From positions 1 through 64,000 of the forward strand of contig NZ_WQHX01000001.1 in NCBI RefSeq assembly GCF_013035425.1: 64,000 nucleotides of DNA, read 5' to 3'. This document shows, in pieces, positions 1 to 64,000 of the stretch. How positions within the stretch are numbered: the stretch's first letter is position 1; the number at the start of each line of letters is the position of its first letter. The translations under genes and the position numbers were made by a program. The notes beneath the pieces are model-generated. The model searched no databases, had not been told where the DNA came from, and was given only the letters and a program-made list of their open reading frames with translations. The stretch comes from Ruegeria arenilitoris (lineage in GTDB: Bacteria > Pseudomonadota > Alphaproteobacteria > Rhodobacterales > Rhodobacteraceae).

Positions 1-974
1 CGCGATCCGCTTGTTGCGGCGATCACGGATCCGTACGGGTCGGACAAGCTTCGGAACCTGAACGCGTCAAATGCGGCGGCGGCAGCGTTCCAGAATGCAT
101 CCGCAAACAGTAATGTCGGAAAGATCGCCACCTATCAGGAGGCGGCGTCGGAATATTATGACCTGCGCGAAGACCTGTACGACACCCGCCGAGACCTGCG
201 CGAACTGAACGAGAGTTACGACGGGCGCAGCAGCGAAGAGATCGCCGATGACATCGCCGCGCTAGACCCTACCGACCCGGATTACAACGACACCCTGGAC
301 AGCCTGGAAGAAGAGTTACGCGACGCTGAGGCCTATGAGGAAGAGCGCGACGCATTGCGCGAGGATATCATTCGCGCCAGACGCGATGCTTACGAGGCCA
401 AACAGGACGCCGAAGCAGCTTTCTTTGACGCCTCCAAGGGCCGCACGCTCACCAGGGACGCTCTGGGTGAGTTCCATGAAAACTTGGATTTACCGCAACC
501 GAGGGACCGGTACAGAGGCGATCTGAGCGTGGAAAACCTGCCTGCCGAGGACGCATATCCAGAGCGCTATGTCGACGAAATCTTTGATGATCTGGACGAC
601 GTCTTGGAAGAAGAACTGGACCGTCGCCCAAACAGACATGGTCAGCGGCGTTATGATCGCGATCCGCTTGTTGCGGCGATCACGGATCCGTACGGGTCGG
701 ACAAGCTTCGGAACCTGAACGCGTCAAATGCGGCGGCGGCAGCGTTCCAGAATGCATCCGCAAACAGTAATGTCGGAAAGATCGCCACCTATCAGGAGGC
801 GGCGTCGGAATATTATGACCTGCGCGAAGACCTGTACGACACCCGCCGAGACCTGCGCGAACTGAACGAGAGTTACGACGGGCGCAGCAGCGAAGAGATC
901 GCCGATGACATCGCCGCGCTAGACCCTACCGACCCGGATTACAACGACACCCTGGACAGCCTGGAAGAAGAGTT
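1..974 (+). repeat. In-frame direct repeat, period 657 bp
   Basis: Bases 1-317 and 658-974 are identical by eye, offset by 657 bp (219 codons), so the copies stay in frame. The first mismatch is at 318 versus 975. The copy at 1 is cut by the window edge, so the true unit may be longer and further copies may lie upstream. Identity at synonymous positions points to recent duplication or gene conversion. Confidence 0.95.
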
Positions 975-1167
975 GCGCGACGCGTTAGATTATGAAGACG
1001 CGCGTGACTACTTGCGCTCCGACGTTAGGGATTTGCGAGTTGATACTTTGGTCGCTCAGAAAGAAGCTGAACACGCCTTTTTCGAAGCTTCTCGTGGCAC
1101 CGTCTTAACCGAAGACTCGCTTGCGGAATTGCACGGCAACTTGCAACTGCCGATCCCGGCCGACTGA
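1..1167 (+). CDS. Charged repeat protein, 5' end outside window
   Basis: Function not recognised. The reading frame is open from base 1, so only the last 388 residues are present and the start lies upstream. The protein is rich in Asp, Glu, Arg and Ala and looks largely helical, with stretches such as LREDLYDTRRDLRELNE that could form coiled coils. Two blocks (residues 1-105 and 220-324) are identical in protein and DNA. Each is followed by a related but diverged segment of about 50 residues (ALREDIIRARRDA... after block 1, YLRSDVRDLRVDT... after block 2, sharing AFF-A-(S/R)G-LT and ending LPxP.D). The protein ends at TGA 1165-1167. No signal peptide can be judged because the N-terminus is missing. 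A structural or surface role is only a guess. Confidence 0.75.
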   Translation, partial: RDPLVAAITDPYGSDKLRNLNASNAAAAAFQNASANSNVGKIATYQEAASEYYDLREDLYDTRRDLRELNESYDGRSSEEIADDIAALDPTDPDYNDTLDSLEEELRDAEAYEEERDALREDIIRARRDAYEAKQDAEAAFFDASKGRTLTRDALGEFHENLDLPQPRDRYRGDLSVENLPAEDAYPERYVDEIFDDLDDVLEEELDRRPNRHGQRRYDRDPLVAAITDPYGSDKLRNLNASNAAAAAFQNASANSNVGKIATYQEAASEYYDLREDLYDTRRDLRELNESYDGRSSEEIADDIAALDPTDPDYNDTLDSLEEELRDALDYEDARDYLRSDVRDLRVDTLVAQKEAEHAFFEASRGTVLTEDSLAELHGNLQLPIPAD

Positions 1168-1325
1168 GTCCTGATATACTGGACTGAAAAAATTCGGGAA
1201 GCTGGCAGCAATGTTGGTGCATAATATCAAGGTCTCAACGGGCGCTTATGATGACTCTTTGGTTTTGCAAAAAAGTGCATTGATGCAACCTTGCCCTGCC
1301 ACATCATTCCGCCCATATCTAAAGC

Positions 1326-2015
1326 ATGTTGCGCATCACACCTATTCTGCTGGCCGTTCTCTATGCGATCGCGATGTACCGGATTTCGGTTTGGCGAACA
1401 CATCGAGAATTGGACGCGAAATCGACTGAGCTTGCCGACCCAGCTTTAAAACGCATGACAGACAGGTTGGCGGTGGCTTTAGATATCGAACGTGTTCCGG
1501 TTTATATCTACGAAATTGATCCTGTGAACGGATTGGCTGCTCCGGACGGGCGGATATTCATAACCCGAGGCTTTTACCGCAAGTTCAGAAACGGTGAGGT
1601 TTCCGCAGAAGAAATGGCCAGTGTAATCGCACATGAGTTAGGGCATGTTGCATTAGGTCACGCCCGCCGTAGGATGATCGATTTTTCAGGCCAAAACGCT
1701 ATGCGCGCCGCACTGATGATGCTTCTGAACCGATTTATTCCGTTTATCGGTGCGTGGATAGCCAACGCATTGACCGCCCTGTTGGCGTCGCGCCTTTCAA
1801 GGGGGGATGAATATGAAGCAGACGAATATGCGGCTGCCTTGCTGACCAAAGCAGGAATCGGAATTGAACCGCAAAAATCGCTGTTTCATAAGCTCGAAGG
1901 CCTTACCCAACAACGCGCAGGCGTTGTTCCAGCCTGGTTAATGAGCCATCCAAAAACCAATGAAAGAATTGCTGCCTTAGAGGCACTGGAACAGCGTTGG
2001 GGCACTAGCTCATAG
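1326..2015 (+). CDS. M48 family membrane metalloprotease
   Basis: Predicted zinc metalloprotease of the M48 (HtpX/Oma1-like) group, 229 residues. An N-terminal hydrophobic segment (about residues 4-20) would anchor it in the membrane. The zinc site is visible as HELGH at residues 103-107, with the third ligand in the DEYEAD segment near residue 162. A second hydrophobic stretch (about 136-154) lies between the two, as in Oma1/HtpX-type proteins. It has no TPR domain, unlike the other M48 protein at 32748. The start at 1326 has no clear Shine-Dalgarno. A role in membrane-protein quality control is inferred from the family; the substrate is unknown. It stands alone, convergent with the PIN gene. 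Confidence 0.85.
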   Translation: MLRITPILLAVLYAIAMYRISVWRTHRELDAKSTELADPALKRMTDRLAVALDIERVPVYIYEIDPVNGLAAPDGRIFITRGFYRKFRNGEVSAEEMASVIAHELGHVALGHARRRMIDFSGQNAMRAALMMLLNRFIPFIGAWIANALTALLASRLSRGDEYEADEYAAALLTKAGIGIEPQKSLFHKLEGLTQQRAGVVPAWLMSHPKTNERIAALEALEQRWGTSS

Positions 2016-2082
2016 GTTCGAGTAGGCACGGACAAGCCTTTCATGCCGTGTAATCAAATTGACGACTTTGCAGCGGTCAGGC

Positions 2083-2625
2083 TCAGGTTGTGAGAGCTTT
2101 GCCCAACCTTGGCAACCGAGCTTTTTTAAAAAGACTGCGCATCGTCCATCGGTCACCAGACAGCCGATTGGCTTCAGAAAGAATGCCCATGGCGACATTA
2201 CCCATACTTTGAGGGTCCTCATTGTAAAATCCGAGTAAAAAAGTATCGGGGTCGCATCTTTCAAGACCTTCCTCGGCCAAGATGTTCTTGGGAAAGTCCT
2301 TGGCGTTGACAGTGATTATCGCATCAGCCGAACTAACCACGGCGGTCGCCAATACGTGTATGTCTGCACTGTCGGGCAACCAAAGTTTTTGTTCGATGTT
2401 CGCTGAGGGCGGTTGTTCGGCATTGGGCCAGTGTGCCCGCGTTAGTGCAATTTCGGCGCGTGCCTGTACTTCTCCAGCCGCTCCAAGTTTGCGAGCTGCA
2501 CGAGCCCATTCTTCCAAAATCCTAGTAGACCAGATCGGGGTAAAATGCCCTTGTTTTGCAGCGCCCAATAGCATCTCTCGCATCACCGTAGGGTAGATTA
2601 CACAGGTATCGAGAACCGCTTTCAT
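2083..2625 (-). CDS. PIN domain protein (putative RNase)
   Basis: 180-residue PIN-domain protein. The N-terminus MKAVLDTCVIYP gives the first acidic residue (Asp6). Further acidic positions are seen in ILEEW (about 38-39) and in the SADAIITVNAKDFP segment (about 103-112), so a Mg-dependent ribonuclease site looks intact. PIN domains are best known from VapC toxins, but no antitoxin-like gene is adjacent. Its ATG overlaps the TGA of the upstream methyltransferase gene by 2 bases (2623-2624), so it is probably translationally coupled to an rRNA-modification gene. An RNA-processing or RNA-surveillance role is plausible but inferred. It resembles a PIN subfamily that I recall from Rhodobacter-type genomes. 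Confidence 0.8.
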   Translation of the reverse strand: MKAVLDTCVIYPTVMREMLLGAAKQGHFTPIWSTRILEEWARAARKLGAAGEVQARAEIALTRAHWPNAEQPPSANIEQKLWLPDSADIHVLATAVVSSADAIITVNAKDFPKNILAEEGLERCDPDTFLLGFYNEDPQSMGNVAMGILSEANRLSGDRWTMRSLFKKARLPRLGKALTT

Positions 2626-3824
2626 AGCCTAAAGAAAACAGCTTTTAGGTACCCGCTTTCGGCTAATTGCGGCAGCTGTGGATGATCAGGTCCAGCAAAG
2701 CCGGTGTGAATTAACTGAGCCTGCCTTCCCGCGCGCCCAATACCACGCGCGGAAGCGTCTCGAAAGCGACTCAGGTCAGCGGCATGCGAGCACGAGCACA
2801 ACCCGAGATACCCGCCCGGTTTAACCAAAGGTGCTGCAAGCCGGGCAATCCTTTCATAAGCCCGCAAACCAGCATCCAAGGCCTGCTTCGAAGGCGCAAA
2901 GGCCGGAGGATCGCAAATCACAACGTCAAAGGCGGCCTTTTCTTCATTTAACTCTGCCAAATTTTCGAACGCGTCGCCCTGACGGGTTTGAAACCGCCCC
3001 GCAAATCCTGAGACTGCCGCGCCCTTCTCAGCTAGGGCCAAAGCAGCAGAGGAACCGTCGACCGACAAAACATGCCCAGCGCCGCCGGCCAACATTGCAA
3101 GACCAAATCCACCAACATGGCAGAACACATCCAAAACTAGTGAGCCGGGTTTCGTCAGTCTTGCGGCAAAGGCGTGGTTCGCACGCTGGTCGAAAAACAA
3201 GCCGGTTTTCTGCCCACCTGTTAAATCTGCCATGTAGGTCGCGCCATTCATTGGCACCGGTACCGGAGATTCCGGTGTTTGGCCGTGAAGCGTTGTGTTC
3301 ACGTCGTCCAATCCTTCTAGTCCGCGCGTGCGGCCCGAGGCGTTTTTGATTACAGTTTTAACACCGGTAACTTTGACCAACGTGGCAGTGAGAACTTCAA
3401 GGTGATTTTCAGCCCACGCTGCGTTGGGTTGGATCACACAGACGTCACCAAAGCGGTCGATGATAACGCCAGGAAATCCATCTGCCTCGGCGTGTACAAG
3501 GCGATAAAATGGATCTTCAAATAGGTGTTCGCGCATATCCAGCGCGCGCTTCAATCGTGCCTCAAACCATTCCGAAGTTAACTCGGCATCCACGTCGCGA
3601 TCCAAAACACGACACATGATCTTCGATGCCGGATTGACGGCAACTAACGCAATCTCGCTCCGTCTATCATCCACCAGAACAGCCAAAGATCCTGGTTCGA
3701 TTTTGCGGGTCCGGCGATCCGTAACTACGTCACTGGCGTAGACCCACGGAAAGCCGTGGCGCAGGCCTTTCGCGTTTGCCTTGGGTTTCAGGCGAATTCT
3801 CGGTCGATTAGCGGGTTCACTCAT
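2622..3824 (-). CDS. RlmI-like 23S rRNA cytosine methyltransferase
   Basis: 400-residue class I SAM-dependent RNA methyltransferase. The N-terminal about 75 residues look like a PUA RNA-binding domain (RIRLKPKANAKGLRHGFPWVY). The catalytic part has the SAM-binding motif VLDVFCHVGGFG (about 220-235) and motif IV ICDPPAF (about 305). RlmI and RlmK-type enzymes methylate cytosine C5 in 23S rRNA; the exact target here cannot be read from the sequence. The length matches RlmI (about 396). The gene overlaps the downstream PIN gene by 4 bases, suggesting an operon. Confidence 0.85.
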   Translation of the reverse strand: MSEPANRPRIRLKPKANAKGLRHGFPWVYASDVVTDRRTRKIEPGSLAVLVDDRRSEIALVAVNPASKIMCRVLDRDVDAELTSEWFEARLKRALDMREHLFEDPFYRLVHAEADGFPGVIIDRFGDVCVIQPNAAWAENHLEVLTATLVKVTGVKTVIKNASGRTRGLEGLDDVNTTLHGQTPESPVPVPMNGATYMADLTGGQKTGLFFDQRANHAFAARLTKPGSLVLDVFCHVGGFGLAMLAGGAGHVLSVDGSSAALALAEKGAAVSGFAGRFQTRQGDAFENLAELNEEKAAFDVVICDPPAFAPSKQALDAGLRAYERIARLAAPLVKPGGYLGLCSCSHAADLSRFRDASARGIGRAGRQAQLIHTGFAGPDHPQLPQLAESGYLKAVFFRL

Positions 3825-3864
3825 AACGCCCTAATAGTAGGGAAGCTGCGGATGGGAAACCCCC

Positions 3865-4137
3865 TCACCGCGATCTGCCGCGCCACCCGCCGCGTCGTTT
3901 GGGTGCCCGTGCGGTCTCCAATCCTTCGCGCAAAACTTGCGTCATTGGATGGTTCTCATACTGGGCTGCATAAATATCGTGTAGTTCCGACAAGGCTTGT
4001 TTCTGGTCGCGGTTTTCTGGAAATCCCAGTGCCCAATCCAGAAAGATACTACGACATTCCGGCAAAGCGATGCCTTCGATGCGATAAGCTTCCTGTATCA
4101 GCCCCTTTGGGTCGTTCGGGTCATCACTGCGTCCCAT
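3865..4137 (-). CDS. Small conserved protein coupled to glnE
   Basis: About 90 residues, function unknown. The reading frame runs back to 4185, but ATG 4135-4137 (MGRSDDPNDPKG) is preferred because the product then begins at the region that looks conserved. This start lies inside the end of glnE (14-base overlap), so translation is likely coupled. The middle (LIQEAYRIEGIALPECRSIFLDWALG) looks helical and the C-terminus is very basic (PKRRGGWRGRSR). No domain recognised and no signal peptide. Confidence 0.65.
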   Translation of the reverse strand: MGRSDDPNDPKGLIQEAYRIEGIALPECRSIFLDWALGFPENRDQKQALSELHDIYAAQYENHPMTQVLREGLETARAPKRRGGWRGRSR

Positions 4138-6916
4138 CCTTGCCCTCCTCAAACACGGCCGTGATAAGTGCTGCTGCTGTGTCATAAGCGTTAGTCAGCG
4201 CGGCCTGTAGTTGCCCCACCTCGTCAAAGCCGGTGGCACGGCAAAGAAACGCCACTCCTCCCTCACCAATCTTGTCAGCCTCGATCATTTCGCCGGACAA
4301 AAGTCGCGCGGCACATTGTAGGGACCAACATAAATCATAGCATTCTTTAAGTGTCTGTCCCTGCGCGACTTCCAGCAATCCGGCAGCGACGGCGCCGTCT
4401 AGACCAGAATGCACATCACGCTGATCACAGCCCGAGAGCAAAGCTCCTGTTTCGGCGATTAGTTCGATATCCATCATCCGGCCTGCGCCATTCTTTGAAT
4501 CCCAAATGCCAGAGGGCGACTTTGCGGCGGCCAGTCTTTCACGCATTTCGGCAACTTCGCGCAAGACATTTCTGCGATCACGAGGCCGCGAAAGAAACTC
4601 GGCTCTGAAATCTTCGATGTCTGCCACCAATTCTGAATCTCCCGCGACAACACGAGCGCGGGTCAGAGCGAGATGTTCCCATACCCATGCGTCGTTCTGC
4701 TGATAGTTGGTGAAACTTGCCCAACTCGTTGCAACCGGACCCTGATTTCCTGACGGACGCAAGCGCATGTCCACCTCGTAAAGCCGACCTTGAGACATTG
4801 GCGCCGACAATGCGGTGATGAATGCTTGGGTAAAACGGGCATAATAGGTTCGGGTTGCTAGCGGTCGCGGTCCTTCGGACATTTCTTGATCTAGTGGATC
4901 GTATATCACGATTACATCCAGATCGGATTGAGAGTTGATCCGCCCTGCCCCCAACGAGCCCATTCCTAGAATCGCCGCGCCGCGCCCCGGTGCAGGACCA
5001 TGCTTGGTCGCAAACTGAGCCGCGACAACGGGAAGGATTGCCGCAATAACAGCCTGAGCCAGGTCGGCATACTGCTGCCCCGCACTCGCGCTGTCTATCA
5101 ATCCACGCAAGTGGTGAACGCCAATACGGAAACGCCACTCCTTGCTCCAACGACGGGCTAAGTCCAGTTGATTTTCATAATCGGTTTCGTTCTTCAACGC
5201 CTGAGACAACTCGGCTTCCAAAACCTCGCAGCCGGGCCAATCGGAGAAAAAGCTTCCGACGATGACCGCGTCAAAGACGGACGCATTTCTTGACAGATAA
5301 GAAGCCAAAGCATGCGACGTACCCACAATGTCGATCAATAAATCAATGAGTTGAGGGTTGGCTTCGAATAACGAAAATAGCTGCACACCTGCGGGAAGCC
5401 CCGCGAGAAACCCATCAAGTGCCATCAACGCCTCGGAGGGTTGTGCAGTCTTGGCAAGCCGGGTCAACAATTCAGGTCTGAGGCGCTCAAAAATGCGCCG
5501 TGCACGTTGCGAACGCAGCGCCGGATAGGTCGGCCATCTCGCTAGAACGCTTTTGTCAAATTCGACCTCCGTATTAATAGGTGTAGGAATGCTGTGACCA
5601 GGGGCAAAGAACCCTTCGGTCAACTCGTGCACCTCCGTCAGTCGCCGCTTTATGCCCGAGATTAGTTCTGAGCTACTGACACCCATGAGACAGGCGATCC
5701 GCTCGATCCCGTCCTCGGCTTGTGGAATCTTGTGGGTTTGCGCATCGTGAACCATTTGTATGCGGTGTTCGACCTCCCGATGGGCGCGGTAATGGTCAGT
5801 TAGTTTCTCAGCCACTTCATCAGGCACCCAACCTTTGGCCGCCAATGCCGCGAGGCCCGGAACCGTACCCCGAACACGTAGGTCCGGGTCGCGCCCTCCT
5901 GCGATCAGTTGCCGAGTCTGAGTGAAAAATTCGATCTCACGTATTCCGCCCTGACCTAACTTCATGTCATGGCCCGGAACCAAGATTGCCCCCCCGGTAC
6001 CTTTGCTTTCGCGGATTCGAAGCCGAATGTCATGGGCGTCCTGTATGGCCGCAAAATCCAAATGCCGACGCCACACAAAGGGTCGCAGCGCCTGCAGAAA
6101 TCTTTCGCCTGCGGCAATGTCGCCTGCACATGGTCGTGCCTTGATGTAAGCGGCTCGTTCCCAAGTTCGGCCCAGACTTTCATAATATCGCTCTGCCGCT
6201 TCCATGGCCAGACAGACCGGGGTTACTGCCGGGTCCGGCCGCAGGCGCAAGTCTGTTCGAAAAACGTAACCATCAGCGGTTTTTTCACTTAGCGTAGCGC
6301 AGAAATTTCGCGTGGCTCGTACCATGCCGTGCCGCGCCTCGTAAAAGTCGTCCGGGTCAAAGCGGGTTTCATCGAACAACACTATCAGATCAATGTCTGA
6401 GCTGTAGTTGAGCTCGTGCGCCCCCATTTTGCCCATAGCCAGAATTACCATCCCGCCGGCCGTCTTAATGTCGTCTGGCGACAAACCGGGCAACTTGCCA
6501 CGCTGGATCAATTTCTCAATCTCAGTTTTCGCGGCAACATCAGCAGCAATGGAGCCAAAGTCAGTCAACGCGGCCGTGACCTTTTCCAGTGGCCATGCTC
6601 CCGCAAGGTCAGCTAACGCTGTTAACACAGCAACGCGTCGTTTTGCCAGACGCAAACCAGGCTTTAATTGATCTGAAGGTAAGTCGCGGACTGCCGTCAT
6701 AACATCGGCTAAAGCCATATCAGGCCTCTGCAACGCCTCGGACAGCCAGTCGCCATCTTGCTCGATCAACCCTTTCAAATAGGGACTGGAGCCTGCTGCA
6801 CCTGCAATCAAGTCTGACTGTTCGCGCGTTAAACCCTGAAGCGCAGCGCGAATTTCTTCACCCAGCGACACATCGTAGGCACGGGGGAGCCGTTCAATGG
6901 ACAACGCTGAGTTCAT
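4124..6916 (-). CDS. glnE: Bifunctional glutamine synthetase adenylyltransferase/deadenylylase
   Basis: GlnE adds AMP to glutamine synthetase or removes it in response to PII signalling, so it controls ammonium assimilation. The protein has 930 residues, close to the usual 940-990. Two nucleotidyltransferase domains are visible: the N-terminal (deadenylylase) one has NYSSDIDLIVLFD near residue 170, and the C-terminal (adenylylase) one has SQSDLDVIVIYD near residue 665. Both keep the DxD metal-binding pair. The ATG (6914-6916) overlaps the TGA of the upstream gene (ATGA) and TTGGAG lies just upstream, so the start is well supported. It forms an operon with the small NTF2-like gene before it and the 90-residue gene after it. 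Confidence 0.95.
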   Translation of the reverse strand: MNSALSIERLPRAYDVSLGEEIRAALQGLTREQSDLIAGAAGSSPYLKGLIEQDGDWLSEALQRPDMALADVMTAVRDLPSDQLKPGLRLAKRRVAVLTALADLAGAWPLEKVTAALTDFGSIAADVAAKTEIEKLIQRGKLPGLSPDDIKTAGGMVILAMGKMGAHELNYSSDIDLIVLFDETRFDPDDFYEARHGMVRATRNFCATLSEKTADGYVFRTDLRLRPDPAVTPVCLAMEAAERYYESLGRTWERAAYIKARPCAGDIAAGERFLQALRPFVWRRHLDFAAIQDAHDIRLRIRESKGTGGAILVPGHDMKLGQGGIREIEFFTQTRQLIAGGRDPDLRVRGTVPGLAALAAKGWVPDEVAEKLTDHYRAHREVEHRIQMVHDAQTHKIPQAEDGIERIACLMGVSSSELISGIKRRLTEVHELTEGFFAPGHSIPTPINTEVEFDKSVLARWPTYPALRSQRARRIFERLRPELLTRLAKTAQPSEALMALDGFLAGLPAGVQLFSLFEANPQLIDLLIDIVGTSHALASYLSRNASVFDAVIVGSFFSDWPGCEVLEAELSQALKNETDYENQLDLARRWSKEWRFRIGVHHLRGLIDSASAGQQYADLAQAVIAAILPVVAAQFATKHGPAPGRGAAILGMGSLGAGRINSQSDLDVIVIYDPLDQEMSEGPRPLATRTYYARFTQAFITALSAPMSQGRLYEVDMRLRPSGNQGPVATSWASFTNYQQNDAWVWEHLALTRARVVAGDSELVADIEDFRAEFLSRPRDRRNVLREVAEMRERLAAAKSPSGIWDSKNGAGRMMDIELIAETGALLSGCDQRDVHSGLDGAVAAGLLEVAQGQTLKECYDLCWSLQCAARLLSGEMIEADKIGEGGVAFLCRATGFDEVGQLQAALTNAYDTAAALITAVFEEGKDGTQ

Positions 6917-7302
6917 TGGCGCTCCAAGGGGGTATCTTGGCTGAAACTGTTAACCCAGACCTCATGCCGCTTTTCCCATAAGGATGAAATCAGCATCACC
7001 TCGGTCATAACGGCACCGGGACGTTCATAATCGGCCCGATAAGACAGCAATACGACGTCATTCGTCAAAACGCGCAACTGAGCCTCGCTAAGTTCGAAAC
7101 TCGCCATGGTAGGTGCATTTGCGAATTGCCCAACATGATCATCCCTATTGGCGAAACCAGTAGGGTGAACCCCAAGGAAATCCGGACTCAAAAGCGCTCG
7201 GTCTGCTTGGGCGTCTCCCTCGACCAGCGCAGTCCAAACCCTTTTCTCTAAGCCAAGAATTTCGTTCAGTGACGGAGGTGAATTGCTATCAATATTTTGC
7301 AT
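6913..7302 (-). CDS. NTF2-like/DUF4440 protein
   Basis: Small alpha+beta protein of the SnoaL/DUF4440 type: an N-terminal helix (ILGLEKRVWTALVEGD), then LSPDFLGVHPTGF and beta strands ending in SSLWEKRHEVWVNSFSQ. Ligand or enzymatic activity is unknown. The frame is open to 7341, but ATG 7300-7302 (MQNIDSNSPPSL) fits the family N-terminus better; neither start has a strong Shine-Dalgarno. It overlaps glnE by 4 bases and would be the first gene of the glnE operon. It is divergent from the DUF2852 gene. Confidence 0.7.
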   Translation of the reverse strand: MQNIDSNSPPSLNEILGLEKRVWTALVEGDAQADRALLSPDFLGVHPTGFANRDDHVGQFANAPTMASFELSEAQLRVLTNDVVLLSYRADYERPGAVMTEVMLISSLWEKRHEVWVNSFSQDTPLERQ

Positions 7303-7360
7303 GATCGGAAAGTGCGCCTGATACCTAGGGACGTCAACCATTCTGGTCGCAGATCGAAAA

Positions 7361-7377
7361 TGTAAATCTTTTTCACA
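7361..7377. promoter_or_regulatory. Inverted repeat, copy 1 (putative operator)
   Basis: TGTAAA-N5-TTCACA, a 17-base imperfect dyad in the spacer between the divergent NTF2-like/glnE and DUF2852 genes. It resembles the perfect dyad at 7419. Regulator unknown. Confidence 0.45.
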
Positions 7378-7418
7378 TTCACCCCTTGCAACGTGTCATT
7401 CGCTCCCCATTTAGAGAA

Positions 7419-7435
7419 TGTAAACAGAATTTACA
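7419..7435. promoter_or_regulatory. Inverted repeat, copy 2 (putative operator)
   Basis: TGTAAA-CAGAA-TTTACA, with perfect 6-base arms, 18 bp before the DUF2852 start codon. Its centre is 58 bp from that of copy 1. It is placed to overlap the promoter or 5' leader of the DUF2852 gene. Confidence 0.5.
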
Positions 7436-7453
7436 TCAACCCGGAGACAACAA

Positions 7454-7876
7454 ATGACCGCACTTTCCGACACCGCCGTCCCGAAAAACCCGGGATGGAT
7501 ATACCGAGCCGAAACCTGGATGGACAGCAAAGGAAAAGGTGCCTGGATCGCTGCGATGGTCCTTGGTTTTATCTTTTTTTGGCCCGTCGGCCTTGCCCTT
7601 TTGGCTTATATGATCTGGAGTAAACGCATGTTCAGCAAGTCCTGTAGCCGTCGTTCTTCTTGGAACAGTCACATGAGCGCGATGAAACCCTCTGGCAACA
7701 CAGCCTTTGATGCCTACAAAGCTGACACTCTGGCCCGCTTGGAGCGTGAGCAACAAGAGTTCGAGGCCTTCCTTCGCCGCTTGCGTGACGCCAAGGACAA
7801 GGCAGAGTTTGACCAGTTCATGAACGAACGCGCTCGCGAAAATCATGATGAACCGGATAGCGGTGAGCGAGCCTGA
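7454..7876 (+). CDS. DUF2852 membrane protein
   Basis: 140-residue protein of the DUF2852 type found in Alphaproteobacteria; function unknown. One hydrophobic segment (about residues 31-53, WIAAMVLGFIFFWPVGLALLAYMIW) spans the membrane. The C-terminal half is a charged helix rich in Arg, Glu and Lys (TLARLEREQQEFEAFLRRLR), probably cytoplasmic and coiled-coil forming. GGAGA lies 9 bases before the ATG. Inverted repeats flank the gene on both sides, and a strong hairpin follows it. Confidence 0.8.
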   Translation: MTALSDTAVPKNPGWIYRAETWMDSKGKGAWIAAMVLGFIFFWPVGLALLAYMIWSKRMFSKSCSRRSSWNSHMSAMKPSGNTAFDAYKADTLARLEREQQEFEAFLRRLRDAKDKAEFDQFMNERARENHDEPDSGERA

Positions 7877-7886
7877 CCCAGTCTTG

Positions 7887-7911
7887 CCCTGTCCCGTACT
7901 TCGGGACAGGG
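7887..7911 (+). terminator. Strong hairpin after DUF2852 gene
   Basis: CCCTGTCCCG (7887-7896), loop TACTT, CGGGACAGGG (7902-7911): a 10-bp perfect stem. No T-run follows, so it may stabilise the mRNA 3' end or be a weak terminator rather than a classical one. Confidence 0.6.
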
Positions 7912-7926
7912 TGAAATAGATTTCAC
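7911..7926. promoter_or_regulatory. Inverted repeat before RDD gene (putative operator)
   Basis: GTGAAAT-AG-ATTTCAC, a perfect 7+2+7 dyad immediately after the hairpin and 16 bp before the RDD-family start codon. Its half-site resembles the TGTAAA/TTCACA arms at 7361 and 7419. Confidence 0.45.
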
Positions 7927-7942
7927 ACTTGGACTTACCCTA

Positions 7943-8374
7943 ATGACCCATCTACCCGATCCTGACAGTCAGCCAGAATTCTATCAATCAGTGGCGACCA
8001 AACGCTTTTTTGCGTGGCTATTCGACATAGCGTTCGTTTCGTTGCTTTGCACCGTTGCGATTTTGCTGACCTTTGGTCTTGGTTTTTTTGTCCTTGCGCT
8101 GATTTACGCGGTGGTTAGTTTCGTTTATCGCGTCGTCACGATTGCGAACGGTTCAGCCACGTTGGGAATGCGGTTTATGGGTATCGAACTGCGTGACGCA
8201 TTCGGTTCACGCATGGATACGGGTAAGGCTGTGGCCCACACTGCAGGCTATTTCGTTAGCATGGCCTTTCCAGTGCTACAGATTATCTCGGTTATCATGA
8301 TGTTAACCAGTGCCCGCTGTCAGGGCTTGACCGACGCATTTCTCGGCACGGTTATGATCAATCAGCGCGCTTAA
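7943..8374 (+). CDS. RDD family membrane protein
   Basis: 143-residue RDD-domain protein. The diagnostic Arg and Asp residues are in KRFFAWLFDIAFV (about residues 19-31). Three or four hydrophobic segments follow (about 29-46, 48-66 and 95-118), with GSATLGMRFMGIELRD between them, typical of the family. RDD proteins are integral membrane proteins of mostly unknown function; some act in ion exchange. The start has only a weak Shine-Dalgarno. Downstream of the DUF2852 gene, with its own possible operator at 7911-7926. Confidence 0.85.
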   Translation: MTHLPDPDSQPEFYQSVATKRFFAWLFDIAFVSLLCTVAILLTFGLGFFVLALIYAVVSFVYRVVTIANGSATLGMRFMGIELRDAFGSRMDTGKAVAHTAGYFVSMAFPVLQIISVIMMLTSARCQGLTDAFLGTVMINQRA

Positions 8375-8450
8375 AGCATACTTTGCGTGAATCACTTGGC
8401 GCGTTCCAAAAGCATTGCTATCATCCCGTCGCGGGAGACACGGGACCCTC

Positions 8451-9275
8451 ATGCGACACACGCTGCCAATAGCGCCACAATTTTATGTGACGGCACCACA
8501 GCCTTGCCCTTATCTTGAGGGCAGGATGGAGCGTAAGCTGTTCACAGCGCTTCAGGGTGAAGGTGCTGATCAGTTGAATAACTGCCTTTCACAGCAAGGG
8601 TTTCGCCGTTCGCAAAACGTGTTGTACCGACCTTCTTGCACCGATTGCGCTGCATGCTTGTCGGCGCGGATTGACGTCTCGGCATTTTGTCCCGGCAAAA
8701 GCCAACGCCGGGTGATCAAGCGTAACGCTTATCTGAAACGCCGTGCGACCTCGCCTTGGGCAACCGACGAGCAGTTTGATTTGTTCCGCCGTTATCTTGA
8801 TGCTCGTCACGCTGATGGCGGCATGGCTGATATGGATGTTTTCGAGTTCGCGGCCATGATCGAAGAGACACCTATCCGCAGCCGCGTGGTTGAATACGCC
8901 GATCCTGAGACGGGTGCATTAATCGCGGTAAGTTTGACCGACGTCTTGGATGACGGGCTTAGTATGGTTTATTCCTTTTACGACCCGCTGAAACAGCAGG
9001 ATTCTCTGGGCACTTACATGATCCTCGATCATATTGAGATCGCCCGCGAAGCAGGATTGCCCTACGTCTATCTGGGCTACTGGGTACCGGGCAGTCCTAA
9101 GATGGGATACAAAGCCAAGTTTTCTGGTTTCCAAGCTTATTTTATGGGAGATTGGCAGAAGATAAGAGAACCCGAGCGGTTTACGGATACGGTGCATCAC
9201 CCACTGTCTTCGCCGCCAATCGCCGAGCAAGTCGCCAATATCCAGTTACCAGATCGTCACCCGACCAAAGGTTAA
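8451..9275 (+). CDS. bpt: Aspartate/glutamate leucyltransferase (N-end rule)
   Basis: Transfers Leu from Leu-tRNA to proteins with N-terminal Asp or Glu, marking them for ClpS/ClpAP degradation. About 274 residues. The N-terminal domain has the Cys-rich region [14 protein letters not shown] and [16 protein letters not shown] typical of ATE/Bpt, and the C-terminal GNAT-like half has VYSFYDP and [23 protein letters not shown] 8451 ([14 protein letters not shown]) is chosen because family members begin there; the open frame reaches 8415. A VOC gene follows after 6 bases. Confidence 0.9.
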
Positions 9276-9281
9276 CTTTGG

Positions 9282-9674
9282 ATGAGGCAAAACCTTCATG
9301 CGGTTACGCTCGTGGTGCCGGATTATGACGCCGCAATTAACTTTTACACCGGTGTTTTGAACTTTAACCTTAGTCAAGATATCGACCTCGGTAGTGGAAA
9401 ACGCTGGGTATTGGTAACTCCACCAGGATCCTGCAGAGGTTCACTATTGTTGGCACGGGCCGATGACGACCTACAATTCGCCTCAATTGGAAACCAAACC
9501 GGCGGGCGAGTGGGTTTCTTTCTTGAAACTGACAATTTTGAACGCGACTACAAAGCAATGCGAAGCCTCGGAGTGACGTTTGAGGAACAACCCCGTCACG
9601 AACCCTACGGAACCGTAGCTGTCTGGAAAGACCCATTTGGTAACCGCTGGGACCTGATTGAGTTTAATGACTAA
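9282..9674 (+). CDS. VOC/glyoxalase-fold protein
   Basis: 130-residue vicinal-oxygen-chelate protein. The two beta-alpha-beta-beta-beta modules are visible: HAVTLVVPDYDAAINFYTGVLNF at the start, and GRVGFFLETDNFERDYKAMRSLGV... ending DPFGNRWDLIEF. The metal ligands expected in the family could be His6 and the late Glu in WDLIEF. Substrate unknown. It lies 6 bases after bpt, probably in the same transcript. Confidence 0.8.
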   Translation: MRQNLHAVTLVVPDYDAAINFYTGVLNFNLSQDIDLGSGKRWVLVTPPGSCRGSLLLARADDDLQFASIGNQTGGRVGFFLETDNFERDYKAMRSLGVTFEEQPRHEPYGTVAVWKDPFGNRWDLIEFND

Positions 9675-9922
9675 GTATAACTTTGAACTCTGCTTGTTCT
9701 GTCGCTAAAAGCTACCATTCATATTGAACTGGAGCGTGACACAAGTTCGCAAATAATCGATGGGCTTCACAAAGGGTATCAACAAGTTAGCTTATAACAA
9801 TGCTCTTTCGCGTCTCAACTACTTTACTATCTCGTCGACCGAGAATTTTTAGTCTACCTAATTAAACCTGACGGAAATCTCGACTGAGTCATTTCCATCG
9901 GCGTATCAACAGACATCAATGA
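9675..9922. other. Non-coding spacer, nothing recognised
   Basis: About 250 bases, more A+T rich than the flanks, between the convergent VOC and TRAP large-permease genes. I see no convincing ORF, RNA or repeat here; the terminator follows at 9923. Confidence 0.6.
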
Positions 9923-9950
9923 AAAAAGGGCGCGCGCCGCCCCCTTTTCT
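9923..9950 (-). terminator. Terminator of the TRAP operon (bidirectional)
   Basis: GGGCG-N5-CGCCC flanked by AAAAAA on the left and TTTT on the right. Read on the minus strand the stem is followed by six T. It ends the TRAP operon, and may also serve the opposite strand. Confidence 0.85.
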
Positions 9951-9973
9951 TGGCCCTATTTTCATTCCTCCGA

Positions 9974-12328
9974 TCAGTTCGGGATCAGATCCGGAACAAT
10001 TGTCACGATCGTTGGGAAGAACCACAAGATGGCAATTCCAACCACTTGAATGACCACGAACGGAATTATTCCCCGATAAATATGGCCAGTTGTTACCTCT
10101 TTAGGTGCCACGCCTCTGAGGTAGAACAACGCGAACCCAAATGGTGGCGTCAGGAACGAAGTCTGAAGGTTCACTGCCACCATGATAGTTACCCATTTGG
10201 GGTCAAACGACCCGCCGTAGATAACCGGGCCTACAATGGGTATCACGATGTATATGATTTCGAGGAAATCCAGTACAAACCCCAGAATGAACAGTACAAG
10301 CATCACGATCAGGAAGACTGTGAACTCGTTGTCAAAACTCTTGAGGAACTGCTGGATATAATGCTCGCCTCCAAACGATATGACCACGAGGTTCAGCAAT
10401 TGTGATCCAATCAAGATGGTAAAGACCATCGATGTCACTTTGGCGGTTTCTCGTACGACCGGAGTGAGCACTCCGCTAGAGAACAGAACCCAGCAGCCGA
10501 ATAGCAGGCCGAACAACGCGAAGATGTAAGCGGCGTAGGCAACGATAAACGCAATCCAGGTTTCTACGGTCACGCCACCCTGATTGATGCGAAGGTCAAA
10601 ATTCACACCCATCAGCAACGCGATGATCACTGCAAAGGTTGACCAGATGATGACTTTACCAGATCGGCCTTGATCTTGCAGTTTCCTATATGCCGCGAGC
10701 ATGATTGCCCCACCAGCGCCCAATGCTGCAGCAGGTGTCGGATTGGTTATGCCGCCAAGTATCGAACCAAGCACAGCGATGATCAGAACCAGCGGTGGGA
10801 AAACCACCCTGATCAAGTCATTGGTCGCGCAGCGTGCCGCTGCCTCTTTGCAGCCGTATGCAGCCAAAGCAAAAGGCAAAGCCAGCAACAGGAATGTCGC
10901 CCCCGATGATGTGGTCGGCGATATCAACAATATGTCAAACAGCAACATCAGCACCAGACCGATGGCTCCGACGATCAGCGGTTGTGCAGCGCGCGACGGT
11001 GCGATGCCTCTGGCCATCGCCAGCATGAGCCCAAGCAATACGACAACAACAGCCACGCCGTTTCCGATCGGCGCTGCCGAAGCAATTTTTGCTTCGCGAG
11101 CCGCCACCAATTCTTCTTCGCTCAGACGTTCAGCGCTGGCGGCACCTCCTGCGGCGTCAATTTCCTCCTGCTCAGCGACGGCCTGATCCCACGCGGATTG
11201 GCCATGAAGCTCGATCATCGACGCCTGACACTCGGGTGACACGTTGGTACGCAGCGATGCGCCCTCAGAAACGTCTGAAAAGGCTGAAACTGAGATATTT
11301 TGGCTGCCAATCACACCCGCGCTGCCAAGCAGAACCGCACCGACTATTATCGCGACCGGTATTCCCAACAGCCAAGTCAGACCTTCGGAACGGGTGATGG
11401 GTTCGCCTGTTCCTCCTGAAAGTTCAACTGCTGGAGCTTTCTCTGGGTTTAACAATGCATAGCCAAACGCATAAAGCGCATATAGCAGCGCCAGCATTAT
11501 ACCCGGCAACAAAGCTGCCTGGAACAAAGTCCCAACTGATACCACGGCTGGCTCACCAAGGTATGTTAATGCGTCGGTACATCCAGCCTCGACCGCGCGG
11601 GTTTCTTGCGCCGTCGAATAAAGATCGCCAGCCAATGTCCCCAGCAGTACGATCACAATCGAAGGTGGAATAATTTGCCCAAGCGTACCCGAGGCGGCAA
11701 TGACACCTGTGGCCAACTCTGGCGAGTAGTTGTTGCGCAACATGGTTGGCAAGGCGAGCAGACCCATGGTCACAACGGTCGCGCCTACGATTCCGGTCGA
11801 TGCCGCCAAGAAAGCACCCACAACCACAATTGACACGGCCAGTCCGCCCGGCAGTGGGCCAAAAACCCGCGCCATCGTGGTCAATAGGTCGTTGGCAATC
11901 TTAGACCTCTCCAAAGTGATGCCCATCAGGACAAACATCAAAACCGCCAGAAGTGTTTCAATGGATTGTCCGGCCAACACACGCTCATTCATTCGGTTCA
12001 CAATGAACGAGACGTTGCGGTCCAGTGCAGTTTCCCATCCAGCCGGGAACACCGGCTCGCCGATTCTTGGCAAGTCCGGATATCGGAAGACGGATATTAT
12101 GTCCGGTTTGACCCCTGAATTCACAAGGTCTCGGTAGGCTTGCGAGCCTGTGTCAATCGCCTGATGGACGAGCAATCCAGCGCTGTCCAACGCCGCAATT
12201 ATTCCGAAAGAAATAACACCCGCTCCACCAATGGCAAATGCCACTGGGAACCCAGAAAGAATACCACCAAAGAGGCAGAAAAATACGATAATCAGGCCTA
12301 TCTCGACGCCATCAAGTCCGAATAGCAT
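9974..12328 (-). CDS. TRAP transporter large permease (DctM type)
   Basis: Membrane subunit that imports a carboxylate-type solute with Na+, fed by the periplasmic binding protein at 13395. At 784 residues it is far longer than the usual 425-450 of DctM. Recognisable core: SGFPVAFAIGGAGV (about 25-38), GAFLAASTGIVGATVVTMGLL (171-191), GTLGQIIPPSIVIVLLGTLAGD (214-235) and, near the C-terminus, LQTSFLTPPFGFALFYLRG. Extra material includes a hydrophilic segment at about 55-105 and an insertion at about 240-500 that contains added transmembrane helices and an acidic, helical soluble stretch (about 340-420). Long DctM proteins of this kind occur with TakP-type binding proteins. It starts 17 bases after the small permease gene. 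Confidence 0.9.
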   Translation of the reverse strand: MLFGLDGVEIGLIIVFFCLFGGILSGFPVAFAIGGAGVISFGIIAALDSAGLLVHQAIDTGSQAYRDLVNSGVKPDIISVFRYPDLPRIGEPVFPAGWETALDRNVSFIVNRMNERVLAGQSIETLLAVLMFVLMGITLERSKIANDLLTTMARVFGPLPGGLAVSIVVVGAFLAASTGIVGATVVTMGLLALPTMLRNNYSPELATGVIAASGTLGQIIPPSIVIVLLGTLAGDLYSTAQETRAVEAGCTDALTYLGEPAVVSVGTLFQAALLPGIMLALLYALYAFGYALLNPEKAPAVELSGGTGEPITRSEGLTWLLGIPVAIIVGAVLLGSAGVIGSQNISVSAFSDVSEGASLRTNVSPECQASMIELHGQSAWDQAVAEQEEIDAAGGAASAERLSEEELVAAREAKIASAAPIGNGVAVVVVLLGLMLAMARGIAPSRAAQPLIVGAIGLVLMLLFDILLISPTTSSGATFLLLALPFALAAYGCKEAAARCATNDLIRVVFPPLVLIIAVLGSILGGITNPTPAAALGAGGAIMLAAYRKLQDQGRSGKVIIWSTFAVIIALLMGVNFDLRINQGGVTVETWIAFIVAYAAYIFALFGLLFGCWVLFSSGVLTPVVRETAKVTSMVFTILIGSQLLNLVVISFGGEHYIQQFLKSFDNEFTVFLIVMLVLFILGFVLDFLEIIYIVIPIVGPVIYGGSFDPKWVTIMVAVNLQTSFLTPPFGFALFYLRGVAPKEVTTGHIYRGIIPFVVIQVVGIAILWFFPTIVTIVPDLIPN

Positions 12329-12345
12329 TGTCTTGGTCTCCGTCC

Positions 12346-13272
12346 CTAATGTGCGCCTTCGTAGGCTTCTTCACCATCGCCAAGGCTGTCTTTGTCGAGG
12401 TATTTTCCAACGCTTTCAGGCCCTTCAACATATTCCAGATAGGATCTGTAAAGGAATGCAATGGCGTGCAAGAACACCATGCCCGCAAACGCGACCAGTA
12501 GAATCTTGAAAATGAAGTATGCGTTGAAACCGTTTGGGCTGAAGCCAATGGTTTCAACGTTCCAGCGCAAGGCACGAGACTTCATTACAAGGCGATCCAA
12601 CGTATCGCTGGCCGAGGGTTTCGGAACGATCAAGTGGCGCCACATAAAGTACCAGCCGTACATCCAAGTCAGAACAGCCATTGGCATCATGAACAGAACC
12701 GATCCCAGCATATCAATGACACGTTTGGTTCTATGACTGACCCCGGCATAGATCAGGTCCACGCGAACGTGACCTCCCTGCACGAATGTGTAGGTGCAGC
12801 AGAGACAGACGACCATGGCATTATAAAGTTTCAGCTCTTCAGCATACCAACTGATATCCATTTGAAACGGGATACCCAGACCAAACGCCATGTCTGGCCG
12901 TGCAAACACGCGTTGCATGAAAACGATCACGATCTGCTGAATAACCATCAAAAGGCCAGCCCATGCAAAGAAACGTCCCGTGGTGTTGGCAAAGCCTTCG
13001 AGGCCGCGGACCATGCCCCACATGAAATTCCGGTAGTAGAGGCCGATTGCCGTCAGAACCAAAAAAAGTGTGAACACAACAAAGAAAAACTCTACCGAAC
13101 CACCGTAGTAGACAAAGCGCATGATTGCTTCTTTGTCCGACCAATTCAGCCAGAGCTGCGGATGCGTAATGGCGTATCCAAAATTATAAAAGGCTTCGGC
13201 AATGTTCTGAATGAACCATATCAGTCCATTCCACAGGGCGCCGAAAAACGAGATGCCGTTATCGTCCTGCAT
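12346..13272 (-). CDS. TRAP transporter small permease (DctQ type)
   Basis: Small membrane subunit, about 308 residues, longer than classical DctQ (about 160-230). Several hydrophobic segments are seen, for example FFFVVFTLFLVLTAIGLYY (about 60-80), AWAGLLMVIQQIVIVFM and FKILLVAFAGMVFLHAIAFLY near the end. The Q-type signature region is around VCLCCTYTFVQGGHVRVDLIY. ATG 13270-13272 (MQDDNGISFFG) is preferred over the upstream in-frame start at 13299 because GGGGAC sits 6-7 bases before it. It lies between the binding-protein and large-permease genes. Confidence 0.85.
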   Translation of the reverse strand: MQDDNGISFFGALWNGLIWFIQNIAEAFYNFGYAITHPQLWLNWSDKEAIMRFVYYGGSVEFFFVVFTLFLVLTAIGLYYRNFMWGMVRGLEGFANTTGRFFAWAGLLMVIQQIVIVFMQRVFARPDMAFGLGIPFQMDISWYAEELKLYNAMVVCLCCTYTFVQGGHVRVDLIYAGVSHRTKRVIDMLGSVLFMMPMAVLTWMYGWYFMWRHLIVPKPSASDTLDRLVMKSRALRWNVETIGFSPNGFNAYFIFKILLVAFAGMVFLHAIAFLYRSYLEYVEGPESVGKYLDKDSLGDGEEAYEGAH

Positions 13273-13346
13273 GTTGTCCCCAGGTCGTCTCGGTTGCACT
13301 GCTGTTTATCGTGGTATGGTCGTGTCCGAGCATGTGCAACGGGTAA

Positions 13347-13372
13347 GGTTTCCCCGCGTCCGCGGAGAAACC
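13347..13372 (-). other. Intercistronic hairpin between TRAP binding protein and permease
   Basis: GGTTTC-c-CCGC, 4-base loop, GCGG-a-GAAACC, in the 122-base gap between the binding-protein and small-permease genes. No T-run follows on the minus strand, so it is more likely an mRNA-stabilising structure that lets binding protein exceed permease than a terminator. Confidence 0.6.
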
Positions 13373-13394
13373 AGTTAGTTTTTGGTTATGAGTG

Positions 13395-14477
13395 TTAGCC
13401 GCGAACGCGATCGCGCTGCGCGGTGTAGGCACCCGACGAAAGGTTCAACCATGCCGACGAAGCAGCCATTGACTCCATGGCGCTGTCGTGAATTTTCTTG
13501 AACAGTTCGTCGCCCATATTTTCGTCCAGAACTTCCTGGCTTGCGGTACCGAACGCGTCCCAGACAGTATCCGGGAATTCCATGACTTTAACGCCGCCCG
13601 CCTGCAGACGCTGCAATGCAGCGCCATTGTTGGCCAGGAATTGAGCTAGGTTCCACTGGTGCGCTTCGCCTGCCGCGATCTCGATAATCTTTTGCTGAGC
13701 GGGTGTCAGGCTGTCAAAGACTTCTCGGTTGGTCGCCAGCGAAAGACCCGCACCCGGCTCATGGAAGCCCGCTGTGTAATAAGTCTTTGTTATTTCCTGG
13801 AAACCGGCCTTTTCGTCTGCCCAGGGACCGATCCACTCGGTTCCGTCGATCGCGCCTGATGACAGAGCCTGATAAACTTCCGAGCCCGGAATATTCTGTA
13901 CCGACGCCCCAAGTTTGCCCAGAGCCTTGCCACCCAGACCAGGCATACGGAACTTCAAGCCGTTGAAATCATCGGGGCTATTGATCTCTTTCGAGAACCA
14001 GCCGCCTGCCTGAGCACCAGTGTTACCGGCAAGGAAAGACTTAAGGCCAAAAATCTGACCCAGCTCGTCATGCAGTTCCATGCCGCCATCGTGGTAGTAC
14101 CAGTTTACCAGCTCTTGAGCGGTCATTCCGAAAGGAACAGCTGTAAAGAATGCATATCCTGGGTGCTGACCGACAAAGTAGTAGTCCGCCGCGTGATACA
14201 TATCGGCCTGTCCAGACGACACGGCGTCGAATACTTCGAATGCTCCGACCAGTTCGCCAGCCGCTTTGATATCAACTGTCAGGTTGCCATCCGACATCGC
14301 GGTGATGCTGTCGGCGCAGCGCTGAGCGCTGTCGAAAACGCCTGCTAGGCCACGACCCCACGAGGTAACCATTGTCAAAGTGCGCTTGCCCTGAGCATAG
14401 GCTGGTGCTGCCAGCGCTGTAGCTGCGGCTGCAGATCCACCAAGTGCTGACGTTTTAAGAAACTTACGGCGATCCAT
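13395..14477 (-). CDS. TRAP transporter substrate-binding protein (TakP-like)
   Basis: Periplasmic solute receptor of the DctP family, 360 residues. The N-terminus MDRRKFLKTSALGGSAAAA with ALAAPAYA is a twin-arginine-like signal. Mature features resemble the 2-oxo-acid/mannitol-chloroaromatic group: GNTGAQAGGWFSKEIN, LKFRMPGLGGKALGKLG, GAIDGTEWIGPWADEKAGF. The TakP family binds pyruvate and other 2-oxo acids with Na+; the ligand here is inferred only. ATG 14475-14477 is chosen because GGGGAGGATC lies just upstream; the frame extends to 14498. First gene of the TRAP operon, divergent from the two-component genes. Confidence 0.9.
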   Translation of the reverse strand: MDRRKFLKTSALGGSAAAATALAAPAYAQGKRTLTMVTSWGRGLAGVFDSAQRCADSITAMSDGNLTVDIKAAGELVGAFEVFDAVSSGQADMYHAADYYFVGQHPGYAFFTAVPFGMTAQELVNWYYHDGGMELHDELGQIFGLKSFLAGNTGAQAGGWFSKEINSPDDFNGLKFRMPGLGGKALGKLGASVQNIPGSEVYQALSSGAIDGTEWIGPWADEKAGFQEITKTYYTAGFHEPGAGLSLATNREVFDSLTPAQQKIIEIAAGEAHQWNLAQFLANNGAALQRLQAGGVKVMEFPDTVWDAFGTASQEVLDENMGDELFKKIHDSAMESMAASSAWLNLSSGAYTAQRDRVRG

Positions 14478-14726
14478 GTGAGTGATCCTCCCCTTCATAA
14501 TTCACGACCCGAGCGAAGCCCGGACCAATTGATCTCAGTGCGCGCCAGCCTACTGACACTCGATTGAAAGTGAATACCAAGAACTACGTAGCTGAGCCTG
14601 TTTTTTGCCACTCAACGCTGAAAATCAGGGCTGTTTTGCGTTTTGTAACCCCAGTCTTCAGTTCTTTGACACCGGATTCGCCCAATCTTTTTGCAATTTT
14701 CCGCTGGCTTGCGTATCGATTCGTCT

Positions 14727-16163
14727 ATGAGGGGATTTCGTAACTTAATTTCGCTGACCTACGGACAGAAGCTGTCGCTCGTGGCAGCAATCCCCCTGAT
14801 CGTGGCAGTGGCAGCTATTGCGTTTTTTGTCGCGTACGAAGCCCGTGCAACCGCCGAAAGGGAAATTCAGGCGTTAGAGCGCCGATTGGTCGAAGCGAAG
14901 AAAATCGAGTTGCGTAATTACGTGACACAAGCGCGTAACGGATTCGCATATATTTACGGGCGGGCCTCACCTGAAGATCAGGCTGCGAAAACTCTGGTCA
15001 CTCAAATTCTGTCTGCCATGATTTACGGAAAGGACGGCTTTTTTTTCGTTTATGATTATGAAGGCAACAACCTCGTAAGCCCTCGCCAGACTGAATTTAT
15101 CAACCGAAATTGGGTTGGTTTGACGGACAGTGACGGAACACCTGTCGTTGACGAATTCATCCGCCTCGCCCGACAAGGCGCAGGATGGCACAGTTTCATG
15201 TGGCAGAAACCGTCGACCGGGGAAGAAGCACAAATGATCGCGTACGTCGTTGGTTTGCAGGATTGGCGCTGGGTGGTTGGAACCGGAGTGTTCATTGATG
15301 ACATCGTCGCCACGGTGGCAAACGCACGCGCCGAAGTCGAAGCCCGTGTTCAGCGAACATTCCTATATATCGGCGGAATCGTACTTGCTGCGGTGCTGAT
15401 CGTTTTCGCCTCGGGCATGTTGCTGAACTTCCGTGAGCGCAGGCTGGCTGACGCCAAACTCAAAGAACTGACCCAACGCGTTTTCGATGCACAAGAAGAA
15501 GAACGTGGTCGAGTGGCACGTGAACTGCACGACGGTATCAGCCAGATATTAGTCGGCGTCAGATATGCGCTGGACAACGCCCGGCGACGACTTTCGCGGG
15601 GTGATGATGAAGGTGCGCGGGTGCCATTGGACAAAGGTATAGAAAACTTAGGCAGCGCCATCACGGAAGTTCGGCGCATAAGCAGAGACCTACGCCCTGG
15701 TGTTCTGGATGATTTGGGCCTTGGGCCAGCGCTCAAAGCTCTGACCGACGACTTTCGCGAACGAACCGGGATCGAAACTGAATTTTCGACGGTCGTATTC
15801 CGTAACAGGCTGGATCAGGACAGCAAGATCGCCCTTTATCGGATTGCCCAAGAAGCTTTGACCAATATTGAGCGCCATTCCGGTGCGACACATGTAACTA
15901 TAGATTTGCGTGGTCACAAAAAGGGCGCGACCATGCGGATCACCGACAACGGTCATGGCTTACCCAACGGCCCGGATCGCGTCAGCACAGGCATCGGCCT
16001 GCGAAACATGCAAGAACGAATCGAACAGCTTGACGGATCACTGCGTATTCTGTCATCCCGCGGGGCACGCGGCGGCACGGTAATCGAAGTGAGCCTACCA
16101 CTGAGTCACTTGCTTTCTCCACAGGAAGAAGATGCAACTCCGAAACGAAAGGCCGGTTCCTGA
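14727..16163 (+). CDS. Cache-domain sensor histidine kinase (NarX-like)
   Basis: Membrane sensor kinase of about 478 residues. Order: transmembrane helix (about 17-37), periplasmic Cache-type domain (about 40-205) with GKDGFFFVYDYEGNNLVSP and DWRWVVGTGVFIDDI typical of sCache_2, second transmembrane helix (about 213-232), HisKA_3 dimerisation domain with EERGRVARELHDG (phospho-accepting His near residue 268), and HATPase_c with NIERHSG, DNGHGLPNG and GIGLRNMQERI. Start at ATG 14727 (MRGFRNLISLTYGQKL) or the upstream ATG 14691. It is divergent from the TRAP operon, and Cache-type kinases often sense the solute of a neighbouring TRAP system. The stop TGA shares a base with the next ATG. Confidence 0.9.
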   Translation: MRGFRNLISLTYGQKLSLVAAIPLIVAVAAIAFFVAYEARATAEREIQALERRLVEAKKIELRNYVTQARNGFAYIYGRASPEDQAAKTLVTQILSAMIYGKDGFFFVYDYEGNNLVSPRQTEFINRNWVGLTDSDGTPVVDEFIRLARQGAGWHSFMWQKPSTGEEAQMIAYVVGLQDWRWVVGTGVFIDDIVATVANARAEVEARVQRTFLYIGGIVLAAVLIVFASGMLLNFRERRLADAKLKELTQRVFDAQEEERGRVARELHDGISQILVGVRYALDNARRRLSRGDDEGARVPLDKGIENLGSAITEVRRISRDLRPGVLDDLGLGPALKALTDDFRERTGIETEFSTVVFRNRLDQDSKIALYRIAQEALTNIERHSGATHVTIDLRGHKKGATMRITDNGHGLPNGPDRVSTGIGLRNMQERIEQLDGSLRILSSRGARGGTVIEVSLPLSHLLSPQEEDATPKRKAGS

Positions 16164-16807
16164 TGACGAACGCGATCCGAGTCCTGATCGTAGACGACCA
16201 CCCCATGGTCGCCGAAGGGATCCAATCTTTATTGGAAAGCTATGACGAGATTGAGGTCGTTGGCACCCTGTCTAACGGGCAAGAGGCCGTAGATCAGGTA
16301 ACTACTTTATTGCCAGATGTAATCCTGATGGACCTTAATATGCCAGGCCTTGGAGGGCTGAGCGCAACCGAAATCATCTTAGAGCGCCTGCCGGAAACGC
16401 GCGTTCTAATCCTGTCGATGCATGACAGCCCGGAATATATCTCGACCGCGCTGAGCCATGGTGCCCGCGGCTATGTACTCAAAGATGTCCCTACGGATGA
16501 GATCAAACAGGCCATCGACGCGGTTATGCGAGGTGACAAATACCTTTGCACCGGGGCCAGCGGTTCGCTGAAACCCAAGCAGGATAATGCACGAGAAGCT
16601 CTGACTGGGCGTGAACAAACCATCCTGCTGGAACTGGCGCAGGGTAAATCCAACAAAGAGGTTGCGTTGGGTTTGGATATTTCAGTTCGCACGGTCGAGA
16701 CGCACAGAAAGAACATAAAGCGTAAGCTTGGCATCTCATCGACTGCTGGCCTGACCCGATACGCACTGGAACACGGAATGCTGCAAGGAACCGGCCATAG
16801 TTTCTGA
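16163..16807 (+). CDS. NarL/FixJ family response regulator
   Basis: 214-residue DNA-binding response regulator. Receiver domain: IVDDHPMVAEG with acidic pocket Asp11/12, phospho-acceptor Asp57 in LMDLNMPG, Ser and Lys positions in LILSMHD and YVLKDV. LuxR-type HTH at about 145-205: LTGREQTILLELAQGKSNKE and SVRTVETHRKNIKRKL. It overlaps the kinase gene by one base (TGATG), so the pair is translated together. The likely target is the adjacent TRAP operon; this is inferred from the arrangement. Confidence 0.93.
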   Translation: MTNAIRVLIVDDHPMVAEGIQSLLESYDEIEVVGTLSNGQEAVDQVTTLLPDVILMDLNMPGLGGLSATEIILERLPETRVLILSMHDSPEYISTALSHGARGYVLKDVPTDEIKQAIDAVMRGDKYLCTGASGSLKPKQDNAREALTGREQTILLELAQGKSNKEVALGLDISVRTVETHRKNIKRKLGISSTAGLTRYALEHGMLQGTGHSF

Positions 16808-16843
16808 CAGGATTGCTTGCGGCTCTCAAGACAAGGGCAGCGA

Positions 16844-17245
16844 TTACGCCGATGGTCGCGCGCCAACGGCCTGCCCAAAGAAAACCAAAGTGCCATCTTC
16901 GTCGATTACGTGAAACTCTCGCTGATGATAGGGTTGATTGAATGGCGGTCGAACGCGACCCGGTGGCAAATCGGACAAGTTAGGTTCCAATTGTGCGTAC
17001 AGCTCATCAATACCAATAACATCGATGTAAAATGACTGATTATCCCCCAACGGTCGCCCGTCAGGTCGTTTCGGACATTCAAGAAGGCGGATCGCGACAC
17101 TCCCATTTCTGAGAAATGCGTAATTTTCCTGTCTAAAGGTACAGGAAAATCCAAGGCGGTCACAATAGAAGTCGATTTGGTTTTGCAACGAAGAACACAA
17201 AACAAACGGCGTCAGCTGCACAATTTCAGACACGTGGCCCTCCAT
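16844..17245 (-). CDS. VOC family protein downstream of oxygenase
   Basis: 133-residue glyoxalase/bleomycin-resistance-fold protein: VQLTPFVLCSSLQNQIDFYCDRLGF, YAFLRNGSVAIRLLECP, SFYIDVIGIDELYAQLEP, QREFHVIDEDGTLVFFGQ. ATG 17243-17245 is used because residues upstream in the open frame (to 17446) do not fit the family and overlap the oxygenase gene. It begins 34 bases after the BesD/HalD-type oxygenase stop, suggesting one transcript. Substrate unknown; the pairing with an oxygenase suggests a role on the same small molecule or in resistance to it, which is only inferred. Confidence 0.75.
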   Translation of the reverse strand: MEGHVSEIVQLTPFVLCSSLQNQIDFYCDRLGFSCTFRQENYAFLRNGSVAIRLLECPKRPDGRPLGDNQSFYIDVIGIDELYAQLEPNLSDLPPGRVRPPFNQPYHQREFHVIDEDGTLVFFGQAVGARPSA

Positions 17246-17279
17246 AGTAAGTGACGAGCGCAACTTTTTCGGCGACCGT

Positions 17280-18125
17280 CTAATCCAGAAGTCGGTCTTT
17301 CCGAATACCTTCCCGTTCATAATGTTGTGGTAAAACGCGACCGTATAGTTGTCGGGTCCTCTCGACACCCCCGCACATTCCCTCGGCCTCGACAAATGAG
17401 AAAATACCAACGTAGCGTCTCCGTTCGCCTTCGACCGGCGCAACACGATGCAATGAATATCGGCCCTTGAATATCTGCAAATCGCCAGGCTGCAGATCCA
17501 GATGCCGGACCTGGCTCATGTTTCCGTCTAAAACAGAAGCTACTGCGTCAAAGTTTTCCTCTTTGGAAGTGCGGAGGTTGGGCACATATTGAAACACACC
17601 ACCCTTTTCACCATTCTGAATGGCCAAGGTTACAGTGTAATTATTCGTATCGAAATGCCATGGGAATCCTTGCCCTTTTTCCACGACATTAATGATTACG
17701 TCAGCCAGCGGATCGTCGTACCGAAAAAAACGCTCTTTCGGTTCGTCTAGCGTTGCCCGGATGAAAGGTAAAAATGATGCATCCTCGTAAATACGGCGCA
17801 GCGGACCAGATTTGGCAAAATTATCTGCAGGCACAAACGCGTTGGAGCGTTCATAAAAACGGCGTATTGGGTGCCCGACCCCGAAACGCGTATCGTCTTT
17901 GGTAAAGTAAGCGTTCGTGCGATTAAAGGAACGGTGCGCCTTGTCAGAGACCCCGTCTGCCTCGCTCAATATATGATTAAGGCCGTTCTCATGCACGAAA
18001 CCAGGTAAGACTGCGCAGCCTTCCTCGTTTAGATCACGGCGAAGATCATTGATCATCTGAGTGTAACCCCACGAATCCGGACGATCGATTGGGTATCGCC
18101 CGAGGTCAACCAGATCCTGCAGCAT
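17280..18125 (-). CDS. Fe(II)/2-oxoglutarate oxygenase, BesD/HalD type
   Basis: 281-residue non-haem iron oxygenase. The layout resembles the BesD/HalD family of amino-acid radical halogenases and hydroxylases: N-terminal MLQDLVDLGRYPIDRPDS, iron motif WHFDT with His157 and Asp159, distal His226 in SLHRVAP, an Arg cluster at 235-237 that would hold 2-oxoglutarate, and a C-terminal LYGR. Halogenases of this family have Gly in place of the Asp, so this protein should hydroxylate rather than chlorinate. The substrate is unknown. ATG 18123-18125 is chosen because GGAGGAG lies 6-7 bases upstream; the open frame reaches 18245. A VOC gene follows. A paralogue lies at 52650. Confidence 0.8.
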   Translation of the reverse strand: MLQDLVDLGRYPIDRPDSWGYTQMINDLRRDLNEEGCAVLPGFVHENGLNHILSEADGVSDKAHRSFNRTNAYFTKDDTRFGVGHPIRRFYERSNAFVPADNFAKSGPLRRIYEDASFLPFIRATLDEPKERFFRYDDPLADVIINVVEKGQGFPWHFDTNNYTVTLAIQNGEKGGVFQYVPNLRTSKEENFDAVASVLDGNMSQVRHLDLQPGDLQIFKGRYSLHRVAPVEGERRRYVGIFSFVEAEGMCGGVERTRQLYGRVLPQHYEREGIRKDRLLD

Positions 18126-18350
18126 GATCCGCTCCTCCATTTTTTTCGCTGTCAGGTTCAGATTGTCTGAACACGACATGTCGATCATGCCCGTTTCGGA
18201 CATAGACCTGACGTTTTCAGACCTGAAAAATCCCACGGGTCGCAATCAAAAGAGGCTCAAATTTCGCGGAAATTCCCAACACAGGCCACTTTACGCAATA
18301 AAATGTCGCAAAAATCATCTTTTCCGTTAGGAAATTGGGTCGATTGCCTG

Positions 18351-18377
18351 TTGACGGCCCCTGCCCCCGAACATAAT
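18351..18377 (+). promoter_or_regulatory. Candidate promoter of the ilv operon
   Basis: TTGACG (18351-18356) and CATAAT (18372-18377), spacing 15, upstream of the leader peptide. Each box differs from the sigma-70 consensus at one position. The spacing is short, so this is tentative. Confidence 0.45.
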
Positions 18378-18409
18378 GTCGCCTGCAAGCTAAGAAGGAG
18401 CCTCTGGCG

Positions 18410-18457
18410 ATGAGAGCGCTAGTCGTAATCGTAGGAAACAAGCGCATGGGCCTGTAA
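18410..18457 (+). CDS. ilv leader peptide (MRALVVIVGNKRMGL)
   Basis: 15-codon ORF with five consecutive branched-chain codons, Leu-Val-Val-Ile-Val (codons 4-8). AAGGAG (18395-18400) lies 9 bases before the ATG. It precedes a terminator and then ilvB. This is the arrangement known for ribosome-mediated attenuation of ilv operons: stalling on these codons when charged Leu, Val or Ile tRNA is scarce would alter leader folding and let transcription continue. The stop codon lies in the loop of the hairpin 18442-18484. Confidence 0.85.
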   Translation: MRALVVIVGNKRMGL

Positions 18458-18484
18458 CGGTAAACCATAATCGACCCCATGCGC
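18442..18484 (+). promoter_or_regulatory. Candidate antiterminator hairpin of the ilv leader
   Basis: GCGCATGGG (18442-18450) pairs perfectly with CCCATGCGC (18476-18484). The left arm could alternatively pair with GCGCT (18416-18420) in the leader coding region through AGCGC (18441-18445). The right arm overlaps the terminator stem by only 2 bases (18483-18484), so mutual exclusion is not complete on paper. Confidence 0.6.
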
Positions 18485-18512
18485 CTCCGAAGACCTCGGA
18501 GGCTTTTTTTTT
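18483..18512 (+). terminator. Attenuator terminator before ilvB
   Basis: GCCTCCGA (18483-18490), loop AGACC, TCGGAGGC (18496-18503), then nine T (18504-18512). This is a textbook intrinsic terminator placed 39 bases before the ilvB start codon, so it must act as a conditional terminator. Confidence 0.92.
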
Positions 18513-18551
18513 GCTGAATGCAAGACACATGTCGCGAACGGAGCAAAGCAG

Positions 18552-20303
18552 ATGACACGTGAGATGACCGGCGCAAAAATGGTTGTTCAGGCCCTCAAGG
18601 ATCAGGGCGTGGATACGGTATTCGGGTACCCCGGTGGCGCCGTCCTACCGATCTATGACGAGATATTTCTGCAAAACGACATTAGGCACATTCTGGTACG
18701 GCACGAACAGGGCGCGGTTCATGCAGCCGAAGGTTATGCCAGATCGACCGGCAAGCCGGGCGTGGCCCTTGTTACATCAGGCCCGGGCGCTACGAATGCC
18801 GTTACCGGCCTGACTGACGCGTTGATGGACTCGATCCCGATTGTGGTCCTGACTGGTCAGGTTCCGACCTTCATGATTGGCTCTGACGCGTTTCAAGAAG
18901 CTGACACGGTCGGCATTACCCGCCCGTGCACCAAACATAATTGGCTGGTAAAAGACACAGATTCTCTTTCAGGAACCATGCACGAGGCATTCCACGTTGC
19001 CACGTCTGGTCGCCCGGGTCCTGTTTTGATCGACATCCCCAAGGACGTTCAATTCGCCACAGGCGAATACGCTGCGCCAAAACCTTCGACCTCGCACTAC
19101 CAGCCGGTACTGAAGGGCGATCTTGAAGAAATCACCGAACTTGTTGCGGCAATAGAAACTGCCAAGAAGCCAATATTCTATACTGGCGGCGGCGTTATCA
19201 ATTCCGGCCCTGCCGCAAGTCAGCTTTTGCGCGAACTTGTCGACAGCACGGGATTTCCGATCACGTCGACACTCATGGGGTTGGGTGCCTACCCTGCCTC
19301 TGGTGAAAACTGGCTTGGGATGCTGGGGATGCATGGCCTTTATGAGGCCAATCTGGCGATGCATGACTGCGATCTGATGATCAATATTGGCGCACGTTTC
19401 GACGACCGGATCACCGGGCGCATCGATGCGTTTTCACCCAACTCCAAGAAGGCACATATCGATATCGATCCGTCCTCGATCAACAAAGTGATCCGCGTAG
19501 ACATTCCGATTGTTGGTGACGTTGCACATGTTCTGGAAGACATTCTTAAAGTCTGGAAAGCACGAGGCCGCAAAACAGACTCAGCGAATGTAAAAAAGTG
19601 GCAGAACCAGATAGCGGAATGGCGGAAGGTCAACTGCCTTGCATTTACCAACAGTGAAAAGTCGATCAAGCCACAATATGCGCTGCAACGCCTTGAGGAG
19701 TTGACCAAAAAACACGACCGTTATGTCACGACTGAGGTTGGGCAACACCAAATGTGGGCGGCACAGTATCTGGGTTTCGAAGATCCAAACCGCTGGATGA
19801 CATCCGGCGGGCTCGGGACCATGGGCTATGGCTTTCCTGCGTCAATAGGTGTGCAAATGGCGCATCCGGACGCCTTAGTGATAAATGTTGCGGGCGAAGC
19901 ATCGTGGCTGATGAACATGCAGGAAATGGGCACCGCTGTGCAATATCGCCTGCCGGTAAAGCAGTTCATACTCAACAATGAGCGCCTTGGCATGGTCCGT
20001 CAGTGGCAGGAGTTGTTGCACGGCGAGCGGTATTCGCACAGCTGGTCAGAGGCTCTGCCCGATTTTGTAAAACTCGCCGAGGCGTTTGGAGCAAAGGGTA
20101 TTCTATGTTCTGATCCCGCGGACTTGGACGAAGCGATCATGGAAATGATCAATTACGATGGCCCGGTCATCTTTGATTGCGTTGTTGAAAAACACGAAAA
20201 TTGTTTCCCAATGATACCGTCAGGCAAAGCACATAACGAGATGCTTTTGGGCGAGGCAGAGACACAAGGCGTTATTCAGGCGGGTGGTGCTGTTCTCGTA
20301 TGA
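18552..20303 (+). CDS. ilvB: Acetolactate synthase large subunit
   Basis: Catalytic subunit (583 residues) of acetohydroxyacid synthase, the first common step of valine, leucine and isoleucine synthesis, using thiamine diphosphate and FAD. Catalytic Glu52 is in RHEQGA, followed by AEGYARSTGKPG and TSGPGATNAVTGL; the central FAD-binding domain includes GARFDDRITG. The C-terminal thiamine-diphosphate motif reads GEASW (residues 448-450 GEA) where most family members have GDG, so a Mg ligand would be Glu449 instead of Asp; NNERLGMVRQWQ follows. Expression is probably controlled by the upstream leader peptide and terminator. A membrane protein gene separates it from ilvN. Confidence 0.95.
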   Translation: MTREMTGAKMVVQALKDQGVDTVFGYPGGAVLPIYDEIFLQNDIRHILVRHEQGAVHAAEGYARSTGKPGVALVTSGPGATNAVTGLTDALMDSIPIVVLTGQVPTFMIGSDAFQEADTVGITRPCTKHNWLVKDTDSLSGTMHEAFHVATSGRPGPVLIDIPKDVQFATGEYAAPKPSTSHYQPVLKGDLEEITELVAAIETAKKPIFYTGGGVINSGPAASQLLRELVDSTGFPITSTLMGLGAYPASGENWLGMLGMHGLYEANLAMHDCDLMINIGARFDDRITGRIDAFSPNSKKAHIDIDPSSINKVIRVDIPIVGDVAHVLEDILKVWKARGRKTDSANVKKWQNQIAEWRKVNCLAFTNSEKSIKPQYALQRLEELTKKHDRYVTTEVGQHQMWAAQYLGFEDPNRWMTSGGLGTMGYGFPASIGVQMAHPDALVINVAGEASWLMNMQEMGTAVQYRLPVKQFILNNERLGMVRQWQELLHGERYSHSWSEALPDFVKLAEAFGAKGILCSDPADLDEAIMEMINYDGPVIFDCVVEKHENCFPMIPSGKAHNEMLLGEAETQGVIQAGGAVLV

Positions 20304-20364
20304 TCCGGCCAATGAAGGTGAGTGTGACGCGGCCTGCAAAGTGCACAAATAGAAGGTAAAAGTG

Positions 20365-21627
20365 ATGGCCCACACGGGAATCGCAGACGCACAGGAGGTG
20401 GACGAGGCCTCGCTACGACTGCAAGTCTTCGATACGCGTCGGGGATGGCAGTTAGGTATTTTAGTGCCCGCGTTTGTATTGACGATGTTTGTCACCTGGA
20501 TTTTCAGCGGGTTAGCAAGCATCATCGACGCTGATGTAACATCGTTCAACAATGATTTCCGCATTTTCTGGGGTGCAGCACGGCTGGCAATCGTTGACAC
20601 CCCTTTAGCGGCTTTTGACATAGACAAACTCGCAGAAATGCACGGCGTCAGCGATGGACGATGGATGCCGTGGTCGTATCCGCCATCCTATCTGGTCGCG
20701 CTGATGCCCTTGGGGATGATGTCCTTTCCTTTGGCTTGGGGCGTTTTCAGCGTTTTGTCGATGCTGGCTATTGCTGCCGCCACGCGCCCATTCACCAAAG
20801 GTCATCCCCAGGTTTGGTTGGCCTTTGCTTTCGCCCCAGCCTATTTGCCGCCCCTGTTTATGGGGCAGAACAGTTTGATTTGGGCGGCGGGCCTTTTGGC
20901 TGCCTTGGCTGCAATAAAAGACAATAGGCCGGTTATCGCAGGCGTCCTTATCGGCTTGCTTACCCTAAAGCCTCAGTTAGGTATCCTTATCCCTATCGCA
21001 CTGATCGCCAGCGGCGCATGGCGTACATTTGTTTCAGCTTCTGTGACCACCATAATGCTGTCCGTCGGCGCGACGCTAATTGTTGGTGTAGAGTATTGGT
21101 CCGAGCTACGCGAAATGATGGAGATTCATTTCAGCGTCATTAAAAGCACAAGTGCAGTGAATGATCTTATGGTCAGCCCATTTGGCATACTCGCCGGATT
21201 GGGGATGCAGGTTTCAACTGCACTAACGATTCAGTGGTGTTTCACCGCCGTAGCCGCAGCAACAGTCGCCATAGCGTGGCGTAGCCCTGCGGTTGGGTTC
21301 GACTTGCGCGCTGCTGTCCTCATCATAGCGATATTATTGTCTACACCTTATCTCTGGTACTATGAGTCCGCGCTTTTGGCCCCTGCCGCTCTTTTCTTAC
21401 TTCGAGCAGGTGTTCTGAAACCCAACCTGCTGGGATTGTTGCTAAGCGCTGCAATGTGGCTTGGGCTTTCCCCTGCTTTGCTGCTGGTCGTGTTCGGTTT
21501 CGAACCGTCTTTTCGCTATTCTTTTGCACCTATTGTGCTTTTGGCTTTTGCAACCTGTTTCTGGGCCGTAATCCACCGCTTGGGCGCGGCTGGTTCTACG
21601 CCTGATAATCTGGAGGAACACCCATGA
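20365..21627 (+). CDS. GT87/DUF2029 membrane protein within ilv operon
   Basis: 420-residue polytopic membrane protein of the DUF2029/GT87 type, a family that includes polyprenyl-phosphate-dependent mannosyl/arabinosyl transferases. About 10 hydrophobic segments are visible. The first loop has the acidic NNDFRIFWGAARLA (Asp in the usual early acidic position), then WSYPPSYLVALMPLG and LKPQLGILIPIAL. ATG 20365 (after GTG 20362) is preferred, with AGAAGG 8 bases upstream. It starts 61 bases after ilvB, and its TGA overlaps the ilvN ATG (ATGA at 21624), so it must be co-translated with ilvN. The acceptor and donor sugars are unknown. Confidence 0.8.
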   Translation: MAHTGIADAQEVDEASLRLQVFDTRRGWQLGILVPAFVLTMFVTWIFSGLASIIDADVTSFNNDFRIFWGAARLAIVDTPLAAFDIDKLAEMHGVSDGRWMPWSYPPSYLVALMPLGMMSFPLAWGVFSVLSMLAIAAATRPFTKGHPQVWLAFAFAPAYLPPLFMGQNSLIWAAGLLAALAAIKDNRPVIAGVLIGLLTLKPQLGILIPIALIASGAWRTFVSASVTTIMLSVGATLIVGVEYWSELREMMEIHFSVIKSTSAVNDLMVSPFGILAGLGMQVSTALTIQWCFTAVAAATVAIAWRSPAVGFDLRAAVLIIAILLSTPYLWYYESALLAPAALFLLRAGVLKPNLLGLLLSAAMWLGLSPALLLVVFGFEPSFRYSFAPIVLLAFATCFWAVIHRLGAAGSTPDNLEEHP

Positions 21628-22184
21628 CCCCGCTCAACATCGTCAAAGGTTCCAACCGCCATTCGGCCTACAACCTGCGACCGACCTTTTCGGATGAACA
21701 AGAACGACACACAATTGCTTTGCTGGTCGAAAACGAACCTGGTGTATTGGCCCGTGTGATCGGATTGTTTTCCGGTAGGGGGTACAATATCGAAAGCCTT
21801 ACGGTAGCCGAGGTCGATCATACTGGCCACCTGAGCCGGATCACAATCGTTACCACCGGTACACCGCAAGTTATCGAGCAGATCAAAGCGCAACTCGGTC
21901 GAATTGTGCCTGTGCATGACGTACACGATCTGACCGTCGAAGGGCCGTCGGTCGAGCGCGAGCTAGCCATCGTCAAAGTTGTTGGCGAAGGCGACAAACG
22001 GGTCGAGGCCCTGCGCCTGGCGGATATTTTTCGCGCTAATGTTGTAGATAGCACGCTGAACTCGTTTATTTTCGAGATTACCGGTGCGCCGGACAAGATC
22101 GATGCATTTGCGGACCTCATGCGCCCACTCGGTTTAGTCGAGGTCGCCAGAACTGGTGTCGCAGCCCTTCTTCGCGGCGATTGA
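21624..22184 (+). CDS. ilvN: Acetolactate synthase regulatory subunit
   Basis: Small subunit (186 residues) that binds valine and stimulates the large subunit. The N-terminal ACT domain reads HTIALLVENEPGVLARVIGLFSGRGYNIESL (about 29-60). The C-terminal domain includes ELAIVKVVGEGDKRVEALRLADIFRA and FEITGAPDKIDAF. The length is typical of the longer IlvN/IlvH form. The start codon overlaps the upstream gene by 4 bases, indicating translational coupling within the ilvB-GT87-ilvN operon. Confidence 0.95.
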   Translation: MTPLNIVKGSNRHSAYNLRPTFSDEQERHTIALLVENEPGVLARVIGLFSGRGYNIESLTVAEVDHTGHLSRITIVTTGTPQVIEQIKAQLGRIVPVHDVHDLTVEGPSVERELAIVKVVGEGDKRVEALRLADIFRANVVDSTLNSFIFEITGAPDKIDAFADLMRPLGLVEVARTGVAALLRGD

Positions 22185-22494
22185 TCATTCTCGACGCACC
22201 TTGTCCCGTTCGGAATATATCCGGCGGGCCGAGTTGTAGTTGCAATATGTTCGTTTTGATCTTCACCCAGTAGTCTTGCTGGGGGCCTAATGACTCTAGC
22301 CTAACAAATGCATGAAATTGTTTATGCAAAACACCATAAAGCCTATTGCGTTTGCCATTTTGGTCGTTAGCTTATGTACCGCAAAGTGGCGAATCTGACG
22401 TCCTATGTAGTCTTTTTTATGATTATGACTGTTATTCGGTCATTTTGTCCGAGCGGTCGTGTTTTCCTGCAGTGTTAGAAAATTTTGGACGGAC
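22185..22494. other. Spacer with weak dyads only
   Basis: About 310 bases between ilvN and the HTH regulator. A short CCCAG/CTGGG dyad (22266-22283) without a T-run may end the ilv transcript. A TGCAT-N10-ATGCA dyad (22309-22328) is a possible regulator site. No ORF or RNA gene recognised. Confidence 0.5.
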
Positions 22495-23259
22495 ATGGCC
22501 GATACCATTCGCAGCCCTAAAGAATTGCGCAATATGTTTGGGGCTAACTTACGGCGCCTAGCGCAGGTTTATCCTTCTGTCGCCGCTTTGTGCCGACAAC
22601 TTGGCATAAATCGTACCCAGTTTAACCGGTACCTTTCAGGGGAAAGCTTTCCCCGACCAGATGTGCTTGACCGAATATGCCGATTTTTCGAAGTAGATGC
22701 CCGAATTCTGCTGAAGCCCTTGGACGACATAGATCCTCAACTGAGTTGTCCGTCCGCAGAAGTGTTTGAGAACTTCCTGACATCAAAGGCTCAACCTTCT
22801 TTACCGCCGGGTTTTTTTTGGATGACAGAGACCCATTCAAGCGCCAAACAAGAAGAGTGTAGTCGGCTTTTATTCATACGCAGGGTCGGCCAGACGACCG
22901 TGTTAAGAGGTTATGAATCAAGGCAGATAATGCCGGGCACACCGACATATTTGCGTGAACTTCAGGGCATTGTTTGTCATGCAAACGCACAGGTTTGTGT
23001 TTTGATGTCTCGACGCGGAGGACAAGACAGCCGCGTCATGGTTGTCTCGGAACAGCTAGGTGAAAGCACCTCTATATGGTTCGGCTATACGTCGTATTTG
23101 TCCGGAACTGATGATCGCCCTTCGGTCGTTCGCCCAACCAAGCTGTTGTTTTTGGGGGATAACCTCTCAATGGCGATTAAACTGTCTCGGGCTTCGTCAA
23201 AAGTTTCAGGGCATGCAGAACGTGGCCACCCGAAATTGGATTCAGTTACCGATGGTTAG
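22495..23259 (+). CDS. XRE-type HTH transcriptional regulator
   Basis: 254-residue protein. The N-terminal lambda-repressor-like helix-turn-helix is at about 8-70: NLRRLAQVYPSVAALCRQLGINRTQFNRYLSGESFPRPDVLDRICRFF in short form, with recognition helix RTQFNRYLSG. The rest (about 85-240) is a mixed alpha/beta region of unknown fold, perhaps ligand sensing. ATG 22495 (MADTIRSPKELR) is chosen because it begins next to the domain and GGACGGAC lies upstream; the frame extends to 22459. It stands alone, convergent with the DUF2189 gene; target unknown. Confidence 0.8.
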   Translation: MADTIRSPKELRNMFGANLRRLAQVYPSVAALCRQLGINRTQFNRYLSGESFPRPDVLDRICRFFEVDARILLKPLDDIDPQLSCPSAEVFENFLTSKAQPSLPPGFFWMTETHSSAKQEECSRLLFIRRVGQTTVLRGYESRQIMPGTPTYLRELQGIVCHANAQVCVLMSRRGGQDSRVMVVSEQLGESTSIWFGYTSYLSGTDDRPSVVRPTKLLFLGDNLSMAIKLSRASSKVSGHAERGHPKLDSVTDG

Positions 23260-23282
23260 CCTGTCTGCTGCGACATGTATTA

Positions 23283-24080
23283 TCAGTCACCAGCCGAACT
23301 CGGTGAATTCGAAATGTCGCCCTCTGTTATCAAGCGATAAAGGTGCCAACTGGCATGCCCTAATATTGGCAGGGCCACCAATAGACCTAAGAACCAAGGT
23401 ATCATCGATAAAAATGTGACTGTCGAGATAAAGGCACCCCACATTAGCATAACCCAAAAATTCGTCCTGACGTAAGAGTAGCTGGCGATCATTGCAGTCA
23501 CGAAGTCCAGCTCTCGATCCAACAGCATCGGTATCGACAACACCGATACCATAAATAAAATTAACGCGAATACCGCACCCACCGCCGTGCCGAATGCCAA
23601 CATGGTCAATCCGTTTAGGGTCAAAAGAACTTCGGGCGAAGACGAGATATTTGTCATTGTTGAAAGGCCCAAGAACAATGCAAAGATCATGTGCCCCAGG
23701 AAAAACCAAAACAAAAACATGACAACTATGATAGCGCAGATCGAGGGTAATTGCCGACTGGTTTGCTGAAGCACCACGCCGAAGATCGCATTGAAACTCA
23801 GCGGTTCGCCCTGTTCCAATCGGCGTGACACCTCATAAAGCCCGACAGCGGCAAATGGCCCCAACAAAGGAAATCCAATCGCTGCCAGAACCAGCCAAAA
23901 TGAAGTTCCCGTCTTCACCGTAATCCAGGCCATAATCCAGCCAGCGATTACATAGAAACCCGCGAACAAAAGTCCAAAAACGGGCGCTTGGCGATAGTCC
24001 TGCCAAGCCATGCCCAGGGCCTTCCGTAGCATCGCCGGATCCGCTGATTTCATTGTCGGCACGCCGAAGGGTTTTTCCAT
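23283..24080 (-). CDS. DUF2189 polytopic membrane protein
   Basis: 265-residue inner-membrane protein of the DUF2189 type, unknown function. Start [29 protein letters not shown]; six or so hydrophobic segments follow (about 33-55, 60-80, 105-130, 145-170, 190-215 and 215-240), with [19 protein letters not shown] as the family-like motif. ATG 24078-24080 has GGAGGAG about 9 bases upstream, so the longer open frame to 24236 is rejected. It follows the amidase gene by 28 bases and is probably cotranscribed with it. Confidence 0.85.
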
Positions 24081-24108
24081 TCTTCGGTTCTCCTCCCGAA
24101 AGTTGTTG

Positions 24109-25506
24109 TCACGCAGCAGGTCTGGTTTGCGGCCACTTCGTCGCTTCGTGATAGGCCGCTCCAATTGACAGCAATTTCGCATCGGATTCCCGCGGGCCAA
24201 GCAACTGAATTCCCATCGGCAAACCCTGCGCCCCAAAACCAGCAGGCATAGATAAACACGGCAGCCCTATTAAGCTGACAGGTGTCACGACCTGCATCCA
24301 GCGATGATAAGTGTCCATAGGCTTGCTGGCGATTTCTGTTGGATACGGAATATCGACATCGAAAGGCCATACCTGTGCAGCTGGCAGGACAAGCGCATCA
24401 AATTCCGCAAACAGTTCCACAGCCTGCCGAAACCACTCGGACCGGACGACACTGGCATTGTGTACATCCATTGCGCTGAAGTTCATTCCTCGCGAAAGTT
24501 CCCACTGTGCGCTGTCTTTCAGCAACTCCCGGCGATTGGCCAACGGCATCAATCCTGCTGCAACGCTCCAGGATCGTAAAGTGATCCAGCTGTCCCAAAT
24601 CCGGTCTGCAGCGAAAGGCGGCGCCAAGTCCTCGACCACCGCACCCAAATCGGAAAACGCTCGCAATGCATCTTTGCAAATATCAAGCACCCCTTCTTCG
24701 CATGGAAAGGCCCCTCCCCAGTCGCCAAGCCATCCGATCCGCAGCTCGGACAAATCGGTGTCAGCCAATGGGCTCACTGGAAGGCTCGCACGGCTGAGCG
24801 GCTGCCTTGGTTCAGGCCCTGACAGAACATCCAACAATAGCCCCAAATCCTCGGGACAACGCGCCATTGGACCAGCCGTAGACAACTGATGAAGAAAACT
24901 GTCGCCAACGGGTTCGGAAGGAACCCGACCCCAACTGGGTCGAAATCCATAGACGTTGTTCCATGCCGCTGGGTTGCGTAGGCTGCCCATCATGTCAGAA
25001 CCATCCGCAAGTGACACCATGCCTGTTGCTAGTGCTACTGCCGCGCCGCCTGACGATCCCCCGCAGGATCGCGACGGGTTGTAAGGGTTTCTTGTCGCCC
25101 CATATACAGGGTTGAAGGTATGCGACCCAAGTCCGAATTCCGGAGTATTCGTTTTTCCAATCAAAATTGCACCTGCCTTACGTAAGCGAGACGCAAGCAG
25201 GTCATCTGCTTTGGGAACATGATCTCGAAAGATAGGTGATCCCTGAGTCGAAACAACTCCGGCTACATTGACCAGATCCTTGACCGCGATCGGTATTCCG
25301 TGAAGTGGCCCCCTGTTGGCGCCTTCGTCCATCGACCGCGCTTCTGCCAGCAAAACCTCAGGTTCCCGAAGGGCGACGATGGCGTTCACGCGCCCGTTCA
25401 CTTCCCCGATCCGTTCCAACGTTGCGCGCATCAATTCAAGTGCGCTGAGGCGCCCCGATGACAGTTCGCGCTGCAATGAAGTGGCCGATGTTTGGGCTAA
25501 ATCCAT
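24109..25506 (-). CDS. Amidase signature family enzyme
   Basis: 465-residue amide hydrolase of the GatA/amidase-signature family. The Ser-cisSer-Lys triad is present: Lys in GIPIAVKDL (about 75), cis-Ser in GGSSGGAA (about 150) and nucleophilic Ser in [10 protein letters not shown] (about 175). The usual DTGGS is DMMGS here, which I recall as a subgroup variant of amidases. It lacks GatB or GatC partners, so it is probably a catabolic amidase and not the tRNA amidotransferase; the substrate is unknown. It is followed by the DUF2189 gene. Confidence 0.85.
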
Positions 25507-25685
25507 AAGGCAGAAAAGGCTCTTGTTGTGGGTATCCTGACTCAGCCTATCCGGGGCGCATCATCATTTAAACACGCAGTTTGAATACATCTTTTCCTGT
25601 TTTGCCCTACACGCATTTTTGTCTGGCCCGAATTACCCCCGAGTGATTTCGGCATGGAGATATGATTGAATATTCTGCAGGCTGT

Positions 25686-26810
25686 TTAGTCGCCCTGCGC
25701 TTCGGACCTGCTTTTGCCCGCAACATTTAGTGCCAGCGTCGCGGCCATGAAACCATCGAGATCGCCATCCAAAACTCCCTTGGTGTCCGAGGTTTCAAAA
25801 TTCGTCCGCAGATCCTTGACCATTTGATAGGGCTGCAAAACGTAGGATCTGATCTGATTGCCCCAACCTGCGTCCCCTTTGGCTTCGTGAGCTGCATTGA
25901 TTTCTGCGTTGCGACGGTCAAGTTCCTGCTGGTACAAGCGCGATTTCAGGGCTTTCATCGCGATGTCCCTGTTTTGATGCTGAGACTTTTCTGAACTCGT
26001 CACAACAATCCCAGTTGGAATGTGTGTGATCCGCACCGCCGAGTCGGTCGTGTTAACATGCTGCCCACCTGCACCAGATGATCGGTACGTATCGATACGG
26101 ATATCCGCGGGGTTTACATCGATCTCTATATTGTCGTCGACCACAGGGTATACCCAAACCGAACTGAAAGACGTGTGCCGTTTTGCAGCCGAGTCGAACG
26201 GCGAGATACGAACCAGCCGATGTACTCCGCTTTCGGACTTTAGCCAGCCATAGGCATTGTGCCCGGAAATTTTGTAGGCTGCGGACTTAATTCCCGCTTC
26301 CTCGCCAGCCGTTTCGGATTGGAGCTCGACTGTGTAACCCTTTTTCTCCGCCCAACGAACATACATCCTCGCCAGCATTGAAGCCCAATCACAGCTTTCC
26401 GTACCCCCTGCACCCGAGTTGATTTCGAGGAACGTGTCATTGCCGTCCGCCTCACCATCCAGAAGTGCCTCCAGCTCTTTTTTCGCAGCCTTCGCCTTCA
26501 GTTTGGTCAGTGCCTCTTCGGCGTCGGTAACAACCTCCTCGTCTTCCTCCAACTCACCCAGTTCAATCAGTTCGACGTTGTCGTTGAGATCAGTTTTGAT
26601 CGAATCGTAAATTTCGATGGCGTCCACCAATAACTGACGTTCGCGCATCAGTTTTTGGGCGCTTTCAGGGTTGTCCCAAAGGTTTGGATCCTCGACGCGA
26701 GCGTTGAACTCCTCCAATCGGTGGGGCGCCGTCTCATAGTCCATACGCTGCGCCAAAAGCTCCAGCGACTTTTCGATTTCCGTCACTACATTCTGGGTTT
26801 CGGCGCGCAT
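25686..26810 (-). CDS. prfB: Peptide chain release factor 2
   Basis: RF2 recognises UGA and UAA stop codons and triggers peptide release. 374 residues, full length. The stop-codon recognition motif SPF is in VRISPFDS (about 200-207) and the catalytic GGQ in [14 protein letters not shown] (about 245). The N-terminal helical domain begins [19 protein letters not shown]. No in-frame UGA or shift site is seen near codon 25, so the autoregulatory +1 frameshift of E. coli prfB is absent. Divergent from the kinase gene at 26888. Confidence 0.95.
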
Positions 26811-26887
26811 GGTCAGGTCCCAACTTGCTCAATCAGGCCTGCGTGATAGCAAGAGCTTTGGGCCACCACAAGACGAGCCGGAATGTT

Positions 26888-27721
26888 ATGACTGATCCAA
26901 GAGACGAGTTTCTTGCCAAATGGCAACTGACCTTTCCAGTTCTGGTCGCTGAAACCGATCAGGCGCAGGTATGGAGGGTTGTACAAGCTGACGGTCGCTT
27001 TGCCGCGCTAAAACTGTATCGTCGTTCGGATCGCGGCAACGAGGCGCACGGGTCCAGCTTATTACGGTTATGGCAAAGTCGCGGTGCGGTTCGAATTGTC
27101 CAAGATGAAAAATCTGCAGTACTTATGGATTGGTTGGATGGGCCATCTCTTGGTGATCTGGCGCGGGCCGGCAGGCCTGATGCTGCACTCGCCGTGCTGG
27201 CCAAAATCGCCGGTCGCCTCCATCATGCGCCGGTCGTTAAGGACGCTGAATTGAAACCTCTGCATGAGGTTTTTGACCCCATATTCTCTTGCCAATTCTC
27301 ACTTAATTGCCCAAGCGACTTTCGGAGGGATATGGTTCGAGCAATGCATCTGGCGCGAACCCTGCTGACCAGCCAACCGATTGCGACCGCGCTGCACGGA
27401 GACCTGCATCCTGACAATGTCATTCTAACAGATGATGGCCCACGGGTATTCGACGCCAAAGGGTATCTGGGTGATCCCGCGTTTGAACTCGCGAATGCCC
27501 TGCGCCATCCGAAAGGCATGGTCGAACTGGTGCGACAACGAAGTCAGATCGAGCGTTGCCTTACACTCTATTCCAGTGCGATGAACGTAAGCTCTGAGCG
27601 ACTGGCGCAATGGGCCGCTGCAAAATGCGCACTGTCGATACTCTGGCGTTCCGACGGACAGATCAAGCACGACAACGAGGCCGACTTACTGCATCTGCTG
27701 CTTGAGATCGTAGATCAATAA
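26888..27721 (+). CDS. APH-type small-molecule phosphotransferase
   Basis: 277-residue kinase-like protein of the aminoglycoside/hydroxyurea phosphotransferase group. The nucleotide Lys is in FAALKLYRRSD (about 42), the catalytic loop is HGDLHPDNVIL (about 168-178), and the metal-binding Asp is in VFDAKGYLGDPAFELANAL (about 190). The DxxGxxGDPxxDxAN-like end matches the Hur/APH(6) type. The real substrate is probably a metabolite; an antibiotic-resistance role is not shown. ATG 26888 (MTDPRDEFLAKW) is chosen over the open frame to 26825. The 3' end overlaps mrcA convergently by 7 bases. Confidence 0.8.
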   Translation: MTDPRDEFLAKWQLTFPVLVAETDQAQVWRVVQADGRFAALKLYRRSDRGNEAHGSSLLRLWQSRGAVRIVQDEKSAVLMDWLDGPSLGDLARAGRPDAALAVLAKIAGRLHHAPVVKDAELKPLHEVFDPIFSCQFSLNCPSDFRRDMVRAMHLARTLLTSQPIATALHGDLHPDNVILTDDGPRVFDAKGYLGDPAFELANALRHPKGMVELVRQRSQIERCLTLYSSAMNVSSERLAQWAAAKCALSILWRSDGQIKHDNEADLLHLLLEIVDQ

Positions 27722-30204
27722 AGCCCACCGCCCTGTAGCTCACCCTGACTGGCATTGGGACCGACGATAATGCTCTCGCCAGTTGAAGTCGTGACTTGGC
27801 GAGCCGATCCCTGAGCTTCTTCAAACAAGGGCAGATCAGACCCCATGGCAAAGCCACCGTCGAAGACGCGGTCAATAAAACCATCAACGCCATCGCGGAA
27901 GTATTCGGCAACTACGTATTCACCCGCGGCGTCATCCGGCAGGCGCGCACCGCTAAAGCGATCGATTTTAATGAAGTGACCACCGGGGGGAACGTCGAAG
28001 GGACCGCCTCCATATTTTTCAACAGCCTTTTCCATAAAGCTTTGGAAAACAGGGCCGCACATTGTGCCACCATATGCCCCACGCCCCATTGCGCGTGGGC
28101 GATCATATCCAATGTAACAACCGGCCACGATGTTCGAGGTGAATCCGATAAACCAAGCGTCCTTAGAGTCGTTGGTAGTACCGGTTTTGCCAGCCGTCGG
28201 CACAGGCAGATTGACGTGACGCGCCGCAGTGCCGCGATCAACCACACCTTTCATCATGGACGTAAGTTGATAGGCGGTTATTGCATCCATAACCTGTTCG
28301 CGATCGGTTACGATCTGCGGAGTCTCATTCGGTTCCAGCCAACTTGAGTTGCAATCAAGACATTGGCGATCGTCGTGCCGGTATATCGTTTTGCCAAAAC
28401 GGTCTTGAATCCGGTCGACCAAGGTGGGGTCGACGCGTTCGCCGCCATTGGCAAACATCGCGTATGCTGCGACCATTTTATATAGAGTTGTCTCTTCAGA
28501 CCCCAAAGAGTTGGCAAGGAACGCGCCCATGCGGTCATATACGCCAAAGCGTTCTGCATATCCCGCGACCACAGGCATGGTTACTTCCTGAGCCAAACGG
28601 ATGGTCATCAGGTTCCGCGATTGTTCAATTCCAGTCCGAAGCGGCGTAGGTCCATAGAACTTGTTGGACGAATTCTTGGGCCTCCAAAGACCCTGAGGCG
28701 TGTTGACCTCAATTGGAGCATCCACAACGATTGTTGCAGGGCTGTATCCACTATCCAAGGCGGCGGCGTAGACAAAAGGTTTAAAACTGGACCCAGGCTG
28801 GCGTTGTGCTTGGGTAGCGCGATTGAAAACAGTGTCTTGGTAGGAAAACCCGCCTTGCATCGCAAGAACACGGCCCGAGTTTACATCCATCGCGACAAAG
28901 GCGCCCTGTACTTCGGGCACCTGACGGGCGGACCACTGTCCTTCTTCGCCAGCTACAACAAGGACGACGTCACCCCGTTTGAAATTGGCCGCAAAATCAC
29001 CCTGGATCCACTGGATATCAGATCGCGGGATAACTCCATCCGCCGGACCATTTTCGATTCCTACGGTCAACGATTGCTCGGCCACATTCAGTACAACGGC
29101 TGGATACCACAGCGTCGGCAATAGAACGTCGCGGGGAATTTCTATGACGGATAACGCCTCGCGCCATTGAGCTTCATCTCCGAGTTTGTCTTCCGGTATG
29201 ACTTCACCTGTTCCGCGCCATCTTCCGCGTGATCGGTCATATTTCTGCAAGGCTTCTCGTAAGGCTCGGGCTGCTTCGACCTGCATTTCCTCGTCAACTG
29301 AGGCACGGACTGTAAAGCCACCTGTAAAAAATTCGCCCTCGCCAAAATCCTCGCTGAGTTGGCGGCGGATTTCGTCGGTAAAGTAATCACGAGGTGGAAG
29401 CGCGGTGCGGAAGCTTTCAAAGTCGCCATTTTGGACCGAGCGAAGCGGCATATCGACCTCTGCCTCATAGGTCGCCTGATCGATGTATCCGTTTTGCTGC
29501 ATCTCCCGCAGGACATAGTTACGTCGCGCCAGCAGGCGTTCTTTCTGTCTGACAGGATGGTAATCTGACGGCGCCTTGGGCATCGCGGCCAACATTGCAG
29601 CCTCATGCGGAGCCAGTTCTTGTAGCGTCTTGTTGAAATAAGTCTGCGCAGCAGCCGTAACGCCATACGAATTCTGGCCCAGAAAAATCTCGTTCATATA
29701 AAGTTCGAGAATCTGTTCCTTGTCCAACGTATCCTCAAGCCTGGTGGCAAGGATTATTTCCTTGATCTTGCGTTCTGCCCGTCTGTCACCCGACAGCAAA
29801 AAGTTCTTCATCACCTGCTGCGTGATTGTCGACGCCCCGCGGACGGTTTCACCTTTGGTACGTACGGCCTCGACGCCGGCGGCCACGATACCGCGTGGAT
29901 CGTAGCCCTGATGGGTGTAGAAATTCTTATCTTCCGCAGAGATGAAGGCTTGTTTCACGAGGTCCGGAATTTCTTCGGACGGCGTGAACAAGCGGCGTTC
30001 TTGGGCAAACTCGTCTATCAACTGACCTTCGCCGGAATAAATTCGGCTTATGGTCGGCGGTTTGTATTGAGCCAGCGACTCGTGGCTGGGCAGATCGCGC
30101 CCATACATCCAGAAGATCGCGCCAATCACCAGCGCGGTCATAAAGATTCCCAAAGTCACGAGGCTGAAGATTGCCCCGAAAAAAGAAAGAATAAACCGGA
30201 TCAC
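27715..30204 (-). CDS. mrcA: Penicillin-binding protein 1A
   Basis: Bifunctional class A PBP (829 residues) that polymerises and cross-links peptidoglycan at the inner membrane. N-terminal transmembrane segment (about 5-33). The GT51 glycosyltransferase domain has SAEDKNFYTHQGYDPRG (catalytic Glu about 90) and GASTITQQVMKNFLL. The transpeptidase domain has SXXK in PGSSFKPF (about 471), SxN in SRN (about 528) and KTG in GKTGTTND (about 673). An OB-like domain lies between (about 320-420). Cotranscribed with, and 95 bases after, the cell-wall amidase gene upstream on the same strand. Confidence 0.95.
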   Translation of the reverse strand: MIRFILSFFGAIFSLVTLGIFMTALVIGAIFWMYGRDLPSHESLAQYKPPTISRIYSGEGQLIDEFAQERRLFTPSEEIPDLVKQAFISAEDKNFYTHQGYDPRGIVAAGVEAVRTKGETVRGASTITQQVMKNFLLSGDRRAERKIKEIILATRLEDTLDKEQILELYMNEIFLGQNSYGVTAAAQTYFNKTLQELAPHEAAMLAAMPKAPSDYHPVRQKERLLARRNYVLREMQQNGYIDQATYEAEVDMPLRSVQNGDFESFRTALPPRDYFTDEIRRQLSEDFGEGEFFTGGFTVRASVDEEMQVEAARALREALQKYDRSRGRWRGTGEVIPEDKLGDEAQWREALSVIEIPRDVLLPTLWYPAVVLNVAEQSLTVGIENGPADGVIPRSDIQWIQGDFAANFKRGDVVLVVAGEEGQWSARQVPEVQGAFVAMDVNSGRVLAMQGGFSYQDTVFNRATQAQRQPGSSFKPFVYAAALDSGYSPATIVVDAPIEVNTPQGLWRPKNSSNKFYGPTPLRTGIEQSRNLMTIRLAQEVTMPVVAGYAERFGVYDRMGAFLANSLGSEETTLYKMVAAYAMFANGGERVDPTLVDRIQDRFGKTIYRHDDRQCLDCNSSWLEPNETPQIVTDREQVMDAITAYQLTSMMKGVVDRGTAARHVNLPVPTAGKTGTTNDSKDAWFIGFTSNIVAGCYIGYDRPRAMGRGAYGGTMCGPVFQSFMEKAVEKYGGGPFDVPPGGHFIKIDRFSGARLPDDAAGEYVVAEYFRDGVDGFIDRVFDGGFAMGSDLPLFEEAQGSARQVTTSTGESIIVGPNASQGELQGGGLY

Positions 30205-30299
30205 GTTACTGCCTTTTTCTCGCGGTGCCGCCTATATAGTGCCGCCCTGCCCGCGGGTCAAAACACGAAAGGCTACATTAGCCGTTTTGCGCCGTCAGG

Positions 30300-31520
30300 T
30301 CACTGACCGATCAGGGATCGTTTTACCAGATCTTCCTTACGCCACCTTTCCAGTCCATTAAAAATTCCCTGCGCCATCCCGGCGCGCCATTCCGGATTTC
30401 GGATATTTTCAAGGTCACGGGGGCTGGACAAAAACCCCAGTTCAACCAGAACAGAGGGGATATCCGCCGCTTTGAGTACAGAAAAAGATGCTGTGCGGAT
30501 TGGTTTGCTGTTCATAGGCCCGCCTTGCTGGGCCATTCCGTCTGCTATGGCTCTCGCCAAAGCTTGTGTACGTGGTTGGGTTTCGCGGCGAGCCATGTCC
30601 AAAAGTATGTCAGCCACTTGATCATCCGATCCGCTCAAATCGACACCCGAAATAAGGTCACCGCGATCATGTCGTTCAGCGAGTTTCAGGCTGGCAACAT
30701 CTGAAGCTTCTGCCGACAAAGTATAAACGGCTGCTCCGTGAGCGCGGCCTTCCGAAAGTGAATCTGCATGTAACGAGATAAAAATGTCTGCGCCGGCCCG
30801 ATGGGCAAGCGCAATGCGGCGCTCCAGAGAAACAAAGTGATCGTCCACTCTGGTCAAAACGACTTCGTAGCTACCAGACCGCAGGAGTACTTCACGCAGC
30901 TCGCGCGCGAATGTCAGCATCAAGGTTTTCTCGTCGACACCACCCACTTCTGCACCGGGATCAATACCACCATGACCTGGGTCGAGCATCACGCGCACCG
31001 GACCTTTGGCATCTAGTCCTGGCGCAACTGAAGAAACTGAAGGTTCCGGTAGATCCCATCCCGGTTGACGCGGCGCGCCAGCGCCGGCAGCAAAAGTTTC
31101 GAAGTCCGTTCCCATGAGGTTTAGCGTCAGCACTGCGCCGCCTGTCGCAGAATCGACCCGCAAATCGGAAGTCTCGACTGCTAGTGGTGCGCCCAGTTCC
31201 AAAACCAACCGCGACCAACCGGGAACATAAGCCCCAAACTGAACATCGCTGACGCGACCAGTCTGTAAAAACACGTCGCGATCCAACCCTGTCCAGTCCA
31301 CCTCTTGAAAGTCCAAAACCATCCTGTAGGGATCGCGCAAAGTGAATATCCGGTAAGGCACACCTTGGCTGAGCGCCAATTCAACACGGACTCCCGCCCT
31401 GCCCTGATCGGTTATTCGGGATTGTTCCGGTAATATGCGTGCTAGCGCGTTAAAGCTCTGCGCAAACGCAGCGCCGCTAAACGACCAGATAAGCGCGATG
31501 GCGAAAATTATCCTGCTCAT
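30300..31520 (-). CDS. Periplasmic N-acetylmuramoyl-L-alanine amidase (AmiC-like)
   Basis: Zinc amidase that splits cell-wall cross-link stems from glycan, needed for daughter-cell separation. 406 residues. Signal peptide MSRIIFAIALIWSFSGAAFA, then an AMIN domain (about 25-135), then Amidase_3 (about 175-395) with zinc ligands in LDPGHGGIDPGAE, GVDEKTL and SLHADS and catalytic Glu in LVELGFLS. The order AMIN-Amidase_3 is that of AmiC/AmiB; no EnvC/NlpD partner is adjacent, although a LytM protein lies at 50703. Upstream of mrcA on the same strand. Confidence 0.92.
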   Translation of the reverse strand: MSRIIFAIALIWSFSGAAFAQSFNALARILPEQSRITDQGRAGVRVELALSQGVPYRIFTLRDPYRMVLDFQEVDWTGLDRDVFLQTGRVSDVQFGAYVPGWSRLVLELGAPLAVETSDLRVDSATGGAVLTLNLMGTDFETFAAGAGAPRQPGWDLPEPSVSSVAPGLDAKGPVRVMLDPGHGGIDPGAEVGGVDEKTLMLTFARELREVLLRSGSYEVVLTRVDDHFVSLERRIALAHRAGADIFISLHADSLSEGRAHGAAVYTLSAEASDVASLKLAERHDRGDLISGVDLSGSDDQVADILLDMARRETQPRTQALARAIADGMAQQGGPMNSKPIRTASFSVLKAADIPSVLVELGFLSSPRDLENIRNPEWRAGMAQGIFNGLERWRKEDLVKRSLIGQ

Positions 31521-31585
31521 GGCCTCAAGTTTTTTTGAGATTCTTTTGCCCCACCTTACAGCACGGAAGGGCGTTTGTGAACGCT

Positions 31586-32749
31586 CTAGCCCGCAGATGA
31601 GGCTGCACCTCGGTTTGCCATGAATTCACGCAGGCGACTCAACCCTTCTTCTATGTCGGCAGATGAACGAGCATAAGAAAAACGTAGCGTTGTATGACCT
31701 CGTAATGGATCGAAATCCAACCCTGGCGTCACGGCGACCCCAGCTTCATCCAGAATCTCAGCAGCAAATGCGAGACTGTCATCAGTTAACTCGGAAACGT
31801 CGGCATAAACGTAGAATGCCCCATCTGGCGGCGCGATATTAGTAAAACCCGCTTTTGGGAGCCCCTCGAGCATTAACGCGCGATTTGCCTTGTAAACGTC
31901 CAGATTGGCTTGCAACTCATCGTCACACTCCATCGCCGCCAGTGCCGCCACCTGGCTGGCATGAGGAGCGCAGATAAACATGTTCTGCGCAATGCGTTCG
32001 ACGACACGCACCTGATCTTCGGGGACAACCATCCAACCAACACGCCAGCCAGTCATCGAAAAGTACTTGGAAAAAGAGTTGATGACATAGCACTCGTCGG
32101 TCAACTCCAGCGCTGTAACGGCTTTGGCCTCATATTCTAACCCGTGGTAAATTTCGTCACTGATAAAGGATGCGCCCTGACTATGCGCAGCTTCGATCAA
32201 TGCGCCCATTGAACCGTGATTTAGCATCGTTCCAGTCGGATTCGCAGGCGAAGCGACCATTAGTCCTTGTAAATCCTTATCCAAAAAATCCCCTGGAACC
32301 GGTTGCAACCGATTTTCCGGAGCGGTTTGCAAATCGACGGGCACCAGCCCCAAAGCCTTGAGAATCTGACGATACGATGGATATCCCGGCGCACCAATTC
32401 CGACGCGATCACCGCTGTCGAACAAGGCACTAAACGTTAGTAGGAATGCGCCCGACGATCCGGGGGTTACAACAACTCTTTCCGGGTTCAAGTCCACGTT
32501 GTACCAATCGCCATACAACTGTGCGATCCGCTTTCTCAGGGCTGGTAAACCCAAGGCAACCGTATAACCCAATGGACCTTGGGACATTTCTTTTGCCAAA
32601 GCATCAACAGCACCTTTGGGTGCACCCGTTCCTGGCTGGCCAACTTCCATGTGGATGATGTGACGCCCTGCTTCTTCCGCTCGGCGCGCCGCTTCCATCA
32701 CATCCATCACGATAAAGGGATCGACCCCGGACCGGGTTGAGTTTCTCAT
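31586..32749 (-). CDS. Class I/II PLP-dependent aminotransferase
   Basis: 387-residue fold-type I aminotransferase of the aspartate/aromatic group. The PLP Lys is in SFSKYFSMTGWRVG (about 240), with SPANPTGT (about 175), SDEIYHGLEY (about 205) and the substrate Arg in LRFSYARS near the C-terminus. The substrate is not clear from sequence. Start ATG 32747-32749 (MRNSTRSGVDPF) is chosen because GGGAG lies 6 bases upstream; the frame continues to 32773. The start codon overlaps that of the divergent BepA-like gene (CATG). Confidence 0.85.
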   Translation of the reverse strand: MRNSTRSGVDPFIVMDVMEAARRAEEAGRHIIHMEVGQPGTGAPKGAVDALAKEMSQGPLGYTVALGLPALRKRIAQLYGDWYNVDLNPERVVVTPGSSGAFLLTFSALFDSGDRVGIGAPGYPSYRQILKALGLVPVDLQTAPENRLQPVPGDFLDKDLQGLMVASPANPTGTMLNHGSMGALIEAAHSQGASFISDEIYHGLEYEAKAVTALELTDECYVINSFSKYFSMTGWRVGWMVVPEDQVRVVERIAQNMFICAPHASQVAALAAMECDDELQANLDVYKANRALMLEGLPKAGFTNIAPPDGAFYVYADVSELTDDSLAFAAEILDEAGVAVTPGLDFDPLRGHTTLRFSYARSSADIEEGLSRLREFMANRGAASSAG

Positions 32750-34130
32750 GCCCATCTCCCATGTTGCAGACATGGCTTTTGAACGCTTATCCAGGCTGGC
32801 GTCAATCCCGACCCTGTTGTTGGTGGCAGCGACATGGATATCAAGTCTTGCTCAGGCCAGTGCTCAAAGCCTGATCCGTGACCCGGATATCGAACATGGG
32901 TTGAGGGAACTGGCATTTCCTCTTTTGCGGGCGGCTGGCCTAAACACAAACAGAGTGCGGATTTTTGTGGTCAACGACTCGACCTTCAATGCATTTGTCA
33001 TCGACTATAACGCGATCTACCTGAACTACGGCCTGATCCTTTCAAGCGAAAGTCCAGAGATGTTGCAGGCAGTGATCGCACACGAAGCTGCCCATATCGC
33101 CAACGGTCATCCGGCAAGGCGCGCAGAAAACCTGCGAGCAGCTCAACGGAATGCGCAGTTCGGTACAGCGCTCGCCCTGATTACTGCCCTCGCTGGCGGC
33201 GGTGAAGCTGCAGCGGGCATTGCAGTGGGGACGTCTTCGTCGGCTTTACGTAGTTTTCTTGGGCACACCCGCGCCGAAGAGGCAGCAGCAGACCGCAGTG
33301 CCGCCAGCTATCTGCGTTGGGCCGGAATTTCACCAAGCGGTATGGTCAACTTGCACAGAAAATTCGCCGGTCAGGAATTGCTGACTACGTATAATCAGGA
33401 CCCTTATATGCGTTCGCACCCGACTAGCCGCGAAAGACTCCGCGCGGCAGAAGCTTTTTTGGAAGAGTTCGGCGATCAAGCCACGCGCAGCGCAAATGCG
33501 GATTACTGGTTCGCCCGCATCAAGGGAAAGTTGTCTGCTTTTTTACGAGCGCCCGGTTGGACCCTGCGTCGAGCGGCCGAAGAAAACCACCAGGACATAA
33601 GGCTTATGCGTGAGGCGTCAGCCTATCATCAAAACCGCAATTTAAGCCAAGCCCGCAAGGCCATCAACGCTGCCCTGCAACTTCGCCCAGACGATCCATT
33701 TTATTATGAACTGAAAGGGCAAATTTTATTGGAAAACAGACAGGTAAAAGACGCTATTGAAGCATATGGCGCCGCTGTAGAAATGGCGCCGCATGACGCG
33801 TTGATACTTGCGGGCTATGGGCGCGCCTTGCTGGCCGACGACCAGACGAAAGAGGCTTTAAAAGCACTTGAGAAAGCACGCGCCAGGGACTACCGAAACT
33901 TAAGACTAATGCAGGATTTGGGCGTCGCTTACGCGCAGCTAGGAAACAACGGTATGGCTTCGGCCGTTACGGCGGAAAAATACGCATTGCAGGGCCGTCT
34001 GGCAGACGCTGGCATTCATGCGAAACGTGCCGTTGCGCAGTTGCCCGAAGGATCTCCGGGTTGGCAAAGGGCGCAGGATGTGCTGATTGCTTCGGAACGC
34101 GCTGAGAAAAACAAAAGGAGAAGGAAATGA
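32748..34130 (+). CDS. BepA/YfgC-like M48 metalloprotease with TPR repeats
   Basis: Periplasmic protease-chaperone of the BepA type, about 460 residues, involved in outer-membrane assembly in E. coli. Signal-like segment: LLVAATWISSLAQASAQ. Zinc motif AHEAAHIANGH (HExxH near residue 112), with the third ligand in RAEEAAADRSA. A glycine/alanine-rich hydrophobic patch (ALALITALAGG) follows the motif. The C-terminal part is TPR-like (ALQLRPDDPFYYELKGQILL and AVEMAPHDALILAGYGRALL). Start either 32748 or 32772 (MAFERLSRL); the latter gives a more typical signal peptide. It overlaps the DsbA-like gene at ATGA (34127). Confidence 0.88.
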   Translation: MPISHVADMAFERLSRLASIPTLLLVAATWISSLAQASAQSLIRDPDIEHGLRELAFPLLRAAGLNTNRVRIFVVNDSTFNAFVIDYNAIYLNYGLILSSESPEMLQAVIAHEAAHIANGHPARRAENLRAAQRNAQFGTALALITALAGGGEAAAGIAVGTSSSALRSFLGHTRAEEAAADRSAASYLRWAGISPSGMVNLHRKFAGQELLTTYNQDPYMRSHPTSRERLRAAEAFLEEFGDQATRSANADYWFARIKGKLSAFLRAPGWTLRRAAEENHQDIRLMREASAYHQNRNLSQARKAINAALQLRPDDPFYYELKGQILLENRQVKDAIEAYGAAVEMAPHDALILAGYGRALLADDQTKEALKALEKARARDYRNLRLMQDLGVAYAQLGNNGMASAVTAEKYALQGRLADAGIHAKRAVAQLPEGSPGWQRAQDVLIASERAEKNKRRRK

Positions 34131-34885
34131 TCCTCAGACATGTTGCACCCGCCCTTCTGGGGCTTTCCTTGATTACCGGTCCTGTGCTCGCGCTCGACCT
34201 CAGCGCACTCAGCGACGACGAGAAGGCTGAATTTGGCGCGCAGGTTCGGGAATACCTCCTCGAAAACCCTGAAGTGATTATCGAGGCAATAAACATACTG
34301 GAACAGCGCAACGCCGTAGCCGAAGCCGAGGCCGATAAACAGCTCGTGGCTGCCAACCAAGAAGAACTGTTCAACGACGGTTATAGCTGGGTTGGCGGCA
34401 ATCCTGATGGTGACATAACTCTGGTCGAATTTATGGACTATCGTTGCGGCTATTGCCGCCGCGCGGTGCCCGAAGTGGCCAGTCTGTTAGAATCTGACGG
34501 CAACATTCGCCTTGTGATAAAAGAGCTGCCCATTCTGGGTGAAGCATCAATTATGTCATCCCGCTTTGCTGTAGCGACGAAACAGGTTGCCGGAGACGAC
34601 GCGTATAAACAAGTACACGACGCCCTGTTGGAGTTCAGCGGCGAACCCAACGAAGTTACTTTGCGCCGTATCTCGGACGGTTTAGGGTTGGACAGCGATG
34701 CGATTATCGTGGCCATGGACAGCGACGACGTCACGGCTGAGATCAATCAGACGCGCGAGCTTGCCAGGAAGATGAATATCTCTGGCACGCCCTCATTTGT
34801 TCTGGGAACCGAAATGCTGCGGGGATTCCTGCCAGCGGACCAGATGCGGCAGATCGCGGATGGCGTAAGGGCGGACAAAAGCTAA
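34127..34885 (+). CDS. DsbA-family thiol oxidoreductase (Com1-like)
   Basis: 252-residue exported thioredoxin-fold protein. Signal peptide about residues 1-22 (LLGLSLITGPVLA). The N-terminal helical DUF-like region (about 25-80) precedes the DsbA domain. Active site CGYC at 107-110 (MDYRCGYCRRA); cis-Pro in ISGTPSFVLG. This composition matches the Com1/DsbD-dependent DsbA-like group, acting as oxidant or isomerase in the periplasm. It shares an ATGA overlap with the BepA-like gene, which suggests joint action on envelope protein folding. Confidence 0.9.
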   Translation: MILRHVAPALLGLSLITGPVLALDLSALSDDEKAEFGAQVREYLLENPEVIIEAINILEQRNAVAEAEADKQLVAANQEELFNDGYSWVGGNPDGDITLVEFMDYRCGYCRRAVPEVASLLESDGNIRLVIKELPILGEASIMSSRFAVATKQVAGDDAYKQVHDALLEFSGEPNEVTLRRISDGLGLDSDAIIVAMDSDDVTAEINQTRELARKMNISGTPSFVLGTEMLRGFLPADQMRQIADGVRADKS

Positions 34886-34977
34886 GGTAATCCCTTTTAT
34901 TCGTCGGATGCCAGATTCAGGCTTCGAGGCGGTAGCGTTCAAAGCGTACTAAGCTGTGTCACAACGTTAGTGGAGAA

Positions 34978-36099
34978 TTACTCTGCCGCCGCCTGAACTG
35001 CATCAAGCTCTGCCGCCTTTTTCTCGACCTCTTCCACGATGTGGTCAATCATCTTTTCATTCGACATTTTGTGGCTAGCCTTGCCTGCCAAATAAACCAT
35101 TCCGGACCCCGCTCCGCCGCCGGTAAAACCAACATCGGTCATCAATGCCTCGCCCGGACCGTTCACAACGCACCCGATGATCGAAAGACTCATGGGTGTC
35201 TTAATATGCTCCAATCGGCGTTCAAGTACTTCTACGGTTTTTATCACGTCAAACCCCTGGCGCGCGCAGGATGGGCAAGAGATGATATTGACGCCACGGT
35301 GACGTAGACCGAGCGACTTCAGTATCTCAAAACCGACCTTAACTTCTTCTACGGGATCGGCGGACAGGCTTACGCGGATCGTATCACCAATGCCCATCCA
35401 AAGCAGATTACCCAAACCAATTGCCGACTTGATGGTGCCGGATACCAGTCCGCCTGCCTCGGTTATGCCCAGATGGATGGGAGCGTCGGTAGCCTCGGCA
35501 ATACCCTGATAAGCGGCGGCTGACAGAAAAACATCGCTGGCTTTTACGCTGATCTTGAATTCATGGAAGTCATTGTCCTCAAGGATCCTGATATGTTCCA
35601 GCCCGCTTTCGACCATCGCCTCGGGGCATGGCTCACCGTATTTCTCAAGTAGGTGTTTTTCCAGACTGCCCGCGTTGACGCCGATACGTATTGAACAATT
35701 GTGGTCACGCGCGGCCTTGATAACTTCTTTCACACGCTTTTCGTCACCAATATTTCCAGGATTGATGCGAAGACAGGCGGCACCGGCTTCAGCCGCCTCT
35801 ATACCGCGCCGGTAGTGGAAGTGAATATCCGCAACGATCGGAACCGGGCTTTCCCGAACGATTTCATAAAGTGCCTTTGAAGACGCTTCGTCCGGGACAG
35901 AGACCCTGACGATATCTGCACCTGCTTCTGCCGCAGCCTGTACCTGCGCCACGGTTGCGGCGACATCGGTTGTAAGCGTGTTCGTCATAGTTTGCACCGC
36001 GATCGGAGCATCACCGCCGACGGGTACATCGCCAACCATAATCTGACGGGACTTGCGGCGATAAATGTCGCGCCACGGGCGCACGTGATTGAGGGACAT
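34978..36099 (-). CDS. ispG: 4-hydroxy-3-methylbut-2-en-1-yl diphosphate synthase
   Basis: Iron-sulfur enzyme of the MEP isoprenoid pathway; converts MEcPP to HMBPP. 373 residues. The three cluster-binding Cys are at 275 and 278 (SCPSCARQG) and 310 ([11 protein letters not shown]), with Glu317 as the likely fourth ligand. The TIM-barrel starts with [11 protein letters not shown] and includes RINPGNIG. It follows rodZ on the same strand, 70 bases apart, as in E. coli. Confidence 0.95.
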
Positions 36100-36169
36100 A
36101 TGGGCTGTTCCGGCGTTACCTGCGTTGCGCTTTAGATAGTTCGGCCCGCCAAGTATCGCAATGCCGGTA

Positions 36170-37384
36170 TTACTCTGCAGGTTCTTCTACTACCTGAGTA
36201 TTAAGTTCGGCCACCAACTGCTTGAGCGCACTGTTTTGATCCGCTTCAAGGTCAGCAACTTCGAACCGCTCTGCCACAGCATCCTTGGACAGGATAACCC
36301 CCTTGGTTACTGTTCCCGGCGCACCAACGGGGCCAAAATGCTCGCCATTCATCGCGAAATAGACAGAACCCGAGGCTCCAGCACGCAATTGGGGCGGCTC
36401 TTCTGTCAGAGGCACTTCGAAGGTGCTGCCCTGCTCTACAGTGCCCAACGTGCCCTCAAATATGACACTGCCGTCCGAGGCCGTAACCCGCATCCAGGAA
36501 GGATTGACAGCGACAATTTTCAAAGTTGTGTCCAGTTGCTCGACCACTTGGGGCAATGCAGGGCGCTCAACGGTGTGAAACTCGGCAACCTCAACCTGAG
36601 GAGGTTCCGGCGGACGGAAAGTGCCAACGGTGCGTGGATCCAATGTCGAAATCGGCGCGTCTCGGGCAACCAAAACTGGAACATCAAGGGCCTGCGGTCG
36701 ATACAAACGATCCAGCGCCTGAGCATTTGGCGCGTCAACGCTGGCAATCTCAGTATCGTCAACTTGAATACTTGCAGCGTCCAACGGGTCCAAATCCGTC
36801 AGGACAACCGGTGCCTGTTCTACTGGACTGACCTGAACCTGCTGAATACGGTTCAGAACGGACCATCCGCCATAGCCAATACCGCCAATAACCGCCAAAA
36901 GAACAAGCGAAGATCCTATCGCACGAGGCTCGATCTGACTGACGAAGGATTCCCTGCCGGGAAGATATGGCGTGTTCGGCGAAACAAATGGATCGCGAGC
37001 TTTCGGCACGCGCGATGGAAGTTCGCCGGTCGGCTTGCGGACAACAGATGCCTCGGCCGACATGCCATGGGCTACTTCGAAACCACTTTCCGCGCAGAAC
37101 GTAGCAAAGGTTTCGTCAGGATTCATGCCCAGGTAGCGCGCATAGGAACGCACGTATCCCGCGATAAAGCCAGGCGTGTCAAATGCGTCGGGGTCAGCGT
37201 TTTCAATGGCAGCAATGTAGTTGGCCTTGATCCGCAACTCTCGCTGAACATCGAGAAGAGATTTGCCCATCGTGGCACGCTCACCACGCATGACATCGCC
37301 AAGACGCAACTCGTAATCGTCAAAACCCTTTGGTCTGACGTCGGTTTCTTCGTCGGAATCGCGCTGTGATCTGCGCCCAATCAT
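36170..37384 (-). CDS. rodZ: RodZ-like cytoskeleton-binding HTH protein
   Basis: About 404 residues. Cytoplasmic HTH at about 20-90 ([34 protein letters not shown] in short form, then [16 protein letters not shown]) that in RodZ contacts MreB; one transmembrane segment at about 150-170 ([21 protein letters not shown]); a long Pro-rich linker; and a C-terminal DUF4115-type beta domain (about 290-370: [17 protein letters not shown]). The start at 37384 ([13 protein letters not shown]) is used; an upstream in-frame codon at 37420 exists. The rodZ-ispG order is shared with E. coli. Confidence 0.88.
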
Positions 37385-37514
37385 TCCTGCTGCCCCATTC
37401 TGCCTTTTTGCGCGATACACGCCAATGGCGAATCATCCCCAAAACGATTCGTCCACCAATTTTATTAGCGTAAGCTTAACACGCGACATACACGTTGCAC
37501 ACTTTGGCGTTAGG

Positions 37515-38738
37515 TTAACCTGCAAGTTCGGCGCGATTTAGCGCACAATGTGACCAAAGTTCGTCAATCGCTTGGATCAGACGGTTCATTTCGCCCGGTC
37601 CGTGAACGGGAGAAGGGGTAAATCTCAAGCGTTCAGTTCCCCGAGGTACCGTTGGGAAGTTGATCGGTTGAACGTAAATTCCGTAATCGTCCAGCAACAT
37701 ATCGCTCAACTTCTTTGTATGAACAGGGTTGCCGACGATAACCGGAACGATGTGGCTGCCGTGATCAATTAGCGGCAAACCCATGCCCTTGAGCCGCAGT
37801 TTGAGGACCTTGGCTTGCGTTTGATGCTTTTCCCGCAACTCAGTTGCACCCTTGAGATATGCAACAGATGCTGCTGCGCCGGCTGCGACAGCAGGCGGTA
37901 GCGAGGTCGTAAATATGAAGCCTGGCGCATATGACCTTACTGCGTCACACATTTTGGCGCTGGCTGCTATATAGCCACCCATAACGCCATATGCCTTTGC
38001 GAGCGTCCCATTAATAATATCGATACGATGCGCCAGACGATCTCGCTCGGTTACACCGCCGCCTCGGAGGCCATACATGCCAACTGCGTGAACCTCGTCG
38101 ATATAGGTCAGTGCACCAAACTCATCTGCCAGATCGCAAATTTCCTCAATAGGACCGAAATCACCATCCATCGAATAAACAGATTCGAACGCGATCAACT
38201 TGGGCGCAGAGGGATCGTCGGCCTGAAGCAACTCTCGAAGATGGGCAACGTCGTTGTGTCGAAAAATTCTTTTGGCACCGCCGTTGCGGCGCACTCCTTC
38301 GATCATAGAAGCGTGGTTCAATGCGTCGGAGTAAATGATCAGACCCGGGAACAACTTGGGCAACGTCGAAAGCGTCGCATCGTTAGCGATGTAAGCACTG
38401 GTAAACAGCAAAGCGGCCTCTTTGCCGTGCAGATCAGCCAACTCGGCTTCGAGGCGTTTGTGATAAACAGTGGTGCCCGAAATATTGCGAGTGCCGCCCG
38501 AACCGGCGCCGGCCGCATCAATCGCCTCGCGCATTGCGTTCAAGACAACTGGATGCTGGCCCATACCCAGATAGTCGTTGCCACACCAGACAGTTATGTT
38601 CTGTTGCGACCCATCTGGGCAAGTACGTACAGCGTGCGGAAAATGACCGTTGCGGCGTTCGATATCGATGAAGGTCCGGTAACGACCTTCCTCGTGCAGC
38701 CTTGCAATTGCTGAGTCGAGCTTAGCATTATAGTCCAA
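37515..38738 (-). CDS. hemA: 5-aminolevulinate synthase
   Basis: C4-pathway enzyme that makes 5-aminolevulinate from glycine and succinyl-CoA with PLP; found in Alphaproteobacteria. The start is taken as TTG 38736-38738: GAAGGAG ends 6 bases before it, and the product is then 407 residues beginning (M)[13 protein letters not shown], the length and N-terminus usual for the family. The upstream ATG (38786) would add 16 atypical residues. Visible motifs: [44 protein letters not shown] and PLP Lys in [13 protein letters not shown] (about 244). An Fnr-type box lies 138 bases upstream. Divergent from the M20 peptidase gene. Confidence 0.95.
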
Positions 38739-38875
38739 CGGTTTCTCCTTCTGCGCCCGGCTTCGTTCTTGTAATAACCGGACCACTCTTTAGCCGCAGG
38801 TAACAGCGCAAGCCGTGCGTGCGGATCTGCATCCCTTTGATAACCGTGCCTAGCGAGAAATCCAGAGTCGCATCA

Positions 38876-38889
38876 TTGATTTGCATCAA
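38876..38889. promoter_or_regulatory. FNR/FnrL-type box upstream of hemA
   Basis: TTGAT-TTGC-ATCAA, a perfect match to the FNR consensus TTGAT-N4-ATCAA, extended to ATTGAT/ATCAAT on both sides. It lies in the hemA/M20 spacer, about 138 bases from the hemA start and 185 from the M20 start. FnrL control of hemA is known in Rhodobacter, so oxygen-responsive haem synthesis is likely. Confidence 0.85.
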
Positions 38890-39073
38890 TTATCTCTGTT
38901 ATCTCCTTTCGACAAGTATAGTTACGGCTATCAGACGCGAGGAAACGACGCAGGCAATAGCAGCGCAGTCTCAACGTTTCCGATAGTATACCTCATTTCT
39001 TAAAGATACGCACTGGACGGCGCCGCCTGCGCTGATAGGCTCCGCGCCAGTTCAAGACTTTGAGGAGAAACCC

Positions 39074-40459
39074 ATGTCGTTAGACGCTGTTCTCAGCAGG
39101 ATCGACTCTGACCTGTCCACCTCAATCAACCGTCTGATGGAGTTTTTACGCATCCCGTCGATTTCCACTGATCCGGCCTTCAAAGAAAAGGTCGACCAGG
39201 CGGCAGATTGGTTGGTTGCCGACCTCAAAAGCATAGGGATAAAAGCCGAAAAACGATCCACACCCGGCCATCCAATGGTCGTCGGTCATGTCGGCGAGGA
39301 TGGCATCGGTCCCCATTTTTTGTTTTACGGCCACTATGACGTTCAACCGGTGGATCCTTTAGAGCTTTGGAACCGTGAACCTTTTGACCCAGCTTTGGAA
39401 GAAACTGAAAACGGACAAGTCATTCGCGGGCGCGGCTCTTCGGACGACAAAGGACAACTGATGACTTTCGTCGAGGCCTGTCGCGCTTGGAAAGCGGTTC
39501 ATGGCACTCTTCCCTGCCGCATCACTTTCTTTTTCGAGGGCGAGGAGGAATCCGGGTCCCCGTCGTTAGTGCCTTTCCTAGAAGCCAACAAGGAAGAGCT
39601 GAAGGCGGATCTGGCGCTGGTCTGCGATACATCAATGGTTTCCCGCGGGGTGCCATCAATCTCTTCGCAGTTGCGTGGCATGCTAAAGGACGAATTCACG
39701 ATCATCGGCCCCCGTATCGATCTGCATTCCGGTCATTACGGTGGCCCTGGCCTGAACCCGCTGCGTGAAATGTCAAAAATCGTCGCCTCATTTTATGACG
39801 AAGAGACAGGTCGAGTGGCGGTGGATGGGTTCTATGAAGGCGTTCACGAAGTGCCTGAAGAGCAGTTACGTCAATGGGAAAACTGCGGATTTGACGAAGC
39901 TGAGTACCTGAACTCGGTGGGTTATACTCAGCCGCATGGCGAAAAAGGTTACTCAACGCTCGAACAACAGTGGGCGCGGCCAACGTTAGAAGTAAACGGC
40001 CTATGGGGCGGATACAATGGCGCTGGCTCCAAGACCGTCATCCCGTCCGAGGCGCATTGCAAGATAACCTGCCGACTAGTAGGCGAAATGGACCCTGACG
40101 ATTTACGAGACAAAATCCGCAAACACGTGGAAGCTCGACTATCCACCGACGCTAAAATCGTCTGGGACAACGATTTGGAAGGCTCGCCCGCCTCAGTCAT
40201 GAACCTTGATCGACCGGAATTCGAAGCTGCACGCGGTGCGTTGTCCGATGAATGGAATCGAGAAGCTGTCTTTACAGGTATGGGCGGTTCCATACCTGTG
40301 GTCGGTTATTTTGACACGCTTCTTGGCTTGGACTCTATGTTGGTCGGTTACGCTAATGATGACGACGCGATCCACTCGCCAAACGAGAAGTACGACGTAA
40401 AAAGCTTCCACAAGGGAATTCGGTCCTGGGCGCGCATTTTGGATGCTTTGAACAAATGA
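39074..40459 (+). CDS. M20 family dipeptidase/metallopeptidase
   Basis: 461-residue zinc peptidase of the M20 (carnosinase/CNDP-like) group. Metal ligand motifs: FYGHYDVQP (His about 92, Asp about 94), RGSSDDKGQ (Asp about 125), EGEEESGSP (Glu pair about 158-159), LVCDTSM and the late His in DDDAIHSPNEKY. The dimerisation domain follows LHSGHYGGPG. Cleaves dipeptides in the family; the exact substrate is unknown. AGGAG lies 8-9 bases before the ATG. The dyad after the gene is a strong bidirectional terminator shared with lpdA. Confidence 0.9.
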   Translation: MSLDAVLSRIDSDLSTSINRLMEFLRIPSISTDPAFKEKVDQAADWLVADLKSIGIKAEKRSTPGHPMVVGHVGEDGIGPHFLFYGHYDVQPVDPLELWNREPFDPALEETENGQVIRGRGSSDDKGQLMTFVEACRAWKAVHGTLPCRITFFFEGEEESGSPSLVPFLEANKEELKADLALVCDTSMVSRGVPSISSQLRGMLKDEFTIIGPRIDLHSGHYGGPGLNPLREMSKIVASFYDEETGRVAVDGFYEGVHEVPEEQLRQWENCGFDEAEYLNSVGYTQPHGEKGYSTLEQQWARPTLEVNGLWGGYNGAGSKTVIPSEAHCKITCRLVGEMDPDDLRDKIRKHVEARLSTDAKIVWDNDLEGSPASVMNLDRPEFEAARGALSDEWNREAVFTGMGGSIPVVGYFDTLLGLDSMLVGYANDDDAIHSPNEKYDVKSFHKGIRSWARILDALNK

Positions 40460-40462
40460 GCT

Positions 40463-40497
40463 AAATAAGGCAACGCTTTTTTGGCGGTGCCTTATTT
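40463..40497. terminator. Bidirectional terminator between M20 and lpdA
   Basis: AAATAAGGCA (40463-40472) and TGCCTTATTT (40488-40497) form a 10-bp stem around a 15-base loop. A-rich and T-rich flanks allow it to end both convergent transcripts. Confidence 0.85.
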
Positions 40498-40513
40498 ATT
40501 TAGCAATCCATTT

Positions 40514-41908
40514 TCACATATGAATTACGCGCCCGAAAGCGTCGAGAACGCTTTCATGCATCATCTCTGACAAGGTTGGGTGCGGGAAGACCGTGTTCAT
40601 CAAGTCTTCTTCAGTAGTTTCAAGCTGCCGACCAACAACGTAGCCCTGAATTAGTTCGGTGACTTCGGCGCCGATCATGTGGGCGCCTAGCAGTTCACCC
40701 GTTTTGGCATCAAAAACCGTCTTGATTAAACCATCTGGCTCACCCAATGCGATAGCCTTGCCATTTCCGATGAAAGGGAACTTGCCAACTTTAACGTCGT
40801 GACCCAATTCCTTGGCCTTCGCCTCAGTGTAACCAACAGACGCCACCTGCGGCTGGCAATAAGTACAGCCGGCGATGCTTTCTGGTTTGACCGGATGAGC
40901 GTGCTTGCCCGCGATCAATTCTGCCACCATGACCCCCTCGTGGCTGGCTTTATGCGCCAACCATGGTGCACCGGCTATGTCACCAATCGCGTACAGTCCA
41001 TCGACACCCGTGCGACAGAATTCATCCGTAACAACATGGGTGCGGTCGATTTTGACGCCCAGCGCCTCGAGCCCGAGGTTTTCAACATTACCGACAATTC
41101 CAACCGCTGAAATAACGGTGTCGAAATCGTGTTTTTCGACTTTTCCGTTGACTTCGATATGAGCGGTGACTTTGCCTTTGCCGCGATCCAGTTGTTTGAC
41201 CATAGCCTTTTCCATTATGGTCATGCCCTGTTTCGTAAAGGCTTTTTTGGCAAATGCGCTTATCTCAGCGTCTTCTACGGGCAGCACGCGGTCCATCACT
41301 TCGACGACAGTAGTGTCAGATCCTAAAGTGTTGTAAAAGCTTGCAAATTCTATGCCAATCGCACCCGAGCCGATTACCAGTAGCTTCTTTGGCATCCGGG
41401 GTGGCATCAAAGCGTGTTTGTAGGTCCAGACGAGATCGCCATCCGCCTCGAGACCCGGCAATTCACGCGCCCGCGCGCCAGTGGCCAAGACAATGTTTTT
41501 CGCAGTCAACTCTTCGGAGCCTTTGTCTGTTTTGACACTGACTTTTCCCTTCGAGGGGATCGTCGCCTCGCCCATGACCACGGTGACTTTGTTCTTTTTT
41601 AGCAGATGCCCAACGCCACTTGTTAGTTGTTTGGCCACGCCACGCGATCGTTTGACCACTGCATCCAGATCATAGCTTATCTTGTCTGCCGCCAAGCCGA
41701 AATCCTTGGCTCGTTCCATAAGGTGAAACACCTCTGACGAGCGCAGCAGCGCCTTAGTCGGAATACAACCCCAGTTCAGACAAATTCCACCAAGGTGTTC
41801 ACGTTCCACAACTGCTGTCTTCATTCCCAGTTGTGCGGCACGAATGGCGGCAACATAGCCCCCGGGGCCTGCCCCTATTACGATCAGATCAAAGGATTGT
41901 GCTGCCAT
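40514..41908 (-). CDS. lpdA: Dihydrolipoyl dehydrogenase (E3)
   Basis: FAD/NAD flavoprotein (464 residues) that reoxidises lipoyl groups of the 2-oxoacid dehydrogenase complexes. FAD motif IGAGPGGYVAAIRAAQLG (about 10-27), redox Cys pair in GGICLNWGCIPTK (about 40-52), NAD motif VIGSGAIGIEF, C-terminal HPTLSEMMHE with the catalytic His. GAGAGGAACAC precedes the ATG. The promoter-proximal spacer carries the same dyad found upstream of pdhA (41935-41956), suggesting this is the E3 for the PDH complex at 57263. It stands alone otherwise. Confidence 0.95.
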   Translation of the reverse strand: MAAQSFDLIVIGAGPGGYVAAIRAAQLGMKTAVVEREHLGGICLNWGCIPTKALLRSSEVFHLMERAKDFGLAADKISYDLDAVVKRSRGVAKQLTSGVGHLLKKNKVTVVMGEATIPSKGKVSVKTDKGSEELTAKNIVLATGARARELPGLEADGDLVWTYKHALMPPRMPKKLLVIGSGAIGIEFASFYNTLGSDTTVVEVMDRVLPVEDAEISAFAKKAFTKQGMTIMEKAMVKQLDRGKGKVTAHIEVNGKVEKHDFDTVISAVGIVGNVENLGLEALGVKIDRTHVVTDEFCRTGVDGLYAIGDIAGAPWLAHKASHEGVMVAELIAGKHAHPVKPESIAGCTYCQPQVASVGYTEAKAKELGHDVKVGKFPFIGNGKAIALGEPDGLIKTVFDAKTGELLGAHMIGAEVTELIQGYVVGRQLETTEEDLMNTVFPHPTLSEMMHESVLDAFGRVIHM

Positions 41909-41934
41909 GTGTTCCTCTCGGCGCGGGTCTGTTT

Positions 41935-41956
41935 TAAACTAGTTTACCGTTAAACT
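41935..41956. promoter_or_regulatory. AGTTTA-N4-TAAACT dyad upstream of lpdA
   Basis: AGTTTA-CCGT-TAAACT (41941-41956), preceded by an abutting TAAACT at 41935-41940 that makes TAAACT/AGTTTA a second, overlapping palindrome. It lies 32 bases before the lpdA start codon. The same dyad occurs upstream of pdhA (57215-57238). Likely operator for a common regulator (PdhR-like); the regulator gene is not in this window. Confidence 0.75.
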
Positions 41957-42121
41957 ATTTTTTCCAACGCTTCAATAATGGTCTCCGCGACATATGAGGC
42001 GCAGGATAAGAAAGGCGCATTTGCGCTGAATTCAGCCTATACCCCTAGTGCGGCTAAGGCTAGAACTGAGACGCAAAACACTTAGGGTTTTCCGAACTGA
42101 CTAATAGTCGAGGGAATTGTA

Positions 42122-42556
42122 ATGGCAAAAACGCTCAAGGATTTATTGCTCGCCCTACTGAATGCAACGCTTATCCTGTTGGCGTTGTGTCTATTTTTAG
42201 GATGGAAGCTGGCACAATCTGTCGAAAATATTCGTACGGGTTTCACTGAGAACCTCAAGATAGTCGCTCCGCTACGTGATGAGATGCAAGGTATTGCAGG
42301 AGAGATGGCTGGTCTGCGCAGCGATCTCGCGACATTTCGCGAAGAGGGCGATGTACTGGATACAGTTACACGCTCAAAACTTAACGGCGCATTGGATCGC
42401 CTTGGCAATATTGAAGCCAAACTGGAAGAGACACAGACCCGACTAGCGGGTCTTGTCGAAAATCCCGAAGACCTGATCAACCACGCAATTACCACTTCAT
42501 CCGAAGCCGTTGGCAAACAGATTGTGGCTATTCGGGGTTGCGAGCCGCCGTCTTAA
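42122..42556 (+). CDS. Small membrane-anchored coiled-coil protein
   Basis: 144 residues, unknown function. N-terminal hydrophobic helix (about 7-31: LLLALLNATLILLALCLFLGWKLA), then a helical region with heptad-like Leu/Ile spacing (MAGLRSDLATFREEG, LGNIEAKLEETQTRLAGL) that suggests a coiled coil facing one side of the membrane. The ATG follows GAGGGAATTGTA. The 3' end overlaps the DUF924 gene convergently by 4 bases. No domain recognised. Confidence 0.65.
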   Translation: MAKTLKDLLLALLNATLILLALCLFLGWKLAQSVENIRTGFTENLKIVAPLRDEMQGIAGEMAGLRSDLATFREEGDVLDTVTRSKLNGALDRLGNIEAKLEETQTRLAGLVENPEDLINHAITTSSEAVGKQIVAIRGCEPPS

Positions 42557-43131
42557 CCAGCCGCCTGCAAATCTCGGAACGTCGATCCATACCCGCCGCT
42601 GTTGACGTAAGCGGCTTCATGTTCGGTAGTAGCGCGCTCAAGCGCTTCGTTGCGGTAAGGGAAACGGCCAAATTGTCTGATCACTTCGCGATGAGCCCTG
42701 GCATGCAGCAAATTGCTGGCGCCAAACTCTGGCATTCTTTCGCACATCAGGCGAACACATCGTTCCTGATCGCACAGATTTTCTGAATGCATCATCGGAA
42801 GATAAAAGAATTGCCGCGCAGGTTCGTCAATCTTCATGTCCCAGCCCTTATCTACGGCGCATTTCGCAGCAGAAAGAGCAGCGCGGTCAGTCGCAAACGC
42901 CTGTTTGCTGCCCCGGAACATATTGCGCGGAAACTGATCCATCAGAATGATGTAAGCCAGTGACCCACTGGGGTACGTTAACCACATAGAAAACCGACCT
43001 TCGCAGGCTGCTTTCCATGTTGGCAAAAACCGTTCCCTGATTGAGGTGTCTAATGTCTCGTCCTGAATATACCAACCGTCAGGACCAACTTCGTCTAACC
43101 AAAAACTCAGTACTTCTTCGGGACCAACCAT
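42553..43131 (-). CDS. DUF924 family protein
   Basis: 192-residue all-helical protein of the DUF924 type, unknown function. Diagnostic pieces: PEEVLSFWLDEVGP (start), WLTYPSGSLAYIILMDQFPRNMFRGS and FFYLPMMHSENLCDQERCV. ATG 43129-43131 is used, with GGAG 8 bases upstream; the open frame starts with TTG at 43137. It follows the MFS gene on the same strand. Confidence 0.9.
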   Translation of the reverse strand: MVGPEEVLSFWLDEVGPDGWYIQDETLDTSIRERFLPTWKAACEGRFSMWLTYPSGSLAYIILMDQFPRNMFRGSKQAFATDRAALSAAKCAVDKGWDMKIDEPARQFFYLPMMHSENLCDQERCVRLMCERMPEFGASNLLHARAHREVIRQFGRFPYRNEALERATTEHEAAYVNSGGYGSTFRDLQAAG

Positions 43132-43238
43132 GCCCAAAACTCCGTTTATGCCCTCCCCAGGGACGTAAGGTCATATAAGGCCGTTTTACAGAACTGTTAC
43201 AGTAACATATTGCAACACTGGCGACATAAATCCGGCGC

Positions 43239-44510
43239 TTAGGCAGTTTCTTGCGCATCAATTTCATCCTGCGCGGCTTCGATAGCAACCTCCTGCGCAA
43301 CCTCCATGGCGACAGGTGAAGCCGTGGGGTAAACTGGTGCAATTGCTCCGGTTTCGTCCACCGGCACGTAAGCACGCTGAGTCATTCTGTAGGCCGCGTA
43401 AATCGCCATTACGAACATCAAAGCTGCAATAAACAGGAAAAAGCCCTGTGGCCCAAATATAGCACTTCCCATCAACCAACCGGTAATAACCGGGCCAGCA
43501 ATTGCGCCTAACCCGTTAATGAACACCAGCCCACCAGATGCAGCAGCCATATCGTCATATTCCAGATAGTCATTGGTGTAAGCGATGAACAATGAATAAA
43601 GCGGGTTCGACATTCCACCGATCCAAAAGGCTGAGATCAGCAGAACGGGAAATGTCACGCCAAAAATCATGCCCACCATTGCAGAAACTGCGCCGACTGC
43701 TGCAACCAACATGATTAAAAGGCGGCGATCCATCCGGTCTGAAACCCAGCCTAACGGGTACTGCAGTACCAGCGCACCAATGTAGAAAGAAGCTACGAAG
43801 GTCGAAATTTCAGCAAGCGACAAACCAGCCTGTGCGCCGTATACCGCAGCCATCGCAAACTGGGCACTGAATACTCCCCCCAAAAGGAACATTCCGACGC
43901 ATCCCAGCGGCGAAGTATCTAGAAGCTGCCGAAGGGTCATGGGCTTGGTGGTATCAAACGCCGGAGTCGGAGAAATCGACAGCAAAATTGGTGCGAACGA
44001 GATCGAGACCAGGATCGAGGCAATCACAAAGGTTTCGTACCCAGCTGGATCACCAACAAGCATCAAGGCCTGTGCGCTGACGATCCCCGTCATCTGAACG
44101 ATCATATAAAGGGATAATGCCTGACCTCTGTTTTCATTGCTGGCAGCATTATTCAGCCAGCTTTCTGCCGTTACATAAACTCCTGAGAAGCAAAACCCGA
44201 TTACCACCCGTCCTAAAGCCCAGGCAATCGGGTCTGTAAGCAAAGGATACATGATCATTACAGCCGAGATAAACGAAGCAAGTGCTGCAAACACGCGGAC
44301 ATGCCCAACCCTTCGGATCATCTCTGGTGCAAGCCTCGAACCTCCCAGAAACCCTAAAAAGTACGCTGACATCACAATCGAAATCTGAAATGTGGAAAAC
44401 GACTCAATTTCGCCACGGACACCCAGCAGCGTTCCCTGCAGGCCGTTTCCGACCATCAACAACCCCATACCGAGCAAAAGCGCCCATGCGCTTGAAATTA
44501 CCTGAAGCAT
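43239..44510 (-). CDS. MFS transporter (YcaD-like)
   Basis: 423-residue major facilitator with 12 predicted helices. Loop motif RLAPEMIRRVGHVRVF lies after TM2, a family signature is in RVVIGFCFSGVYVTAESWLNNAASNENRG, and a second-half motif is GWVSDRMDRRLL. The C-terminal tail (about 385-423) is acidic and Ala/Glu-rich, probably cytoplasmic and disordered. Substrate unknown. AGGAG lies 6 bases before the ATG. Part of a minus-strand run AsmA-like, queA, MFS, DUF924. Confidence 0.88.
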   Translation of the reverse strand: MLQVISSAWALLLGMGLLMVGNGLQGTLLGVRGEIESFSTFQISIVMSAYFLGFLGGSRLAPEMIRRVGHVRVFAALASFISAVMIMYPLLTDPIAWALGRVVIGFCFSGVYVTAESWLNNAASNENRGQALSLYMIVQMTGIVSAQALMLVGDPAGYETFVIASILVSISFAPILLSISPTPAFDTTKPMTLRQLLDTSPLGCVGMFLLGGVFSAQFAMAAVYGAQAGLSLAEISTFVASFYIGALVLQYPLGWVSDRMDRRLLIMLVAAVGAVSAMVGMIFGVTFPVLLISAFWIGGMSNPLYSLFIAYTNDYLEYDDMAAASGGLVFINGLGAIAGPVITGWLMGSAIFGPQGFFLFIAALMFVMAIYAAYRMTQRAYVPVDETGAIAPVYPTASPVAMEVAQEVAIEAAQDEIDAQETA

Positions 44511-44618
44511 CCCGGTCTCCTGGAGCCATCATTCGATTTGCCACTAGATGCGATCAAAAATCGCCTTGGTCGCGCTTGTCTACGACATTGTCTCGAAATG
44601 ATCCTGAAAACACGTCTT

Positions 44619-45665
44619 TCACGGGATCAAAAGCGACGCATCACCATAGGAAAAGAAACGGTACTTGTTTGAAACTGCATGCCTGTAAACCGCTCGGACG
44701 CGATCCTGCCCGATCAAGGCGGATACCAACATGAGCAATGTTGATTTAGGCAGGTGAAAATTCGTCACAAGGCCGTCGGTCACCTTAAAATCAAAGCCGG
44801 GATAGATGAAAATGTCGGTTTCGCCTTCCCAAGGTTGAACCTCTCCTCCTTTGGCCGCGCTTTCGATCAACCGAAGCGCCGTTGTACCCACAGGAATGAC
44901 CCGTCCACCCTCAGCCTTTGTCGCCCGAATCTCGGCTGCCGCCGTTTCGCTGACCTGACCCCATTCCGCATGCATTTTATGGGTGGTCACATCCTCAACC
45001 TTTACTGGCAGAAAGGTGCCCGCGCCAACGTGCAACGTCACATGGGAAAAAGATACACCTTGCGCAGAAAGCGCGCCCAACAAGGCTTCGTCAAAATGCA
45101 GTGATGCAGTCGGCGCCGCCACCGCTCCCGAATGGCGCGCCCAGATTGTTTGGTAATCCGTTTTGTCCTGTTCGTCCGCGGGCCGCTTGGCCGCAATGTA
45201 GGGCGGCAACGGCATTGCACCCGCACTTTCCAGCGCCTGATCGAAATCCTCACCCATTACGTTAAAGCGCAGCAAAGCCTGACCGTCTTCAATCCGTTGA
45301 AGCGTGGCGCTCAACCTTTCGGAAAATATTATTTCTTCGCCCAATTTCACCTTCTTTAGCGGTTTGACCAGCGCAGACCAACTGCCATCGGCTTGTGGGT
45401 CTAGCAGAGTGGCCTCAATTCGAGCGGATACGGGACCTTGCTGACTGTCGCGATAGCGACGCCCATTCAGTCGCGCTGGAATTACTTTTGTATCATTCAA
45501 AACCAGGCGATCACCGGGACGCAGCCAATTTGGAAGGTCGAATACATGCTGATCAGTAAGGGTGTCACCCTGTGCTACTAACAACTGAGCAGACGACCGC
45601 GGGTTTACTGGCCGCGTCGCAATAAGTTCTTCAGGTAGGTCAAAGTCGAAATCGCTGAGTTTCAT
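44619..45665 (-). CDS. queA: tRNA preQ1(34) S-adenosylmethionine ribosyltransferase-isomerase
   Basis: Transfers and isomerises the ribose of SAM onto preQ1 in tRNA, the penultimate step of queuosine synthesis. 348 residues, as usual. Motifs: [20 protein letters not shown] at the start, [60 protein letters not shown] 45663-45665 matches the family N-terminus; the open frame reaches 45704. It lies 45 bases after the AsmA-like gene. Confidence 0.95.
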
Positions 45666-45710
45666 AGCCGCGCCATACATCGGCGAAAAAGATTCTTCCA
45701 CCACTCACAC

Positions 45711-48700
45711 TCAGCGGTCCTCACCTCTGGAATGCGAGGCCGGGTGATCCTGAATCGATTTGTTCAATGTAGCATTCGGCCCATCAGAGACAGTTGGCGC
45801 AGGGGCGCGCATCAGATTTCGAAGAAACAGCGGAGCCAGCCCAGATAATGGGTTCACGGAAACAGCAGGTCCGGCCAGTGGACCCTTGAGAGTATAATTG
45901 AAGGCAAAAACGCCTTCTCCTTTGCGGGTCAGAACGCTTCCCACAGCATTCAACAGATAGATCGGCGATATTGCACCGCGCAGGTCCAGCAGACCTTCGA
46001 CTGTGTCGATTGTCCCATCGAAGGAAAGACCCATCGAAGGGCCAACTGCGCTGCCGCTAAGTACCTTAATCTCGGTTGGAGTTACCCGCATTTTGCTATC
46101 GATGGCAGAAAAAAAGATACCTTGGCCTGCCATTTCATTCACAAGACCGACCAAGCTTATGGCGTTCAACAACGCCGCCATCGCTGGGGCATCCTTGATG
46201 CGCGTATTTTCCATCCTAAGGGTCACATCGTAATTCCCCGCTTCGGCCACTGGATCCAACTGCAAAGCCAATGATCCGCCGCGGGCTTGGGTTATGACAC
46301 CGGCCGAGCGCAATACAGCGCCTGCATCATCTGAACTCAGGTTAACTGCGCTCCGCCCATCACGTGGAGAAACTTGCCCGCTGACCGCTGCTCCTCCATT
46401 AACTGCGGCAGTAAATGCACCGTTTAGACCGCCAGTTGTTCTGAAGTTCCCTTTTAGACCTGTTAAAGCTACTGATTGCGTGACCTGCAACCGATCCAAC
46501 GCGACCTCCAAATTTGGACCGGGACCCGAACCACCTCCGCTGCCGGACCCAAATGTGGATTTGCCCAAATTCAACACACCGCCCAACACGCGAATGTCCG
46601 GAACCCCTGCCCCACGTCCGATCAATTCGGCAGGCACCGCCAACCAATCACCCAATTCAAACGAGCTGAAACGGATACGATCAAAATCTCCGTCACGAAA
46701 TGAAATCGATGCGCTGGAGCGAAGACCTGCAGCGTTCAATCGCAGTGATTGGACGTTTGGTTGTTCACCCAATGTCGCCTCAATCGACATCGTACCTTCA
46801 CCGCTTTCGGACTTCCGCCATCCTAATTCTGGTATTGCAAGACCGACTCCTAACAAATCAGACTGTGCTGTCAGATTGGGCGGATCACCAGCGCCAATTC
46901 CCAGAGCGAAATCCGCCTGTCCGCTGCCTGTCAACATCCCTTGCGGCAAGCCGGCACCGATCTGCCTCATCAATCGGTCGGATAACTCGATCTGACCGGT
47001 TAACTGGCTTCGCTGCGGTGCACCACCTCCGATCGGTTGGGTCCATTTGGCTTGTACTGGGACATCTCCATAAAACCCATTCCCGCCAATCGACACCTGA
47101 GTTTGATCTCCGGTCAAAGCTAGCTGCGCAGCCTTTACCACTGCGTCAGGAACAAGCTTGTCGCTTTGAACATCGAAAACATCACCTGCGTAGTGAAATT
47201 CTGTGTCCTCAAGTTTCAGGTTCTTAATTAAAGGCAGCGAAAGCGTGCCCTCCAGACGCACCCTGCCCTCAGCCAAGTCAACCGGAAGATTGGCCTTGGT
47301 CATTACCTGCAAAGGCGGCCTGTCCAACAGCGAAAGCGCGGCTGTCACGCTTCCGTTCGCCTTCAAGCGGACAATGCCGGGGGTTCGTTTCTTAATGCTT
47401 ACATCCGGGATTATGAAAGACGTACCCGACGCATCCACAGCGCCGCCTTGGTCGGCGAACACCAATCCTTGTTGAGCAGTTACAGTAAAACGTCCATTCA
47501 AAAAATTGACCTGACCCTGCGCATCCTTGACCGGAGGCATCGTTTTAGCAAACCGAACTTCCGTTTTGTCAAAGTCGAAACTTGCAAAAATGTCGGGTGG
47601 TATATCTGGCTTCGCGCGCAGAGAAAATTCGAGATCAGACATCTGGCCCTCAAACAAATTTTCGTCCACCCATTTACGCGGCTTTGGCGCCAACTTTTGC
47701 GGCCAATACCCAAGAACTTGGTCGACCCGCATTTGATCGATCTGGCCGTCGATATTCGCAACCCAACCATCGGGCAGTCCAGCAATATCACCGCTTAACC
47801 GCAGTCGATGATCGCCATCCTCAACGCGCATTTGTCCCAGCTTGACCCTAAACGGAGCCAGCTTCATCTGAAAGTCCACGTCTGCATGCGTTAAGGTCAA
47901 TGGTTCAGGAAACAAATCGGCGGGATTGACTTGAATACCGCTCAGCCGGAACTGCCCGTCCATGCTTTCCAACCCGGCGGCAGTGACACCTTGCAGGAAC
48001 GCTTTGCCATCGCCCTGAACATTTCCCCACGCTGAATTGATCGAAACTTCATTAAAATCCAACACATGCCGTTTAGGGTCATAAGTGAAATATGTGCGTG
48101 CTGATTCAAAATTTATTGGGCGCGTCTCGGGCGTTGGCTGCACTGCGCCCGAACCAAGATTAAGTGTGGCAAAGACTGAACCAAGATTGCCATCCGCATC
48201 AATGCTTCCACGCAAGGCCCCAGAAATTGGAGATTTAAGAACCTGCATCCAAGCCAGTGCTGGGCTATGCCCGCTTATGTCCTCGGCCGGAAGATCGGTA
48301 ATCGTGATGCCAAACCTAGCCTCGGCACTTTCTAACGTACTGGTATAATTTGCCTCGATTTCGCTGACGTAATCTCGACCTGCAAGCACTGAAAAACTGG
48401 TGGCCAGTCTGACCTCGCGCGCGCTACGGGTCATCTGAATACGACCGCCGTCCAGGATCCAAGACCTACCTTGTCTGAGGTCGCTGTAATCCAGAGTAAT
48501 TGCATCCAGTTCGACCGAAGTCAGCGCCGACAAAGCCGGGGACATAAACATACTGTCCGAAGCCTCGATCAATTCGGCCATGTTTGGCGCTCGGCCAACC
48601 GGTGCGCTGTCGGTTCCGACTGTCATTGTCAAAGCTCCGTCAACGCCGCGCGACAAGGCGATCTGTGCGCCTTGCAAAATGATGCGTTTTGGCCTCACAT

Positions 48701-49109
48701 GACCACGCAGCAACGGGCGCATGGCAAGGCTGGCCCTCATATCTGAAACTTCGGCGATTTGCTGGCCGGCAGCATCGCTTATCTGGACATCTGTCAGGCG
48801 TAAACGTGGTCGCCAACCTTCATGTATTATCAGGCTGACGTCGCCGAAGCGTATTTGAAATCCGCCCAGTGCTTCATCCAGCCGGGTCTCCACCCTGTCG
48901 CGCAACCAAAGCGGCGCATGCACCCGTTGTCCGACGACCATGAACGCGGTTACTAAGGCAAGCAGAACCAGAACAAATACGCCCCGCATGGCCCAAAGCC
49001 CTGCAGTACGGCGGCGCGAGCGGCGACGTGGTTTCTTACCCACTTCATTGTCGAATTGCCGTTCTGATTGCACCAATTTGCTTTCCACACCTTTTAACCC
49101 GCCCGGCAT
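45711..49109 (-). CDS. Large AsmA/YhdP-like envelope protein
   Basis: 1132-residue inner-membrane-anchored protein. A basic N-terminus (KKPRRRSRRRT) precedes one transmembrane segment (about 43-62: GVFVLVLLALVTAFMVVG); the remainder is periplasmic beta-rich repeats. DUF3971-like region in the middle and an AsmA_2-like C-terminal domain (GQGIFFSAIDSKMRVTPTEI, ending near PLSGLAPLFLRNLM). YhdP and related AsmA-like proteins bridge the periplasm for phospholipid transport to the outer membrane; this role is inferred. A Pro/Gly-rich SGSGGGSGPGPN stretch is at about 855. Divergent from bcp and followed by queA. Confidence 0.85.
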   Translation of the reverse strand: MPGGLKGVESKLVQSERQFDNEVGKKPRRRSRRRTAGLWAMRGVFVLVLLALVTAFMVVGQRVHAPLWLRDRVETRLDEALGGFQIRFGDVSLIIHEGWRPRLRLTDVQISDAAGQQIAEVSDMRASLAMRPLLRGHVRPKRIILQGAQIALSRGVDGALTMTVGTDSAPVGRAPNMAELIEASDSMFMSPALSALTSVELDAITLDYSDLRQGRSWILDGGRIQMTRSAREVRLATSFSVLAGRDYVSEIEANYTSTLESAEARFGITITDLPAEDISGHSPALAWMQVLKSPISGALRGSIDADGNLGSVFATLNLGSGAVQPTPETRPINFESARTYFTYDPKRHVLDFNEVSINSAWGNVQGDGKAFLQGVTAAGLESMDGQFRLSGIQVNPADLFPEPLTLTHADVDFQMKLAPFRVKLGQMRVEDGDHRLRLSGDIAGLPDGWVANIDGQIDQMRVDQVLGYWPQKLAPKPRKWVDENLFEGQMSDLEFSLRAKPDIPPDIFASFDFDKTEVRFAKTMPPVKDAQGQVNFLNGRFTVTAQQGLVFADQGGAVDASGTSFIIPDVSIKKRTPGIVRLKANGSVTAALSLLDRPPLQVMTKANLPVDLAEGRVRLEGTLSLPLIKNLKLEDTEFHYAGDVFDVQSDKLVPDAVVKAAQLALTGDQTQVSIGGNGFYGDVPVQAKWTQPIGGGAPQRSQLTGQIELSDRLMRQIGAGLPQGMLTGSGQADFALGIGAGDPPNLTAQSDLLGVGLAIPELGWRKSESGEGTMSIEATLGEQPNVQSLRLNAAGLRSSASISFRDGDFDRIRFSSFELGDWLAVPAELIGRGAGVPDIRVLGGVLNLGKSTFGSGSGGGSGPGPNLEVALDRLQVTQSVALTGLKGNFRTTGGLNGAFTAAVNGGAAVSGQVSPRDGRSAVNLSSDDAGAVLRSAGVITQARGGSLALQLDPVAEAGNYDVTLRMENTRIKDAPAMAALLNAISLVGLVNEMAGQGIFFSAIDSKMRVTPTEIKVLSGSAVGPSMGLSFDGTIDTVEGLLDLRGAISPIYLLNAVGSVLTRKGEGVFAFNYTLKGPLAGPAVSVNPLSGLAPLFLRNLMRAPAPTVSDGPNATLNKSIQDHPASHSRGEDR

Positions 49110-49157
49110 GCCCTATGATATTGGGATACCGAAAATAATATTAACCGGAGATCGCAC

Positions 49158-49619
49158 ATGCCCGAGGTTTCAGACATTGCACCCGATTTCACGCTGCCCC
49201 GAGACGGGGGAGGCCAGGTCAGCCTTGCAGAGCACCGCGGCCATCCAGTCGTTTTATTTTTCTACCCCCGTGATGATACGCCGGGCTGCACCAAGGAATC
49301 CATCGGTTTCTCAGAACAACTGCAGGCATTTGCCGACGCCGGCGCTCAAGTTTTCGGCATCTCTCGCGACAGCGTTGCGAAGCACGACAAATTCGTCGCC
49401 AAACACGGTCTAACCACACCGCTACTGTCCGATGAAGGCCAAACCGTTTGCGAGGACTATGGAGTTTGGGTCGAAAAGAACATGTATGGGCGCAAATCGA
49501 TGGGGATTGAGCGATCAACATTTCTTATCGATGCAGACGGTCGCATCGCCCGATTATGGCGCAAGGTTAAGGTGCCCGGTCACGTCGAGGAAGTACTGGA
49601 AGCCGTCCGCTCATTATAA
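49158..49619 (+). CDS. bcp: Peroxiredoxin (BCP type)
   Basis: 153-residue thiol peroxidase that reduces peroxides. Peroxidatic Cys44 in DDTPGCTKE. The resolving Cys five residues later in E. coli BCP is absent; a second Cys at 98 (QTVCEDYG) could serve instead. GGAG lies 9 bases before the ATG. Followed by the DUF455 gene after 67 bases; the AsmA-like gene is divergent. Confidence 0.9.
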   Translation: MPEVSDIAPDFTLPRDGGGQVSLAEHRGHPVVLFFYPRDDTPGCTKESIGFSEQLQAFADAGAQVFGISRDSVAKHDKFVAKHGLTTPLLSDEGQTVCEDYGVWVEKNMYGRKSMGIERSTFLIDADGRIARLWRKVKVPGHVEEVLEAVRSL

Positions 49620-49686
49620 TCCTCCTCGACCCGCGACAACATTCAGATTATGTCCCGCTGAAATATTACTCAGGCGGAGCGATCCT

Positions 49687-50529
49687 TTGTCTAAAACACT
49701 AACCCAGATGGCGACCGAAGTCCTTACAACTGCTGATGGGCGCGCCAAAACAGATCTGTCTAAAAGTCATGCCGCAACGTGGTTCGCCTCGCGCACAGGC
49801 GAGGCCCCTGAGATCATAGTTGGGACAGCGACGCCGCCCTTGTCGCCTGCCCGACCCGATAAACCCGAGCTTCTTTCGCCACGGGAAGTACCCAAACGTC
49901 GACCGGGCACAGAGGAAGGCCGCATTGCGCTGTTACATGCAGTCGCGCATATCGAATTGAACGCAGTAGACCTGCATTGGGACATCATTGCCCGTTTCGG
50001 TCATGTTCCGATGCCGGTTGGGTTCTACGACGACTGGGTCAAATGTGCTGAAGAAGAATCTCGTCATTTCGAGATGGTCTGCGACTGTCTTGAAGAAATG
50101 GGCAGCCATTATGGTGCATTACCGGCCCATGCCGGAATGTGGCGCGCCGCCGAAGATACGGCCGAAGATCTGATGGGACGTCTGGCTGTTGTTCCAATGG
50201 TTCTCGAGGCTCGCGGTCTAGACGTAACACCCGGAATGATAGACATTTTTCGCAATGCGAAAGCAGAACAGGCTATTTCAGCGCTCGAGGTCATTTATGC
50301 CGAAGAAGTTGCGCATGTAGCCTATGGTTCCAAGTGGTTTCATTTCTTGTGCGGTCGCGAGAATGTCGATCCGAAGGACGTTTTCCATGCGCTGGTACGC
50401 AAATACTTCCACGGCGTGCTCAAACCGCCTTTCAACGAGGAAAAGCGTGCAGAAGCAGGGCTGCCGCCAGATTTCTACTGGCCACTGACGGAAGAAATGC
50501 CTTCAAATAAAACGGCGTCAGACCGGTAA
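49687..50529 (+). CDS. DUF455 ferritin-like diiron protein
   Basis: About 280 residues. Two EExxH-type metal motifs are visible: CAEEESRHFEMV (about 123) and YAEEVAHVAYG (about 204), plus the first helix acid in HIELNAVDLHWD, so a ferritin-like diiron site is likely. Reaction unknown; the family is related to MiaE-type hydroxylases by fold. The start is taken as TTG 49687 (SKTLTQMATEV), with GGAG 7 bases upstream; ATG 49708 lacks a Shine-Dalgarno. It lies between bcp and the LytM peptidase gene. Confidence 0.8.
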   Translation: MSKTLTQMATEVLTTADGRAKTDLSKSHAATWFASRTGEAPEIIVGTATPPLSPARPDKPELLSPREVPKRRPGTEEGRIALLHAVAHIELNAVDLHWDIIARFGHVPMPVGFYDDWVKCAEEESRHFEMVCDCLEEMGSHYGALPAHAGMWRAAEDTAEDLMGRLAVVPMVLEARGLDVTPGMIDIFRNAKAEQAISALEVIYAEEVAHVAYGSKWFHFLCGRENVDPKDVFHALVRKYFHGVLKPPFNEEKRAEAGLPPDFYWPLTEEMPSNKTASDR

Positions 50530-50702
50530 CACCAGCCAGTTTCGGCAACTTCCCGCCGATACCCAGCGGTAATCCCGCAATTTTACGGCGAATATAGTCA
50601 AGAATGTTGCCCTATGGGTTTCGTCCCTTTATGCAGTCGGCCCAAGAGGCGGCGAGACACTCACGACCGGCCTTGCATACGGGGACAATTGAGGTACGAC
50701 GC

Positions 50703-52028
50703 GTGCGAACACGTCTGGCAATCAAATTTCACGCACTTCTCGAGCGGTACTTTCCGGAACGCCGGGTTTTTTTGAAATCCGACAACGACACCAGATTCAT
50801 TCGACTGAGTTCGGAGACACAGCTTGCGGCCTTTGCTGGGGTCGCAGTCATGGTCGGTTGGACTGCCGTTGCAACGGCGATCCTTCTTATGGACAGCATC
50901 GGGTCGGGTAATTTCCGCGAACAGGCGAAACGGGATCAAGCAACCTACCAGGACCGTCTGAATATTTTATCCGCCGAACGCGATGCGCGTGCGGCTGAAG
51001 CGCTGGCAGCACACGAACGTTTCAACGCTGCATTGGAACAAGTCTCGTCAATGCAATCGGAGCTTTTGGAGTCCGAGAACAGACGTCGCGAGCTGGAGAC
51101 TGGAATCGAAGTCATTCAGACAACTCTGCGCACGACTATGAAGCAACGAGAAGAAGCCCGCAGCGAGCTGGCTGAATTGCAGCAGGCTTCGGAAAACGGA
51201 ACGTCGGACGTTAAGGCGTCGTCGAACCCTGCCCATATGGCGTTTATGACCGACGCTCTGGTTCGCACTGCGCAAGAGCGCGATATGATCGCTGCGAATG
51301 CGCAGGGTGCGCTGGATCAGCGGGACGAACTTGAGCTAGAAATCCGGCTGATGCAGGAACGCAGCGACGAGATTTTCCGGCAATTGGAAGACGCGATGGT
51401 GATCTCGGTCGAACCTCTGGACAAGATGTTCCGGCAGGCAGGAATGCCAACAGATCGCATTATTGAAGAAGTCCGACGAGGATACAGCGGCATGGGCGGG
51501 CCGCTTACCCCAATTTCATTCAGCACGCGCGGTGAGGAACTGACCCCCGACGAAATCCGCGCGAATGCACTGCTGCAGCAAATGGATCAGTTAAATCTGT
51601 ATCGAATTGCTGCCGAAAAGGCCCCTTTTGCCAGCCCGGTTAATTCAGCAGTGCGATATACCAGCGGTTTCGGCAAACGCCGCGACCCGAAGACCGGTGG
51701 CAGCCGTATGCACAACGGTGCAGACTTTGCGGGCTCTAACGGCACCGACATATTTGCGACCGCAGATGGCGTTGTTACCCACGCAGGCTGGCAGTCTGGT
51801 TTTGGCCGGTTGGTCAAGATCAAGCACGCCTTCGGTATTGAGACACTTTACGCTCATAACACCAAGATCCGCGTTAAGGTTGGTCAAAGGGTCTCGCGCG
51901 GGGATCATATTGCTGATATGGGTAGCACCGGACGGTCGACCGGTACGCATCTGCACTATGAGGTGCGCGTAAACGGAAAACCCGTGAACCCTATGACCTA
52001 TATCAAGGCTGCGAGAAATGTTTTCTAA
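50703..52028 (+). CDS. LytM/M23 peptidoglycan endopeptidase-like protein
   Basis: About 441 residues. Basic N-terminus, transmembrane segment (about 40-63: LAAFAGVAVMVGWTAVATAILLM), long coiled-coil periplasmic stalk (about 70-260, Glu/Gln/Arg/Ala-rich with SERDARAAEALAAHERF and DQRDELELEIRLMQERS), then M23 domain (about 320-430) with zinc motifs MHNGADF and THLHYEV and the middle YAHNTKI. The zinc residues appear intact, so it may cleave cross-links or act as an activator. GTG 50703 (MRTRLAIKFHALLERYF) is chosen, with GAGG upstream; the open frame goes to 50604. It overlaps the bactofilin gene by 11 bases. Confidence 0.85.
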   Translation: MRTRLAIKFHALLERYFPERRVFLKSDNDTRFIRLSSETQLAAFAGVAVMVGWTAVATAILLMDSIGSGNFREQAKRDQATYQDRLNILSAERDARAAEALAAHERFNAALEQVSSMQSELLESENRRRELETGIEVIQTTLRTTMKQREEARSELAELQQASENGTSDVKASSNPAHMAFMTDALVRTAQERDMIAANAQGALDQRDELELEIRLMQERSDEIFRQLEDAMVISVEPLDKMFRQAGMPTDRIIEEVRRGYSGMGGPLTPISFSTRGEELTPDEIRANALLQQMDQLNLYRIAAEKAPFASPVNSAVRYTSGFGKRRDPKTGGSRMHNGADFAGSNGTDIFATADGVVTHAGWQSGFGRLVKIKHAFGIETLYAHNTKIRVKVGQRVSRGDHIADMGSTGRSTGTHLHYEVRVNGKPVNPMTYIKAARNVF

Positions 52029-52518
52029 GAGCAAAATTAACGAGCCCGGATCCAAAGAAGCTGAGGCGTCAAAACCCGCCGCACCGGCAACATCGGCATC
52101 CCCTGCACCTGCAGAGTCCAAGACCAACACGGCACCTAAACCTAAGCCTCCTGCATCTGTTCTGTCTTCCGACCTTCACATAACGGGTAACATGAAAACC
52201 TCGGGTGATATTCAGGTTGAAGGAACCGTCGAAGGCGATATTCGCGCCCATCTTCTGACAATAGGCGAAACCGCCACCATCAAAGGCGAAGTTACAGCCG
52301 ACGACGTTGTGATCAACGGCCGAATCGTTGGTCGAGTGCGCGGCCTTAAGGTCCGCCTGACTTCAACAGCCCGTGTCGAGGGCGACATCATCCACAAGAC
52401 GATCGCCATTGAAAGCGGAGCGCATTTCGAAGGTTCGGTGCAACGTCAGGACGATCCTTTGAACCCTGGCCGCAGTTCTAAATCTGGCGCTAACCCTGCC
52501 GCAGAAGTCAAACAGTAA
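52018..52518 (+). CDS. Bactofilin (polymer-forming cytoskeletal protein)
   Basis: 166-residue bactofilin. A Pro/Ala/Lys-rich disordered N-terminus (about 1-48) precedes the right-handed beta-helix core (about 50-145) with repeats such as ITGNMKTSGDIQVEGTVEGDI, GETATIKGEVTADDVVINGR and TARVEGDIIHKTIAIESGA. Bactofilins polymerise at the membrane and guide local peptidoglycan synthesis or cleavage. The gene overlaps the LytM gene by 11 bases, an arrangement also seen for bactofilin-M23 pairs in other bacteria, so they probably act together. Confidence 0.93.
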   Translation: MFSKSKINEPGSKEAEASKPAAPATSASPAPAESKTNTAPKPKPPASVLSSDLHITGNMKTSGDIQVEGTVEGDIRAHLLTIGETATIKGEVTADDVVINGRIVGRVRGLKVRLTSTARVEGDIIHKTIAIESGAHFEGSVQRQDDPLNPGRSSKSGANPAAEVKQ

Positions 52519-52545
52519 CCCCGGTCAAAGTGGTTGGGAGCTGAG

Positions 52546-52567
52546 CGCCGCGAGAAATCTCGCGGCG
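52546..52567 (+). terminator. Terminator after bactofilin gene
   Basis: CGCCGCGAG (52546-52554), loop AAAT, CTCGCGGCG (52559-52567), then TTCGTTATT. Strong GC stem with a moderately T-rich tail. Confidence 0.8.
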
Positions 52568-52649
52568 TTCGTTATTGAGTGCTCCACATTATTACCAACA
52601 GCGATAATGTTATCGCATTGAACCGTTTTGGCGATGACAGGGACCTTTC

Positions 52650-53429
52650 ATGATATTGGATAACATTATCGATCTTGAATCCTACCCAATCGGTGACCGC
52701 AATTTTCGCAATGCCTGCAAGCGAACCTTCGATCTGGACGGGGTGTTGGAGATGCCTGGCTTCGTAAAAGACGAGGCCGTTAAATCAATTTGCGCGGAAG
52801 GTTTGACTAACTCTCAAGCTATTTACGCAAAAACTGAGCTACACACAGTGTATTTGAGCCCACAGGATCCGCAATTCCCACCTGAACATCCGCGAAACCG
52901 ACTGGTGCAGTCCTCAAAGGGGTGTCTGACCGACGATCTGATTCCGCAAGGGTCGGCGCTGCGTACGCTTTATAATGCAGAACTTTTTCGAGAGTTTCTG
53001 TGTGCCGTTTTGGAAGAGGGCGCATTGTTCGAATACGCCGACCCTCTGTCTTCAATAAATCTGCATTTCGCCGAAAAAGGTCAAGAACTCGGATGGCATT
53101 TCGACAACTCTTCATTTGCCATTACCCTGATGATTCAAGCACCTGAAAAGGGTGGCCAATTCGAGTACATCAAGGACGTCAGAGACGCCGACTCAGGCGA
53201 AATGAACTATTCTGGTGTTGCTGAAGCATTGGATGGGATTACACCGGTTGAAACTCTGAATGCTCGGGCGGGAACGTTGGTTTTCTTTCGTGGTCGAAAC
53301 TCAATGCACCGTGTCGCCCCGAACGAAGGCGATGTAACGCGAATTCTAGCCGTGCTGGCATATAACGCCGAACCGGGCATTTCCCTATCCGAAAGCGCCC
53401 GCAAGACTTTTTATGGCCGAATATCTTGA
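52650..53429 (+). CDS. Second BesD/HalD-type Fe(II)/2-oxoglutarate oxygenase
   Basis: 259-residue paralogue of the protein at 17280. Start MILDNIIDLESYPIGDRNF, metal motif GWHFDN with His150 and Asp152, distal His220 in SMHRVAPNEG and Arg231 for 2-oxoglutarate. IQAPEKGGQFEY and a terminal FYGRIS match the family layout. The Asp argues for hydroxylation instead of halogenation. The two copies differ clearly over their N-terminal halves, so substrates may differ. It is flanked by the bactofilin terminator and aqpZ and appears to be a single-gene unit; regulation unknown. Confidence 0.8.
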   Translation: MILDNIIDLESYPIGDRNFRNACKRTFDLDGVLEMPGFVKDEAVKSICAEGLTNSQAIYAKTELHTVYLSPQDPQFPPEHPRNRLVQSSKGCLTDDLIPQGSALRTLYNAELFREFLCAVLEEGALFEYADPLSSINLHFAEKGQELGWHFDNSSFAITLMIQAPEKGGQFEYIKDVRDADSGEMNYSGVAEALDGITPVETLNARAGTLVFFRGRNSMHRVAPNEGDVTRILAVLAYNAEPGISLSESARKTFYGRIS

Positions 53430-53545
53430 CCGATTAGCAACAGGCAAGACTCTAATCGCCCAACAAGTGGGCAAAATTGGACTGAAATTCACAAAAAATG
53501 TTTTTTTGATATACACTTAAGCCGATTTGTTCCGGAGGGTTAATC

Positions 53546-54235
53546 ATGTCTTCTAAACTCATGGCCGAGTTTTTCGGCACATTCTGGCTGGTTCTTGGCG
53601 GTTGCGGCAGCGCGGTTTTAGCGGCCGGCGTTGCAGATGTGGGCATCGGCTGGCTTGGCGTTGCTTTCGCGTTCGGTCTGACCGTTTTGACAATGGCCTA
53701 CACTGTAGGACACATCTCAGGCGGGCATTTCAACCCGGCTGTTAGCCTGGGTCTGATGATTGGCGGACGGTTCCCGGCAAAAGACCTTTTGCCCTACTGG
53801 GTCGCCCAGGTTGTTGGCGCGATTGTCGCCGCTATTGTCCTTTACGTGATTGTAAGCGGCGCACCGGGCTTTGAAGGGGTTGGCGGGTTTGCATCGAACG
53901 GTTACGGCGATGCCTCGCCAGAGGGCTATTCGATGATGTCTGCCCTTGTGATCGAAGTTGTGCTGACCGCGTTTTTCATTTTGATCATTCTGGGAGTGAC
54001 TTCAAAGGGAGCGCCTGCAGGCTTTGCCCCAATCGCAATCGGTCTTGCGCTTACACTGATCCACCTGATTTCGATCCCGGTCACAAACACGTCGGTCAAT
54101 CCCGCCCGTTCGACAGGCGTTGCATTGTTTGCCGACGGTCCCGCTTTGGCTCAGCTGTGGCTTTTCTGGGTCGCACCACTCATAGGTGGCGCATTGGGCG
54201 CACTTATTTGGAAAGTTATGTCGCCAGAGGATTGA
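53546..54235 (+). CDS. aqpZ: Aquaporin Z
   Basis: Inner-membrane water channel, 229 residues, six helices. Both NPA motifs are present: HFNPAVS (Asn63) and VNPARS (Asn185). The selectivity-filter residues Phe43, His173, Thr182 and Arg188 correspond to the water-specific set of E. coli AqpZ, so glycerol transport is unlikely. CGGAGG lies about 7 bases before the ATG. Convergent with the secreted cyclophilin gene, separated by a GC hairpin. Confidence 0.95.
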
Positions 54236-54245
54236 GCAAAAAACA

Positions 54246-54273
54246 GCTCCGGCGCCTGTTAAGGCGCCGGGCT
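54246..54273. terminator. GC-rich bidirectional hairpin after aqpZ
   Basis: CCGGCGCC (54249-54256), loop TGTTAA, GGCGCCGG (54263-54270), extended by AGC/GCT. It lies between two convergent genes. An A-run (54239-54243) just left of the stem gives a T-run when read on the minus strand; there is no T-run on the plus side. Confidence 0.7.
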
Positions 54274-54278
54274 CAATA

Positions 54279-54827
54279 TTATTCGGTTACGGTAACCTTT
54301 TTCATTGCGTCGGGCTGGCCTATGACAGCGCCGTTGGGACCATCGCCTCTCTTAATAGCGTCAACAACATCCATGCCGTCTGTGACCTGACCGATTACTG
54401 TGTATTTTCCATTCAGAGACGGGCCAGGTTCGAACATTATGAAGAATTGTGAGTTGGCACTGTCGGGATCTTGTGCCCGCGCCATTCCCACTACACCACG
54501 ATCATAGTTAAAGTCCGAAAATTCAGCCGGTAGATCAGGACGGTCCGAACCGCCCGTACCCGCACGCCGCAGATCGCTTCCTATACGGCCGTGCTCGACA
54601 TCGCCGGTTTGGGCCATGAAGCCATCGATCACGCGGTGGAAAACCACTCCGTCATACTGCCCTGCAGCGGCAAGTGCCGTGATCTGTTCAACATGTTTGG
54701 GCGCAAGATCTTCGAACAGGTCTATGACCACTGTGCCGTTGGCGCCCTCCCCTTCAATTTCGATCTCAAGCCCGGTTGCAACCGCGGGGCTGGCCAACAG
54801 GGTGAATGCCGCAACAAGTTTACGCAT
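54279..54827 (-). CDS. Periplasmic cyclophilin-type peptidyl-prolyl isomerase
   Basis: 182-residue PpiA-like protein. Signal peptide MRKLVAAFTLLASPAVA. Cyclophilin motifs: FHRVIDGFMAQTGDV (catalytic Arg), GMARAQDPDSANSQFFI and LNGKYTVIGQVTDGMDVVD. Accelerates proline isomerisation during folding of exported proteins. Its ATG lies 8 bases inside the end of the upstream cytosolic cyclophilin gene, so the pair is translated together. Confidence 0.93.
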   Translation of the reverse strand: MRKLVAAFTLLASPAVATGLEIEIEGEGANGTVVIDLFEDLAPKHVEQITALAAAGQYDGVVFHRVIDGFMAQTGDVEHGRIGSDLRRAGTGGSDRPDLPAEFSDFNYDRGVVGMARAQDPDSANSQFFIMFEPGPSLNGKYTVIGQVTDGMDVVDAIKRGDGPNGAVIGQPDAMKKVTVTE

Positions 54828-55326
54828 CGGCTGCCACCTTCACACTGATCATACGGTCCGGGCTCGCAGGGGGCTCACCCCGGACGATCGCGTCCACATG
54901 CTCCATACCATCGATAACACGCCCATAGACGGTGTACTGACCGTTTAGAAAATGGTTGTCTTTGAAGTTGATAAAGAACTGCGAATTCGCAGAGTCAGGG
55001 TTGGCTGACCGCGCGGCACCAAGAGTACCGCGATCATGGGGCAATTTAGAAAATTCAGCCGGGACATTCGGCAATGACGAACCTCCGGTACCGGCCATGC
55101 GCAGATTGAAACCATCTTCCATATCGCCATGCTGAACATCGCCCGTTTGCGCCATGAAACCGTCGATCACCCTGTGAAAGGCCACATTGTCGTATTCACC
55201 GCCACGTGCCAGATCTTTCATCCGCTCGCTGTGCAACGGGGCCACGTCTGGCAGCAGCTCAATGACAACGTTTCCATCTTTGAGCTCAATGATGATTGTG
55301 TTTTCGGGATCTTTGATCTCGGCCAT
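54820..55326 (-). CDS. Cytosolic cyclophilin-type peptidyl-prolyl isomerase
   Basis: 168-residue PpiB-like protein without a signal peptide (MAEIKDPENTIIIELKDGNV). Same motif set as the neighbour: FHRVIDGFMAQTGDVQ, ARSANPDSANSQFFINF and LNGQYTVYGRVIDGMEHVD. ATG 55324-55326 has AGGAGGG 5-6 bases upstream; the longer open frame to 55395 is rejected. It overlaps the secreted paralogue by 8 bases. Divergent from pgk. Confidence 0.93.
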   Translation of the reverse strand: MAEIKDPENTIIIELKDGNVVIELLPDVAPLHSERMKDLARGGEYDNVAFHRVIDGFMAQTGDVQHGDMEDGFNLRMAGTGGSSLPNVPAEFSKLPHDRGTLGAARSANPDSANSQFFINFKDNHFLNGQYTVYGRVIDGMEHVDAIVRGEPPASPDRMISVKVAADA

Positions 55327-55460
55327 GTGGCCCTCCTGTGGATTAGTCTTGCGCAAATACCTATGCGCCACGCGGACGAAAGCCAAGTGACGCATTGACC
55401 TGAGGGCAAAATGCAGGAAAAGAACCGCTTATATCGAACTCAAGTGCCGAGGATTGCGCC

Positions 55461-56651
55461 ATGGGCTGGAAAACGCTGGACGACATGGACCTGAACGACA
55501 AACGCGTGCTGGTGCGCGTGGACATCAATGTGCCCGTCGTGGACGGAATGGTAACAGATGCCACTCGTATCGAACGCATTGTCCCTACCGTCCGCGATAT
55601 TTTGGCCGCTGGGGGCAAACCCATTCTTTTGGCCCATTTTGGGCGTCCCGGTGGCGAACGGCGCGAAAACCTATCGCTCAAACAGTTGGTCCCTGCTCTG
55701 GAGACTGCATTTGGCGCCGAGGTTCTTTTTTCAGCCGATTGCGTGGGACAAGAAGCTGAACTGGCTGCGCAGGAGCTGCAACCCGGTCAGGTGCTACTAC
55801 TGGAAAACACCCGTTTTCACAGCGCGGAAACAAAGAATGATCCAAATCTGGCGGCAGGAATGGCGCAACTTGGGGATATCTATTGCAACGACGCATTTTC
55901 GGCCGCCCACCGCGCACACAGTTCTACCGAGGCCATTGCACGGTTGCTTCCCGCTTGCGCAGGCCGCTTGATGCAGGCCGAATTGGAGGCTCTACAAAGC
56001 GCACTGGGAAATCCCAAACGCCCAGTGACAGCAGTGGTCGGTGGCGCCAAAGTTTCAACCAAACTGGAACTGTTGGGCAATCTGATAAACAAAGTCGACA
56101 ACCTTGTAATCGGCGGTGGGATGGCGAACACCTTTTTGGTGGCAAAAGGAATTAGCGTCGGTAAATCGTTGGCCGAGCGCGATATGGCAGATACGGCATC
56201 GGACATTCTGTCCAGAGCTGCACACTCCGGTTGCAATATCGTTCTTCCGTCAGACATCGTTGTTGCTGAAAAGTTTGAAGCGAACACACCGCATCAAATA
56301 CTGCCTGCCGACGAGTGCCCCGAGAATGGCATGATCCTGGATGCGGGCCCCGATAGTGTGGCTGCGATTTCGGATACCTTTTCCCAAAGCAAAACGTTGA
56401 TTTGGAACGGACCGCTAGGCGCATTCGAACTTGAGCCGTTCGATGTCGCCACCAATGCTGCAGCTCTCAAGGCTGCGGCGCTTACTCGATCAGGACAACT
56501 AATTTCGGTCGCAGGTGGTGGCGATACGGTCGCGGCATTGAATGCTTCGGGCGCGGCACACGACTTCACGTATATCTCGACCGCAGGTGGTGCTTTCCTT
56601 GAATGGATGGAAGGCAAAACACTGCCTGGGGTTGCCGCTCTAGAGACCTGA
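55461..56651 (+). CDS. pgk: Phosphoglycerate kinase
   Basis: Glycolytic/gluconeogenic enzyme that transfers phosphate between 1,3-bisphosphoglycerate and ADP. 396 residues, full length. Substrate Arg-rich motif [11 protein letters not shown] (about 17-27) and HFGRPGG; hinge and nucleotide motifs [15 protein letters not shown] and GPLGAFE; C-terminal GGGDTVAAL and [13 protein letters not shown]. It is followed by a hairpin at 56744 and then the ftsB-like gene. Confidence 0.96.
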
Positions 56652-56743
56652 ACCAAGTAGATTGGTCGTTTTGGACTCACACTGAGTTTTTTGCGAATCA
56701 GGGGATTCACATCCCGAATCACCTATGACATAGTGCTTCGAGA

Positions 56744-56758
56744 TGCCCAAAAAGGGCA
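56744..56758 (+). terminator. Short hairpin after pgk
   Basis: TGCCC (56744-56748), loop AAAAA, GGGCA (56754-56758), followed by CGTTTCTTG. Weak terminator candidate between pgk and the ftsB-like gene. Confidence 0.45.
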
Positions 56759-56795
56759 CGTTTCTTGAGGCAGAATTCATACGGCGGTCATCAGA

Positions 56796-57095
56796 GTGTC
56801 CCGTTCCAATAGACCCAGATTGGGCGCAATCGTCTTTTTCACGGTAGCTTTTATGCTGGGTGTGTATTTCACCTTTGCTGCCGTGCAGGGCGATTATGGT
56901 CTTTTCCGCAGAGTGGAGATAGCTGCGGAACGGGACGCTCTTTCGCGCGACCTCGCCAAGCTGAATTCCGAAATATCTGAGATGGAAAACCTAACTCGCC
57001 GGTTGTCGGATACCTATCTGGACCTCGACCTTCTGGATCAACAGGCACGGTCAATTTTAGGTATGATCCGTTCTGACGAGATCGTAATCCAATAA
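56796..57095 (+). CDS. FtsB/DivIC-like septum formation initiator
   Basis: 99-residue bitopic protein. One transmembrane segment (about 11-29: AIVFFTVAFMLGVYFTFAA), then a coiled coil (about 40-70: AERDALSRDLAKLNSEISEMENLTRRL) and the short end LDQQARSILGMI. Typical of FtsB/DivIC, which helps recruit divisome proteins. It starts with GTG at 56796 and has only a weak Shine-Dalgarno. It precedes the PDH operon, as in other Rhodobacterales that I recall. Confidence 0.85.
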   Translation: MSRSNRPRLGAIVFFTVAFMLGVYFTFAAVQGDYGLFRRVEIAAERDALSRDLAKLNSEISEMENLTRRLSDTYLDLDLLDQQARSILGMIRSDEIVIQ

Positions 57096-57214
57096 CGTTA
57101 CGCATTATCGAAACTCTTCGGCCAGGGGACACCTGCCTAGATCGCCGGTCAAATCCTGCGCGTCCTGCCGCTGCGTAACATTTACACTCGCCAGATCAAG
57201 CGAAATGCTCTATG

Positions 57215-57238
57215 AGATAGTTTAACGCTAAACTATCT
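57215..57238. promoter_or_regulatory. Long perfect dyad upstream of pdhA (putative operator)
   Basis: AGATAGTTTA (57215-57224), spacer ACGC, TAAACTATCT (57229-57238): 10+4+10 with no mismatch. It ends 24 bases before the pdhA start codon. The core AGTTTA-N4-TAAACT also occurs upstream of lpdA (41941-41956). Likely repressor or activator site for the PDH operon. Confidence 0.8.
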
Positions 57239-57262
57239 TGCCGGAAGGGGGAGATCGCCGCT

Positions 57263-58252
57263 ATGGCTGCGCGAAAAACCACAAAGAAACCAAATGTTTC
57301 TGCGGAGGAACTTAAGACATACTATCGGGAAATGCTGTTGATCCGCCGATTCGAAGAAAAGGCCGGGCAACTTTATGGCATGGGCCTGATCGGTGGATTC
57401 TGCCACTTGTATATAGGACAAGAAGCCGTCGTCGTAGGACTTGAAGCTGCGGCAGACGATGGAGACAAGCGTATCACTTCCTACCGTGATCATGGCCACA
57501 TGCTGGCCTGCGGCATGGAACCGGGAGGTGTGATGGCCGAATTGACCGGGCGCATTGGTGGTCTGTCCAAAGGCAAAGGCGGCTCGATGCACATGTTCTC
57601 CAAGGAAAAACACTTTTACGGTGGCCACGGCATTGTCGGCGCACAAGTACCGTTGGGCGCGGGATTGGCTTTTTCTGATAAGTACAAGGGAAACGACCGG
57701 GTCACGTTTACTTATTTTGGTGATGGCGCAGCTAATCAGGGTCAGGTTTACGAAACATTCAATATGGCGGCGCTGTGGGATTTGCCCGTCGTCTTCGTCA
57801 TCGAAAATAACCAGTACGCCATGGGCACAGCGCAAGCCCGCTCGACCTCAACCAAAGAAATTTTCCACCGAGGTGAGGCGTTCGGCATTCCGGGCGAAAT
57901 CGTCAACGGAATGGACGTACTGGCCGTTAAAGAGGCTGGCGAAAAAGCAGTAGCCCACTGCCGCGCAGGAAAAGGTCCATATATTCTTGAGATCAAGACG
58001 TATCGGTATCGCGGTCATTCAATGTCAGACCCAGCCAAGTACCGCACGCGTGAAGAAGTTCAGAAAGTGCGTGAACAGAGCGATCCGATCGAACATGTGC
58101 GTGAGCTTTTGCTAACAGGAAAACACGCGACAGAGGACGATCTGAAGGCGATCGACAAAGAAATCAAAGAGATCGTCAATCAGGCCGCCGAATTCTCGAA
58201 AGAAAGCCCCGAGCCGTCGTTGGACGAGCTTTGGACCGATATCTACGCCTGA
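57263..58252 (+). CDS. pdhA: Pyruvate dehydrogenase E1 component, alpha subunit
   Basis: Thiamine-diphosphate subunit of pyruvate dehydrogenase, 329 residues; with PdhB decarboxylates pyruvate and acetylates the lipoyl group. ThDP motif GDGAANQGQVYETFNMAALW...ENN (about 152-183). Phosphorylation-loop-like region YRYRGHSMSDPAKYRTREE (about 249-267) matches alpha subunits. GGGGGAG lies 9 bases before the ATG. First gene of pdhA-pdhB-ORF86-pdhC, with the dyad at 57215 upstream. Confidence 0.96.
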   Translation: MAARKTTKKPNVSAEELKTYYREMLLIRRFEEKAGQLYGMGLIGGFCHLYIGQEAVVVGLEAAADDGDKRITSYRDHGHMLACGMEPGGVMAELTGRIGGLSKGKGGSMHMFSKEKHFYGGHGIVGAQVPLGAGLAFSDKYKGNDRVTFTYFGDGAANQGQVYETFNMAALWDLPVVFVIENNQYAMGTAQARSTSTKEIFHRGEAFGIPGEIVNGMDVLAVKEAGEKAVAHCRAGKGPYILEIKTYRYRGHSMSDPAKYRTREEVQKVREQSDPIEHVRELLLTGKHATEDDLKAIDKEIKEIVNQAAEFSKESPEPSLDELWTDIYA

Positions 58253-58267
58253 GAGGACGATCAAGAC

Positions 58268-59632
58268 ATGGCAACCGAAATTCTCATGCCCGCCCTTTCG
58301 CCCACTATGGAAGAGGGCACGTTAGCCAAATGGTTAGTCAAGGAAGGCGACACCGTATCCTCGGGCGATATCATGGCCGAGATCGAAACCGACAAAGCGA
58401 CGATGGAGTTCGAAGCCGTCGATGAAGGTATCGTCGGTAAAATCCTGATCGCCGAAGGTACTGAAGGGGTAAAGGTTAATACACCCATCGCGGTGTTGGT
58501 GGAAGAAGGCGAAGACGCCTCCGCGCTTCCCGCGGCAGCGCCCGAATCAGTGACCGAGGTCGCCCCGGCGGCAGTTGATGCCCCCGCTCCTGCCGCTGCC
58601 CCTGCCGCGCCCGTTGTGGACCTGTCGCCGGACTGGCCTGCCGACGCCGAGATGAAATCTGAAACGGTCCGCGAGGCGCTCCGCGACGCGATGGCCGAAG
58701 AAATGCGCGGCGACGAGGATGTCTATCTGATGGGCGAAGAGGTCGCCGAGTATCAGGGTGCGTATAAAATCTCACAAGGTCTGCTGGACGAATTCGGGCC
58801 TAAACGTGTGATTGATACGCCAATTACAGAACACGGTTTTACCGGCATCGCGGTTGGTTCAGCCTTTGGCGGGTTGAAACCGATTGTTGAGTTCATGACG
58901 TTCAACTTCGCCATGCAAGCAATTGACCAGATCATCAACTCAGCCGCCAAAACTCTGTATATGTCTGGCGGGCAAATGGGTTGTCCGATCGTGTTTCGCG
59001 GACCTAATGGTGCTGCGGCGCGTGTAGCGGCACAGCATTCGCAAGACTATGCCGCTTGGTACATGCAAGTTCCCGGATTGAAAGTTGTTATGCCGTATTC
59101 GGCAGCCGACGCGAAAGGACTGCTGAAATCGGCAATCCGCGACCCTAACCCGGTAGTCTTTTTAGAAAACGAAATCCTGTATGGTCGATCTTTTGATGTG
59201 CCACAGGTGGATGACCTGACCATCCCACTGGGCAAGGCTCGTATCTGGCGCGAAGGCTCTGATGTGACCATCGTCAGCTTTGGTATCGGTATGCAATTCG
59301 CGTTGGAAGCCGCTGACAAATTGGCCGAGGAAGGAATAAACGCCGAAGTGATCGATCTTCGCACAATCCGCCCGATGGACACTGGCGCGATTATCAACTC
59401 GGTAATGAAAACCAACCGTCTGGTAACTGTGGAAGAAGGCTGGCCCCAAGGCTCTGTGGGTAGCTATATCTCATCAGTCGTTATGCAGGAGGCGTTCGAT
59501 TACCTTGACGCGCCGGTCATCACTTGTACCGGAAAGGATGTTCCGATGCCGTATGCCGCCAACCTTGAAAAACTGGCGCTGGTTACGACCGATGAGGTGA
59601 TCTCGGCTGTCAAACAGGTGACTTATCGGTAA
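58268..59632 (+). CDS. pdhB: Pyruvate dehydrogenase E1 component, beta subunit with lipoyl domain
   Basis: 454 residues. An N-terminal lipoyl domain (about 1-80, lipoyl-Lys43 in ETDKATMEF) and an Ala/Pro-rich linker (about 84-120) precede the transketolase-like E1-beta domain (about 130-454: [51 protein letters not shown] and EGWPQGSVG). Fusion of a lipoyl domain to E1-beta is known in alphaproteobacteria. The lipoyl domain is very similar to that of PdhC, but with many synonymous differences. 15 bases after pdhA. Confidence 0.96.
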
Positions 59633-59636
59633 CAGA

Positions 59637-59897
59637 ATGGATATCAGGGGCCGCGATCCAGCAACCGAATGCTACCGTGTCGATCTGGTAATTGACGATC
59701 GTACGATCACGGCCCTTGTGCCTGAGCGTTTGGCGGCTGATATGCGATTGATCGGTTCTCGGCCCTCTCACCAAACAGCCTACGTCTGGATGGCTGAAAA
59801 CAAAGAAAAAATCGAAGCGGCGATAGCGACACTCGCACGCGGCACCGGGCGCCCACGGGCGCCTTTTGACCAAATTACTTTGATTGAGGAGCGCTGA
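59637..59897 (+). CDS. Small protein of unknown function in the pdh operon
   Basis: 86 residues, not recognised with confidence; there is a weak resemblance to DUF1488-type small proteins. It starts 4 bases after pdhB and stops one base before pdhC, so it is part of the operon. The sequence is mixed alpha/beta: [21 protein letters not shown], then [22 protein letters not shown]. No Cys pair, signal peptide or membrane helix. Possible roles as assembly or regulatory factor of the complex are guesses. Confidence 0.7.
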
Positions 59898-59898
59898 A

Positions 59899-61197
59899 AT
59901 GCCCACCGAAATCCTGATGCCTGCTCTGTCTCCCACTATGGAGGAAGGCACGCTTGCGAAATGGCTTGTCAAAGAAGGCGACACTGTATCCTCCGGCGAC
60001 TTGCTGGCTGAGATAGAAACCGACAAAGCCACGATGGAGTTCGAGGCGGTCGACGAAGGTGTCGTTGGCAAAATCCTAATCCCGGAAGGAACCGAAGGCG
60101 TAAAAGTAAACACCGCTATTGCGGTTCTGTTGGAAGATGGCGAAAGCGCTGATGATATCTCGACGTCGCCAGCCCCTGCCCCTGCGGCCGCGCCAAACAC
60201 GGCGGCGGGCGATGAAGCCGCGCCCGCGACATCCGAGACCCCTGCCCCTGCTCCAGCCGCCCCTGCAAAGGCTGATGGAGGCCGTATCTTCGCTTCGCCT
60301 TTGGCACGAAGAATTGCAGCGCAAAAAGGCCTCGACCTGGCGCAAATTAACGGTTCCGGTCCGCATGGCAGGATCGTCAAGGCGGATGTCGAAGGCGCGA
60401 CAGCAAGCGCACCAGCCATCGCTCCGGCCGCTACAACCGCCCCCCCCTCTGCTGCTGCCCCAGCGGGTCCTTCAGCTGACGCAGTTGCCAAGATGTACGA
60501 AGGTCGCGAATTCGAAGAAATTAAACTGGACGGAATGCGCAAGACGATCGCCGCCCGACTTTCCGAAGCCAAACAGACCATTCCGCATTTCTATCTGCGT
60601 CGTGACATCAAGCTGGATGCACTGTTGAAGTTCCGAAGCCAGCTGAACAAACAGCTAGAAGGTCGCGGAGTGAAACTGAGCGTTAACGACTTTATCATCA
60701 AAGCCGTTGCCAACGCCCTGCAACAAGTACCCGAGTGCAATGCTGTTTGGGCCGGAGACAGGGTCTTACAATTGAAACCTTCGGATGTAGCTGTTGCCGT
60801 CGCTATCGAAGGCGGCTTGTTCACACCTGTACTGCAAGACGCCGATACCAAATCGCTCTCTGCTTTGTCGACCGAGATGAAAGACCTTGCTGGTCGCGCC
60901 CGGGAACGTAAGTTGGCTCCGCATGAATATCAGGGCGGTACGTTTGCCGTTTCCAATCTGGGCATGTTCGGTATCGACAACTTCGATGCAATCGTGAATC
61001 CACCCCACGCCGGCATTTTGGCGGTCGGAACTGGACTGAAAAAACCCGTTGTCGGAGATGACGGAGAACTGACAGTAGCCACGATCATGTCCGTCACAAT
61101 GTCAGTTGATCACCGCGTTATCGACGGAGCGCTTGGCGCACAATTGCTGCAAGCCATTGTCGAAAATCTTGAAAACCCGATGGTGATGCTGGCTTGA
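59899..61197 (+). CDS. pdhC: Dihydrolipoyl acetyltransferase (E2 of PDH)
   Basis: 432-residue core of the pyruvate dehydrogenase complex. One lipoyl domain (about 1-80, Lys43), Ala/Pro linker, peripheral subunit-binding domain (about 133-170: [33 protein letters not shown]), second Ala/Pro linker and catalytic domain (about 205-432) ending with the active-site [17 protein letters not shown] 59899 is used because GAGGAG precedes it by 7 bases; the open frame begins at 59884 inside the previous gene. E3 is encoded far away (lpdA, 40514). Confidence 0.96.
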
Positions 61198-61207
61198 TGT
61201 AATTCAC

Positions 61208-61241
61208 AAAAAGCCCCACCCGAACGGAAATCGGGCGGGGC
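61208..61241 (-). terminator. Terminator of cysE (also ends the pdh operon)
   Basis: Stem GCCCCACCCGA (61213-61223) with TCGGGCGGGGC (61231-61241) and an A-run at 61208-61212, which becomes TTTTT after the stem on the minus strand. So it mainly terminates cysE; it sits where pdhC transcripts arrive from the other side. Confidence 0.85.
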
Positions 61242-61326
61242 CAAGATTTGTAATGATCTAAAAGCGGCGTTTAGTTTCCGATCAACTCAAGAGTTCAAAG
61301 ACTGTTCTCGCATCGATGCGACAAGC

Positions 61327-62148
61327 TTAACTTGGATCCTGGTGATTCTTTCCCAGCATATGATCCATTGAAATCGAGGGCTGATCGCACCCTGCTTCAC
61401 CGACAATCTTCGCGGGAATGCCCGCAACCGTCTTGCAGGCTGGAACCTCCTCCAACACCACAGATCCGGCTGCGATGCGGCTGCAATGGCCAACCGTGAT
61501 GTTCCCAAGAACCTTTGCACCAGCCCCAATCAGTACTCCATCTCCGATCTTGGGATGACGATCTTCCTCTTCCTTACCTGTCCCGCCCAGCGTCACGGAG
61601 TGCAACATCGAAACATTATCACCTACAACGGCAGTTTCGCCGATCACGATTGAATGGGCGTGGTCGATCATAATCCCCTTGCCAATTTTCGCAGCCGGAT
61701 GGATATCAATTCCAAATATCTCAGACGAACGCATCTGAACAAAATACGCCAAGTCATGCCGGCCTTTTCGCCACAGCCAATGACCTACGCGATAAGCCTG
61801 CATCGCCTGATATCCTTTGAAATAGAGCACTGGCTGCAGCAGACGGTGACAGGCCGGATCACGCTCGTATACCGCCATCAGATCCGCCCGCGCCGCTTCT
61901 AGCAAAGAGGCGTCGTCCGAATAGGCTTCTTCAACGATTTCACGCAAGACCATCATCGACATCTCGTTCGAGCACAACTTGGCGGCAATGCGATAGGACA
62001 AAGCCCTCTCGAGACTGCGGTGATGCAGGATACAGGCGTGAACCAGACCACCCATAAGTGGTTCCTTTTCCACGGCCGCCAGAGCCTCTGCCGTTATGCG
62101 ATCCCAAACAGGATCGACGTTGGTGATTTGACTGCGCTTTTCGAACAT
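61327..62148 (-). CDS. cysE: Serine O-acetyltransferase
   Basis: First step of cysteine synthesis; acetylates serine with acetyl-CoA. 273 residues. N-terminal helical domain (VWDRITAEALAAVEKEPLMGG), then left-handed beta-helix hexapeptide repeats (GIDIHPAAKIGKGIMIDHAH and IGDGVLIGAGAKVLGNITVG). His in MIDHAHSIVIGETA is catalytic. The C-terminal tail with SMDHML may contact CysK. ATG 62146-62148 (MFEKRSQITNV) has AAGGATC upstream; the longer frame to 62208 is rejected. Divergent from the DksA-like gene. Confidence 0.95.
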   Translation of the reverse strand: MFEKRSQITNVDPVWDRITAEALAAVEKEPLMGGLVHACILHHRSLERALSYRIAAKLCSNEMSMMVLREIVEEAYSDDASLLEAARADLMAVYERDPACHRLLQPVLYFKGYQAMQAYRVGHWLWRKGRHDLAYFVQMRSSEIFGIDIHPAAKIGKGIMIDHAHSIVIGETAVVGDNVSMLHSVTLGGTGKEEEDRHPKIGDGVLIGAGAKVLGNITVGHCSRIAAGSVVLEEVPACKTVAGIPAKIVGEAGCDQPSISMDHMLGKNHQDPS

Positions 62149-62234
62149 GGCTTTTGATCCTTTTCTGCGCCTAGAATAGCCATCTAAGGTCAAAATCACC
62201 AAACGCAAACCCCTGATGTGTTATACAACAAAAA

Positions 62235-62573
62235 ATGAACGAACATGATCACCGATATTTTGAACGACTTATCAAAGTTCGGTTGGCGTCTCTCGAGGCG
62301 GAGTCAGCGTCAGGCCACGACGCACAAGCGATTGTCGAACTTGATCAGCAGGCCGTTGGACGCCTCAGCCGCATGGATGCGTTACAAAACCAGGCGATGG
62401 CAAAGGCCCAGCAGGCCCGCAGGGATGTAGAAACGCGCCGGCTTCAGACCGCGCTCAGCCGAATTGCCGAAGGCGAGTACGGCTATTGCGAAGATTGCGG
62501 AGACTTAATCGCTCGGGGGCGTCTGGAACTGGACCTTGCGGCAAGCAAGTGCGTCAGTTGTGCCTCTGACTGA
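62235..62573 (+). CDS. DksA/TraR-like zinc finger protein
   Basis: 112 residues, shorter than DksA (about 150). N-terminal coiled-coil helices (RYFERLIKVRLASLEAE and QAMAKAQQARRDVETRRLQ), then the four-Cys finger CEDCGDLIARGRLELDLAASKCVSC (Cys at about 86, 89, 107, 110). Members of this family bind the RNA polymerase secondary channel and alter transcription with or without ppGpp. The two acidic tip residues of DksA are not obvious here. The 3' end overlaps the GTA-linked gene by 20 bases on the opposite strand. Confidence 0.88.
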   Translation: MNEHDHRYFERLIKVRLASLEAESASGHDAQAIVELDQQAVGRLSRMDALQNQAMAKAQQARRDVETRRLQTALSRIAEGEYGYCEDCGDLIARGRLELDLAASKCVSCASD

Positions 62574-62850
62574 TATTAAACCGGATAAGATTACGTAGAA
62601 CTATCTCGAAACACTCACAATATTGCAGGTCGTTGAAACTGGGCTCATCCGCCAATCGACGAATATACGCGACAGCCATCAGGGATCCGTTCCCGTATTT
62701 AGGATGTAAACGGCCCATATCCGAAGTGTATTCGTGCGCCAATTGCGCCTCGTTAAACATTTGTAAGCATATGGATTCCCGCTCGGAAGGCGGCGCGGCC
62801 AACAAGGCCCGCGCCGCTGCACTTACATCACCATGCAAAACAGTACGCAA
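62554..62850 (-). CDS. Small protein at the end of an RcGTA-like cluster
   Basis: 98 residues, unknown function. MRTVLHGDVSAAARALLAAPP..., then LHPKYGNGSLMAVAYIRRL, and a C-terminal FEIVLRNLIRF. I recall similar small proteins following the gp15 gene in Rhodobacterales gene-transfer-agent clusters. It starts with TTG at 62850, 6 bases after the gp15 stop, and lacks a clear Shine-Dalgarno, so coupling to gp15 is likely. Overlaps the DksA-like gene convergently. Confidence 0.7.
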   Translation of the reverse strand: MRTVLHGDVSAAARALLAAPPSERESICLQMFNEAQLAHEYTSDMGRLHPKYGNGSLMAVAYIRRLADEPSFNDLQYCECFEIVLRNLIRFNISQRHN

Positions 62851-62856
62851 GATGGA

Positions 62857-64000
62857 CTAACTTGCAGTGCAAGATGCGAAAAGGCCTGGGCCAAAGATCG
62901 CTGAAACTTGAGCAACTTCGACAACGTAAGTCCCGCTTACACCATCTGCAGCCTTCGCTGTTTCCGAGTAAGACCAAATTGGAGTCGCGGTCGTCTCTTC
63001 GCGCAATAGTACCCCGTTTGAGCGAACTCGAACCAAATAAGCTTCGGTCTCTTCACCCAATGGAACATCCAAGCCGCCCCAGTCATCTCCATCCACCCGC
63101 GTGCGGCGCACCCACGAAAAGCTGTCAGCGTCGGTCTTTGACACGACTTTTAGATGAGCCGGCGCATATGGGCGCAAACCGTTGCCGTCAAATGCTTCGA
63201 CCTGGTGAACAAAAGCTGGATCCTCATACCCACGCGATGCGGGACCGATCCGATAATGTTTTGAAACGCGTCGTTCATTGCGGAGCAAGTTGAGTTGGCT
63301 GATACGATCATCGAGCAAAACGAAAACAGAGCCCTCAGGCCAAACTTCAGGCATAGCTGAATCTGTTCCCAATTGGCCGCGCAACCGACCTGAAAGGTTA
63401 AATATTCCGCCTTCTTCCAATGTTGCGTCAGAGAACTGGATTACTTCCCAATTATCGAGAGTGCCGTCACCAATGGCAGCCAAGTTGGCACCGTTCAGCA
63501 AAGCTTCTCGCGGTCGTGATTCCAGGAAGCCGTCGATCAAGTTGACCCGAAGTGGCCTGCCTTCATCCCAAATTCCGGAGCTGGCCCGCCAAAGCGGTGA
63601 CTCTGTGAAACCTATTACCGCCTGATCCGAAATAACTTGTCGCAGGGCATAATCTTCGTCCTGCGCAGCGACATAAATAGCTACATTGCCCGCCCACGGG
63701 TCTGCCGACAAAGCAAGATAGGGCGCATGTGCGGCCTCTGCCCCTGTAATGAGCGGTAGATCCATAAGTACCGGTAAAACGGGTGTCGGCGCGATAAAAG
63801 GTCTGGCGTTGACGCCATCGTCAGTGATCTCGGCGGGGGCATAAACGTCGGGTTCAATCCGAACCGCGTCGACCAGCTGCATTTCAGCCTGTTCAATCCG
63901 GTCAATACGAAAACTCGGGAAGTCCTGCTGATCCATGCCTTTCAAGCGAACAACGTCACCAGCGCCAAGATTCAGCTGAGACGGCGGCAAGGCGAAGCGC
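62857..64000 (-). CDS. RcGTA gp15-like tail/host-specificity protein, 5' part outside window
   Basis: C-terminal 380 residues or so of a much longer protein (about 1300 in RcGTA). The frame is open to the window edge (RFALPPSQLNLGAGDVVRL) with no start codon required inside, so the gene is truncated by the window. Pieces such as LSADPWAGNVAIYVAAQDEDY, RLRGQLGTDSAMPEVWPEGS and YVVEVAQVSAIFGPG resemble the C-terminal region of the phage-like GTA baseplate/tail protein. It would contact the recipient capsule or surface. The stop TAG is at 62857-62859. Confidence 0.8.
   Translation of the reverse strand, partial: RFALPPSQLNLGAGDVVRLKGMDQQDFPSFRIDRIEQAEMQLVDAVRIEPDVYAPAEITDDGVNARPFIAPTPVLPVLMDLPLITGAEAAHAPYLALSADPWAGNVAIYVAAQDEDYALRQVISDQAVIGFTESPLWRASSGIWDEGRPLRVNLIDGFLESRPREALLNGANLAAIGDGTLDNWEVIQFSDATLEEGGIFNLSGRLRGQLGTDSAMPEVWPEGSVFVLLDDRISQLNLLRNERRVSKHYRIGPASRGYEDPAFVHQVEAFDGNGLRPYAPAHLKVVSKTDADSFSWVRRTRVDGDDWGGLDVPLGEETEAYLVRVRSNGVLLREETTATPIWSYSETAKAADGVSGTYVVEVAQVSAIFGPGLFASCTAS

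Follow-up and report, generated by a model that had tools for sequence, protein, structure and literature searches.

BesD-type enzymes are valued because they functionalise C–H bonds of free amino acids, but not many have been characterised. Hydroxylases with an HxD motif on the BesD fold are already known: Hydrox, or LDO (7JSD, 9OET), hydroxylates C4 of lysine, a C–H bond of a free amino acid, as given in the part of the source drawn on here (PMC11185610). The oxygenase of Ruegeria arenilitoris described below has in common with Hydrox/LDO the BesD fold, the HxD...H triad and the arginine for 2-oxoglutarate (2OG). However, the two are only about 16–18% identical, the acidic and histidine residues with which BesD holds lysine are not found at the corresponding positions of the oxygenase, whose branch carries D138, R185 and, towards the C-terminus, a YGR motif. 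With the halogenases BesD, HalA, HalB and HalD it shares family PF23169, the fold and an arginine (R93, corresponding to R77 of BesD), yet D159 stands where BesD, HalA and HalB have glycine, and the substrate contacts are mostly unlike. A literature search over the titles and abstract openings of the top-ranked matches gave no account of this HxD branch.

The window, that is, the whole stretch of DNA analysed, comprises 64,000 nucleotides (contig NZ_WQHX01000001.1, positions 1 to 64,000). Its relevant features are:

14691–16807, plus strand: histidine kinase/response regulator pair, 3′ of the oxygenase and VOC genes and convergent with them
16844–17245, minus strand: VOC (glyoxalase/bleomycin-binding-type) gene (PF00903; NCBIfam below cut-off; PDB 3fcd)
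17280–18125, minus strand: HalD/BesD-family Fe(II)/2OG oxygenase gene (ORF; PF23169; AlphaFold2; Foldseek and VIA)
17415–17417, minus strand: R237, predicted 2OG carboxylate arginine, equivalent to BesD R218 by alignment (95/96 family rows)
17448–17450, minus strand: H226, distal iron ligand from sequence (95/96 family rows)
17649–17657, minus strand: H157-F158-D159, proximal His and Asp iron ligands from sequence (H157 and D159 in 96/96 family rows)
17847–17849, minus strand: R93, equivalent to the substrate-carboxylate binder R77 of BesD by profile and family alignments (Arg in 67/96 family rows)
18552–20303: ilvI, 5′ of the oxygenase gene and divergent from it

Neighbouring genes here and below (ilvI, the histidine kinase/response regulator pair, the TRAP-type transporter, an aquaporin-like gene and the glycine-betaine-type transporter of one paralog) are named from their sequences. 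The longest frame of the oxygenase runs over 17280–18245 (minus strand); its start is most plausibly the ATG at 18125, with GGAGG just 5′ of it, which would give a product of 281 aa.

This 281-aa protein scores 57.3 bits against Pfam PF23169 (HalD), over the curated cut-off of 26, and an NCBIfam scan of it returned no family even at E 10. The AlphaFold2 model has a pLDDT of 93.4. Its nearest folds by VIA-align are HalB, Hydrox, BesD, HalA and HalD with Z scores of 21.4–22.4 (HalB 22.4, Hydrox 22.0, BesD 21.8; the second Hydrox entry, 9oet, 18.9), against 16.5 for the next fold. Foldseek places the model with HalD and HalB at E values of about 1e-14, and a profile search with the oxygenase retrieves 7jsd and 9oet, both of them HxD enzymes that hydroxylate lysine. 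The preliminary description had assigned the enzyme to the BesD/HalD type and had proposed a comparison with BesD structures. The assignment holds on both the Pfam score and the fold, and the predicted structure falls with the BesD group (Z about 22, against 16.5 or less elsewhere).

For the active site we aligned 96 of 138 distinct sequences found, together with four PDB segments; sequences above 73% identity were thinned to one in eight and all of the rest were retained. H157, D159, H226 and R237, the last sitting 11 residues past H226, occur together in 94/96 family rows; of the two exceptional rows one lacks H226 and the other R237, and both retain H157 and D159. The triad is thus intact and numbered as previously described, and the arginine cluster noted at that time is also present (R222, R227, R235–R237). 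At the position of D159 the HalB, BesD and HalA rows have Gly, whilst the lysine hydroxylase row has Asp, as do 96/96 family rows; the Gly-for-Asp mark of the halogenases is therefore absent. Given HxD instead of HxG and the precedent of Hydrox/LDO, a hydroxylase is to be expected and not a halogenase. The same had been proposed from the motif before, and fold, motif and precedent all support it. The family also has invariants of its own (D138, G175, G176, R185, G221 and G262, each in 96/96 rows), and most rows carry the C-terminal YGR motif (Y261 in 88/96, R263 in 91/96).

What the pocket may accept was read from alignments and not from model coordinates. In simulation, according to the part of that source used here (PMC13244439), BesD contacts the amine of lysine through D239, D143 and E123 and its carboxylate through R77, H137 and W241. 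Four of these contacts can be aligned to the oxygenase, W241 and D239 lying outside the aligned segment. R77 is retained as R93, whilst H137, E123 and D143 are changed to F154, L140 and T160. Because these three differ, leaving 1/4 alignable contacts, lysine is an unlikely substrate. The retained R93 fits a carboxylate-bearing substrate, and the natural reading is a carboxylate other than lysine; "amino acid" as the substrate class would be a guess, since the residues with which BesD meets the amine group are not retained (L140, T160).

The oxygenase is nearly universal within the genus and patchy outside it. At E ≤ 0.001, matches were found in 60/101 searched genomes, including 53/54 in the genus (the source genome counted); the single genus genome without a match at this threshold is G046, and the copy in a further genome, G049, has an in-frame stop. 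The 80 loci retained are 58–82% identical to the oxygenase, and such recurrence goes well past what chance would produce. Across the Rhodobacteraceae it occurs in 31/197 sampled genera at E ≤ 1e-85. At class level at least 42/385 genomes hold a family-level match at E ≤ 1e-60, at least 8 of these above 430 bits, both counts being lower bounds as at most six candidates per genome were scored.

Neighbouring genes were counted over 62 loci (L091–L133 without L095, plus L163–L182), 29 of them orthologous (sharing 50% identity or more with the window oxygenase) and 33 paralogous; the neighbour seeds were chosen from some of the same loci after their neighbours had been viewed, and the counts describe a pattern and are no blind test. 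Several loci are near-relative pairs (L113/L114, L123/L127, L124/L129, L110/L163, L102/L107 and L108/L111). A beta-hydroxyacid dehydrogenase gene lies directly 5′ of the oxygenase on the same strand in 5/29 orthologous loci (L104, L106, L110, L163 and L165), of which L106, L110 and L163 are near relatives and not independent. By tblastn none was found in the flanks of the remaining 24/29, where L096, L100, L107, L111 and L169 have under 750 nt upstream, too short to tell. A further set of 27 family loci, viewed with flanks of 1.5 kb, adds one more such dehydrogenase gene, at L208; in this set L226 duplicates L119. Dehydrogenase domains were verified on the L163 copy, where the order is SBP_bac_5, enolase-superfamily, dehydrogenase, oxygenase, Zn-alcohol-dehydrogenase-like, IclR (opposite strand) and M24 hydrolase. 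A peptide-type ABC substrate-binding protein gene lies within 3 kb in 3/29 orthologous loci, and 2/29 have a PuuR-like regulator gene in divergent orientation.

Among the paralogs a DddP-like M24 gene lies directly 3′ on the same strand in 8/33 loci and was not found in the flanks of the other 25/33. The eight HxD paralogs concerned are L116, L117, L118, L125, L130, L132, L172 and L175. Three M24 copies were scanned and reach 316–400 bits for DddP (the DMSP lyase family), under its 600-bit cut-off. In a quick tree of 82 of the 100 aligned rows (SH-aLRT support only; M24 marks omit L175) the M24-positive paralogs are spread over more than one branch; the deep forks of this tree are open and the orthologous rows are not shown as one clade. 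An isochorismatase-type gene stands 3′ of four closely related paralogs, the L123 copy having below-cut-off matches only, and a divergent LysR gene occurs in 10/33 paralogous loci. None of these pathway neighbours of the relatives is found beside the window oxygenase. The pattern among the relatives looks catabolic, and for the window copy it is suggestive but falls short of proof.

In our reading the Ruegeria oxygenase stands alone and is an Fe/2OG hydroxylase that acts, probably in catabolism, on a small zwitterionic carboxylate. To the statement that it is a soluble Fe(II)/2OG hydroxylase of BesD/HalD fold, acting by OH rebound on a small carboxylate substrate and probably in catabolism, we would give a probability of about 0.55. 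The enzyme would bind Fe(II) and 2OG and form a ferryl; the substrate, a small molecule held on R93 by its carboxylate, would lose a hydrogen to this ferryl from an sp3 carbon. OH rebound instead of halogenation would follow, because D159 occupies the site where halogenases put chloride. Judging from the relatives only, the substrate may be a small zwitterionic carboxylate such as an unusual amino acid or a betaine-like compound, and hydroxylation would probably fall near the beta carbon, the beta-hydroxyacid dehydrogenase taking the product on in other lineages; the overall role may be a catabolic or detoxifying step. In R. arenilitoris no dehydrogenase gene lies beside the oxygenase, and the VOC protein would not be needed.

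On a broader and more tentative view, against which the odds lie somewhat, the HxD HalD branch may be a large alphaproteobacterial group of catabolic hydroxylases that open zwitterionic nutrients. Second enzymes (beta-hydroxyacid dehydrogenase, DddP-like M24, isochorismatase-type hydrolase) would have been recruited branch by branch, the Ruegeria gene being the free-standing form. In the titles and abstract openings of the top-ranked literature matches, we found no description of a pair of HalD with a DddP-like protein or with a beta-hydroxyacid dehydrogenase. Being widespread and having a different pocket, the HxD branch is a source of new substrates, and it can serve as an outgroup in tracing the origin of halogenases from hydroxylases. 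If the genome neighbourhoods are what they appear to be, the branch is also a pointer to an unassigned nutrient of marine roseobacters.

The VOC gene lies 34 or 46 nt 3′ of the oxygenase on the same strand, according to whether it starts at ATG 17245 (133 aa) or at GTG 17233, which has GGAGGG 5′ of it (129 aa). Its product scores 28.3 bits against PF00903 (Glyoxalase; cut-off 20.6) and 79 bits against PDB 3fcd, a structural entry bearing just the name "Lyase". It aligns with bleomycin-binding VOC proteins (3FCD, 1XRK, NCBIfam ble) across most of its length, but identity is 31–34% among the 15 plasmid matches listed and the score is under every NCBIfam cut-off for bleomycin-binding families. 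By similarity it is most like the bleomycin-binding type. Set by eye against the FosA pattern, it would have T12, S71 and F122, none of them a ligand residue, at the places of the His/Glu metal ligands; its structural alignment partners were 3fcd and 1xrk alone, with no metalloenzyme among them. The preliminary description had suggested that this protein handles the oxygenase product, and the close same-strand spacing speaks for it, as does the presence of VOC 3′ in 34/40 loci whose oxygenase is at least 74% identical. This falls to 2/19 loci at 66–74% and 0/21 below 66%, however, giving 36/80 named loci in all, some with partial or broken copies. Moreover, at E ≤ 1e-20 VOC occurs in 45/54 genus genomes, 0/47 other relatives and 2/197 family genera, against 31/197 genera for the oxygenase, and one of the two, G587, falls outside the set of 32 genomes in which the oxygenase was found. 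Each gene occupies the ilvI interval without the other: in G046 VOC is flanked by the response regulator and ilvI and no oxygenase was found there, and G101 has the order response regulator, VOC, ilvI with its oxygenase about 104 kb off, whereas in six other genera (L202–L207) the oxygenase is beside ilvI with no VOC found, the response regulator also being visible in five. On synteny and distribution we therefore rejected VOC as a pathway partner; it looks like a positional neighbour, and the suggestion that it handles the product is now very improbable indeed. dN/dS was set aside, synonymous sites being saturated in 11/12 comparisons (the sole value, VOC against L033, is 0.077).

Demethylation, desaturation or action on a protein would also be conceivable for 2OG oxygenases of the BesD-type fold class. 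Demethylation of an N-methyl or S-methyl compound such as a betaine-type osmolyte, with no stable hydroxyl left, would suit the DddP-like genes next to 8/33 paralogs and their sub-threshold DMSP lyase scores, as well as the paralog L126, which lies on the same strand 3′ of glycine-betaine-type ABC transporter genes; yet a DddP-like M24 gene was found in 0/29 orthologous loci, and for the window enzyme we regard this chemistry as unlikely. The same-fold relatives HalA, HalB, HalD and BesD chlorinate, which keeps in view that the oxygenase might still halogenate or carry out a different 2OG reaction, for example a desaturation or an epimerisation. The evidence against this bears on halogenation only: Asp stands at the halide position in 96/96 family rows, and we rejected a halogenase on D159. 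The combined alternative seems quite unlikely. The folds that come next, at Z of about 16, include PHD2, OGFOD1 and Tpa1, and many orthologous loci show no evident partner gene when their ORF lists are read by eye, both of which would agree with a protein or peptide hydroxylase like PHD or the ribosomal oxygenases. The small-molecule enzymes of the BesD group nevertheless score about 6 Z units higher and the relatives adjoin transporter and catabolic-type genes, which makes a protein substrate very unlikely. Hydroxylation of a small carboxylate is the reading we prefer.

A link of the oxygenase to branched-chain amino acids through ilvI was considered and rejected. The two genes adjoin each other in Ruegeria and its close relatives, but we take this as position only, because no ilvI was found in the 1.5-kb flanks of 21/21 oxygenase loci (L208–L228). 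Directly before ilvI, 18410–18512 (plus strand) holds a leader peptide, MRALVVIVGNKRMGL, followed by a hairpin and a T run, and has the look of an attenuator responding to branched-chain amino acids. This segment folds only slightly better than its shuffles (z −1.44; 18/200 shuffles fold equally well) and scores 28.7 bits against Rfam Atu_C8, under the cut-off of 50. On the other side, TRAP-type transporter genes (minus strand) stand beside the histidine kinase/response regulator pair (plus strand) over 9974–16807, and the binding-protein cluster of this region is seen again in 41/80 loci.

The window contains a second HalD-family gene with HxD at 52650–53429 (plus strand; PF23169, 62.5 bits), about 32% identical to the first and adjoining the aquaporin-like gene. 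HalD-family homologs also occur on Enterobacter and Pantoea plasmids (L131 and L133), where they lie beside genes for an ABC substrate-binding protein and a DUF2817 protein; one of these homologs is named "arpA protein".
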